Below, piece after piece: positions 1 through 43,618 of a stretch of DNA of 43,618 bases. Position numbers and translations under genes: made by a program. The stretch covers positions 1 through 43,618 of the forward strand of contig CALHVP010000030.1 of the NCBI GenBank assembly GCA_938038975.1, given 5' to 3'. Within the stretch, counting starts at the first letter, position 1. The number at the start of each line of letters is the position of its first letter. This DNA is from an uncultured Maribacter sp. (GTDB lineage Bacteria; Bacteroidota; Bacteroidia; Flavobacteriales; Flavobacteriaceae). Below the pieces are notes generated by a model, which was not told the origin of the DNA, searched no databases, and worked only from the letters and a program-made list of their open reading frames with translations.

Positions 1-290
1 TTAATAAGACCTTGACTATTTTTTATCCAAGCATATAACCACTCTTTATCTAGACCTTCATCCTCATACAATCTAGTTTCTACATTTGCCAAAGCAGGAC
101 CCGTCATCTTACGATTCAGAGCATGGCAAGCTGCACAATTCTGATTAAACAGCGCTTTTCCAGCAGCAGCATCACCAGCCGCAACCTCAGTTTCCTCCTG
201 AGCGCTTACAGATACTGTTAAAAGTAAGAAAAGTACTATGCTTAAGCTAAAAGCCTTAGAAAATTGATTGCGGTATGTAACCTTTTTCAT
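1..290 (-). CDS. c-type cytochrome, N-terminal part (probable ActA of alternative complex III)
   Basis: The gene starts at ATG 290 and runs off the left edge, leaving 96 codons. The product has a cleavable signal peptide (hydrophobic stretch ending SVSAQ, about residues 1-29). A monohaem motif CAACH follows a GKALFNQN segment typical of class I cytochrome c, and then comes a WLYAWIKNSQ segment. From memory of flavobacterial genomes, a protein with this start lies beside SPOR-infB-nusA. It is the first gene (ActA, multihaem) of alternative complex III, the quinol:cytochrome c oxidoreductase that replaces bc1. Only the leading monohaem domain is visible, so the ActA assignment rests on gene order and N-terminal resemblance. 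A simple periplasmic monohaem cytochrome is the alternative. Confidence 0.75.
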   Translation of the reverse strand, partial: MKKVTYRNQFSKAFSLSIVLFLLLTVSVSAQEETEVAAGDAAAGKALFNQNCAACHALNRKMTGPALANVETRLYEDEGLDKEWLYAWIKNSQGLI

Positions 291-373
291 ATATAGAATA
301 TTTCAATCGAAACCTTGGCATGATTCTAGTTTCTAAGTAATCGTCGAATCGAATCAAATGCCTAAATCAGGGA

Positions 374-404
374 CAAAAATACGACATTGTCGTTATTTGA
401 AAAA
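374..404 (-). promoter_or_regulatory. Probable promoter of the cytochrome gene, with an overlapping dyad
   Basis: On the minus strand a -7 box TATTTTTG (381 to 374) matches the Bacteroidota TAnnTTTG consensus. A T-rich stretch lies about 19 nt upstream in place of a good TTTG. The perfect dyad ACGACA-T-TGTCGT at 381-393 sits against the upstream side of the -7 box, between the two promoter elements, where a repressor could act. The implied leader is about 80 nt. Confidence 0.5.
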
Positions 405-483
405 ATGTTAATCTATTTATAATTTACAATTTATAATTATTCTAAATAAATTAAAAGACACTGTTTTTACAACTCAAAAAAAT

Positions 484-491
484 TACATTTG
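484..491 (+). promoter_or_regulatory. -7 box for the SPOR protein gene
   Basis: TACATTTG is an exact TAnnTTTG match. A T-run around 463-469 takes the place of a -33 TTTG. The start codon at 522 would lie about 25 nt after the transcription start. This argues against the upstream TTG at 489, which lies inside the promoter. Confidence 0.6.
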
Positions 492-521
492 CAACTTGCA
501 CAGAACCATATTATTACCGCT

Positions 522-893
522 ATGAAAAAACTTATCTGCTTACCAATTTTATTTTTAACCATTGTCTCCATTTACGGACAAGAGGGTCAACTTCACATAG
601 AACAAGACGAAAAAATTGAAGAATTACTAGAATTATACAAATCTGCATTAAATACAACTGAGTATTATAGAATTCAAGTTGGCTTTGGAACTCATGCGCA
701 AGCGCAAAGAATTAAAGCCAATGTAGAACAAGATTTCCCAAGTCTTGTATCGAAGATAGATTTTGACTCTCCCACTTATAGAGTAAGATTAGGTAGATTC
801 AAAACCAAGATGGAAGCGGAACGCAAGTTCAATGAGGTACGAGCAAAATATCCAAACGCAATGCTTTTAAAACCAGAAAAATCGGCCAGATAG
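522..893 (+). CDS. Small secreted SPOR-domain protein
   Basis: The product is 123 aa from ATG 522; an in-frame TTG at 489 is inside the promoter and is rejected. A signal peptide (about residues 1-20, ending IYGQ) is followed by a short helical linker and a SPOR-like domain. That domain is seen as YRIQVGFGTHAQAQRIKANV followed by a second half with YRVRLGRFKTKMEAERKF. SPOR domains are about 70-residue folds that bind denuded peptidoglycan glycans at division sites, so a periplasmic, wall-associated role is likely. The gene stands alone, convergent with infB, and its stop codon lies inside the shared terminator hairpin. Family assignment is good; the specific role is unknown. Confidence 0.85.
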   Translation: MKKLICLPILFLTIVSIYGQEGQLHIEQDEKIEELLELYKSALNTTEYYRIQVGFGTHAQAQRIKANVEQDFPSLVSKIDFDSPTYRVRLGRFKTKMEAERKFNEVRAKYPNAMLLKPEKSAR

Positions 894-906
894 GCCGATT
901 TTTTTT
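880..906. terminator. Bidirectional intrinsic terminator between the SPOR gene and infB
   Basis: Arms AATCGGCC (880-887) and GGCCGATT (893-900) enclose loop AGATA, followed by a T run to 906. A-rich sequence on the left gives a T run for the minus strand too. It overlaps the SPOR gene stop codon and can also end the rimP-nusA-infB transcript. Confidence 0.85.
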
Positions 907-925
907 ACTCTTTTATTACTTACTA

Positions 926-3772
926 CTATTTGGATTTTAGCTTTTTCTTCACTGCTACTTCCTGGAAGCATTCCACTACATCTCCTATTTGTATATCATT
1001 ATAATTCTTAATCTGTATACCACAGTCATAGCCTTTAGCCACTTCTTTAGCATCATCCTTGAATCGTTTTAAAGAAGCAAATTCACCAGTGTAAATAACG
1101 ACTCCATCCCTTATTAAACGGATATTAGAGTTGCGATAGATTTTACCTGTGATTACCATACAACCCGCAATCGTACCAATTTTAGAAATCTTGAATGTCT
1201 CTCTAATTTCAGCAGTTCCAGTAATCTCTTCCTTCATTTCTGGAGAAAGCATACCTTCCATCGCATCTTTTAAGTCATTGATAGCAGCATAGATAATAGA
1301 GTACATACGAATATCTATCTCTTCTTTCTCTGCAATCGCCTTCGCATTACCCATTGGCCTAACATTAAATCCTATTATCACCGCATCTGAAGCAGAAGCT
1401 AACAATACATCGGACTCCGTAATAGGACCAACAGCTTTATAAATTATATTGACTTGAATTTCATCTGTAGATAATTTCTGGAATGAATCTGTAAGTGCTT
1501 CAACAGAACCATCAACATCACCTTTAAGTATAATGTTTAATTCCTTAAATTCACCTAAAGCAATTCTTCTTCCAATCTCATCTAAGGTAATATGACGCTG
1601 AGTTCTTACAGATTGCTCACGTTGCAACTGAGATCTTCTTGCTGCTATTTGTTTCGCTTCTTTCTCATCCTCTAGAACGTAAAACTTATCTCCTGCTTGC
1701 GGCGCACTATCCAAACCTAAAATAGATATTGGCTTAGATGGCCCTACACTATCAACATTTTTACCACGCTCATCCTGCATTGCCTTTATCTTACCACTTG
1801 TGGTACCAGCCAATACATAATCTCCAATTTTTAACGTTCCTGCCTGCACTAATATAGTAGAAACATAACCTTTACCTTTATCAAGGAAGGCCTCTACAAC
1901 AGTACCAGTAGCAGATTTATCTGGATTTGCCTTTAACTCTAGCAATTCAGCCTCTAGCAATACCTTTTCTAAAAGTTCTTTTACTCCAGCACCTGTTTTT
2001 GCAGAAATGTCATGGGATTGAATTTTTCCACCCCAATCTTCTACCAACAAGTTCATTTGAGCAAGACCCTCTTTAATTTTTTCAGGATTAGCAGTTGGCC
2101 TATCTATTTTGTTTATAGCAAATACTATAGGAACTCCAGCAGCCTGAGCATGACTAATTGCTTCCTTAGTCTGTGGCATAATATCATCATCAGCAGCTAC
2201 TACAATGATAGCAATATCTGTTACTTGAGCACCCCTAGCACGCATTGCGGTAAACGCTTCGTGACCCGGTGTATCTAAAAATGAAATACTCTCGCCATTT
2301 TCCAAAGTAACACCGTAAGCACCAATATGCTGGGTGATACCACCACTCTCTCCTGCTATAACATTCTCTTGTCTAATGTAATCTAACAAAGAAGTTTTAC
2401 CGTGATCAACATGTCCCATAACAGTAACAATAGGCGCTCTCGGTTTTAAATCTTCTGGAGCATCTTCCTCCTCAACAATACTTTCTTCTATATCTGCTGT
2501 AACAAAGTCTACTTCATAGCCAAACTCCTCAGCAACAATAGACAAAGTTTCAGCATCTAGACGCTGATTCATAGTTACCATGATTCCTAAGGACATACAA
2601 GCTGATATAATTTCGGTTGTAGAAACATCCATCATCGTAGCAACTTCACTAGCCGTTACAAACTCAGTTACTTTTAAAACTTTGCTTTGTAATTCTTGTT
2701 GTTCTAAATCTTTTTCAGTCTGCTCTCTGTGCTGATCTCTTTTACTTCTTCTGTACTTAGCACCTTTACCTTTCTTAGATTTACCTTGGAGTTTCTCCAA
2801 AGTTTCTCTTACCTGCTTTTGTACATCTTCTTCTGTTGGCTCAACTTTAGCAACTGGTGCTGTACGTCTGCCAACTCCTCTTCTATCTCCAGTATTAGCA
2901 GCACCTCTTGTTGCCGTACTACCACCTGGACTTTTAGTAACGATACGTCTTCTACGTTTTTTGCGGTCTGCACTATCGTTCTTCTTATCTTCTTTCTTCT
3001 TTGGTTTCGCAAATTTGGACAAATCAATTTTTGCACCAGTTATTTTTGGACCAGATAATTTTTGATATTGTGTTTCGAGAGTTTTTGGCTCTTCTACAGC
3101 AGCCTCTTCAGAAGCCTGCTCTTGAGCAACTACTTCTTTGTTCTCTGTAGGCTTTTCAGGTTCAATAGTTTTGGGTTTTTCAGCTTTAGGCTCTTCCTTC
3201 TTTTCCTCAGGAATTTCCTTCTTTACTTCTTTCTTAACCTCAACTTCTTTCTTAACCTCAACTTCTTTTTTAACCTCAACCTCCTTTTTAACGGGAGCTT
3301 CTTTTATAACTTCTGAAACAACAACCGCTTCCTTGACAACTTCAGGTTTCTCAACAGGAACTTTCACCTCATTTTTAGGAGCAACTGGCTTCTTCTTGCC
3401 TTTAGCATCCAAATCGATTTTACCTACCATTTTTGGGCCAGCAAGTTCTACCTTAGTATTGATTACCTTTTCAGACTCAGCATTTCTTTTTTCACGGGCA
3501 AGCCTTCTAGCATCTTGCTCCTCTTCTAGCTGAACTCTAATAGCCTCTTTTTCCTTTCGCTTCTCCTCGCCTACTTCCTTAGAAGCTACCTTCTTACTCA
3601 TGTCTGTCTGAAACTCATCCAGCAACACTTGATAAACTTCGTTAGAAATTTTAGTTGTAGGTCTGGCATCGACATCATGACCTTTACTGCTTAGAAAGTC
3701 CACGGCCCTGTCCAATGAAATATTGAGTTCGCGAAGAACTTTATTAAGTCTTATTTTTGCACTATCTGCCAT
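926..3772 (-). CDS. infB: Translation initiation factor IF-2
   Basis: This 948-aa GTPase brings initiator tRNA to the 30S subunit and promotes 50S joining. The N-terminal IF2_N module (residues about 3-60, [14 protein letters not shown]) is followed by a long Lys/Glu-rich low-complexity linker to about residue 340. The G domain begins near residue 448: G1 GHVDHGKTS (about 450), G3 DTPGHE (about 499) and G4 NKID (about 553). Domains II, III and C2 follow to the C-terminus. Length is normal for Bacteroidota, where the linker is long. It is the last gene of rimP-nusA-infB, 41 nt after nusA. The linker contains an 18-bp tandem repeat. Several long open frames on the opposite strand here are artefacts of this low-complexity coding sequence. 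Confidence 0.98.
3225..3296 (-). repeat. 18-bp tandem repeat inside infB
   Basis: Four consecutive 18-bp units start at 3225, 3243, 3261 and 3279. The first two are identical, the third differs at one base, and the last is degenerate. On the coding strand they give repeated EVKKEV blocks in the disordered IF-2 linker. Unit length is a multiple of three, so copy-number change would keep the frame. Confidence 0.85.
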
Positions 3773-3813
3773 AAATACTGATTCCCGTTCTTTATTCTTG
3801 CGCTAATATATAG

Positions 3814-5046
3814 CTAATCTTCTAATTCTTCTTTGAGGATACGAACAACTTCTTGAATAGTTTCCTCTTCTAAATCTGTACGCTTTACTAAATCGTCAAC
3901 ATCTTGTTCTAATACGCTTCTAGCCGTATCCATACCAATCTTCTTGAATTCTTCAATAATCCAAGCGTCGATTTCATCTTTAAACTCCGTTAACTCCACA
4001 TCTTCTTCTACACCCTCACGGAACACATCTATCTCATAACCTGTCAATTGACCTGCTAACCTAATATTATGACCTCCTCTACCAATTGCCTTAGAAACTT
4101 CTTCTGGCTTAAGATATACTTGAGCAGTCATTTTCTCATCATTCAACTTAACAGAAGAGACCCTAGCTGGGCTCAATGCTCTTGTTACAAGTAACTGAGG
4201 ATTAGCTGTCCAATTAATTACATCTATATTCTCATTACCTAATTCTCTAACAATACCATGAATACGAGAACCCTTCATACCTACACATGCTCCTACTGGA
4301 TCAATACGATCATCATAAGAATCAACAGCAACCTTTGCTTTCTCTCCTGGTATACGAACCACTTTCTTAACAGTAATTAAACCATCGAAAACTTCTGGTA
4401 TTTCCTGAAAAAATAACTGCTCAAGAAACTTAGGCGAACTCCTGGACATAATAATACTAGGCTTAGCTCCTTTAAGTTCTACACTTTCAATAATACCTCT
4501 AACATTATCACCCTTACGGAAGAAATCTGATGGTATTTGTCTGTCTTTAGGCAAAATAAGTTCATTGCCCTCATCATCTAGCAAAATGATTGCTTTATGA
4601 CGAATGTGATGCACCTCCGCCGTATAAATTTCCCCTTCAAGATCCTTAAACTGCTTATAGATTGTTGTGTTATCGTGTTCGTGAATTTTAGATATGAGGT
4701 TTTGACGAAGCGCCAAAATTGCTCTTCTCCCCAAATCTATTAACTTAACCTCTTCAGAAACATCCTCTCCCACTTCAAAATCTGGCTCTATCTTACGAGC
4801 TGCAGATAATGAAATCTCCTCATTCTCATCTTCAACCTCATCGTCTTCTACAACGATACGATTTCTCCATATCTCTAAATCCCCTTTATCAGGATTTATA
4901 ATAATATCAAAGTTGTCATCTGAACCAAACTTCTTTTTTAGCGCATTTCTGAAAACGTCTTCCAAAATCGCCATAAGCGTTACTCGGTCTATGAATTTAT
5001 CATCCTTGAATTCCGAGAAAGATTCTATTAACGCAATATTTTCCAT
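3814..5046 (-). CDS. nusA: Transcription termination/antitermination factor NusA
   Basis: The product is 410 aa. The N-terminal RNA polymerase-binding domain covers about residues 1-125 and contains an acidic insertion (DDEVEDENEEIS). An S1 RNA-binding domain follows (about 130-200), then two KH domains seen as GMKGSRIHGIVREL and AIGRGGHNIRLAGQ. The tail is acidic, and the C-terminal acidic repeats of enterobacterial NusA are absent, as usual outside Gammaproteobacteria. NusA modulates pausing, hairpin-dependent termination and antitermination. It lies 13 nt after rimP and 41 nt before infB, in the widely conserved order. Because NusA acts on hairpins, the terminator-like hairpin in the operon leader (5577-5602) is a plausible autoregulatory target. 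Confidence 0.97.
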   Translation of the reverse strand: MENIALIESFSEFKDDKFIDRVTLMAILEDVFRNALKKKFGSDDNFDIIINPDKGDLEIWRNRIVVEDDEVEDENEEISLSAARKIEPDFEVGEDVSEEVKLIDLGRRAILALRQNLISKIHEHDNTTIYKQFKDLEGEIYTAEVHHIRHKAIILLDDEGNELILPKDRQIPSDFFRKGDNVRGIIESVELKGAKPSIIMSRSSPKFLEQLFFQEIPEVFDGLITVKKVVRIPGEKAKVAVDSYDDRIDPVGACVGMKGSRIHGIVRELGNENIDVINWTANPQLLVTRALSPARVSSVKLNDEKMTAQVYLKPEEVSKAIGRGGHNIRLAGQLTGYEIDVFREGVEEDVELTEFKDEIDAWIIEEFKKIGMDTARSVLEQDVDDLVKRTDLEEETIQEVVRILKEELED

Positions 5047-5059
5047 CTATACTTTCTAA

Positions 5060-5521
5060 TTAAAATTTTAATACAACTTTTGCTTTCTTAATCACTGAAA
5101 AATTAATTTCCTGTCTCTTTTGAACGGTCACTTTCCCCTTTCCTATTGGTTTTGGCTCTCTCGCCTTCCATTCCAAAACTATATATTCTTCCTCAACAGC
5201 AGTAAGATTACCTTCGTAGACACCTTCTGGCGTTTCTACCTCTAACTTCCTGCCTATATTTTTTTTGTATTGCCTCGAAACTACTAACGGAGCAGTTGCA
5301 CCCGCAGATGCCACTTCTAAAGCAAAGTCAACCTCTTCACGATCTAAATTATGTTCAATAGCTCTACTAATTTTGATGCAATCTTTTACAGTTACACCAT
5401 TATCGCCATCAATAACCACTTTAATCTTATTGTCTGTAGTTACAGAAAAATCTATTAAAAAAAGTGAGCTATCCTCCTCTAATCCTGCGTCTAATAGCTT
5501 TTTGACCTCTTTCTGAAGCAT
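5060..5521 (-). CDS. rimP: Ribosome maturation factor RimP
   Basis: The product is 153 aa, normal for the family. It contains the RimP signatures VVIDGDNGVTVKDCIKISR and FALEVASAGATAPL, followed by a C-terminal SH3-like barrel. RimP binds the 30S precursor and assists late small-subunit assembly. It is the first gene of the rimP-nusA-infB operon, with ATG at 5521. A TAnnTTTG promoter lies about 110 nt upstream and a terminator-like hairpin lies between promoter and start codon. Confidence 0.95.
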   Translation of the reverse strand: MLQKEVKKLLDAGLEEDSSLFLIDFSVTTDNKIKVVIDGDNGVTVKDCIKISRAIEHNLDREEVDFALEVASAGATAPLVVSRQYKKNIGRKLEVETPEGVYEGNLTAVEEEYIVLEWKAREPKPIGKGKVTVQKRQEINFSVIKKAKVVLKF

Positions 5522-5576
5522 AAAAATAATTTCTATCTAAACCAAAATGAAATCGAAGTATTCAAATTTTCGCTAA

Positions 5577-5602
5577 TAAAAGAGGGGACAAATAGTCCCC
5601 TC
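5577..5602 (-). promoter_or_regulatory. Terminator-like hairpin (candidate attenuator) in the rimP-nusA-infB leader
   Basis: Read on the minus strand, GAGGGGAC (5602-5595), loop TATTT and GTCCCCTC (5589-5582) form a perfect 8-bp GC-rich stem. TTTTATT follows directly. It lies between the predicted promoter (5631-5659) and the rimP start (5521). The gene on the other side (5796) is transcribed away, so no upstream minus-strand transcript needs terminating. The sense of the hairpin is therefore attenuation of this operon. The U tract is interrupted (T4 A T2), so termination would be partial. Confidence 0.6.
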
Positions 5603-5630
5603 ATGAATACTTTATATCCTTTCAGTGATG

Positions 5631-5659
5631 CAAATATACAATAAATTTGATTTCTACAA
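5631..5659 (-). promoter_or_regulatory. Promoter of rimP-nusA-infB
   Basis: The minus-strand -7 box TATATTTG (5638-5631) is an exact TAnnTTTG match. A TTG at 5659-5657 lies 18 nt upstream. The leader is about 100 nt to the rimP ATG. Confidence 0.65.
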
Positions 5660-5795
5660 TACTGTATTCACTTACATTTAAATGATTTAACCTTCCTGTT
5701 TACAAGCCTAGTTTTAAATTTACTAGAACTACACCCAAGAATTGAATCATTTTGAGCTACATTTAACATAACAATCAGACTAAAAACATAATTTT

Positions 5796-7112
5796 ATGGA
5801 CATCTTATCTTCATACAATCTTATAATTGAAGCTTCAGTTATTATCATCCTTTCCTTCTGGTTTAACGGAATTTCAAAAAAAACGAACATACCTTCAGTT
5901 TTAATGCTAATTATTTTAGGTATTATATTACAATATGCCTTAAAATATTTTGTGCCAGATGCGCTTGATTTCTCTGGAGGACTAGAACTCCTGGGCATCG
6001 TTGGTCTAATTATGATTGTCCTAGAAGCCGCCTTAGAATTGGAACTAAAACGAGAGAAATTGGTGCCTATTCTAAAATCAATGGCGATTGCATTAATTGG
6101 TTTATTAGGATCTGCTTATGCCGCTGCCCTTATTTTGTTTCAATTTATACCTGAAATGACCATGCAAGCAGCCTGGCTTTACGCGACTCCACTATCTATT
6201 TTATCTAGTGCTATCATTATTCCTAGCGTTAGCGGATTATCTGAAGCTAAAAAAGAATTTCATATTTATGAAAGCACCTTTTCAGATATTATGGGGATTA
6301 TGATGTTTTACTATTTAATTGGAGGCCTAAACCCTGCGGAAGATGCTGGCGCAGCAGGTTTTGCAGGCAACCTAGTCCTAACTATTGTTATAGGCTTAGT
6401 GGCAAGCTACGCTATCATTCTTATTTTTCAACAGATTAAAAGCCAAGCAAAATTATTTCTATTGATTGCCGTACTATTACTTCTTTACGCTATTGGTAAA
6501 AAACTACACTTGTCTTCTCTAATCATCATCTTAATTTTTGGTTTGGTTATCGCCAACGTAAAATTATTTTTTCCAGGAAAAATGGCGATTTTTTTAGAGA
6601 ACGAAAAAATCAATCAAATCTACCATGAGCTTCATATAATAACCTTAGAAACAGCTTTTGTTGTTAGAACGTTCTTCTTTGTTGTATTTGGCCTAAGTAT
6701 CGTCATCACGTCACTTTTTAGTCTAAATGTTGCACTAATAAGCCTACTCATTGTAGCATCTATTTATGCAATTCGTTTTTTGATTTTACGCGTATTTATT
6801 GGAAAAGATATTCTTCCACAGCTTTTTGTTGCCCCAAGAGGGCTTATTACAGTGCTTCTTTTTTACGCTATACCTGTTGAAGCACAGGTAGCTAATTTTG
6901 AATCTGGTATTCTACTTTTTGTTATTATCGCCACAAGTCTTGTAATGACATGGGCCATGATTAAGGACAAAAAGAAAATGAATACACCATTAGATGAAAT
7001 TGATCAAGAATATCTTGAGCGCAATGAGGCAGAGGATGCACTTAGAGCCAAAACAGCAACTGATTTAGCCAACGAAGAACTACCAGATGACACACTATAC
7101 GATAAAGAATAG
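5796..7112 (+). CDS. Cation:proton antiporter (NhaP/CPA-type)
   Basis: This 438-aa integral membrane protein has roughly 11-12 hydrophobic helices and a hydrophilic acidic C-terminal tail from about residue 385. The arrangement fits the CPA1/CPA2 monovalent cation:proton antiporters, which exchange Na+ or K+ for H+ at the cytoplasmic membrane. A conserved-looking ESTFSDIMGIM segment near residue 160 corresponds to the membrane acidic motif of NhaP-type transporters. The ATG at 5796 begins directly before the first helix. The gene is monocistronic, divergent from rimP and convergent with the small gene at 7147. I saw no strong TAnnTTTG box; a one-mismatch TCATTTTG lies at about 5747. Substrate ion cannot be read from the sequence. 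Confidence 0.85.
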   Translation: MDILSSYNLIIEASVIIILSFWFNGISKKTNIPSVLMLIILGIILQYALKYFVPDALDFSGGLELLGIVGLIMIVLEAALELELKREKLVPILKSMAIALIGLLGSAYAAALILFQFIPEMTMQAAWLYATPLSILSSAIIIPSVSGLSEAKKEFHIYESTFSDIMGIMMFYYLIGGLNPAEDAGAAGFAGNLVLTIVIGLVASYAIILIFQQIKSQAKLFLLIAVLLLLYAIGKKLHLSSLIIILIFGLVIANVKLFFPGKMAIFLENEKINQIYHELHIITLETAFVVRTFFFVVFGLSIVITSLFSLNVALISLLIVASIYAIRFLILRVFIGKDILPQLFVAPRGLITVLLFYAIPVEAQVANFESGILLFVIIATSLVMTWAMIKDKKKMNTPLDEIDQEYLERNEAEDALRAKTATDLANEELPDDTLYDKE

Positions 7113-7146
7113 CAGTATACTTAAGAACAATGCGAGAATTAATAAA

Positions 7147-7440
7147 TTATTTAGAACCTGCTGTTTTAGCACCAATGCTATCCATTTCTTTTCTAAATCT
7201 TAGAATCATTAATGTATCCAATTGAAGCGCAATACTATCCTGCATTTGCACCCAATTAGAAGCATTCATAGCTTTATTGAATTTGGTGATTTTATTAAAT
7301 CGCTCAAGATTATACCTATTCGCCTTCCATGCATGTTGAGTGCTTTTTTGGTGCTCCTTATCCTGCAGGTAGATACCAATAACAAATCCTAAAATAATCA
7401 GTACTACAATAATTTTAAGGTGTTTTGCGGTCAAATTCAT
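7147..7440 (-). CDS. Small membrane-anchored protein of unknown function
   Basis: The product is 97 aa. One N-terminal transmembrane helix (about residues 8-26, IIVVLIILGFVIGIYL) is followed by a charged, probably helical domain rich in Lys, Asn and Gln. It probably faces the periplasm with a type II-like orientation. I do not recognise the family. A minus-strand TAATTTTG (7556-7549) could be its -7 box, giving a leader of about 100 nt. The gene is convergent with the antiporter, with 34 nt between stops and no clear terminator. Codon use looks ordinary and the frame is intact. Confidence 0.6.
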   Translation of the reverse strand: MNLTAKHLKIIVVLIILGFVIGIYLQDKEHQKSTQHAWKANRYNLERFNKITKFNKAMNASNWVQMQDSIALQLDTLMILRFRKEMDSIGAKTAGSK

Positions 7441-7829
7441 AGGTATTAACTTTTGTTTAGGCTGTGGGGTACAACTAACAGCGTTTATACATTTAAGAAA
7501 AAGTATACCTTCTTAATTAGGTGCCTCTTTTCTTATCCCGGCAATATACAAAATTAAATATTCGAGCAACAGAAGATACGCTATCTATATAAATTATCCC
7601 GTTAAAACCATGGCTGGAGCAAATGAAAGATTTGTTCCACTAATAGACTGAAGCTTAACCCATAACCGGGAAACTAAACCGAACTTATAATCAAAGTGTT
7701 TGTTAAATGCGTTGAAGCGTAAAACCTAGAAGAAATCAAATCTAGAAATAATGACTTTCAATACAAATCATTTTATATAAATCAAAATCCCGACATCTAA
7801 ACGATACCGGGATTTAATCTTGCTTCTGT
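7441..7829. other. Non-coding stretch upstream of the small membrane protein gene and downstream of tRNA-Gln
   Basis: This 389-nt gap holds a possible -7 box (TAATTTTG, minus strand, 7556-7549) for the gene ending at 7147 and the tRNA-Gln terminator hairpin at 7785-7815. I see no credible ORF, repeat or RNA gene in 7560-7780. Confidence 0.5.
7785..7815 (-). terminator. Terminator downstream of tRNA-Gln
   Basis: AAATCCCG (7785-7792) and CGGGATTT (7808-7815) form an 8-bp stem with a 15-nt loop, just past the tRNA 3' end. On the minus strand it is followed by a mixed T-rich tail (TGATTT). Confidence 0.6.
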
Positions 7830-7900
7830 TGGCCCACAAGGACTCGAACCTTGAATGTCGGTACCAAAAACCGGTGTGTTACCAATTACACCATGGGCCA
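7830..7900 (-). tRNA. tRNA-Gln (anticodon TTG)
   Basis: The 71-nt cloverleaf reads from 7900 down. Acceptor stem TGGCCCA pairs with TGGGCCA. The D stem is GTGT/ACAC. The anticodon loop TTTTGGT gives anticodon TTG. The T arm is CAAGG-TTCGAGT-CCTTG. CCA is not encoded. The top pair of the anticodon stem (27-43) is a C/A mismatch and the variable loop is only 4 nt. It decodes CAA and, by wobble, CAG. Confidence 0.95.
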
Positions 7901-7939
7901 ATCTCTAGCAGAAAAACTATTGTTCTGCGTTTGAGGTTG

Positions 7940-7970
7940 CAAATTTAAAACAAAGTTTTGTTTGCACAAA
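7940..7970 (-). promoter_or_regulatory. Promoter of tRNA-Gln
   Basis: On the minus strand TTTG (7970-7967) lies exactly 19 nt before TAAATTTG (7947-7940). This is a full match to the Bacteroidota -33/-7 promoter and lies about 40 nt before the tRNA. The rest of 7901-8088 is AT-rich spacer before the plus-strand gene at 8089, with no clear promoter for that gene. Confidence 0.8.
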
Positions 7971-8088
7971 CATTTTTCATCACAATAATTAAAAAAAACA
8001 CTTCACGCTGGCTGTTAAAGCTTTATAAAATTGTACGCTGTTATCTATTTTAATTAGTAAATTCGCTGTTAGCTTTAACTTAAGTTAC

Positions 8089-11000
8089 ATGTTTTCAAAG
8101 AACTTCCAAAAATGGGACACACTACTTGGGTGGACCGTATTTTTCATCGCATTCATCACCTATTTTATTACGGTAGAGCCGACCAATAGTTTTTGGGATG
8201 CCGGCGAATACATAGCAACTGCTGCTAAATTGCAAGTAGGTCACCCTCCAGGAGCTCCTCTACTTCAAATGATTGGCGCTTTTTTCTCCATGTTCGCAAC
8301 AGAACCTAGTCAAATAGCAATGATGGTTAATATGGTATCAGGTGTATCTAGTGCATTTACTATTTTGTTTATGTTCTGGACCATTACCAACCTGACCCAA
8401 AAACTAATGGATAAAGGGGAAGCTCTTACCAATAGTAAGGCTATCGCAATCTTAGGAAGCGGTATAATAGGTTCCCTAGCCTTTACATATTCAGATAGTT
8501 TTTGGTTTAATGCCGGCGAAACGGAAGTATATGCGACGGCTAGTTTTATAATGGCATTATTACTTTGGCTTGGCTTAAAATGGACAGATAATCTTAATGA
8601 CCCACGTGGAAATAGGTGGATTATATTAATATCATTTGTAGTTGGATTAACTTTTGGAGTACAATTTATGGGCTTTTTAGCTATTCCTTCTATTGGTCTG
8701 TTATACTATTTCAAAACCTATAAAACAACCACTGTAAAGAATTTTCTTTTAGCCAACATCGTTTCTATTGCAGTATTAATGTTGGTTTACAAATTTTCCT
8801 TAACCTATGTTTTAGTGCTATTTGGCTGGGGAGAAGTCTTTTTTGTAAACAGTATGGGACTACCTTTTAATTCTGGATCTATACTTATTGGCATTCTTTT
8901 TATAACTGCCTTTTACCTAGGTCTTAACTATACTCGGAAGAATAATTACAGAACAGGAAACCTTATTGTTCTTTGTATGATGTTTCTATTTCTTGGTTTC
9001 TCCTCTTGGATTATGTTGCCTATTCGTGCTAATGCGAATGTAGTTATTAATGAAAATAATCCTTCAGATGCTAGAGCACTTTTAGCCTATTATAATAGAG
9101 AGCAATATCCTGGTGTAGATAGTCCTGTTTATGGAAGCTACTACTCCGAAATGTTCGCTGAACAAGGTGAATCTAGAGATGGTAAACCAAAGTATGAAAA
9201 GGATTACACCTTAGGAAGGTATATTATCGTAAATAAATATAAAGACGCAGAACCAGGACCTAATCCCGAGCATGAAGGACTTTTGCCTAGAATGTGGAGC
9301 TCTCAAAATGCGGAGAACTATATGCGCTATTTTGGCCCATTAGATTTTAAAATCGTCAAGCCAAATGAAGAGTTGCGTAAAGCTGTTAATCAAGTAAAAA
9401 CAGGATTTGCAAACGGTGAAATTGATGCAGACCAATACATAAGTTTCCTTAAACGATTTGAAGATTTTATTGAAATAGAGCCACCTTCCGTTTGGGACAA
9501 CGTTAAGTACATGTTTGAATTCCAATTCAATTATATGTACTTACGCTATTTCATGTGGAATTTTGTTGGAAAGCAAAATGATGTTCAAGGCAGATACAAC
9601 AACAACGGAAACTGGCTTAGCGGTATTAAATTTATCGATAGTTGGCGTTTAGGAAGTCAGGAAAACCTGCCTAGTGATATTGAAAATAATAAAGGAAGAA
9701 ATACATATTTTTTCCTACCGCTTCTATTAGGGATTATTGGACTCGTTTTTCAGATTTCTAAAAACCCTAAGCAATTTTGGGTGTTATTAATTTTCTTTCT
9801 CTTTACCGGACTTGCAATACAATTCTACACAAACCCTTACATATTCCAACCTAGAGAAAGAGACTACTCCTTGGTAGGTTCTTTTTATGTATTTGCTCTA
9901 TGGATTGGCCTTGGTGTTTACGGCCTTTTTGATGGTTTTAAGGATTGGTTAGCCCCTAAAATACTCGCTCCCATTGTCGTAGTTGTATGCTTACTGGCAG
10001 TACCTACTGTAATGGCGGTACAAAATTGGGATGACCATGATCGCTCCAATCGCTTTACTGCAAACGCGTCAGCTAAGGCATATTTAGACTCCTGCCAAGA
10101 AGATGCAGGTGCCATAATTTTTACTATTGGAGATAATGACACCTTCCCACTCTGGTATGCTCAGGAAATAGAGGGCTACCGTACTGATGTTCGTGTCGTT
10201 TGTACCAGCCTTTTCGAAACAGATTGGTATGTAGACCAAATGAAAAATAAGGCCTACGAAAGCGACCCCATACCCTCACAAATAGAACACGAAAAATACA
10301 GACAAGGAAATAGAGATGTGCTATACTATCAAAAAGCAACTGATAACAGATGGTCTATTAAAGACTTTATGAACTGGATTGACAGTGATAAAAAGCAAAC
10401 CAAATTAAAATACTTATTCGAACAAAACGGACAGGACCCTAACAACTATGATGAGAACACTCAGAATATGGTGTACTATCCTACAGATAAAATTCGTGTT
10501 CAAGTAAATAAGAAAAACGTATTAGAAAGCGGATTGGTAAAAGCACAGGATTCTGCTCTAATAGTTGACTACATAGACATTAAACTTCCTGGTATCATTA
10601 CCAAAAAAAATATGATGATGTTAGACATCCTTGCTAACAATGATTGGAAAAGACCGCTTTACTTTTCTGGAGGTAGCTTTGATGATGCAGAATTTTTGTG
10701 GATGAAAGACTATTTACAATTAGACGGTATGGCCTACAAACTTGTACCCATTCTAACCGAGCGCCCAAACTCTTTTGATATGGGAAGAATAGATACCGAT
10801 TTAATGTATGGTATCGTTACCAAATGGGATTGGGGTAATTCTGGTAGTCCAGATATTTATCATGACACTCAGACTCGTATACAAAGTGTCTCCTATAGAT
10901 CAAACCTTGCTCGTTTAATGGAAGCTCTAATTAGAGAAAACAAGACAGACAAGGCAAAAGAAATTATAGAGATTTCTTTAACCAACATGCCAATTGATAA

Positions 11001-11424
11001 GTTTGGGTATTATAGTTTAGTGGAGCCTTTTGTAGATGGCTATTACAAAGTTGGAGAAACGGAAAAAGCACGTGGACTGTTCCATCAACTTAAAACGATA
11101 TACCAAGAACGTTTGGAATACTATGCCGGAACTAGTTTGGATGAGCAATACGGAAATATAGATGAGATTATTGCCGACATGGAAGCTTATAGAAGAAATA
11201 TAGATACCCTAATTAGAAATAACGATCGCGAAATGGCTGAAAAAGAAACACTTATTTTTAATGAATATATAGATAAGTTTCAACATTTCTACAAGGATGA
11301 AGATGATTTTGAATATCCCGAAGAAAGCATACAGTCTAATCCTGACATGCAGGACACGATTAAAATGGACAATACCAAAACCGGTGCTTTGGAAGATACA
11401 ACAGCCACCATCTTAGAAGAATAA
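8089..11424 (+). CDS. Large membrane glycosyltransferase-like protein, DUF2723/GT117 family
   Basis: The product is 1111 aa. The N-terminal half carries about a dozen hydrophobic helices. It opens with SFWDAGEYIATAAKLQVGHP in the first external loop, the DUF2723 signature, and its Asp/Glu resembles the catalytic acidic residues of protein O-mannosyltransferases. A second WFNAGETEVYATA segment lies near residue 145. The C-terminal half (from about 640) is soluble with DNDTFPLWYAQEIEGYRTDV and, near 960-1010, TPR-like helices. Bacteroidota carry this family widely. It is classed with GT-C enzymes and is thought to use lipid-linked sugars for protein or envelope glycosylation at the membrane; the acceptor is unknown. 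The gene stands alone with 188 nt of spacer upstream. Family assignment is good, biochemical activity is inferred. Confidence 0.85.
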   Translation: MFSKNFQKWDTLLGWTVFFIAFITYFITVEPTNSFWDAGEYIATAAKLQVGHPPGAPLLQMIGAFFSMFATEPSQIAMMVNMVSGVSSAFTILFMFWTITNLTQKLMDKGEALTNSKAIAILGSGIIGSLAFTYSDSFWFNAGETEVYATASFIMALLLWLGLKWTDNLNDPRGNRWIILISFVVGLTFGVQFMGFLAIPSIGLLYYFKTYKTTTVKNFLLANIVSIAVLMLVYKFSLTYVLVLFGWGEVFFVNSMGLPFNSGSILIGILFITAFYLGLNYTRKNNYRTGNLIVLCMMFLFLGFSSWIMLPIRANANVVINENNPSDARALLAYYNREQYPGVDSPVYGSYYSEMFAEQGESRDGKPKYEKDYTLGRYIIVNKYKDAEPGPNPEHEGLLPRMWSSQNAENYMRYFGPLDFKIVKPNEELRKAVNQVKTGFANGEIDADQYISFLKRFEDFIEIEPPSVWDNVKYMFEFQFNYMYLRYFMWNFVGKQNDVQGRYNNNGNWLSGIKFIDSWRLGSQENLPSDIENNKGRNTYFFLPLLLGIIGLVFQISKNPKQFWVLLIFFLFTGLAIQFYTNPYIFQPRERDYSLVGSFYVFALWIGLGVYGLFDGFKDWLAPKILAPIVVVVCLLAVPTVMAVQNWDDHDRSNRFTANASAKAYLDSCQEDAGAIIFTIGDNDTFPLWYAQEIEGYRTDVRVVCTSLFETDWYVDQMKNKAYESDPIPSQIEHEKYRQGNRDVLYYQKATDNRWSIKDFMNWIDSDKKQTKLKYLFEQNGQDPNNYDENTQNMVYYPTDKIRVQVNKKNVLESGLVKAQDSALIVDYIDIKLPGIITKKNMMMLDILANNDWKRPLYFSGGSFDDAEFLWMKDYLQLDGMAYKLVPILTERPNSFDMGRIDTDLMYGIVTKWDWGNSGSPDIYHDTQTRIQSVSYRSNLARLMEALIRENKTDKAKEIIEISLTNMPIDKFGYYSLVEPFVDGYYKVGETEKARGLFHQLKTIYQERLEYYAGTSLDEQYGNIDEIIADMEAYRRNIDTLIRNNDREMAEKETLIFNEYIDKFQHFYKDEDDFEYPEESIQSNPDMQDTIKMDNTKTGALEDTTATILEE

Positions 11425-11573
11425 GTAACCTATGAAATAATTGAAGTTAAGCCGGTACTATAAGGTATTTGGCTTTAGCATGATAAAGCATGGTTTTTGT
11501 TACCTTAACTCTATAGTTTGTACAATCAAGACCACTAATTGCAATTCAAATAACACAGGAATTCTGATATGCT

Positions 11574-11870
11574 CTAAGCATATTCACCTAAGATGCCAAT
11601 TAAGGTATTAGCATCCTGCTCACCACTTTGGCGCCAAACCATTTCACCCTTTTTGTAAATCATTAATGTTGGAAGACCTTTTACTCTTAAGGCTTGAGCT
11701 AGCTCTTTATTCTTATCAACATCAATTTTTATGACCTTACCCTTATCCCCCATTGCTGCGGCAACATCCCTTAAAACAGGATGCATAGCTGTAGACTGCT
11801 CATTCCATTCCGCATAAAAATCCAACAGGACAGGAATATTTAAATCTATAAGTTCACCAAATTTAGACAT
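11574..11870 (-). CDS. Thioredoxin-fold protein lacking the catalytic cysteines
   Basis: The product is 98 aa from ATG 11870; an in-frame TTG nine codons upstream (11897) is less likely. The thioredoxin fold is clear: PVLLDFYAEW, the alternating core KVIKIDVDKNKELAQALRV, the cis-proline segment KGLPTLMIYKKGE and a C-terminal helix. At the active site the usual W-C-G-P-C reads W22-N-E-Q-S26, and the protein contains no cysteine at all. It cannot catalyse dithiol exchange and more likely acts as a binding or scaffold protein. It has no signal peptide, so it is cytoplasmic. It lies between the GT117 gene and a metallophosphoesterase, with gaps that do not prove an operon. I believe similar cysteine-less copies exist in other flavobacteria, but that is from memory. 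Confidence 0.85.
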   Translation of the reverse strand: MSKFGELIDLNIPVLLDFYAEWNEQSTAMHPVLRDVAAAMGDKGKVIKIDVDKNKELAQALRVKGLPTLMIYKKGEMVWRQSGEQDANTLIGILGEYA

Positions 11871-11963
11871 AGTAATAGGCTTTACATTACGATTCAAATG
11901 TAGTAAAAATTGTTAAAACACAGTGGTTTACAACGTTTTTGTATAAGAACCCTACGGTTAAAG

Positions 11964-13193
11964 TCATGTTAATGATTTCTTTTTTAGGGTAATTACGGTG
12001 ATTTCTGGCCAAATACCTACTCTGCCTGGGTATCCTAAAAACCCAAAACCACGGTTAACATTGATAAACTGCTCCTTTTCCTTATAAATTCCTGCCCAGT
12101 GTTTATAACGCCATTTCACAGGACTCCATTTTATCCATCCTGGTATTTCTATTCCAAATTGCATTCCATGCGTATGCCCACTGAGGGTCAGGTGAAAATG
12201 TTTTTCATCGGGTACGACTTCTAGCTCCCAATGAGATGGATCATGACTCATGAGGATTTTAAAATCACTATTATCTATTTCCGAAACGGCTTTTTGTAAA
12301 TCTCCAGCTTTCTTAAAACCACCTTTACCCCAATTTTCTACTCCAATTAAAGCAATTTTATCCGCTCCTTTCCTAAGATACCTATGCTCATTTAGTAACA
12401 AATCAAAACCCATTTCTTTTTGCAGGTCTTTCAAATCTTGTAAGTTTTGTTCTTTTAGCTCTTCCGTTTCCCAAGGCACATAATCCCCATAATCATGATT
12501 CCCTAATACAGAAAACTTACCATCCTTTGCTTCCAAACTTGCAAACAAATCTGCCCATGGTTTCATCTCTTCCGTTTTGTTATTTACCATATCTCCGGTA
12601 AATAAAATCGAATCACTTTTCTGTTCATTAATTAGTGACACACCATATTCAATCATCTTTCTATTATCAAAACTTCCACTGTGTATGTCGGAAATCTGAG
12701 TAATTCGATACCCGTCAAAAGCATCTGGCAAATCATCAAACTCAAGGCTATATTTTAACACTTTAAAATTATATTTACCCTTGTACATACCATAAAGTAA
12801 CGCCCCAAAAGGAACAGCGGCTAAACCGAGTGCAAGAATACTTAGAAAACGCCTACGTTGTGGTAAGCTAAATTCACGAGAAATACCAAAAAACTTTGTA
12901 TATACTCCAGAAATAAACCTAAATATATCTTCTGAAAAAAGAAACAGTATTGTTATTAGCTTAAATGTAAGTATCGTAAGTAGAAAACCAAAAGCATAGC
13001 TCTTTGAAACACTAAGCACTCTGCCTACCTCTTCTCCTGCAGTAAATTGATAAATAAAATTAACAAGTACTAAGGCCGCAATAGAAAGGTATACATAATA
13101 GACCCATGGTTGGCGAGCAACTGTTTTTAAGGCTTGAAGCACATAAAAACTCAACCCAATATAAATAAGCACCAATAACACCCAACGTAACAT
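11964..13193 (-). CDS. Membrane-anchored calcineurin-like metallophosphoesterase (YkuE/YaeI-like)
   Basis: The product is 409 aa. Three or four N-terminal hydrophobic helices (within residues 1-140) are followed by a metallophosphoesterase domain with every metal-binding block present: D169-I-H171, G-D201-M, GNHD (231-234), SHD around H317, and GHTH (339-342). Such proteins hydrolyse phosphomonoesters or diesters; YkuE-type members act on membrane-associated substrates. The substrate here is unknown. The gene ends in TGA, one of the few TGA stops in the window, and that matters when judging the TGA in rpoN. It is 56 nt upstream of cutC's 3' end on the same strand, so the two could be cotranscribed. 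Confidence 0.9.
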   Translation of the reverse strand: MLRWVLLVLIYIGLSFYVLQALKTVARQPWVYYVYLSIAALVLVNFIYQFTAGEEVGRVLSVSKSYAFGFLLTILTFKLITILFLFSEDIFRFISGVYTKFFGISREFSLPQRRRFLSILALGLAAVPFGALLYGMYKGKYNFKVLKYSLEFDDLPDAFDGYRITQISDIHSGSFDNRKMIEYGVSLINEQKSDSILFTGDMVNNKTEEMKPWADLFASLEAKDGKFSVLGNHDYGDYVPWETEELKEQNLQDLKDLQKEMGFDLLLNEHRYLRKGADKIALIGVENWGKGGFKKAGDLQKAVSEIDNSDFKILMSHDPSHWELEVVPDEKHFHLTLSGHTHGMQFGIEIPGWIKWSPVKWRYKHWAGIYKEKEQFINVNRGFGFLGYPGRVGIWPEITVITLKKKSLT

Positions 13194-13249
13194 AGCTTTT
13201 TTTTTACAAAGATATTTGTACTAAGTGAACTCCTGAGTCTTTTTTCGTT

Positions 13250-13972
13250 TTATTTAACGGCGTTAACCACAGATGAGATGATTGTTTGATTAGAAATCAT
13301 AACTCCATTATCGTGCAAAAAGGAAGCTGAATTCATAGAAACCTTAGGCTCACCATAAATAGTATTCGCATATCTAGCAGCAGAAAGGTGAACGGCTTTG
13401 AAGCCCTTATTCTTAAACTGGTTTACGTTTAGTTCGTTAATCCCTGAACCCGGCATAACCGTACAATGCTTCGCATGCTGTTGTAGTTTACACAATAAGT
13501 CTAGACCTAATGGCGCAGCTGGTTTTTGCCCTGAACTTAAAATATAATCAACACCCAGAATTTCTAACTCCTCTAACGTTTTATAAGCATCTTTCACCCA
13601 ATCAAAAGCCCTATGAAAAGTAAACTTCATGTCCCCTGCAGCTTCAATCAATTCCTTTGTGCCTTTCTTATCTAAAGAATAATCGGAATGTAAAGCACCC
13701 GAAACAACTCCATCAAATCCCAATTCCTTACAAATCTCAATATTCATTTTCATGATATTAAATTCATGATCGGAAAACGTAAAATCTCCGCTACGAGGCC
13801 TAATTAAAACATGAATTGGAATCTGTACTTTCTCTCTAACCATATTTAATAAACCATATGAAGGTGTAATACCTCCAACAGCAAGCTCAGAACACAGCTC
13901 AATACGATCTGCACCTGCTGCTTGAGCATTTAAAGCGGATTGCAAGGAATTGGCACAGACTTCTACAAGCAT
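13250..13972 (-). CDS. cutC: CutC family protein (copper homeostasis protein)
   Basis: The 240-aa product is a TIM-barrel protein of normal family length. Signatures are EVCANSLQSALNAQAAGADR at the N-terminus, the RIELCSELAVGGITPSYGL block, IHVLIRPRSGDF, and TFHRAFD in the middle. Bacterial CutC was linked to copper tolerance, but the biochemical role is unclear. The start codon lies only 40 nt from that of the divergent glycosylasparaginase, so the promoters must be compact or overlap. In that gap TACTTTTA (minus, 13999-13992) and TATATTTA (plus, 13978-13985) are one-mismatch -7 boxes. No signal peptide is present, so it is cytoplasmic. Confidence 0.93.
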   Translation of the reverse strand: MLVEVCANSLQSALNAQAAGADRIELCSELAVGGITPSYGLLNMVREKVQIPIHVLIRPRSGDFTFSDHEFNIMKMNIEICKELGFDGVVSGALHSDYSLDKKGTKELIEAAGDMKFTFHRAFDWVKDAYKTLEELEILGVDYILSSGQKPAAPLGLDLLCKLQQHAKHCTVMPGSGINELNVNQFKNKGFKAVHLSAARYANTIYGEPKVSMNSASFLHDNGVMISNQTIISSVVNAVK

Positions 13973-14012
13973 ATTCTTATATTTAGAGTCCTAAAAGTAA
14001 ACAACCCAAGCA

Positions 14013-15011
14013 ATGAAAAGAAGAAAGTTTCTCAAAAATTCGAGTACTGCAACAGCAGCTATAGTCGCAACTCCATTTTTAACTTCCTGTCAAGACACGC
14101 CAAAAGCTTCAGAAGTAACAGTTATACCCGAAACGAAAGTGAACTTCCCCATTGTAATCTGTACATGGAATTTTCTAAACGCTTCAGCAAAAGCTTGGGA
14201 GATACTCAATGCCGGCGGCACTTCCTTAGACGCAATTGAACAAGGTGTGAAAATAGAAGAAGACGATACAACCAACCAAACCGTTGGCACAGGTGGCAGG
14301 CCAGATAGAGATGGCAATGTAACATTGGACGCTTGCATTATGGACAAGGAAGGGAACTGCGGTGCCGTACTTGCCATGGAAAACATAGCTAATCCTATTT
14401 CTGTGGCGCGAAAGGTTATGGAAGACACACCACATGTTATGCTTGCAGGCAAGGGAGCAGAACAATTTGCTTACGAAAAAGGGTTTGAAAAAGTAAATCT
14501 ACTTACAGAACAGTCTAGATTGGAATGGTTGGAGTGGAAAAAAACATCAGAATACAAACCTATCATCAATATAGAAAACCATGACACTATTGGGATGCTT
14601 GCCATTGACCAAAATGGAGATATTGCTGGCGGATGTACCACAAGTGGCATGGGTTATAAAATGGCTGGGCGTGTAGGTGACTCACCAATTATAGGAGCGG
14701 GTCTTTTTGTGGATAACGAAGTTGGCGGAGCAACTGCAACCGGAGTTGGAGAAGAGGTAGTACGTACAGTGGGTAGCTTTTTAATTGTTGAATTAATGAG
14801 ACAAGGCAAATCTCCTCAAGAAGCATGTGAAGAGGGTGTAAAACGAATCATGGCAAAGAACGAAGGCCGAAACGACTTTCAAATTGGCTTTATCGCTATC
14901 AATAAAAAAGGAGAAACTGGCGGCTACTGCGTACAACCAGGATTTTCGTATCGCACATATTCAAAGGAAGGACATGTTAACAATGCATCCGAAAGTTATT
15001 TAACTCCATAG
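14013..15011 (+). CDS. Tat-exported N4-(beta-N-acetylglucosaminyl)-L-asparaginase (glycosylasparaginase)
   Basis: The product is 332 aa. The N-terminus has a twin-arginine motif (RRKFLK, residues 3-8) and a lipobox LTSC with Cys26, so it is likely Tat-exported and lipidated. The Ntn-hydrolase core is clear: TVGTGGRPDRDG, and the autocleavage site HDTIGM with catalytic Thr192, then GCTTSGMGYKMAGRVGDSPI and GAGLFVDNEVGGATATG. The precursor self-cleaves before Thr192 into alpha and beta chains, and the enzyme cleaves GlcNAc-Asn bonds left after N-glycoprotein breakdown. The classic bacterial example comes from the related Elizabethkingia. Export suggests scavenging of glycoasparagines in the periplasm. 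It is divergent from cutC. Confidence 0.93.
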   Translation: MKRRKFLKNSSTATAAIVATPFLTSCQDTPKASEVTVIPETKVNFPIVICTWNFLNASAKAWEILNAGGTSLDAIEQGVKIEEDDTTNQTVGTGGRPDRDGNVTLDACIMDKEGNCGAVLAMENIANPISVARKVMEDTPHVMLAGKGAEQFAYEKGFEKVNLLTEQSRLEWLEWKKTSEYKPIINIENHDTIGMLAIDQNGDIAGGCTTSGMGYKMAGRVGDSPIIGAGLFVDNEVGGATATGVGEEVVRTVGSFLIVELMRQGKSPQEACEEGVKRIMAKNEGRNDFQIGFIAINKKGETGGYCVQPGFSYRTYSKEGHVNNASESYLTP

Positions 15012-15069
15012 CAAAATCTGTATTCTAAAAAAAAGAGAACAATAGGTTTCCTTGACAGCTACAGTGCAG

Positions 15070-15077
15070 TAATTTTG
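15070..15077 (+). promoter_or_regulatory. -7 box of polA
   Basis: TAATTTTG is an exact TAnnTTTG match, with a TTTCCTTG block 16-23 nt upstream. The leader to ATG 15123 is about 40 nt. Confidence 0.55.
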
Positions 15078-15122
15078 TAAACAAACTTCGTAATTTTAAC
15101 CCCTTAGCGACAACTCACACCA

Positions 15123-17957
15123 ATGGCAGAACAAAAAAGACTATTCCTACTAGACGCTTATGCATTAATTTTTAGAGGCTACTACGCGTTGATAAAAAAT
15201 CCGCGAATCAATTCCAAAGGCATGGACACCAGTGCAATCATGGGGTTCATGAACTCTTTGTTTGATGTTATTAAGCGTGAAAAACCAGACCACTTAGCTG
15301 TATGTTTTGACAAGGGGGGAAGCGCAGAACGAACAGAACTATTTCCAGAATATAAAGCAAATAGAGATGCTACTCCAGATGCCATTAAAATTGCAGTACC
15401 ATATATTCAAGATATTTTAAAGGCGATGCATATTCCTTCCGTCGTATTAGAAGGGTGGGAAGCAGATGATATCATTGGAACTTTAGCTAAACAAGCGGAA
15501 AAAGAGGATTACAAAGTATTTATGGTAACGCCAGATAAAGATTTTGGTCAGTTAGTTTCAGAAAATATTTTCATGTACAGACCTGCCAGAATGGGTAATG
15601 GAATAGAAATTTGGGGAATTCCTGAGATACAAAAACGTTTTGGAGTAGAACGTCCAGAACAAGTCATAGATTACTTAGGAATGATGGGAGATGCCAGTGA
15701 TAACATCCCTGGTTTACCTGGTGTAGGTGATAAAACGGCACGAAAATTCATTGCTGAATATGGCACAATGGAAGGGCTATTGAAAAATACTGATAAGCTT
15801 AAAGGTGCTATGAAGCTAAAGGTTGAAGCCAATAAAGAATTAGGGCTTCTTTCTAAAAAGTTAGCAACCATCTGTTTAGAAGTTGACGTAACTTTTGATG
15901 CAAAGGATTATGAGATGTCAGTTCCAAATAACGAAAAAGTTCAAGAAATTTTTGAAGAACTAGAGTTTAGAAGACTTAAAGATCAATTCATAAAGATATT
16001 CTCAACCGAGGAAGAAACAGCTGTTACTGAAGTTACAGGCAATGAAACGACTAAAAAAGTCTCCTCTTCTGCCGGAAGTGGTCAATTTTCCCTGTTTGGA
16101 GGAGATGGAGCTTCACCAGCAACTATTGTAGACAGTTCTAGTAGAAAAACTATAAAAGATATTGCTCATTCCTATCAAAGTGTTGCACCAGGAATGGCTA
16201 TGAAACTGTTTTTACAAAATCTACTAAAACAATCTTCTGTATGTTTTGATACGGAAACTACAGGACTTAATCCGTTAACCGCAGAACTTGTAGGTATTGC
16301 CTTTAGCTGGGAAGCTACCAAAGGTTTTTACATTCCATTTCCTGAAGACAAGGAAGAAGCTCAAAACTTAATTGAAGAATTAAGACCGTTCTTTGAGTCC
16401 GAAAGCACTGAAAAGATTGGCCAGAACCTAAAGTATGATATCAAAGTATTAGATAAGTACAATGTAAAAGTAAAAGGAAGGTATTTTGATACTATGTTGG
16501 CGCACTACCTTATTAATCCAGATATGCGCCACAATATGGATGTCCTAGCGGAAACCTATTTAAACTACTCCCCTGTTTCCATTACGGAACTCATCGGTAA
16601 AAAAGGAAAGAACCAGTTGTCTATGCGTGATGTTCCGTTAGAAAAAATAACAGAATATGCGGTTGAAGACGCGGATATCACCTTTCAGCTAGCACAACAA
16701 TTTAGACCTGAATTAGCAGAAGCTAAAACAGATGGATTGTTTAAAGACATAGAAATTCCACTATTACGAGTACTTGCAGATATGGAATTAGAAGGTATAA
16801 ACTTAGATGAAAAGTTTCTAAATTCTCTCTCCTCAGATTTAAATAACGACATAGCTTCGTTAGAGAAAAAAATATATGAAGCCGCTGATGAAGAATTCAA
16901 CATAGGCTCCCCAAAACAACTTGGAGAAATACTTTTTAACAAGTTAAAACTAGTAGACAAGCCTAAAAAGACAAAAACAGGTCAGTTTTCCACTGCCGAA
17001 GATGTGCTTTCCTATTTAGCTAAAGATCATGAAATCATTAAGAATGTACTTGATTACCGCGGGCTTTCAAAATTGAAAAGCACCTATGTAGATGCACTCC
17101 CTTTACAAGTAGAAGAAAGCACTAAAAGAGTACATACAGACTATATGCAAACAGTAGCTGCTACCGGAAGGTTAAGCAGTAACAACCCGAACTTACAGAA
17201 CATACCTATTAGAACGGAACGCGGTAGACAAGTACGAAAAGCATTTATACCAAGAAATGAGGACTATACCCTACTAGCAGCGGATTACTCCCAGATAGAA
17301 TTACGGATTATTGCCGCTTTGAGCGAGGAAACCACCATGATTGAAGCCTTCAAAAATGGAGAAGATATTCACTCCTCCACGGCATCAAAGGTCTTTAATG
17401 TACCAATTGAGGAAGTTACTAGAGAACAGCGTGGTAATGCTAAAACAGTAAATTTTGGAATTATCTACGGTGTATCTGCCTTTGGCCTAAGCAATCAAAC
17501 AGATTTATCCAGGTCAGAAGCAAAGGAACTTATAGACACCTATTACAAAACATACCCAAAACTGAGAAGTTACATGAGCGAGCAAGTGAATTTTGCGCGT
17601 GACAATGGTTATGTACAAACTGTTTTAGGCCGTCGTCGTTATTTAAAAGATATTAACGGAAGTAATGCTATAGTTCGTGGAGCTGCAGAACGCAATGCGG
17701 TAAATGCACCTATTCAAGGCTCGGCAGCGGATATTATTAAAATTGCCATGATCAATATCCACAGAAAATTAGAGGAAGGTAATTACAAATCAAAAATGCT
17801 CTTACAAGTACATGATGAATTGGTGTTTGATATTTACAAACCAGAGTTAGAGGAACTAAAGACCATGATAAAGTCTGAGATGGAGCAAGCCTACACCATG
17901 GCTGTTCCTCTAGATGTGGAAGTAGGCTTGGGAGAGAATTGGTTGGAGGCGCATTAG
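15123..17957 (+). CDS. polA: DNA polymerase I
   Basis: The product is 944 aa, full length. The N-terminal 5' nuclease (about 1-290) has GWEADDIIGTLA, VTPDKDFGQLV and GDASDNIPGLPGVGDKTA. A 3'-5' exonuclease domain (about 360-545) keeps all three motifs: FDTETTG (about 376), NLKYD and YAVEDAD. Proofreading is therefore predicted active, unlike in many Bacteroidota and Gram-positive PolA proteins where it is degenerate. The polymerase domain has motif A DYSQIELRI (about 721), motif B RGNAKTVNFGIIYG and motif C VHDELVFD (about 896). It acts in Okazaki fragment maturation and gap repair. It stands alone behind a TAnnTTTG promoter. Confidence 0.98.
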   Translation: MAEQKRLFLLDAYALIFRGYYALIKNPRINSKGMDTSAIMGFMNSLFDVIKREKPDHLAVCFDKGGSAERTELFPEYKANRDATPDAIKIAVPYIQDILKAMHIPSVVLEGWEADDIIGTLAKQAEKEDYKVFMVTPDKDFGQLVSENIFMYRPARMGNGIEIWGIPEIQKRFGVERPEQVIDYLGMMGDASDNIPGLPGVGDKTARKFIAEYGTMEGLLKNTDKLKGAMKLKVEANKELGLLSKKLATICLEVDVTFDAKDYEMSVPNNEKVQEIFEELEFRRLKDQFIKIFSTEEETAVTEVTGNETTKKVSSSAGSGQFSLFGGDGASPATIVDSSSRKTIKDIAHSYQSVAPGMAMKLFLQNLLKQSSVCFDTETTGLNPLTAELVGIAFSWEATKGFYIPFPEDKEEAQNLIEELRPFFESESTEKIGQNLKYDIKVLDKYNVKVKGRYFDTMLAHYLINPDMRHNMDVLAETYLNYSPVSITELIGKKGKNQLSMRDVPLEKITEYAVEDADITFQLAQQFRPELAEAKTDGLFKDIEIPLLRVLADMELEGINLDEKFLNSLSSDLNNDIASLEKKIYEAADEEFNIGSPKQLGEILFNKLKLVDKPKKTKTGQFSTAEDVLSYLAKDHEIIKNVLDYRGLSKLKSTYVDALPLQVEESTKRVHTDYMQTVAATGRLSSNNPNLQNIPIRTERGRQVRKAFIPRNEDYTLLAADYSQIELRIIAALSEETTMIEAFKNGEDIHSSTASKVFNVPIEEVTREQRGNAKTVNFGIIYGVSAFGLSNQTDLSRSEAKELIDTYYKTYPKLRSYMSEQVNFARDNGYVQTVLGRRRYLKDINGSNAIVRGAAERNAVNAPIQGSAADIIKIAMINIHRKLEEGNYKSKMLLQVHDELVFDIYKPELEELKTMIKSEMEQAYTMAVPLDVEVGLGENWLEAH

Positions 17958-18122
17958 AAACTATAATTCACTTCTGAGAATACATAAAAACAAATAAAAA
18001 AATATTGGAGCAGTACTAACCAAAAGCAACTACTAAACCTTAAGCCAGAAATAAGGGTTTAATTAATAGATAAACATCTATGTTAAACATTTCAAAATAA
18101 TATACCATATCATTTATTAGAG

Positions 18123-18151
18123 CGTTGCTGATAAATAGAAAATCAGCAACG
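18123..18151 (+). promoter_or_regulatory. Perfect hairpin directly before a start codon
   Basis: Arms CGTTGCTGAT (18123-18132) and ATCAGCAACG (18142-18151) form a perfect 10-bp stem with loop AAATAGAAA. The stem ends one base before ATG 18153. No T run follows, so it is not a terminator. It would occlude the initiation region of the downstream mRNA, or could be an operator. The rest of 17958-18152 is AT-rich spacer with no obvious TAnnTTTG box. Confidence 0.65.
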
Positions 18152-18152
18152 T

Positions 18153-18488
18153 ATGAAAAATTATCTTTTATTATTTCTTTTAACTATCAGCCTAATAAGG
18201 GTAGCAAAAGCACAAAAAACAACGGCTGAGAAGTTTCCAAATAACCTGGAGAAAATAAAAGTATTCCCTAATCCTGCAACTACTACGATAACTATTTTGG
18301 GCTTGAAAAACACGCCCAAGGCGTCAATTCTAATTTTTGATATTTATGGAAACTCGGTATTAAGGCATCAATGGGAAGTAAAAAATAGTGCATTGAATAT
18401 ACCAATAGCTAACTTAGATAAAGGTATATATACAGTCACTATTTCATCTAAAGAACAACAAGTTAAAACTAAATTCTATAAACAGTAA
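18153..18488 (+). CDS. Stand-alone T9SS type A sorting-domain protein
   Basis: The product is 111 aa. A signal peptide (about 1-20, ending AKAQ) is followed by only about 15 residues before a type IX secretion C-terminal sorting domain. That domain is seen as KVFPNPATTTITILGL, then ILIFDIYGNSVLRHQW, LDKGIYTVTISSKEQ and a terminal KFYKQ. Sorting domains normally follow a large cargo domain and direct it through the outer membrane to the cell surface. Here there is essentially no cargo. It may be a small secreted peptide, the remnant of a larger gene, or a competitor for the T9SS sorting machinery. A perfect hairpin abuts the start codon and a strong terminator follows. Confidence 0.85.
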   Translation: MKNYLLLFLLTISLIRVAKAQKTTAEKFPNNLEKIKVFPNPATTTITILGLKNTPKASILIFDIYGNSVLRHQWEVKNSALNIPIANLDKGIYTVTISSKEQQVKTKFYKQ

Positions 18489-18518
18489 TACAAATTAAGC
18501 CAAGGCTAGATTTTTCAT

Positions 18519-18557
18519 AAATAAAAAATCCTACCACTCTGGAAGGATTTTTTATTT
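18519..18557. terminator. Bidirectional terminator between convergent genes
   Basis: AAATAAAAAATCCT (18519-18532) and AGGATTTTTTATTT (18544-18557) form a 14-bp perfect stem with an 11-nt loop, giving U-rich 3' sides on both strands. It separates the T9SS protein gene from the lipoprotein gene. Confidence 0.85.
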
Positions 18558-18571
18558 ATTACAATTTTAGA

Positions 18572-19072
18572 CTATCGCCTTACAAAAACCAACTCTCCTG
18601 GCTCATTTACCTCAGGCAATTGTAAACTCTGAGCATCAACAGTCATCGTATCTCCATTAATGCTGACAGATACATTTACAGTTTCGCCATCTTCATTTAA
18701 AAAACTAATCGTTCCGCTACTATATGTATACGTATTGGATACAACCTCAAAATCCGTTGGACAAGGCACTACTAAGCCACCTGCACCAAAGGAAGCTGAA
18801 GATATTGCCTCTGCAACACCATTTTTAGCTTCTGCAGTTAAATCTTCATTAAACGTTAGAGTTATGATATAACAATCGTCATTGGACAACAATTTAAGTA
18901 TCTGACTACCAATTATTGCTTCATCGCTAGCAGAACTTGCATCCACATTTAATTCAGTGGCATCCCAAACTCCAACGATACTATCATTTCCATTATTACT
19001 TTCATCTTTATCAGAACTACACGAAAACATCATTACTGCTAGACATAGGAATCCAATTAATTTACTTTTCAT
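18572..19072 (-). CDS. Lipocalin-like lipoprotein
   Basis: The product is 166 aa. A lipoprotein signal peptide ends in MFSC with Cys18 as the lipidation site, followed by an acidic Ser/Asp/Asn-rich spacer. The mature part begins IVGVWDATELNV, the start usual for the lipocalin-like domains of Bacteroidota lipoproteins (G-x-W), and continues as predicted beta-strands with ITLTFNEDLTA and NTYTYSSGTISFLNEDG. Ligand and role are unknown. It is monocistronic and convergent with the T9SS protein. The acidic residues after Cys18 may act as a surface-export signal, as described for some Bacteroidota lipoproteins, but I cannot confirm that here. Confidence 0.8.
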   Translation of the reverse strand: MKSKLIGFLCLAVMMFSCSSDKDESNNGNDSIVGVWDATELNVDASSASDEAIIGSQILKLLSNDDCYIITLTFNEDLTAEAKNGVAEAISSASFGAGGLVVPCPTDFEVVSNTYTYSSGTISFLNEDGETVNVSVSINGDTMTVDAQSLQLPEVNEPGELVFVRR

Positions 19073-19348
19073 AGTTTAAGCTTTACGTTAACAATTATTT
19101 ATAACGAGATTATACACTTAATATTCTTTTACACAGAATCATTTAGAATATCTAAGCCGCAAAACTACTCTACTAACACCTAAATAATCCTCTAAACAAA
19201 TAAAAATAATTTTAAAGACACATCTACCTAACTAAGTATTTATAGCATATTTTTGATCCCAGAAGTCATACTTAATCTTAATTCCTAAGGTTAAGATAGC
19301 TGTTTCATAAAAAGAATTACAAATTGACAAAAGAAAAAGAAACAACTA
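19073..19348. other. AT-rich intergenic region between the lipoprotein gene and the rplM promoter
   Basis: With the promoter and leader it makes a 355-nt gap between divergent genes. The only structure I see is a weak inverted repeat, ATCTTAA (19275-19281) and TTAAGAT (19291-19297), with no T run. No credible ORF or RNA gene is visible. Confidence 0.45.
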
Positions 19349-19379
19349 TTTGTAATTCAAGTTTATAATTGTACATTTG
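19349..19379 (+). promoter_or_regulatory. Promoter of rplM-rpsI
   Basis: TTTG (19349-19352) lies exactly 19 nt before TACATTTG (19372-19379), a complete Bacteroidota housekeeping promoter. The leader to the GTG start at 19428 is about 42 nt. Confidence 0.85.
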
Positions 19380-19427
19380 CACCCCATTTATCGGGATTGA
19401 GAAGATTAATAGTTAAAAATATTTGTA

Positions 19428-19883
19428 GTGGATACATTAAGTTATAAGACCATATCTGCCAATAAATCCAACGTTACCAAAGCGTGGTTATTGGTTGATG
19501 CAGAAGGAGAAACGCTAGGTCGTTTATCTTCTAAAGTAGCTATTTTATTGAGAGGAAAGCACAAGCCAAGCTTTACTCCGCACGTAGATTGCGGTGATAA
19601 CGTTGTTATCATCAATGCCGAAAAAGTTACCCTTAGTGGAAACAAGTGGTCAGAAAAAACGTATGTACGCTACACTGGTTATCCAGGCGGCCAAAGGTTT
19701 ACGACTGCAAATCAATTATTGGAAAAAAATCCTGCTGGAATAGTAGAAAGAGCTGTTAAAGGTATGTTGCCGAAAAACAGATTAGGTGCTGAACTGTTCA
19801 GAAACCTAAAAGTGTATGCTGGTTCTGAACATGGACAAGAAGCTCAAAAACCAACAGTAGTAAACGTAAAAGATCTTAAGTAA
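19428..19883 (+). CDS. rplM: 50S ribosomal protein L13
   Basis: The product is 151 aa. Translation most likely starts at GTG 19428, because the protein then begins [15 protein letters not shown] as I remember for flavobacterial L13. Family signatures are [39 protein letters not shown] and [10 protein letters not shown]13 is an early assembly protein of the large subunit. The TAA stop overlaps the rpsI ATG by one base (TAATG), so the two are translationally coupled. A full-consensus promoter lies just upstream. Confidence 0.97.
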
Positions 19884-20269
19884 TGGAAATAATTCACAAA
19901 ATAGGTAGAAGAAAAACAGCTGTTGCTCGTATATATCTTTCTTCAGGTGATGGAAAAGTAACAATAAACAACAAAGACGTTGCTGTTTATTTCCCTACCG
20001 CTACGCTACAATATAAAGTAAATCAACCTTTTGCTCTAACTGACTTAGAAGGTAACTACGACGTAAAAGTAAACGTTTACGGTGGTGGCATCACTGGTCA
20101 AGCAGAGGCTATAAGATTGGCTATTTCTAGAGCACTATGCGAAATAGATGCAGATCACAGAATAGCATTGAAGCCAGAAGGCTTATTAACAAGAGACCCA
20201 AGAATGGTAGAACGTAAGAAATTCGGCCAGAAGAAAGCAAGGAAAAAATTCCAGTTCTCTAAACGTTAA
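19883..20269 (+). CDS. rpsI: 30S ribosomal protein S9
   Basis: The product is 128 aa, normal length. It begins [18 protein letters not shown] and ends in the basic tail [12 protein letters not shown], which reaches the P-site tRNA in the ribosome. [20 protein letters not shown] is the central signature. It overlaps rplM by one base and is followed by a strong terminator, so rplM-rpsI is a two-gene operon separate from rpsB-tsf. Confidence 0.98.
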
Positions 20270-20287
20270 TCTCAATTACAAATTTCC

Positions 20288-20325
20288 AGGCGCTCATTAT
20301 CTTATGAGCGCCTAATTTATATTTT
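20288..20325 (+). terminator. Terminator of rplM-rpsI
   Basis: AGGCGCTCAT (20288-20297) and ATGAGCGCCT (20304-20313) form a perfect 10-bp stem with a 6-nt loop, followed by an AATTTATATTTTT tail. Confidence 0.85.
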
Positions 20326-20406
20326 TACTAACAAGTTCATTGAAAGTCCTGAATAAGGACAATTAAACATCTTTTGGTTGTAATTCTAAAAAGCAATCAA
20401 AGGAAC

Positions 20407-20482
20407 ATCCTAAAGCTATGCTATAGGATACATTAGTTTAGCATCTAAATGGTGGAGGCTTCTTGCAACGCGAGATACCACT
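20407..20482 (+). promoter_or_regulatory. Structured leader upstream of rpsB (candidate S2 autoregulatory RNA)
   Basis: Three hairpins are packed into 76 nt. The first is ATCCTAAAGC/GCTATAGGAT (20407-20429) with one A/A mismatch and loop TAT. The second is TTTAG-CAT-CTAAA (20437-20449). The third is nested: GGTGG/CCACT (20451-20455 with 20478-20482) encloses CTTGC-AAC-GCGAG (20462-20474). They lie 41-116 nt before the rpsB ATG in a 253-nt gap, after the rpsI terminator. In Gammaproteobacteria S2 represses its own operon through the rpsB leader. The analogy is inference. I could not identify a full-consensus promoter. Confidence 0.45.
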
Positions 20483-20522
20483 TCACTATTGCTAATTCAT
20501 AAGAACGTAAACTAAATTTAAA

Positions 20523-21647
20523 ATGGCGAAAGTCGAAGTAAAACAATTATTAGAAGCAGGTGTACACTTTGGACACCTTACAAGAAAGTGGAATCCGAAC
20601 ATGGCTCCTTACATCTACATGGAGCGTAACGGTATACACGTTATCAATCTTTACAAAACTGTTGCAAAAATGGACGAAGCCAATGAGGCTTTGAGCAAAA
20701 TTGCAGCATCTGGAAGAAAAATTCTTTTCGTAGCTACAAAAAAACAAGCTAAAGACATTGTTGCTGAAAAAGCAGCTAACGTTAATATGCCATACATTAC
20801 AGAAAGATGGCCTGGTGGAATGCTAACAAATTTTGTTACTATTCGTAAAGCTGTTAAAAAAATGGCGATGATTGATAGAATGAAAAAGGATGGTACCTTC
20901 CTTACTCTTTCTAAAAAAGAACGTTTACAAGTAGACCGTTTACGTGCAAAACTAGAAAAGAATTTAGGTTCTATTTCTGAAATGACACGTTTACCTGGTG
21001 CACTTTTTATTGTTGATACAATGCGTGAGCACATCGCAGTTAAAGAAGCACAAAAATTAAATATTCCAATTTTCGCTATGGTGGATACTAACTCCGACCC
21101 AAGAGATGTTGACTATTTGATTCCTTCAAATGATGATGCTTCAAAGTCAATTGATATCATCATGACTCAAGTTACTAACGCAGTAGCTGAAGGTCTTGCT
21201 GAAAGAAAGTCTGAAAAGAACGAGAAGGAAGAAGCTAAAAAAGAAGCAACAGCTCCTAAAGAAGAGCCAAAAGCAAAAGCGGAACCAAAAACTGCTCCTG
21301 CAAAGGAAGAAGCTCCTGCTCCAAAAGTTGAAGTTGAGGCTGCCAAAGAAGAACCTAAGAAAGAAAAAGCAGCTCCTAAAAAAGCTAAATCTTCTGGTGA
21401 TGATCTTACTAAAGTAGAAGGAATAGGCCCTAAAGCAGCAGAAGCATTAACTAACGCTGGTATGGCTACATTTGCTGATCTTGCAAAAGGTGATGCTGAA
21501 AAAATAAAAGAAGTATTAACAGAAGCTAGTTCTAGAATGGCTCATTTAGACCCAACCTCTTGGCCAAAGCAAGCTCAAATGGCTGCTGATGGTAAATGGG
21601 ATGAGCTAAAAGAGTGGCAAGACAATGTTAAAGGTGGAGTTGAATAA
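20523..21647 (+). CDS. rpsB: 30S ribosomal protein S2 with a C-terminal helix-hairpin-helix extension
   Basis: The product is 374 aa, against about 230-260 for typical S2. Residues 1 to about 225 are a complete S2 (LLEAGVHFGHLTRKWNP, ERWPGGMLTNFVTIRK, FAMVDTNSDPRDVDYLIPSN). A linker of about 70 residues rich in Lys, Glu, Ala and Pro follows. The tail has a helix-hairpin-helix motif (DLTKVEGIGPKAAEALTNAG) and a conserved-looking end with DPTSWPKQAQMAADGKWDEL. From memory, a similar HhH tail occurs on flavobacterial ribosomal protein L21. S2 binds on the 30S back near the mRNA exit; the tail could bind rRNA, mRNA or DNA. It forms a pair with tsf, with a long hairpin in the spacer. Confidence 0.96.
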   Translation: MAKVEVKQLLEAGVHFGHLTRKWNPNMAPYIYMERNGIHVINLYKTVAKMDEANEALSKIAASGRKILFVATKKQAKDIVAEKAANVNMPYITERWPGGMLTNFVTIRKAVKKMAMIDRMKKDGTFLTLSKKERLQVDRLRAKLEKNLGSISEMTRLPGALFIVDTMREHIAVKEAQKLNIPIFAMVDTNSDPRDVDYLIPSNDDASKSIDIIMTQVTNAVAEGLAERKSEKNEKEEAKKEATAPKEEPKAKAEPKTAPAKEEAPAPKVEVEAAKEEPKKEKAAPKKAKSSGDDLTKVEGIGPKAAEALTNAGMATFADLAKGDAEKIKEVLTEASSRMAHLDPTSWPKQAQMAADGKWDELKEWQDNVKGGVE

Positions 21648-21680
21648 ACTTTAAAAATTAAAAGAATACTAAAAATAAAC

Positions 21681-21721
21681 TCCTGCAACTATATGAAAAC
21701 GAGTTTCATACAGTTGCAGGA
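21681..21721 (+). promoter_or_regulatory. Long hairpin in the rpsB-tsf spacer
   Basis: TCCTGCAACT (21681-21690) pairs with AGTTGCAGGA (21712-21721), and TATGAAA (21692-21698) pairs with TTTCATA (21704-21710) across one A/C mismatch, with loop ACGAG. That makes 17 pairs, followed by only TTTAC. The tail is too weak for a full terminator. It may be a partial terminator or a processing/stability element that sets the S2 to EF-Ts ratio. Confidence 0.7.
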
Positions 21722-21742
21722 TTTACAATAAACATTTTGATT

Positions 21743-22708
21743 ATGGCAAAAATTACCGCCGCAGAAGTAAACAAATTAAGAAAAGCCACAGGTGCTGGAA
21801 TGATGGATTGTAAAAACGCCTTAGTAGAAGCTGAAGGTGATTTTGACAAAGCAATCGAAGTACTTCGTAAAAAAGGGCAAAAAGTTGCAGCAAAAAGAGC
21901 TGATAGAGATTCATCAGAAGGTGCTGCAATAGCAAAAATAAACGCAGATAACACAGCAGGTGTTGCAATAGTTTTAGGATGCGAGACAGATTTCGTTGGA
22001 AAAAATGAAAACTTTGTTTCATTAGCTAATGATCTTGCAGAAATCGCATTAAACCATGATACGAAAGATGCATTTTTAGCTGCAGACTTTGGTGGAATGA
22101 CAGTTTCAGAGAAACTAATTGAACAAACTGGTGTTATAGGTGAAAAACTAGAAATCACAGTTTTTGAAAAGTTAGAAGCAACTTACGTTGGATTCTATGT
22201 TCACATTAACAAAATTGCTGCTCTAGTAGGTCTTTCTGCAAAAGTAGATAATGTAGAAGTTTTAGTTAAAGACCTTGCTATGCAAGTAGCTTCAATGGGA
22301 GCTACAACGTTATCTTACAAAGATTTTGATGCTTCTTTTGTAGCATCTGAAACTGAAGCTAGAATTGCTGTTATAGAAAAGGATAACGAAGAATTAGGTC
22401 GTTTAGGCAAAACGCTTAAAAACGTTCCTCAATATATTTCTATGGCGCAGTTAAGCGCAGACGTCATAGCAAAAGCAGAAGAAGATGCTAAGGCACAGCT
22501 TAAAGCAGAAGGGAAACCAGAACAAATCTGGGATAAAATCCTTCCAGGTAAGATGGAACGTTTTATTTCTGACAACACCACTTTAGATCAAGAGCAATGT
22601 CTTTTAGATCAAAACTTCATTAAAGATGAAAAAATGAGTGTTGCTAAATATGTTGAAACATATGGAGACGTTTCTGTGACTGGTTTTAAAAGAGCTACAG
22701 TAGGATAA
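21743..22708 (+). CDS. tsf: Translation elongation factor Ts
   Basis: The product is 321 aa from ATG 21743; an in-frame TTG two codons earlier is rejected. EF-Ts exchanges GDP for GTP on EF-Tu. The N-terminal UBA-like domain has the family signature LRKATGAGMMDCKNALVEA. The core contains GCETDFVGKNENFV, the TDFV motif that inserts into EF-Tu. A C-terminal coiled region carries a Bacteroidota-length insertion, and the protein ends in the DVSVTGFKRATVG type of tail. It lies downstream of rpsB and is probably cotranscribed through the spacer hairpin. A strong terminator follows. Confidence 0.97.
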   Translation: MAKITAAEVNKLRKATGAGMMDCKNALVEAEGDFDKAIEVLRKKGQKVAAKRADRDSSEGAAIAKINADNTAGVAIVLGCETDFVGKNENFVSLANDLAEIALNHDTKDAFLAADFGGMTVSEKLIEQTGVIGEKLEITVFEKLEATYVGFYVHINKIAALVGLSAKVDNVEVLVKDLAMQVASMGATTLSYKDFDASFVASETEARIAVIEKDNEELGRLGKTLKNVPQYISMAQLSADVIAKAEEDAKAQLKAEGKPEQIWDKILPGKMERFISDNTTLDQEQCLLDQNFIKDEKMSVAKYVETYGDVSVTGFKRATVG

Positions 22709-22728
22709 TCCTAAACGAACTCTATTAC

Positions 22729-22766
22729 AAAAAAACCCTTAAGCATATTGCTTAAGGGTTTTTTTT
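22729..22766. terminator. Bidirectional terminator between tsf and the M61 peptidase gene
   Basis: AAAAAAACCCTTAAGC (22729-22744) and GCTTAAGGGTTTTTTT (22750-22765) form a long perfect stem with loop ATATT and flanking A and T runs, so it works on both strands. Confidence 0.92.
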
Positions 22767-22785
22767 GTATCATCAACTTCTATAC

Positions 22786-24657
22786 TTATTCTTTTAACCA
22801 AGCATTCCTTAAATTAGCGAAATCAGCTGAAACTGCCTCTACTGCAATTATCTTATCCATTTTCAAAGTAGGTAAGCCAACTACTCCTTCTAACCTTATG
22901 ATTTGTTCATTACGAATAACCTCTATTTTCACCTTGGTATCTGGAGACCATGCGTAACTGCGAGTTACTATTTGTCGCATAGTTTCTAATGTTACCTCTT
23001 CACCATTAAAAGTCCTAAACACATCACCACCTTGTAAACCTAGGTTTATGAAAAATGAATTCAAATTCATATTATCACGCACAAAAACGTTATTGCCCTC
23101 CTCTTCGTTCACATCAATAAACGCTGTTTGATCATCCAAAAAATACCCAGTTTGTATATCTTCTTGAATCATAGCCAAACCAACCTTTGCAAAGTATTCT
23201 GAATAGTCAATTGGCTGATTACCTATAACATGCTTGTTAAAAAACACACCCACTTCTGGATATGTCATAGCTACGATTTCATCAATTAACATATCATCTT
23301 CAAACGGAGTGTCTTTACCATACTTTTTAGAAAGTTCCTTCATAAGCCAAAGTACTCCTCTCTCACCCTCACTTTTCTCTCTAATCAAAATATCTAACGC
23401 CATATTTATTAATGCTCCCTTTTCATAAACATTCGCATAATTATCTTCATATGGCTCGTCTAAAATATTAGCACTCATTCTTGTAAATGACATGGTATCA
23501 TCAAACGACTTAGCATTAGCAACCTTATCCATGATGCGTTTATAAAACTCAGATTCCTTTATCAATCCTTGTTGAATCTGAAACAGATTGGCAAAATATT
23601 CAGTTGTCCCCTCATACATCCAAAGATGTTTAGACATCTTTGGATTATTAAAATCAAAAAATTGAATTTCCTTTGAATGAATAGTAAGAGGTGTTACTAT
23701 ATGAAAAAATTCATGAGATACTACATCTACCATAGCCTGTTCTAAGCGCTCCTTAGGTAAAGCCTCTGGTAATACAACAACGGCAGAAGTATGATGCTCT
23801 AATGCGCCAAAACCTGCTGCATCTGACTTATCTAAATCTGAAAGATATAAAAGTATAGCGTATTCTTTAGTACTATCAACATCTCCTAGAAAAGCTTTTT
23901 GGGCTATCATCATTTCTTCCATCCGCTCCCTTAAATCAGAAGCCGCATACACTCCATTGGGAGAATAAACACCTAGAGTAACCCGAATATCTTTGATCTG
24001 AAATACTTCTTTGTTTGGTTTCGCATACAGTATGGGATTATCAATTACTTCAAAATACCTATTTGCCACATAACCATCCCATAAAGGATCTGGCTTTCTA
24101 TTAGGCTCCAGAGGCAGTGTAGTTACACCAACAAGATCAGCGGGCTTATGTATTAAAATTGTATAAGGTATTTCCTTAAATCCTTCAAAATACCCAACAA
24201 AACCATGAAGGTTTAATATGAAGTTTTTACCTTCTGATATATTAGTTCCTGCGGGTGAAAAAACCGGCTCCACTTCTTCATTCTCCGTATCGTAAGTATC
24301 GTTCACCCAATAGGTAATTCTATCTAATTTTTTTCCTTCAGGAACCAACCAAGTGTTTTGATCAGTCTTATCCACCTTTAAGACCTTCCCTTCATAATCT
24401 AAAGCGATAAAGTCTTGAATGTACTTTCCATAATTATCAGAGCTATAAGTTCCTGGAACCGTCATAGGAATCTTAAAACTGACATTATTTGCAACAAAGG
24501 CACCAGGATTTATTGACACTTCTACTTTGTCATTCTTTATATTAATTAAATCTAACGAAGCAATAATTGGTACATTCTTTATTGTAATTAGTCTTTTGCT
24601 TGTTCCACAAGCATATACCAATCCTATAATCAAAATATAAAGCACTACCTTTTTCAT
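22786..24657 (-). CDS. M61 family metallopeptidase (glycyl aminopeptidase-like) lipoprotein
   Basis: The product is 623 aa. A lipoprotein signal ends VYAC with Cys17. An N-terminal beta-rich domain covers about residues 30-220. The catalytic domain has the zinc motif HEFFH (near residue 312) and the downstream glutamate in YEGTTEYFANL. A C-terminal PDZ-like domain includes INLGLQGGDVFRTFNGEEV. M61 enzymes release N-terminal glycine or alanine from peptides. Lipidation places this one in the periplasm or at the outer membrane, where it may recycle peptides. It is a single gene, convergent with tsf. All active-site elements look intact. Confidence 0.9.
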   Translation of the reverse strand: MKKVVLYILIIGLVYACGTSKRLITIKNVPIIASLDLINIKNDKVEVSINPGAFVANNVSFKIPMTVPGTYSSDNYGKYIQDFIALDYEGKVLKVDKTDQNTWLVPEGKKLDRITYWVNDTYDTENEEVEPVFSPAGTNISEGKNFILNLHGFVGYFEGFKEIPYTILIHKPADLVGVTTLPLEPNRKPDPLWDGYVANRYFEVIDNPILYAKPNKEVFQIKDIRVTLGVYSPNGVYAASDLRERMEEMMIAQKAFLGDVDSTKEYAILLYLSDLDKSDAAGFGALEHHTSAVVVLPEALPKERLEQAMVDVVSHEFFHIVTPLTIHSKEIQFFDFNNPKMSKHLWMYEGTTEYFANLFQIQQGLIKESEFYKRIMDKVANAKSFDDTMSFTRMSANILDEPYEDNYANVYEKGALINMALDILIREKSEGERGVLWLMKELSKKYGKDTPFEDDMLIDEIVAMTYPEVGVFFNKHVIGNQPIDYSEYFAKVGLAMIQEDIQTGYFLDDQTAFIDVNEEEGNNVFVRDNMNLNSFFINLGLQGGDVFRTFNGEEVTLETMRQIVTRSYAWSPDTKVKIEVIRNEQIIRLEGVVGLPTLKMDKIIAVEAVSADFANLRNAWLKE

Positions 24658-24795
24658 AAATTCATCTGAATTAAAACCTAGTCAAAACCAATACTACGAA
24701 AGATTTAAAAAAGGAAAGTTGTCATTTTAAAAATTAGGATATAATTATGTTTTAACCACAATGAAATGTCTGGTACTCCCATAGATAATTTTCAT

Positions 24796-24803
24796 TATTT
24801 TTG
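24796..24803 (+). promoter_or_regulatory. -7 box of pyrH-frr
   Basis: TATTTTTG is an exact TAnnTTTG match about 20 nt before ATG 24822. It also contains the TTG (24801) that could be mistaken for an earlier start. The -33 element is poor. Confidence 0.55.
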
Positions 24804-24821
24804 TTTCGAAATAAAACAACC

Positions 24822-25529
24822 ATGCACTACAAAAGAATTCTTTTAAAATTAAGCGGCGAAGCTTTAATGGGCGAAAAGCAATACGGAATAGACTCCGAAA
24901 GGCTCAATGAATATGCAAAAGAAATAAAAGAAGTTGTTGAACAAGGTATAGAAATTGCAATAGTAATAGGTGGTGGAAATATTTTTCGAGGTTTAGCAGG
25001 AGCTGCTACGGGAATGGATCGTGTACAAGGTGACCACATGGGCATGCTAGCTACCGTAATTAATGGATTAGCTCTACAAAGTGCGTTAGAAATGCAAGAT
25101 GTACAGACGAGGCTGCAATCTGCAATTAAAATTAACGAAGTAGCAGAACCTTTTATTAGACGTAGGGCTATGCGACATTTAGAAAAAGGGAGAGTAGTTA
25201 TTTTTGGAGGAGGTACTGGTAATCCTTACTTCACTACAGATTCTGCAGCTGTATTAAGAGCAATAGAAATTGAAGCAGATGTAATTCTTAAAGGAACAAG
25301 AGTTGATGGTATTTACACCTCTGATCCAGAAAAAGACAAAACAGCAACGAAGTTTGACACCATTTCTTTTAAAGAAGTTCTTACCAAAGGATTAAAAGTT
25401 ATGGATACAACAGCATTTACTCTAAGCCAGGAAAATGAACTTCCAATCGTTGTATTCGATATGAACAAAAAAGGTAATTTACTAAAGATTGTAAACGGAG
25501 AAACTATAGGTACTACAGTTAATATGTAG
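24822..25529 (+). CDS. pyrH: UMP kinase (uridylate kinase)
   Basis: The product is 235 aa from ATG 24822; the longer frame from TTG 24801 begins inside the promoter. PyrH phosphorylates UMP to UDP with ATP and belongs to the amino acid kinase fold, not the P-loop kinases. Visible signatures are [15 protein letters not shown], the glycine-rich [47 protein letters not shown] and [11 protein letters not shown]. It is normally hexameric and GTP/UTP regulated. It lies 39 nt before frr in the conserved pyrH-frr order. Confidence 0.97.
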
Positions 25530-25568
25530 TTTTGGTATAGTTTATGAACTTATTTTATAAATTTTGAT

Positions 25569-26123
25569 ATGAACGAAGAAATAGATTTTATTTTAGATTC
25601 CACTAAGGAAAGCATGGATGCTGCTATTTCCCACTTAGAACGCGAATTTGTAAAAATACGTGCAGGAAAAGCAAGTCCAGTCATGCTGTCTTCAGTAATG
25701 GTAGACTATTATGGTTCGCAAACACCTTTGTCTCAAGTAGCTAATGTAAACACGCCAGATGGACGTACTATTACAGTACAGCCATGGGAAAAAAACATGC
25801 TACAAGAAATTGAAAAGGCAATTATGAATGCAAATCTTGGATTTAATCCTATGAATAATGGAGATTTGATTATCATAAATGTACCGCCTCTAACTGAGGA
25901 GCGCCGTATACAACTTACCAAACAAGCAAAGGCAGAAGCAGAACATGCCAAAGTTGGAATAAGAAGCGCAAGACAAGATGCTAATAAAGAAATAAAAGAT
26001 TTAGACGTTTCTGAAGATTTACAGAAAAATGCTACCGCCGATATACAAACACTTACTGACAAGTATGTAAAGAAAATAGACGATTTCCTTGTTGTTAAGG
26101 AAGCAGAAATAATGAAAGTTTAG
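25569..26123 (+). CDS. frr: Ribosome recycling factor
   Basis: The product is 184 aa, normal length. Signatures are FVKIRAGKASPVMLSSVMVDYYG, VQPWEKNMLQEIEKAI, and in the C-terminal helix LTKQAKAEAEHAKVGIRSAR. The protein splits post-termination ribosomes together with EF-G. It follows pyrH by 39 nt and ends at a strong hairpin terminator. Confidence 0.98.
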   Translation: MNEEIDFILDSTKESMDAAISHLEREFVKIRAGKASPVMLSSVMVDYYGSQTPLSQVANVNTPDGRTITVQPWEKNMLQEIEKAIMNANLGFNPMNNGDLIIINVPPLTEERRIQLTKQAKAEAEHAKVGIRSARQDANKEIKDLDVSEDLQKNATADIQTLTDKYVKKIDDFLVVKEAEIMKV

Positions 26124-26146
26124 CAAAAACATACATATATCCAATG

Positions 26147-26172
26147 AAAGCGGTCTTACGGACCGCTTTTTT
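26147..26172 (+). terminator. Terminator of pyrH-frr
   Basis: AAAGCGGTC (26147-26155) and GACCGCTTT (26161-26169) form a 9-bp stem with loop TTACG and a T run to 26172. Confidence 0.92.
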
Positions 26173-26231
26173 ATTTTAATAAAGCTTCATTTTTTAATGA
26201 GGTCTATCTAGGAACACTTAATCTCATTAGT

Positions 26232-26239
26232 TACCTTTG
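26232..26239 (+). promoter_or_regulatory. -7 box of the MMPL transporter gene
   Basis: TACCTTTG is an exact TAnnTTTG match 20 nt before ATG 26259. No clear -33 box is present. Confidence 0.5.
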
Positions 26240-26258
26240 TTCACTGCTAAAAGCAGCT

Positions 26259-28646
26259 ATGGTAGCAAAACTTACACAGGGATTCTGGGCAAAAACCGCA
26301 AGAATTATTCTAAGAAATAGAATAGTAATCTTACTCGGTATCGCAGCCCTAACAGTTTTTTTTGGAATGCAATGGCAACATATGCGATTCTCCAACTCAC
26401 CAGCAAATCTACTACCGGATGACCATCCAGTAAACCAAGAATATAGATCCTTTCTAAAACAATTTGGTGAAGAAGGAAATGCAGTCGTCTTTGCAGTAAG
26501 AGATAGTGCACTGTATGAGCCAGAAAATTTTAATCGTTGGAATAAGTTTAGCAAACAACTAGGTGCTTTCCCCGAAGTAGATTTTGTATTATCTACAGAC
26601 AATCTTCAAGAACTCGTAAAAGATACTGTAGAGCAAAAGTTCATAATGCAACCGCTTATAAAAAAGCAACCAGAATCACTTGCAGAAGTTGATAGCATTG
26701 TACAGCACCTTTTCAACGATCTTCCTTTTTATGATAATCTGATCTACAATAAGAAAAGTAGAACTATCCGTACAGTAATGTACATGGATAAAGACATTAT
26801 AAACACAAGTGTTCGCAAGGATTTTGTCTTAAAAGACATGATTCACCTAGTGGAACGTTTTGAAAAAGAGACAGGACTAGATGTACGTATTTCTGGAATG
26901 CCGTATGTGCGAACCATGAATTCTCAAAACATTATTGATGAAATAGGAAAATTCATATTAGCCGCCTTAGCAGTAACATCTCTCATATTTTTCTTTTTCT
27001 TTAGAAGTGTAAGGGCCACGTTTATTTCTATGTGTGTAGTTATTATAGGTGTTATGTGGGCATTTGGTATTTTAGGTCTCTTACAATACGAAATTACTGT
27101 ACTTACTGCATTAATACCGCCACTTATCATCGTTATTGGTATTCCAAATTGTATTTTTCTAATCAACAAATACCAGCAAGAAGTTAAGAAACACGGCAAT
27201 CAAGCGCTCTCCTTGCAGCGGGTGATTTCAAAGATTGGAAATGCTACTTTAATGACGAACGTAACCACAGCCTCTGGGTTTGCTACCTTCATTATCACAG
27301 ACAGTAAGCTTCTTAAAGAATTTGGCGTAGTAGCCTCAATCAACATTATAGGTATATTTATTTTATCTCTACTTATCATACCGATAGTATATAGTTTCAT
27401 GTCGCTACCAAAGACAAAGCACTTAAAACATTTAAACAAAAAATGGATTGATGCTTTTGTTAGTTGGATGGAAGGTATCGTTAGAAAAAGACGAATCTCA
27501 GTATATATTGTATCTATTGCATTACTTATTTTAAGTATTATTGGGATGTATCAGATTGATATCTCCGGAAGTCCAATTGAGGATATGCCTAAAAATGCGG
27601 ATTTCTTTAAGGACATTCGGTTTTTTGAAGAGGAATTCGATGGTATCATGCCAGTTGAAATTGTGATTGATACAAAAAGGCCCAACGGCGCTCTTAAACC
27701 TGCAACCTTAAAACGTATAGATCGTCTTGGTGAAGTAGTAGACGACATACCAGAATTATCAAAGCCTGTATCCATAGTTAATTTAGTAAAGTACTCCAAA
27801 CAGGCCTTTTATAATGGTATTCCTAAATACTATCAACTCCCTACCAGCCAGGAAAACACGTTTATAATGGATGTTGCTAGAAAATCATCTGATGATGGTA
27901 ACCTACTAAGCAGTTTTGTTGATAGCACCGGACAGACAGCAAGAATGACCACTTTTATGCGTGATGTAAAAACGGAGCGCATGGAAGAGATAGAACAGCG
28001 ATTACTTGAAAATATAACCAAAATTTTTCCAGACGAACGCTACTCTGTTTATATGACAGGGAGCGCACTAATCTTTTTAAAGGGAACTAAGTATTTGGTG
28101 AAAAATCTAGTTATGTCACTAGCCCTAGCTATTGGCTTAATTGCATTATTCATGGCATATCTATTTAGGTCTTTCAGAATGATTGTCATTTCCTTAATCC
28201 CAAATTTGCTGCCCCTTTTAGTAACAGCGGGTATTATGGGTTTTGTTGGTGTACCCATAAAACCATCAACAATTTTAGTATTCAGTATTGCATTTGGAAT
28301 TTCTGTTGATGACACTATCCACTTTTTAGCAAAATATAGGCAGGAATTAACCGCAAGTAAATGGCGTATAGAAAAGTCCGTATATGCAGCACTAAGAGAA
28401 ACAGGAGTAAGTATGTTCTATACTTCAATAGTACTTTTCTTTGGATTTTCAGTTTTTGTTATTTCTGATTTTGGTGGAACTGTTGCATTAGGCTCCCTAG
28501 TGTCAGCTACATTGTTATTTGCAATGCTAGCAAATTTAATTCTACTACCTTCTCTTTTAATATCCTTGGAACGAAGTATATCTAACAAAAAAATTCTTAA
28601 AGAACCACAAATAGATATTCTACCTAAAGGAGAGGATGCGGAATAG
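26259..28646 (+). CDS. MMPL/RND superfamily exporter
   Basis: The 795-aa product has the duplicated RND layout. Each half has one helix, a large extracytoplasmic loop, then five helices. The first half has a helix near residue 25 and five helices from about 225 to 390; the second half has one near 415 and five from about 615 to 775. The charged motif GISVDDTIHFLAKYRQEL in the second half (about residue 680) resembles the proton-relay region of MMPL/hydrophobe exporters. The length (about 800, not 1000) and the absence of adjacent adaptor or TolC genes place it with MMPL and HAE3-type predicted exporters, which move lipids or hydrophobic molecules. Substrate unknown. Single gene between terminator and asnS. 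Confidence 0.88.
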   Translation: MVAKLTQGFWAKTARIILRNRIVILLGIAALTVFFGMQWQHMRFSNSPANLLPDDHPVNQEYRSFLKQFGEEGNAVVFAVRDSALYEPENFNRWNKFSKQLGAFPEVDFVLSTDNLQELVKDTVEQKFIMQPLIKKQPESLAEVDSIVQHLFNDLPFYDNLIYNKKSRTIRTVMYMDKDIINTSVRKDFVLKDMIHLVERFEKETGLDVRISGMPYVRTMNSQNIIDEIGKFILAALAVTSLIFFFFFRSVRATFISMCVVIIGVMWAFGILGLLQYEITVLTALIPPLIIVIGIPNCIFLINKYQQEVKKHGNQALSLQRVISKIGNATLMTNVTTASGFATFIITDSKLLKEFGVVASINIIGIFILSLLIIPIVYSFMSLPKTKHLKHLNKKWIDAFVSWMEGIVRKRRISVYIVSIALLILSIIGMYQIDISGSPIEDMPKNADFFKDIRFFEEEFDGIMPVEIVIDTKRPNGALKPATLKRIDRLGEVVDDIPELSKPVSIVNLVKYSKQAFYNGIPKYYQLPTSQENTFIMDVARKSSDDGNLLSSFVDSTGQTARMTTFMRDVKTERMEEIEQRLLENITKIFPDERYSVYMTGSALIFLKGTKYLVKNLVMSLALAIGLIALFMAYLFRSFRMIVISLIPNLLPLLVTAGIMGFVGVPIKPSTILVFSIAFGISVDDTIHFLAKYRQELTASKWRIEKSVYAALRETGVSMFYTSIVLFFGFSVFVISDFGGTVALGSLVSATLLFAMLANLILLPSLLISLERSISNKKILKEPQIDILPKGEDAE

Positions 28647-28692
28647 CACCATTTTTTAAAACACCTATAGATTCATTATTTTTCATCAAAAA

Positions 28693-28700
28693 GCTATCTT
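28693..28700 (+). promoter_or_regulatory. -7 box of asnS
   Basis: TATCTTTG is an exact TAnnTTTG match, 28 nt before ATG 28729. No clear -33 box is present. Confidence 0.5.
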
Positions 28701-28728
28701 TGATTTTTTAATTTTCAATTGACAACAC

Positions 28729-30162
28729 ATGCACCCAGCAACTATAAAGGATTTACTTAAAGGAAAAGAATTATTACAGGAAATAACTATAAACGGTTGG
28801 GTTAGAACCTTTAGAAGCAATCGCTTTATTGCTCTTAACGATGGATCTACAATAAACACTATTCAATGTGTGGTAGATTTTGAACAATTTAGTGAAGATT
28901 TACTTAAACAAATCAATACTGGTGCTGCCCTACAAATTACAGGAACCTTAGTTGAAAGCCAAGGTAGAGGACAGTCGGTAGAAATTCAGGTCAGCAAAAT
29001 ACACGTACACGGAACAGCAGATCCAGAAACCTATCCAATACAACCAAAAAAACACTCCTTAGAATTTCTAAGAGAGAAAGCACACTTACGAATAAGAACA
29101 AATACTTTTGCTGCAGTAATGCGGGTAAGATCTGCACTATCTTTTGCAATACACCAATACTTTAGAGACAACGGGTTTCAATATTTCCATGCACCAATAA
29201 TTACGGGTTCAGACGCAGAAGGGGCTGGAGAAATATTTAAGGTTACTACTTTAGACTCTAAAAATCCTCCTCTTACAGAAGAGGGAGAGGTTGATTATAA
29301 GGAAGATTTTTTTGGAAAAGAAACAAACTTAACCGTTTCCGGACAATTAGAAGCAGAGGCTTATGCGATGGCCTTAGGAAAAGTATATACCTTCGGCCCT
29401 ACATTTAGAGCAGAAAACTCAAACACTTCCAGACACTTAGCCGAATTTTGGATGATTGAACCGGAAATGGCGTTTTTTGATTTAAATGACAACATGGATC
29501 TTGCAGAAGATTTCATAAAAAAGGTTATTTCCTATGCACTAGAACACTGTTCAGACGATTTAGAATTTTTAGAAAAACGTTTAATTGATGAGGAAAAAAG
29601 CAAACCTCAAATAGAAAGAAGTGCCATGCCACTTTTAGAAAAATTGAAGTTCGTAACCGAAAACAACTTTAAACGCGTAAGTTATACTGAGGCTATAGAC
29701 ATACTTAAGAATAGCAAGCCTAATAAAAAGAAAAAATTCACTTACCCTATTGAAGAATGGGGTACCGACTTACAAAGTGAGCATGAACGCTATCTTGTAG
29801 AAAAGCATTTTAACTGCCCAGTAATCCTTTTTGATTACCCAGCTAAAATTAAAGCATTTTACATGCGTCTTAACGAAGACGGAAAAACGGTTAGAGCAAT
29901 GGATATTCTTTTTCCTGGGATAGGAGAAATAGTAGGTGGTTCACAACGGGAAGAACGATTGGACGTGCTTAAAGAGAAGATGGCTGCACTGGACATAGAT
30001 GAAAAGGAATTGTGGTGGTATCTAGACTTACGCAAGTTTGGTACAGCGGAGCATAGTGGTTTTGGACTAGGTTTTGAAAGATTGGTTCTTTTTGCTACTG
30101 GTATGGGTAATATTCGCGATGTTATTCCGTTTCCTAGAACACCGCAGAATGCCGAGTTTTAA
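28729..30162 (+). CDS. asnS: Asparagine--tRNA ligase
   Basis: The product is 477 aa. An N-terminal OB-fold anticodon-binding domain ([20 protein letters not shown]) is followed by the class II catalytic core. Motif 2 is [20 protein letters not shown] and motif 3 is [15 protein letters not shown]. The [15 protein letters not shown] form is typical of AsnRS, separating it from AspRS and LysRS. It charges tRNA-Asn directly. The gene is 41 nt upstream of rpoN on the same strand and probably heads an asnS-rpoN-membrane protein transcript. Confidence 0.97.
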
Positions 30163-30203
30163 ATTACATTTTGCTATTTTTATAATAGTGTAGAAAATTA
30201 AAA

Positions 30204-31577
30204 ATGTTAAAACAGTTCTTACAATTTAAACTATCACAAAAGTTATCGCCTCAACAAATACAGTTGATGAAGCTGATACAATTACCTACACAGGCCTTTG
30301 AACAGCGTTTAAAACAAGAGCTTGAGGAAAATCCAGCATTAGAAACCGGAAAAGAAGAAGCAGAAAGTCTTACCGATGATTTTGAGGATGATTACGACGA
30401 CACTGATAATGAAACCATTACTGCAGAGGATATCAATATAGACGATTATCTGAGTGATGATGAAGTTCCAGATTATAGAACTCAAGCAAACAACTACAGT
30501 TCTGACGATGAAGAAAAAACAATCCCATATGCTGCTGGCACTTCGTTTAATCAATATCTTTTAAATCAGCTTAACACAGTATATCTTACTGATGAAGAAT
30601 GGTCTATAGCTGAATTTTTAGTAGGTAGTATTGATGAAAGCGGTTATTTACGCAGACCTATTTCAGATATTCTGGATGACCTTGCTTTTACGCAAAACAT
30701 ATATACAGAGGAAAAAACAATCCAACGAATTCTTTCTACCGTTCATGAATTAGACCCACCGGGAGTAGGTGCACGCTCGTTAGAAGAATGTCTAACTATT
30801 CAACTAGAACGTAAAACCGTTACTCCAGAAATAGAGCTAGCCATTGAAATCCTTAAAAAATCTTTTGATCAGTTTACTAAAAAACACTATCAAAAACTTA
30901 TTCAAAAACACAATGTTACAGAAGCTCAGTTAAAAGAAGCTATTTCTGAAATTGAAAAATTAAATCCTAAGCCAGGTGGATCGTACGCTGGAAACAATAG
31001 AATTGTTGAACACGTAGTGCCCGATTTTTCTATACGAATAGTTGAAGGAGAACTAGAGCTTACATTAAACGGAAGGAATGCACCAGAGCTTCACGTATCT
31101 AGAGAGTATAGTAATATGCTTAAAGGTTATAAAGAATCAAAGGACAAATCCAAATCCCAAAAAGACACTGTGCTTTTTATAAAGCAAAAGTTGGACTCCG
31201 CTAAATGGTTTATTGATGCTATTAGACAACGTCAGCAGACCTTGTTCATTACAATGAACTCCATAATGCACTATCAAAGTGAATACTTTCTGTCTGGAGA
31301 CGAGCGAAATCTAAGACCAATGATTCTAAAAGATATTGCAGACGAAATTCAGATGGACGTTTCAACTGTATCAAGAGTTGCTAATAGTAAATATGTTGAC
31401 ACCCCTTATGGTACAAAATTAATTAAAGAGTACTTCTCAGAATCGATGAAAAACGAACAAGGAGAAGACGTTTCTACTAAGGAAATTAAAAAGATCTTAG
31501 AAACTGTAATAACTGATGAAGTAAAGCGCAAACCGCTAACAGATGATAAACTAGCAGCCATTCTAAAAGAAAAATGA
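30204..31577 (+). CDS. rpoN: RNA polymerase sigma-54 factor, cut short by an in-frame TGA
   Basis: As read, this encodes 457 aa. Region I is normal (LKQFLQFKLSQKLSPQQIQLMK and PTQAFEQRLKQELEENPALE), and an acidic region II follows. The core-binding domain and the HTH-containing DNA-binding domain (ADEIQMDVSTVSRVANSKYV, about 390-410) are also present. The frame stops at TGA 31575-31577, immediately before the RpoN box. The downstream codons continue in frame to TAA 31656-31658 and encode the missing tail, so the intact gene would be 484 codons. Sigma-54 binds core polymerase and directs activator-dependent transcription at -24/-12 promoters. Without the RpoN box it should not recognise the -24 element. 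Identity is certain; whether the stop is real is not. Confidence 0.95.
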   Translation: MLKQFLQFKLSQKLSPQQIQLMKLIQLPTQAFEQRLKQELEENPALETGKEEAESLTDDFEDDYDDTDNETITAEDINIDDYLSDDEVPDYRTQANNYSSDDEEKTIPYAAGTSFNQYLLNQLNTVYLTDEEWSIAEFLVGSIDESGYLRRPISDILDDLAFTQNIYTEEKTIQRILSTVHELDPPGVGARSLEECLTIQLERKTVTPEIELAIEILKKSFDQFTKKHYQKLIQKHNVTEAQLKEAISEIEKLNPKPGGSYAGNNRIVEHVVPDFSIRIVEGELELTLNGRNAPELHVSREYSNMLKGYKESKDKSKSQKDTVLFIKQKLDSAKWFIDAIRQRQQTLFITMNSIMHYQSEYFLSGDERNLRPMILKDIADEIQMDVSTVSRVANSKYVDTPYGTKLIKEYFSESMKNEQGEDVSTKEIKKILETVITDEVKRKPLTDDKLAAILKEK

Positions 31578-31658
31578 TATCCTATTGCCAGGCGAACCGT
31601 TGCAAAGTATCGTGAACAACTCGGTATTCCTGTAGCGCGACTACGAAAGCAGATTTAA
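31575..31658 (+). pseudogene. rpoN: Detached C-terminal codons of rpoN with the RpoN box
   Basis: After the TGA at codon 458, 26 in-frame sense codons encode YPI, then ARRTVAKYREQLGIP (the RpoN box, invariant ARRTVAKYRE), then VARLRKQI, and end at TAA. In E. coli sigma-54 a glycine lies a few residues before ARRTVAKYRE, so TGA probably derives from GGA by one base change. The TAA overlaps the next gene's ATG by one base (TAATG at 31656-31660), showing that this is the ancestral stop. There is no further damage, so the change is very recent or an error. Confidence 0.9.
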
Positions 31659-32263
31659 TGAGAATTTTTCTTTCAATAGTATCTTATTTATTTCACCCAC
31701 TATTTATACCAATAGGCGGCACCATTGCATATTTCCTAGTAACTCCAAAATATACACCATTAGAAGTTCAAGCAGGAAATATCCTGCCGATTTTCATTCT
31801 AACAATTATCATCCCAATAATCACGTATTTAATTTTAAAAAATATTGGTGTAGTACATTCGATTTTCATGCCAACTACTGCAGAAAGAAAATATACTGTA
31901 GTAATTCATATCATTCTATTATTGATGGTAATTAACAAAGTAATTCCAAATAATTACTTAACCGAACTCTACTTTTACTTTGTAGGACTCCTTATCGCAT
32001 CATTTAGCTGTCTTCTACTGCTGTTTTTTAATTTTAAGACCAGTATTCACCTTATTGGTATTTCAGGTCTATTCATGTACTTAATAAATCTAAGCATACA
32101 TTTTGAAATAAACTTAGTTATAGCAATTAGCATTTTCTCCTTACTGATTGGTCTAGTCACATCCTCGAGACTTTATCTTAAAGCTCATACAAAACCAGAA
32201 CTATTAGCAGGTATTTTAATTGGTATGCTTTCCCAATTATTGACTATTAAATATTGGTTATAG
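31658..32263 (+). CDS. Multi-helix membrane protein resembling a degenerate PAP2 phosphatase
   Basis: The product is 201 aa with about six transmembrane helices. The C-terminal SRLYLKAHTKPELLAGILIGM aligns by eye with the third PAP2 motif (SR-x5-H-x3-D), but with Glu in place of Asp. The first two motifs (KxxxxxxRP and PSGH) are not recognisable; AERKYTV and HLIGISG occupy their places. It is probably a PAP2-like fold that has lost the canonical catalytic set, or a separate related family. The ATG overlaps the ancestral stop of rpoN (TAATG), implying translational coupling to full-length rpoN. The TGA in rpoN may therefore lower its expression. Its 3' end overlaps the convergent barrel gene by 6 bp. 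Confidence 0.7.
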   Translation: MRIFLSIVSYLFHPLFIPIGGTIAYFLVTPKYTPLEVQAGNILPIFILTIIIPIITYLILKNIGVVHSIFMPTTAERKYTVVIHIILLLMVINKVIPNNYLTELYFYFVGLLIASFSCLLLLFFNFKTSIHLIGISGLFMYLINLSIHFEINLVIAISIFSLLIGLVTSSRLYLKAHTKPELLAGILIGMLSQLLTIKYWL

Positions 32264-32944
32264 TATATAGAATATTACTCCAATTTTCCATGAATTGAAA
32301 TCAATTTGGCTACCGTTTAAAGTTACATTATCCTCAAACAAGTCGTTTAAAGCATAATACAGGTGTATATTAAACGTATTGTACCCAAAATTAATCGTAG
32401 GACCATATTGTAACTTTTGAATATTAGTATTACCGAATCCAATCTTATCGCCCCCTATTACAGACTTTGATCTTGCCCCTATTACATAAGCTGCTTTTAC
32501 ACCCGCATATAGCCTCCAAAATCTATATTCATTAGCAGTTGAATTTCGCCATCTAAACTCCAACGGCAGCTCAATTAAATGTGTTTCAATCTTGCTTCTC
32601 TTAAAACCTTCAACACCGTCTGACAAACGATAGGATATCCCAGATGCATCCTTAACACCAATTAGGTTAGTATAATACGTATCTAAAGCAACTCCAACAC
32701 CAATTCCGATGGCTTTTGTGCCCGTTTTATTTAACGGTATATCCTTTATTGCTCCTAACTGCAATCCGTAGGAAAGATTTTGCTGACTTAATCCTTCAGG
32801 CGTATTTCCTAAAAAATTATAGGTAATCCCCAAATAAAATTGATCTTCTAGGTAACGTTCTGTTTTGCTTTCATTTGAACTAACTGTTTGTCCATAACCT
32901 ACTATACCTGATAATATCAACAAAATTACTAATCCCTTTTTCAT
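32258..32944 (-). CDS. Outer membrane beta-barrel protein (PorT-like/porin family)
   Basis: The product is 228 aa. A signal peptide (about 1-19, ending GYGQ) is followed by alternating amphipathic strands: QFYLGITYNFLG, LSYGLQLGAIKDI, IELPLEFRWRN, FWRLYAGVKAAYVIGA and a final strand WKIGVIFYIL ending in a hydrophobic residue. This fits the OMP_b-brl_2/PorT-like family of Bacteroidota, small eight-strand outer membrane barrels. Specific role unknown; some relatives (PorT) take part in type IX secretion. It lies 78 nt downstream of the ExbD operon, after that operon's terminator. Its stop codon overlaps the end of the convergent membrane protein gene by 6 bp. Confidence 0.82.
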   Translation of the reverse strand: MKKGLVILLILSGIVGYGQTVSSNESKTERYLEDQFYLGITYNFLGNTPEGLSQQNLSYGLQLGAIKDIPLNKTGTKAIGIGVGVALDTYYTNLIGVKDASGISYRLSDGVEGFKRSKIETHLIELPLEFRWRNSTANEYRFWRLYAGVKAAYVIGARSKSVIGGDKIGFGNTNIQKLQYGPTINFGYNTFNIHLYYALNDLFEDNVTLNGSQIDFNSWKIGVIFYIL

Positions 32945-32960
32945 AGACTATAAAGTTAGT

Positions 32961-32995
32961 AAAAATAAAAAACGCCCCAATCTGAATTGGAGCGT
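32961..32995 (-). terminator. Terminator of the exbB-exbD operon
   Basis: On the minus strand ACGCTCCAAT (32995-32986) pairs with ATTGGGGCGT (32981-32972) with one G-U pair and loop TCAG, followed by TTTTTATTTTT. It separates the motor operon from the downstream barrel gene. Confidence 0.88.
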
Positions 32996-33022
32996 CTTCT
33001 AAAGTTTGAAAAATAAAATTAA

Positions 33023-33505
33023 TTACTGAAGGTTTCTAAAAGCGTCTCCTTCGTATGTAGTATAATTTACCTTTAGTGCATTTACCTTCCTTAACTGTTC
33101 TTTAATATCAGAGATAAGACCCATATTGGCATTCCTATCTACCTTTAAAGCAGTTGTAAGTACATTTTGCAATTCCTGAGACTTCTTAGCTCTTTCCATT
33201 AAAATGTAATCTCCTACTTCGGATGGACTAGCGAACTTATCATTAAGTTGGATTTTTGGTTCTGTACCAAATACCTTCTCGTATTCCTTCGTTGGTTTAC
33301 CCACATAAATATAGATTACCCTATCCTTTTTCTCTAGTTTTTTAATTTCACTAGCATTAGGTAGAACATTATCGACTTTAAGCGAGCTATCTTTCATCAC
33401 AGTAACCGTCATAAAGAAGAACAAAAGCATAAATACAATATCGGGCAACGATGCAGTTGATACCGCTGGTATTTCACCGTCTTTTTTCTTTGCAAATTTT
33501 GACAT
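33023..33505 (-). CDS. ExbD/TolR family biopolymer transport protein (second copy)
   Basis: The product is 160 aa. A short cytoplasmic N-terminus is followed by one transmembrane helix (about 21-38) that carries the conserved membrane aspartate Asp22 (LPDIVFMLLFFFMTV) used for proton-driven rotation in Ton/Tol motors. The periplasmic domain follows (DRVIYIYVGKPTKEYEKVFG and LISDIKEQLRKV). It is the last gene of the exbB/4-TM/exbD/exbD operon, 20 nt after the first exbD, with a strong terminator downstream. Paired ExbD genes are usual in Bacteroidota. No tonB gene is adjacent. Confidence 0.93.
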   Translation of the reverse strand: MSKFAKKKDGEIPAVSTASLPDIVFMLLFFFMTVTVMKDSSLKVDNVLPNASEIKKLEKKDRVIYIYVGKPTKEYEKVFGTEPKIQLNDKFASPSEVGDYILMERAKKSQELQNVLTTALKVDRNANMGLISDIKEQLRKVNALKVNYTTYEGDAFRNLQ

Positions 33506-33525
33506 AGTGTATAATTTATGATTCG

Positions 33526-34149
33526 TTAATTAGACGAGGTTTGTGCCTCTGAAAGCTTTTGAGGGAATAATTCCTGGATACGTCTAACCTTCTCCTTTAA
33601 CTCTTCCTTTACTTCGTCAGATGTTTCAGGATTAAGGTATTCAGCTTCCATATCAACGAACTTCTTTTTGAATAGCCGTTGAGACTCTCTATTCCTTAAT
33701 TCATTGTATGCGCCAACCAATTCATTCTGCACAGTTATGTACGTACTGTATTGGGTTTCACGATCGTTTTTCAATGAAATAATAGCCTTTGCTGGATTAT
33801 CCGATGAACTGTCATCTTTAGCTCCTTTACAATAGTTGCAATAATCGGGTGATCCCGATGGCGCTCCACCATTGTCAAGAAAAGCCATAGCTTTCGATCT
33901 CAAATTCTTAATATCAACAATTTCATCCTCCACCAAAAGTTGTCCATTCCTGTTAATGTTAACAGTAAATATATTCTTTTGTTTAATAATTGGTGGATCC
34001 TCTAGTGGCGGCTCCCAAGGTGGCAACATACGATCTAATCCCGCATCTGTTTCAATGGTAGTTGTTACCAAGAAAAAGATAAGTAAAAGAAACGCTATGT
34101 CTGCCATGGAACCTGCACTTACTTCTGGTGCTCCTGCTCTTCTAGCCAT
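33526..34149 (-). CDS. ExbD/TolR family protein with a cysteine-pair insertion (first copy)
   Basis: The product is 207 aa, longer than the usual 130-150. The transmembrane helix (about 15-32) holds the conserved aspartate, Asp17 (SMADIAFLLLIFFLVTT). After the normal periplasmic strand FTVNINRNGQLLVEDEIV comes an insertion with Cys104 and Cys107 (DYCNYCKGAKDD) and a Ser/Asp-rich loop. An extended helical C-terminus (EAEYLNPETSDEVKEELKEK) follows. The CxxC would lie in the periplasm, where a disulfide or metal site is possible. It is 17 nt after the 4-TM gene and 20 nt before the second exbD. Confidence 0.92.
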   Translation of the reverse strand: MARRAGAPEVSAGSMADIAFLLLIFFLVTTTIETDAGLDRMLPPWEPPLEDPPIIKQKNIFTVNINRNGQLLVEDEIVDIKNLRSKAMAFLDNGGAPSGSPDYCNYCKGAKDDSSSDNPAKAIISLKNDRETQYSTYITVQNELVGAYNELRNRESQRLFKKKFVDMEAEYLNPETSDEVKEELKEKVRRIQELFPQKLSEAQTSSN

Positions 34150-34166
34150 AGTTATCTATTTTTTAT

Positions 34167-34598
34167 TTATTTACTAAACATGTTCTTTACTGCTGGTATA
34201 ATCAATGAAGCCACAGCAATTATAGTAAGGATAAAAAATACATTTAATCCCATACCTATATTTTTCACTGTACTTTCATCAGACATTGCCATAAACTCGT
34301 CAGAAACATCTGTTCCGCTAGACAACACATAGGAAATAATAACCACTAAAACGAAACCACCTACTACGAATAATGTTTTCTTAAGACCCTGTGGGTTAGA
34401 AAACAAATTCTTCAATGTAAATAAAAGGCTTACTACTACTGCTACAGCAAGCAGGAAATACGTAATAATAAACATGAAGTTCATTGCACCACTCTGCGCC
34501 GCTTCCGCAGCAGGCATATCCCTTTCTGGCAACATGAACCACAGTACCGCACCAAGTAATCCTATTACTATCAATGCTATTTTAACAATCTTTTGCAT
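34167..34598 (-). CDS. Four-helix membrane protein encoded between exbB and exbD
   Basis: The product is 143 aa with four predicted transmembrane helices: about residues 4-22, 40-62, 75-92 and 115-135. I do not recognise a named family. Its position between exbB (27 nt upstream) and two exbD genes (17 nt downstream) implies cotranscription. A structural or assembly role in the motor complex is likely. From memory the same arrangement recurs in other flavobacteria, so it is not an insertion. No conserved acidic residue stands out in the helices. Confidence 0.75.
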   Translation of the reverse strand: MQKIVKIALIVIGLLGAVLWFMLPERDMPAAEAAQSGAMNFMFIITYFLLAVAVVVSLLFTLKNLFSNPQGLKKTLFVVGGFVLVVIISYVLSSGTDVSDEFMAMSDESTVKNIGMGLNVFFILTIIAVASLIIPAVKNMFSK

Positions 34599-34625
34599 AA
34601 TATTTTAGGTATTAAAAGGTGATAC

Positions 34626-35375
34626 TTATTTTTTGTGATCAACCAACATATCAATCAACGTAATAGAAGAATCTTCCATATCGTTTACAATACTGTCAAT
34701 CTTAGCGATAATATAATTATAAAAAATCTGTAAAATAATCGCCGTAATAAGACCAAATACCGTCGTTAAAAGTGCTACTTGTATATCTCCTGCAATAAGA
34801 GATGCACTCAAGTTACCCACAGCAGCAATCTTTTGGAAGGCCTGAATCATACCTATTACCGTACCCATGAAACCAAGCATTGGTGCAATAGCGATAAATA
34901 AAGACAACCAAGAAACATTTTTCTCTAATTGACCCATTTGAACACCACCATAAGCAACAACCGCTTTTTCTGCTGATTCAACGCTTTCACCTGCTCTATC
35001 TAATCCTTGATAGTAAATAGAAGCAACAGGTCCTTTTGTATTTCTACAAACCTCTTTAGCAGCTTCCACTCCGCCTGATGCCAAAGCATCTTCAACTTGT
35101 TGTTTTAATTTTGAACTATTGGTGCTAGCCATGTTCAAAAAAATAATTCTTTCAATAGCTACTGCTAATCCTAGTATCAAACATAAAAGTACAATACCCA
35201 TGAAACCGGCACCACCAGTTATGAACATCTCTTTTAACATTTGCGTAAAACCTCTCTCTGCTTCTGCAGGAGCATCTTGAATTACTAGGGCTACGGCTGC
35301 TACTTTGGCACTTGCCATATTCGTACCTGCTACAAACGCAGTTGCTACTGCTAGGCTTGGAAATAATTTCTTCAT
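34626..35375 (-). CDS. exbB: MotA/TolQ/ExbB proton channel family protein
   Basis: The product is 249 aa from ATG 35375; the frame extends three codons to a TTG at 35384 that overlaps a TAnnTTTG-like sequence. A signal-like N-terminal helix (about 1-24) precedes the three TolQ-type helices. The first is GFMGIVLLCLILGLAVAIER. The second and third lie in the conserved block APMLGFMGTVIGMIQAFQKI and GDIQVALLTTVFGLITAIIL. ExbB pentamers surround ExbD dimers and convert proton flow into motion for TonB-dependent uptake or similar tasks. It is the first gene of the four-gene motor operon, just downstream of tRNA-Ser on the same strand. Confidence 0.94.
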   Translation of the reverse strand: MKKLFPSLAVATAFVAGTNMASAKVAAVALVIQDAPAEAERGFTQMLKEMFITGGAGFMGIVLLCLILGLAVAIERIIFLNMASTNSSKLKQQVEDALASGGVEAAKEVCRNTKGPVASIYYQGLDRAGESVESAEKAVVAYGGVQMGQLEKNVSWLSLFIAIAPMLGFMGTVIGMIQAFQKIAAVGNLSASLIAGDIQVALLTTVFGLITAIILQIFYNYIIAKIDSIVNDMEDSSITLIDMLVDHKK

Positions 35376-35453
35376 TTTTTTCAAACTTAAATTAGTTAGT
35401 TAATAGGGTTAAAGATAAAAAAAAAACAATATAAAAAAAGTAAAACTTATTTG

Positions 35454-35541
35454 CAGAGAGGAAGGGATTCGAACCCTCGATACCCTTTTGGGGTATACAC
35501 ACTTTCCAGGCGTGCGCCTTCGACCACTCGGCCACCTCTCT
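35454..35541 (-). tRNA. tRNA-Ser (anticodon GGA)
   Basis: The 88-nt molecule reads from 35541 down. Acceptor AGAGAGG pairs with CCTCTCT, and the discriminator is G. The anticodon arm CACGC-CTGGAAA-GTGTG gives anticodon GGA. A long variable arm TATACCC-CAAAA-GGGTATC, diagnostic of a class II tRNA, is followed by T arm GAGGG-TTCGAAT-CCCTT. It decodes TCC and TCT. CCA is not fully encoded. The short open frame that overlaps it is not a gene. Confidence 0.96.
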
Positions 35542-35610
35542 AGTTTTCCTTTTCAAAGGAGGGGCAAATAACAAAAAAAATGTTAGTTAATAAAATTAAA
35601 CCCGTTAATT

Positions 35611-36642
35611 TTAAATCATTTCACCACGCAAAGAAGTTTCAAAAACCGATTTAAATAATTCAGAAGATACTCCAGCTCCTAACATGTACATAACCTTTGT
35701 TATTGCAGCTTCTGTCGTAATATCCTTACCGTTAATCACTTGCATTTTTTTTAGAGCAGTACTCGTTTCATATTGCCCCATAATAACACTACCTCCAGAG
35801 CATTGTGTTACGTTAATTACATGAATTCCATTGCTAATTGCTTTTTTTAATAAATCTAAAAATAATGTATCTGTAGGAGCATTTCCTGATCCGTAGGTTT
35901 CTAAAACAAGTGCTTTTAATCCTGTAGTAGTCAAAATACTTTCCAAAACAAACAAGCTCATTCCTGGAAATAATTTTACTACAGCAACATTTTCATCCAT
36001 AATTTTATGAACTATTATCTTTTTTTTACGCTTATATGGCAATAAATATTCGTGAAACACATTTAAATGCACACCAGATTCTACCAAATGCGGATGATTT
36101 AATGAAGCAAAAGCCTGAAAATGTTCTGCATTTATTTTCGTAGTTCTATTACCTCTGTACAATTTATACTCAAAATAAAGACCTACCTCTCTTATAACCG
36201 ATTTACCATTATGATGCAATGACGCAATTTGTATTGACGTAATTAAATTCTCCTTAGCATCAGTTCTTAAATCGCCTATTGGCAGTTGTGATCCAGTGCA
36301 TATTACTGGTTTACTTAAATTTTCTAACAAAAAACTTAGTGCAGAAGCCGTATAACTCATCGTGTCGCTCCCATGTAATACAACAAAGCCATCGTACCCA
36401 TCATATTCTTCTTCTATGATACTTGCTATTCGAATCCAATCTTTAGGATGCATATCAGAAGAATCTATTGGGTCGTCAAAAGATATAGTATTGATTGTGC
36501 ATTCCAATTGATTCAACTCTGGTATGCTTTTTAATAACTTATTAAAATCGAAAGCTTTTAATGCACCAGAATTATAATCTTTGACCATACCAATAGTACC
36601 GCCCGTATATATTAATAAAATATTTGTCTTAACCGTTATCAT
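35611..36642 (-). CDS. ansA: Type I (cytoplasmic) L-asparaginase
   Basis: The product is 343 aa. The asparaginase fold is shown by LLIYTGGTIGM near the N-terminus (first catalytic Thr in TGGTIG) and VVLHGSDTMSYTASALSFLL (second catalytic Thr and Asp in HGSDTM). TGSQLPIGDLRTDAKENL and ALVLETYGSGNAP are further signatures. No signal peptide is present, so it is the cytoplasmic enzyme that converts asparagine to aspartate and ammonia. It is 21 nt after tatD on the same strand, probably cotranscribed. It is unrelated to the glycosylasparaginase at 14013. Confidence 0.94.
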   Translation of the reverse strand: MITVKTNILLIYTGGTIGMVKDYNSGALKAFDFNKLLKSIPELNQLECTINTISFDDPIDSSDMHPKDWIRIASIIEEEYDGYDGFVVLHGSDTMSYTASALSFLLENLSKPVICTGSQLPIGDLRTDAKENLITSIQIASLHHNGKSVIREVGLYFEYKLYRGNRTTKINAEHFQAFASLNHPHLVESGVHLNVFHEYLLPYKRKKKIIVHKIMDENVAVVKLFPGMSLFVLESILTTTGLKALVLETYGSGNAPTDTLFLDLLKKAISNGIHVINVTQCSGGSVIMGQYETSTALKKMQVINGKDITTEAAITKVMYMLGAGVSSELFKSVFETSLRGEMI

Positions 36643-36663
36643 ATAATAAACTACTTAACCTAA

Positions 36664-37431
36664 TTATATACCAAATACGTTTTTCGAATTTTCCGTGGTA
36701 ATTTCTGCTATCTGCTCTATCGTCATTTCATAAACCTCTGATAATTTCTCTAATACTTTCAATAGATAAACAGGATCGTTACGCTTTCCTCTATAGGGTG
36801 CTGGAGCTAAATAAGGTGCATCCGTTTCTAACACAATGTGTTCTATTCCTATTTTATTCAAAAATTTATCAATCTTTCCATTCTTAAAGGTAACTACCCC
36901 TCCAATTCCTAATTTCATATTATAAGATATTGCCTTTTCAGCCTGTTCTATCGTCCCCGTAAAGCAATGAAATATTCCATGTAAGTCTTCACCCTTCTCG
37001 GCTTCTAATATTTCAAATATTTCATCAAAAGCCTCTCTACAATGTATCACAATTGGTAATTTGAGCCTTTTCGCTAATAATATTTGGTATCTAAACGCCT
37101 CTTGCTGTTGCTTCAACAACGTTTTATCCCAATAAAGATCAATCCCAATTTCACCTACCGCACAAAAGGCACCATTACCTAACATTGTCTCTACATGCAA
37201 CAACTCATCTTTAAAATTCTCCTTTACATGTGTTGGATGTAAGCCCATCATTAAAAAAACCTGACTTGGATAATCTTCCTTTAATTGCAACATTCTATCC
37301 GTGTAAGCAGAATCAATTGCTGGAATAAAAAATCTCTTGATATCATTAGCTATAGCGTTTTCAATTACAGCCTCTCTATCCTCATCAAAAGCTTCTGCAT
37401 ATAAGTGCGTATGGGTATCCGTAATAATCAT
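36664..37431 (-). CDS. TatD family metal-dependent hydrolase (putative DNase)
   Basis: The product is 255 aa with the TatD amidohydrolase metal ligands in order: DTHTHLY (residues about 5-11), GEIGID (Glu ligand), PIVIHCREAF (His), FHCFTGT (His) and LETDAPYLAP (Asp). TatD proteins are metal-dependent 3'-5' nucleases implicated in DNA repair and degradation. The length is normal. It is the first gene of tatD-ansA. The 109 nt to the divergent retropepsin gene hold no clear promoter consensus. Confidence 0.94.
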   Translation of the reverse strand: MIITDTHTHLYAEAFDEDREAVIENAIANDIKRFFIPAIDSAYTDRMLQLKEDYPSQVFLMMGLHPTHVKENFKDELLHVETMLGNGAFCAVGEIGIDLYWDKTLLKQQQEAFRYQILLAKRLKLPIVIHCREAFDEIFEILEAEKGEDLHGIFHCFTGTIEQAEKAISYNMKLGIGGVVTFKNGKIDKFLNKIGIEHIVLETDAPYLAPAPYRGKRNDPVYLLKVLEKLSEVYEMTIEQIAEITTENSKNVFGI

Positions 37432-37540
37432 TAGACAAAAATAGGTTTATCTTTGGAAACTAAAATGAATCTCTCCATTCGCTTTTTAACAATCCAAGTA
37501 AATTCAACATTAGTTTCAACTCTTAAAAGTTAGTTTTAAA

Positions 37541-37990
37541 ATGTCTAAGCTCTCAAAATTTATAAAAAAATCAAATTATACCTCCATACCACTTCAACTT
37601 ACGCATACAAATCACTTAGAAATTAAGGCCAAAATAAATGGTGTGACTGGTATATTTATTTTAGATACTGGAGCTTCAAACACTTGTGTAGGTTTAGATA
37701 GGGTAGAATATTTTAAACTCGTCACAAAGCCATCAAAAATTAAGGCCGCCGGAGCTGGAGCTACAGATATGGACACCTTGGTTTCCAAAAAAAATAGCAT
37801 TAAAATTAAAAAATGGAAGAATAAAAAAATGAAAATTGTTTTATTTGACCTAACGCATGTGAACCAAGCCCTTGAAGCACACCAAGGTAAACGAGTAGAT
37901 GGTATTATAGGTGCAGATGTCCTAAACGAGGCTAACGCAATAATAGATTACAAGAACAAAGCAGTGTATTTAGGTTTGAAAAAATCCTAA
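37541..37990 (+). CDS. Retropepsin-like aspartic protease
   Basis: The product is 149 aa. The single catalytic motif is FILDTGASNTCVG, with Asp42 in the D-T-G-A-S form usual for retroviral-type and clan AA proteases. The second family signature, DGIIGADVLNEANAIIDY, lies near residues 125-142. A single-domain protein of this size would work as a dimer. No signal peptide is present, so it is probably cytoplasmic. Substrate is unknown; such small clan AA proteins are common in Bacteroidota. The N-terminus is Lys-rich. It stands alone, 101 nt before the cytochrome c peroxidase gene. Confidence 0.88.
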   Translation: MSKLSKFIKKSNYTSIPLQLTHTNHLEIKAKINGVTGIFILDTGASNTCVGLDRVEYFKLVTKPSKIKAAGAGATDMDTLVSKKNSIKIKKWKNKKMKIVLFDLTHVNQALEAHQGKRVDGIIGADVLNEANAIIDYKNKAVYLGLKKS

Positions 37991-38091
37991 ACTGAATTCA
38001 TTAGGGGCCTTTAACGAATTTTACTCTTTTCTTATCGACTAAAATTTCTGATTTAGATCAATAAGACGCTATTTGTAAAAAACTCATCCCA

Positions 38092-39429
38092 ATGAAATTT
38101 TTTAAACCTACACCTATAGTATTCTGTGTTTTTTTGGCGTTATTTTTCTCATGTGCACCCGATGTTGATTTATACGAGGTTATTTCACAAGAAGAGCCTT
38201 TAAAAGAGCAAATTAAATCTGTTACAGATATTGCGACACTACAACTTCCTGATAATTCTATTTCCGATATTCCCAACGATCCAAAAAACCCTATTACTGA
38301 GGAAAAAATAGCCCTAGGCAAATTCTTGTTTCATGAAACTGGCATTGCCTTAGCTCCAAAAATGGAGAAAGGAACTGAAACTTACTCATGTGCGAGTTGT
38401 CATCATTCAAAAGCAGGGTTCCAGAGTGGAATGAAGCAAGGGATTGGCGAGGGAGGATTCGGATTTGGACTTCTTGGAGAGTCAAGAAAGATAGATTCAG
38501 AATATGACCCAACTATGCTTGATGTGCAACCCATTAGATCTCCTAGCATTCTTAACACTGCATATCAAGATGTAATGTTATGGAATGGTCAGTTTGGCGC
38601 TACAAAAAGCAATACAGGTACGGAAGCAGAATGGACAGAAGGGACCCCAAAAGAAACAAACACATTAGGATTTGAAGGTCTTGAAACACAAGCAATTGCT
38701 GGGTTAGGTGTTCATCGTTTAAAAATTGACCCAGAAATGATTACAAACGGGGCCTATAAGCGATTATTTGATAGCGCATTCCCTCAAATACCTTTAGAAG
38801 AAAGATACTCGCAACTAAATGCAGCATTGGCTATTGCTGCATACGAAAGAACCGTAGTTGCCTCTGAAGCACCTTTTCAAAAATGGCTAAAGGGAGATGA
38901 AGCTGCAATGGATGATAATCAAAAAAAGGGAGCTATGTTATTTTTTGGTAAAGGACAGTGCTACAGTTGCCATTCTGGACCTGGAATGAATGGTATGAGC
39001 TTCCATGCTTTAGGAATGAATGATCTTAGTGGTGAAGACATGCACTTATTGCCTTCTGCTAGTGACAAATTAGGCCGAGGAGGGTTTACTAAAAATCCGG
39101 ATGACGACTATGCGTTCAAAACACCAACCTTGTATAATTTAAAGGGCCTTAGATTCCTTGGGCATGGTGGTAGCTTTAGTTCTGTCAGAGATGTAATTAT
39201 GTATAAAAATAATGGCGTATCAGAAAATATCGAAGTTCCAGAAGAAAATTTAGACCCCTTATTTATTCCGTTAGGCCTAACAGAGATGGAGATAGACCAA
39301 TTAACTGACTTTGTAGAAATAAGTCTTTACGATAACAATCTAGAACGATACGTACCCGAAAGCCTACCAACGGGAGCATGTTTTCCAAACGCAGACCAAC
39401 AATCTAAAATAGACATGGACTGCCTGTAA
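38092..39429 (+). CDS. Di-haem cytochrome c peroxidase (CcpA/MauG family) lipoprotein
   Basis: The product is 445 aa. The signal peptide ends LFFSC with Cys21 as lipidation site. Haem motifs are C100-A-S-C103-H104 and C290-Y-S-C293-H294, spaced as in bacterial di-haem peroxidases. ALGKFLFHETGIA precedes the first haem and TPTLYNLKGLRFLGHGG lies in the C-terminal domain, as in the family. The enzyme reduces H2O2 with electrons from cytochrome c in the periplasm. The length is longer than the 330-370 of classical CcpA because of the N-terminal extension after Cys21 and a middle insertion. It stands alone with a long shared terminator downstream. Confidence 0.92.
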   Translation: MKFFKPTPIVFCVFLALFFSCAPDVDLYEVISQEEPLKEQIKSVTDIATLQLPDNSISDIPNDPKNPITEEKIALGKFLFHETGIALAPKMEKGTETYSCASCHHSKAGFQSGMKQGIGEGGFGFGLLGESRKIDSEYDPTMLDVQPIRSPSILNTAYQDVMLWNGQFGATKSNTGTEAEWTEGTPKETNTLGFEGLETQAIAGLGVHRLKIDPEMITNGAYKRLFDSAFPQIPLEERYSQLNAALAIAAYERTVVASEAPFQKWLKGDEAAMDDNQKKGAMLFFGKGQCYSCHSGPGMNGMSFHALGMNDLSGEDMHLLPSASDKLGRGGFTKNPDDDYAFKTPTLYNLKGLRFLGHGGSFSSVRDVIMYKNNGVSENIEVPEENLDPLFIPLGLTEMEIDQLTDFVEISLYDNNLERYVPESLPTGACFPNADQQSKIDMDCL

Positions 39430-39450
39430 ATTAAGGTCTATTCATATAAT

Positions 39451-39489
39451 ACACAAAACCCAAATAGTTTATCTATTTGGGTTTTGTGT
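39451..39489. terminator. Bidirectional terminator between the peroxidase gene and odhB
   Basis: ACACAAAACCCAAATAG (39451-39467) and CTATTTGGGTTTTGTGT (39473-39489) make a perfect 17-bp stem with loop TTTAT, followed by TTTTA. Confidence 0.92.
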
Positions 39490-39508
39490 TTTATATATAG
39501 TTTTAAAA

Positions 39509-40732
39509 CTACAGCTCCAGAGCTTTCTTTACGTTATCATCCATTAGTAATTCCTGAGGGTTTTCTAATGCTTCTTTTACAGCCACTAAAAATCCAACAG
39601 ATTCCTTACCGTCTATGATACGGTGATCATAAGAAAGCGCTACATACATAATTGGGGCAATTGCAATAGCTCCGTCACGTACAATTGGTCTTTCTACTAT
39701 ATTGTGCATTCCTAAAATAGCACTTTGAGGTGGGTTAATTATAGGGGTAGATAACATAGAACCAAATACACCGCCGTTGGTAATGGTGAAAGTTCCGCCA
39801 GTCATTTCATCTACAGTAATTTCACCTTCTCTAGCTCTTATGGCTAAACGTTTCACCTCAGCCTCTACACCTCTAAAAGTTAAGTTTTCAGCATTTCTTA
39901 TTACTGGAACCATTAATCCTTTAGGTCCAGATACGGCAATACTTATATCACAGAAATCATATGAAAGCATCTCCTTACCATCTATCATAGAATTTACAGA
40001 AGGGTACATTTCCAAAGCACGTACAACAGCCAAAGTGAAGAAAGACATAAACCCTAAACCAACACCATGTTTTCCTTTAAAAGTTTCTTTATATTCCTTT
40101 CTCAAAGTAAAAATTGGTGACATATCTACCTCGTTAAACGTAGTAAGCATTGCTGTTTCATTCTTTACTTGAACCAAACGCTCAGCTACTTTTCTACGCA
40201 ACATAGAAAGTTTAGATCTAGTCTCTCCTCTAGCCCCTCCGGTCACTGGAGAGCCCATGGAAGGATTTGCTTTTACAGCATCGTCCTTTGTAATTCGACC
40301 ATCTCTACCTGTTCCTTTTACTGCTGATGTAGAAACTCCTTTTTCATCCAATATTTTCTTCGCTGCTGGAGAAGCACTTCCTGTAGCATAGGATGTTTTA
40401 GCATCTGGAGCTTTCTCTATTGGTGCTTTAGCAGGAGTTGCTACCTCTTTTTTAGGTGCTTCCGCTTTTGCTTCAGAACCACTTTCTGGCTTTGCTCCAC
40501 TCGTATCTATCAAACAAACAACAGCACCTACCTCTACCGCATCACCAACTTCAGCTTTTAAAGTGATAATACCAGCAGCTTCTGCAGGTAACTCTAATGT
40601 TGCCTTATCCGAATCTACTTCAGCTATCGCTTGGTCTTTTTCTACATAGTCACCATCTTCAACCAACCATTCTGCAATCTCTACCTCTGTAATGGATTCT
40701 CCCGGCGAGGGAACTTTCATTTCTAGAATCAT
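39509..40732 (-). CDS. odhB: Dihydrolipoyl succinyltransferase, E2 of 2-oxoglutarate dehydrogenase
   Basis: The 407-aa product has a lipoyl domain at residues 1-80 with the modified lysine in EVDSDKATLELPA (Lys43). A Lys/Glu/Ala/Pro hinge and an E3-binding domain follow (ASPAAKKILDEKGVSTSAVK, about 120-155). The acyltransferase core holds the catalytic SYDHRIIDG near the C-terminus (His about 370, Asp about 374). A start at Met5 is possible as well. It transfers succinyl from E1 to CoA in the TCA cycle. It lies 18 nt after odhA in a two-gene operon; the E3 gene is not in the window. Confidence 0.97.
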   Translation of the reverse strand: MILEMKVPSPGESITEVEIAEWLVEDGDYVEKDQAIAEVDSDKATLELPAEAAGIITLKAEVGDAVEVGAVVCLIDTSGAKPESGSEAKAEAPKKEVATPAKAPIEKAPDAKTSYATGSASPAAKKILDEKGVSTSAVKGTGRDGRITKDDAVKANPSMGSPVTGGARGETRSKLSMLRRKVAERLVQVKNETAMLTTFNEVDMSPIFTLRKEYKETFKGKHGVGLGFMSFFTLAVVRALEMYPSVNSMIDGKEMLSYDFCDISIAVSGPKGLMVPVIRNAENLTFRGVEAEVKRLAIRAREGEITVDEMTGGTFTITNGGVFGSMLSTPIINPPQSAILGMHNIVERPIVRDGAIAIAPIMYVALSYDHRIIDGKESVGFLVAVKEALENPQELLMDDNVKKALEL

Positions 40733-40750
40733 TATTTCTAATTTGATATT

Positions 40751-43552
40751 TTACTTCTTACTCTTTCTTTGTGTCATATTGTCTTTGGTCTTATCAAAAA
40801 CAAAATCTATAACTTGCTGGTGCCTTGCTTTAGAACGTACCGAGCTACCAGCAGCTGGCGCAGCATAAAATCTTCTTGACGCTATCCTAAATTTATGAGC
40901 TTCTTTGAAATGCATTAACAAATGACTCCATGCACCCATGTTTCTTGGCTCTTCCTGAGCCCAAACTAAATCGTCTGCGTTTTTATACTTTTTAATTAGA
41001 GTAAGCATTTGCTCTTCTGGCAATGGAAATAACTGCTCCACTCTTACCAAAGCAACATCTTCACGCTGCAAAGATTCCCGCTCTGCTAATAAATCATAAT
41101 AAAATTTACCTGTACAGAATACTAAGGTTTTTACATTTTTAATATCGGAAGCAACATCATCAATCACTTCTTGAAAGCTTCCGTTCGCTAAATCTCCTAC
41201 TTTAGAAACTGCCTTAGGATGCCTTAATAAACTCTTAGGAGTAAATATAATAAGTGGCTTCCTATAGTTAACTTTCATTTGTCGTCTTAGGATATGGAAC
41301 ATTTGAGCAGGCGTTGTAACATCTGCAATAAACATATTATCCTTTGCACAAAGCTGCAAATAACGCTCCATTCTAGCTGAAGAATGTTCTGCTCCTTGAC
41401 CTTCATAACCATGCGGCAATAGCATGACTAATCCATTCTGCAACTTCCACTTATCTTCTGCAGCAGAAATATACTGATCAATCATTATTTGGGCTCCATT
41501 GCTAAAGTCACCAAATTGAGCTTCCCAAATCGTTAAGGTATTTGGACTTGCCATAGCGTATCCATAATCAAACCCAACCACGCCATATTCAGACAATAGT
41601 GAATTATAAATCTGGAATTTACCTTGCTTTTCAGATAAATGATTTAACAATAAAACTTCCTCTTCACTCTCCTCTACCTTCATTACTGCGTGCCGATGCG
41701 AAAAAGTACCTCTCTCTACATCTTGCCCAGACATTCTTACATCAAAACCTTCTTGCAACAAAGTACCATAAGCTAAAAGTTCTCCCATAGCCCAATCTAG
41801 CGTATCTGTCTCAAAGAACATCTTTCTGCGATCATTGACTAGTTTTTCTACTTTACGTAAAAACTTTTTCCCTTCAGGTAACTGAGTTAGAACTTTAGCA
41901 ACAGAAGTTAAATTTTCCTTCTCATAGGTAGTATTTACCTTCTCCATCATCTCCCATTCACGCACATTGGAAAAACCTTTCCATTCGTCTGCCATGAACG
42001 GCGTAATTTCCGTTTTATCTTCTTTTCTAGAATCCTCTAACTTTTCTTCTAAAGCATCTTTGTAATCCTGCTCTAATTGCGCTACATGACCATCATTAAT
42101 AACACCTTCAGATATCAATCGTTCTGCATATATATCCCTAGGGTTCTTATGCTTTGCTATTGCTTTATATAATTTAGGCTGAGTAAATCGAGGCTCATCA
42201 CCTTCATTGTGCCCATACTTTCTATAACCTAGCAAATCTATAAACACATCTCTTCCAAATCGCATTCTATACTCTAATGCAAATAACGAAGCATGTACTA
42301 CCGCTTCAGCATCATCAGAATTAACATGTAACACAGGACTTAAAGTAACCTTTGCAACGTCTGTACAATATGTAGATGATCTTGCATCTAAATAATTGGT
42401 AGTAAAACCTATTTGATTATTCACTACTATGTGTATAGTACCTCCGGTTTTATAACCGTCTAAATTTGCCATTTGAACCATCTCATATACCAAGCCCTGT
42501 CCTGCAATAGCGGCATCTCCATGCACAACTATAGGCAGTACTTTTGAAAAATCATCTTGATAATAAGCATCTTGTTTTGCTCTAGCAATACCTTCAACTA
42601 CTGCACCCACAGTCTCCAAGTGAGATGGATTGGGAGCAATATTCATTTTTATCTTAGTACCATTGTCCGACATACGATCAGAAGTCCATCCTAAATGGTA
42701 TTTTACATCACCATCAAAAATCTCTTGCTCATAATCCTTACCATCAAATTCGCTGAAAATATCTTTGGCAGATTTTCCAAAAATATTGGTTAGAACGTTA
42801 AGCCTTCCTCTATGAGCCATACCCATAACAAATTGCTTAACTCCCATCTCAGCAGCCTTTTCTACTATGGCATCTAGGCCAGGTATTAACGACTCGTTAC
42901 CTTCTAATGAGAAGCGTTTTTGCCCCACGTACTTTGTATGCAAAAACCCTTCGAAGGAAACGGCTTGATTTAATTTTTTTAGAATATGCTTTTTCTGGTC
43001 TGTAGAAAATTTTGGATGATTGTCATTTACGTTAATCCAATCTTGTATCCACTTAACACGTTCAGGCTTTCGAATGTACATGTACTCCACACCAATAGCA
43101 TCACAATAAATACTAGTTAAATGTGTGATAATTTGCTGCAATGTACTTGGACCAATACCAATTATATCACCTGCATTGAAAACAGTGCTTAGATCCGATT
43201 GTACAAGACCAAAATTTTCTATTTCTAAAGTAGGAACATACTGCCTACGCTCTCTAACAGGGTTAGTTTCTGTGAAGAGATGCCCCCTGCTGCGGTAGCC
43301 ATCTATTAACCGTATAACCTGAAATTCTTTTTGCAGGGACTGAGGCATTTCAACTTCATTCCCATTAACTATAGAGGTAATGCGTTCGTCATCTAAATCT
43401 AGCTCATCCGATGCGCTTTCCATGCCAAAATCAAAACCTTGAAAAAAGGCTCTCCAACTTGGTTCTACACTGTCTGGATTTACTAAATACTTATCATATA
43501 ACTCCGAAAAAAACGAGGTATGCGCGGTATTTAAAAAGGAATATTTATCCAT
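40751..43552 (-). CDS. odhA: 2-oxoglutarate dehydrogenase E1 component
   Basis: The product is 933 aa, full length. The N-terminal segment begins YSFLNTAHTSFFSELYDKYL. Thiamine diphosphate-binding and active-site blocks follow: GMAHRGRLNVLTNIFGK, VHGDAAIAGQGLVYE (the GDxA part of the ThDP motif), NNQIGFTT, GYRKYGHNEGDEP, and in the C-terminal half WEAQFGDFSNGAQIMIDQYI and LPHGYEGQGAEHSSARMERY. It decarboxylates 2-oxoglutarate and passes succinyl to the E2 lipoyl group. It is the first gene of odhA-odhB, with a promoter immediately upstream. Confidence 0.98.
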   Translation of the reverse strand: MDKYSFLNTAHTSFFSELYDKYLVNPDSVEPSWRAFFQGFDFGMESASDELDLDDERITSIVNGNEVEMPQSLQKEFQVIRLIDGYRSRGHLFTETNPVRERRQYVPTLEIENFGLVQSDLSTVFNAGDIIGIGPSTLQQIITHLTSIYCDAIGVEYMYIRKPERVKWIQDWINVNDNHPKFSTDQKKHILKKLNQAVSFEGFLHTKYVGQKRFSLEGNESLIPGLDAIVEKAAEMGVKQFVMGMAHRGRLNVLTNIFGKSAKDIFSEFDGKDYEQEIFDGDVKYHLGWTSDRMSDNGTKIKMNIAPNPSHLETVGAVVEGIARAKQDAYYQDDFSKVLPIVVHGDAAIAGQGLVYEMVQMANLDGYKTGGTIHIVVNNQIGFTTNYLDARSSTYCTDVAKVTLSPVLHVNSDDAEAVVHASLFALEYRMRFGRDVFIDLLGYRKYGHNEGDEPRFTQPKLYKAIAKHKNPRDIYAERLISEGVINDGHVAQLEQDYKDALEEKLEDSRKEDKTEITPFMADEWKGFSNVREWEMMEKVNTTYEKENLTSVAKVLTQLPEGKKFLRKVEKLVNDRRKMFFETDTLDWAMGELLAYGTLLQEGFDVRMSGQDVERGTFSHRHAVMKVEESEEEVLLLNHLSEKQGKFQIYNSLLSEYGVVGFDYGYAMASPNTLTIWEAQFGDFSNGAQIMIDQYISAAEDKWKLQNGLVMLLPHGYEGQGAEHSSARMERYLQLCAKDNMFIADVTTPAQMFHILRRQMKVNYRKPLIIFTPKSLLRHPKAVSKVGDLANGSFQEVIDDVASDIKNVKTLVFCTGKFYYDLLAERESLQREDVALVRVEQLFPLPEEQMLTLIKKYKNADDLVWAQEEPRNMGAWSHLLMHFKEAHKFRIASRRFYAAPAAGSSVRSKARHQQVIDFVFDKTKDNMTQRKSKK

Positions 43553-43586
43553 GAATTACTTTCTGTATCTTTAGAATAAACTTTAT

Positions 43587-43594
43587 CAAAAATA
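43587..43594 (-). promoter_or_regulatory. -7 box of odhA-odhB
   Basis: On the minus strand TATTTTTG (43594-43587) is an exact TAnnTTTG match about 35 nt before ATG 43552. The -33 region lies at the window edge and is not a clear TTTG. Confidence 0.55.
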
Positions 43595-43618
43595 CAACAT
43601 TTACAATATCTAAAGTAA

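Follow-up and report, generated by a model that had tools for sequence, protein, structure and literature searches.

The rpoN locus

The DNA analysed here (the window, 43,618 nucleotides) is contig C30 of a marine Maribacter draft genome of 3,289,702 bases, which consists of 279 contigs and is 85.26% complete. Because the genome is fragmented, it was probably assembled from a metagenome. The closest named match is Maribacter antarcticus DSM 21422, with 90% identity, and the relatives are members of Maribacter and allied Flavobacteriaceae. In the window, a gene resembling asnS is followed by rpoN, which encodes sigma-54, and by an overlapping gene for a protein of 201 residues. The features of the locus are as follows:

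28729..30162, + strand: asnS-like gene for a class II aminoacyl-tRNA synthetase, upstream of rpoN, intact
30204..31577, + strand: rpoN (translation table 11), 457 amino acids, with activator-interacting domain, core-binding domain and a DNA-binding domain that breaks off at profile position 134 of 160
31575..31577, + strand: in-frame TGA at rpoN codon 458, the position of a glycine in relatives
31578..31655, + strand: 26 sense codons past the TGA, including the RpoN box ARRTVAKYRE (31587-31616)
31656..31658, + strand: TAA, the normal rpoN end as judged by relatives; it shares its final A with the next ATG (31658)
31658..32263, + strand: downstream gene, 201 amino acids, no match in Pfam or NCBIfam at an E-value of 0.001

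In-frame translation of the 26 codons after the TGA gives YPIARRTVAKYREQLGIPVARLRKQI. The coordinates confirm the preliminary description of this DNA, in which rpoN stops at a TGA at codon 458 and continues in frame for 26 codons to a TAA overlapping the next ATG. Since this tail is the conserved C-terminus of rpoN, the open frame after the TGA is not due to chance. Frame and length agree with relatives on both sides of the TGA, which identifies it as a substitution and not an insertion or deletion. The conceptual protein ends four residues short of the RpoN box, which is translated only upon readthrough. With readthrough of the TGA, the Pfam profile Sigma54_DBD is covered from position 3 to 160 of 160; without it, coverage extends from 3 to 134, in agreement with the earlier claim that the box is lost. 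The Region I activator-interacting domain (PF00309, residues 3-47) and the core-binding domain (PF04963, residues 111-302) are present.

An own start for the tail was considered and rejected: none of the codons ATG, GTG or TTG occurs in frame within the 26 codons, and the ATGA at the stop opens a different frame that closes after 13 codons. The idea that the truncated copy is dispensable thanks to a second rpoN was likewise rejected, as no other Sigma54_DBD was found in the 85% complete genome. Searching viral contigs gave no copy of the rpoN locus, and a limited literature search yielded no mention of this particular allele.

The overlap of the downstream gene with the end of rpoN, also proposed earlier, was borne out, and 75 of 80 named loci likewise show start and stop overlapping by one base. 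The premature TGA leaves the downstream start 80 bases further on, so that any translational coupling between the two genes would be weakened and may be lost.

Codon 458 in related genomes

The position of the stop codon was assessed in 60 genomes, the own genome and 59 others, and in an alignment of the best 80 of 540 named loci found; the two sets overlap, and the collections compared hold one genome per species. All 59 other genomes match the read-through RpoN up to residue 483 or 484 and show no stop, two of them (G046 and G056) matching in two pieces. The own genome is thus the only one of the 60 with a stop inside rpoN. Among the best 80 loci, codon 458 encodes glycine in every case (GGA in 32, GGC in 25, GGT in 14 and GGG in 9). 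The alignment of relatives suggested in the preliminary description therefore shows the stop to be absent everywhere examined. The specific change from GGA to TGA proposed there stands in part: a single-base change is the simplest account, but the ancestral codon is not established, as relatives use all four glycine codons and the nearest relative, L032, has GGC.

To state the observation itself, the assembly carries a TGA that is missing from every relative examined, the tail behind it is conserved, and the draft contains a single copy of rpoN. Absence of the TGA from all these relatives points to a loss-of-function mutation that arose very recently or, alternatively, to a sequencing error.

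Selection on rpoN and the age of the lesion

In the 26-codon tail, 10 codons differ from those of L032 synonymously and 1 nonsynonymously; the corresponding numbers for the rpoN body, whose synonymous sites are saturated, are 202 and 47. The one amino acid difference in the tail is a Q that is common to many other relatives. With seven outgroups, amino acid changes found only in the own sequence number 14-21, versus 13-21 found only in L032. Judged from these counts, rpoN here evolves no faster than that of L032, and no relaxed selection is seen. In the rpoN alignment of 81 rows, the TGA is the sole column at which the own row departs from 80 otherwise unanimous rows. The alignments of asnS (78 rows) and of the downstream gene (80 rows) contain no own-only changes at columns that are otherwise unanimous.

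The substitution pattern relative to L032, the outgroup counts and the unanimous columns together indicate that the rpoN tail was under selection at the protein level until very recently, or still is. By a rough estimate, amino acid changes would be expected in a tail that had gone untranslated for as little as a tenth of the own branch. As far as sequence comparison can tell, the lesion has no detectable age.

Integrity of the assembly

Open reading frames of the closest relative of at least 100 amino acids were compared with the own genome, using matches of at least 55% identity. This covered 116 genes with 39,600 codons on five contigs, or about 138 kb. Twelve of the genes were flagged; rpoN is the one case in which a stop lies over 20 residues away from both ends. 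In three of the others the stop falls among the first 18 residues, probably through the choice of start in the relative; three more have one 3 to 11 residues from the end, and five are cut by contig ends. No frameshifts were found among the 116 genes. As rpoN alone has a stop deep inside, the rate of such errors is not high. This clean sample lowers the chance of a single base error without removing it; a rate of one in several hundred kilobases is all that it would take. In ortholog pairs, the lengths differ by at least 15 residues in 9 of 110 cases, including rpoN.

Domain matches in the whole genome gave a similar picture: none of 37 matches to PF00005, 18 to PF00593 and 8 to PF00158 contains an internal stop. 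Comparing the window with five relatives led to the same result once shadow frames and upstream extensions were excluded; many entries with a stop and the one with a possible frameshift in this comparison belong to upstream extensions, or to shadow frames that lie within real genes or on the opposite strand of them. A match on contig C264 with two stops was dismissed as well, being a whole gene of 121 residues whose end was overrun by the alignment. Widespread gene decay was not seen in the window, the domain or the 116-gene comparisons.

Other components of the sigma-54 system

A search of the genome for sigma-54 activators had been proposed in the preliminary description. With PF00158, it gave eight matches, two near-complete (profile positions 1-167 and 1-168 of 168) and six weaker, and thereby two intact enhancer-binding proteins with a conserved GAFTSA or GAFTGA loop. 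Both are 87 to 93% identical to their counterparts in relatives of the same genus, with partial-length matches in G009 and G008. The one that carries GAFTSA in place of GAFTGA is a response regulator encoded on contig C110 (L112:1258-2421, − strand), in which the Pfam HTH domain was not found. GAFTSA is common to this protein in all nine same-genus relatives and in two of five relatives of the same order, the other three giving no motif output. Its ortholog in G009 (C1:997181-998340) matches in two pieces, one of which contains a TAA, and may be interrupted.

A third enhancer-binding protein is listed in all nine same-genus relatives (G001-G009), six of which were used to compare its gene neighbourhood. 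According to synteny, its expected place in the own genome is the gap between contigs C17 and C265: C17 ends right after the partner kinase, and C265 starts inside the next gene. The very end of C17 is a perfect 7-bp tandem repeat, ACCATCA, of 13.7 copies (C17:29779-29874; L243:5779-5874), which probably explains the break in the assembly. Because its place falls in an assembly gap, the apparent lack of the third protein is no proof of absence, and we rejected it as a sign that the sigma-54 network has been lost.

Scanning the own genome for the textbook promoter consensus TGGCAC-N5-TTGCW gave 1 site, versus 4 with N7 spacing and 0 for the reversed pattern. In 13 Maribacter genomes (the own and 12 others), the same textbook consensus gave 33 sites, versus 46 with N7 spacing and 21 reversed. 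Being rarer than the N7 control and somewhat commoner than the reversed pattern, such sites carry little information; sigma-54 promoters here may be few or deviate from this consensus.

Decoding of the premature UGA

Readthrough or recoding of the UGA would still yield functional, full-length sigma-54, perhaps in minor and regulated amounts, and the fully conserved tail past the TGA is in line with this. Several results speak against this. A conserved recoding is unsupported, with the stop in 0 of 59 genomes and 0 of 80 named loci (overlapping sets), and none of 30 tRNA hits carries a UCA anticodon (ARAGORN, with 150 of 253 candidates scored in a genome that is 85% complete). The base following the TGA is T, and T after a stop codon is a context for efficient termination. 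Additionally, with rpoN excluded, TGA ends 8 of 109 own genes in ortholog pairs (closest relative: 14 of 110), and it terminates 1 of 31 other genes of the window. It is thus a working stop here, if a rare one, and with its use as an ordinary gene end in both genomes, a reassignment of UGA was rejected. Recoding is unlikely, and we give it, together with readthrough, very little probability.

Predicted properties of the truncated protein

According to excerpts of PMC7057263 and PMC2680985, contact with the promoter is divided: its −24 element is bound by the RpoN box and its −12 element by the HTH. The same excerpts back the role that the preliminary description had assigned to the box as the −24 contact motif, and solved sigma-54 structures span this region. 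The product of the allele would be a sigma-54 of 457 residues that lacks the RpoN box and keeps the activator-interacting and core-binding domains; it should fail to recognise the −24 promoter element. A real allele would thus most likely be a loss-of-function form. It may still bind core polymerase, since a reconstruction has been obtained of RNA polymerase bound to residues 1-424 of sigma-54, which lack the C-terminal domain (PMC2680985, in excerpt).

That the truncated RpoN acts as a competitor, as had also been proposed, is speculation. Going further, one could imagine a naturally occurring sigma-54 able to bind core polymerase while blind to −24, a decoy or roadblock sigma rewiring transcription in this lineage; we give this reading very little probability. 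Loss of sigma-54 should be costly to the cell if the prediction is right that in Flavobacteria it controls ribosomal-protein and chaperone genes (PMC12316311, in excerpt).

Origin of the premature stop

Two explanations are nearly equal in probability. One is that the sampled Maribacter cells do carry a nonsense substitution, a very young one, in the sole rpoN found; we give this an even chance. Reading the base as real, we infer that the protein would be made and bind core polymerase, and that transcription by sigma-54 would be lost. The in-frame TGA with its conserved tail, the lack of this stop in the relatives examined, the otherwise sound-looking assembly and laboratory precedent for the loss of rpoN count in its favour. 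Retention of rpoN in every relative examined, the lack of relaxed selection, the predicted cost and the incompleteness of the draft count against it. The other explanation is a base or consensus error in the draft, or a minority strain variant picked by the assembler, with the organism carrying an ordinary rpoN; we put this slightly below even. Here, a single base in a single genome is concerned, while other own-only changes at unanimous columns are absent in rpoN, asnS and the downstream gene. The strong purifying selection on the tail, the two intact enhancer-binding proteins and the fragmented, incomplete state of the draft are also in line with an error. On the other hand, no other deep internal stop occurs in the 116 compared genes, a sample that is too small to exclude one error. 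Unrelaxed selection and the TGA as the sole deviating column fit a base error just as well as a young allele.

The observation is correct and of an ordinary kind, namely a nonsense substitution in one draft genome, and does not represent a new kind of system. If real, the allele would provide a naturally arisen sigma-54 mutant in promoter recognition, from a phylum in which this factor has been explored less, and the strain could be used to probe the role of sigma-54 in Flavobacteriaceae. An error would instead call for caution, as one base of a draft genome can mimic the loss of a regulatory system.

Comparison with known sigma-54 variants

Spontaneous damage to rpoN is known from Campylobacter jejuni, where evolution in broth gave rpoN deletions, between 21 and 8448 bases long, and motility was lost as well (PMC7677240, in excerpt). 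The C. jejuni lesions are deletions in another phylum, whereas the Maribacter lesion is one putative substitution in a draft assembly. The engineered E. coli sigma-54 1-424 (PMC2680985, in excerpt) likewise lacks the RpoN box and was seen with polymerase. It is shorter than the Maribacter form, whose cut lies within the RpoN domain immediately ahead of the box and for which core binding is predicted. With the RpoN family (TIGR02395; PF00309, PF04963 and PF04552), the truncated protein shares the activator-interacting domain, the core-binding domain and most of the DNA-binding domain. It covers TIGR02395 to position 409, not 434, of 434, and still scores above the cut-off of this family (342.4 versus 277.35 bits).
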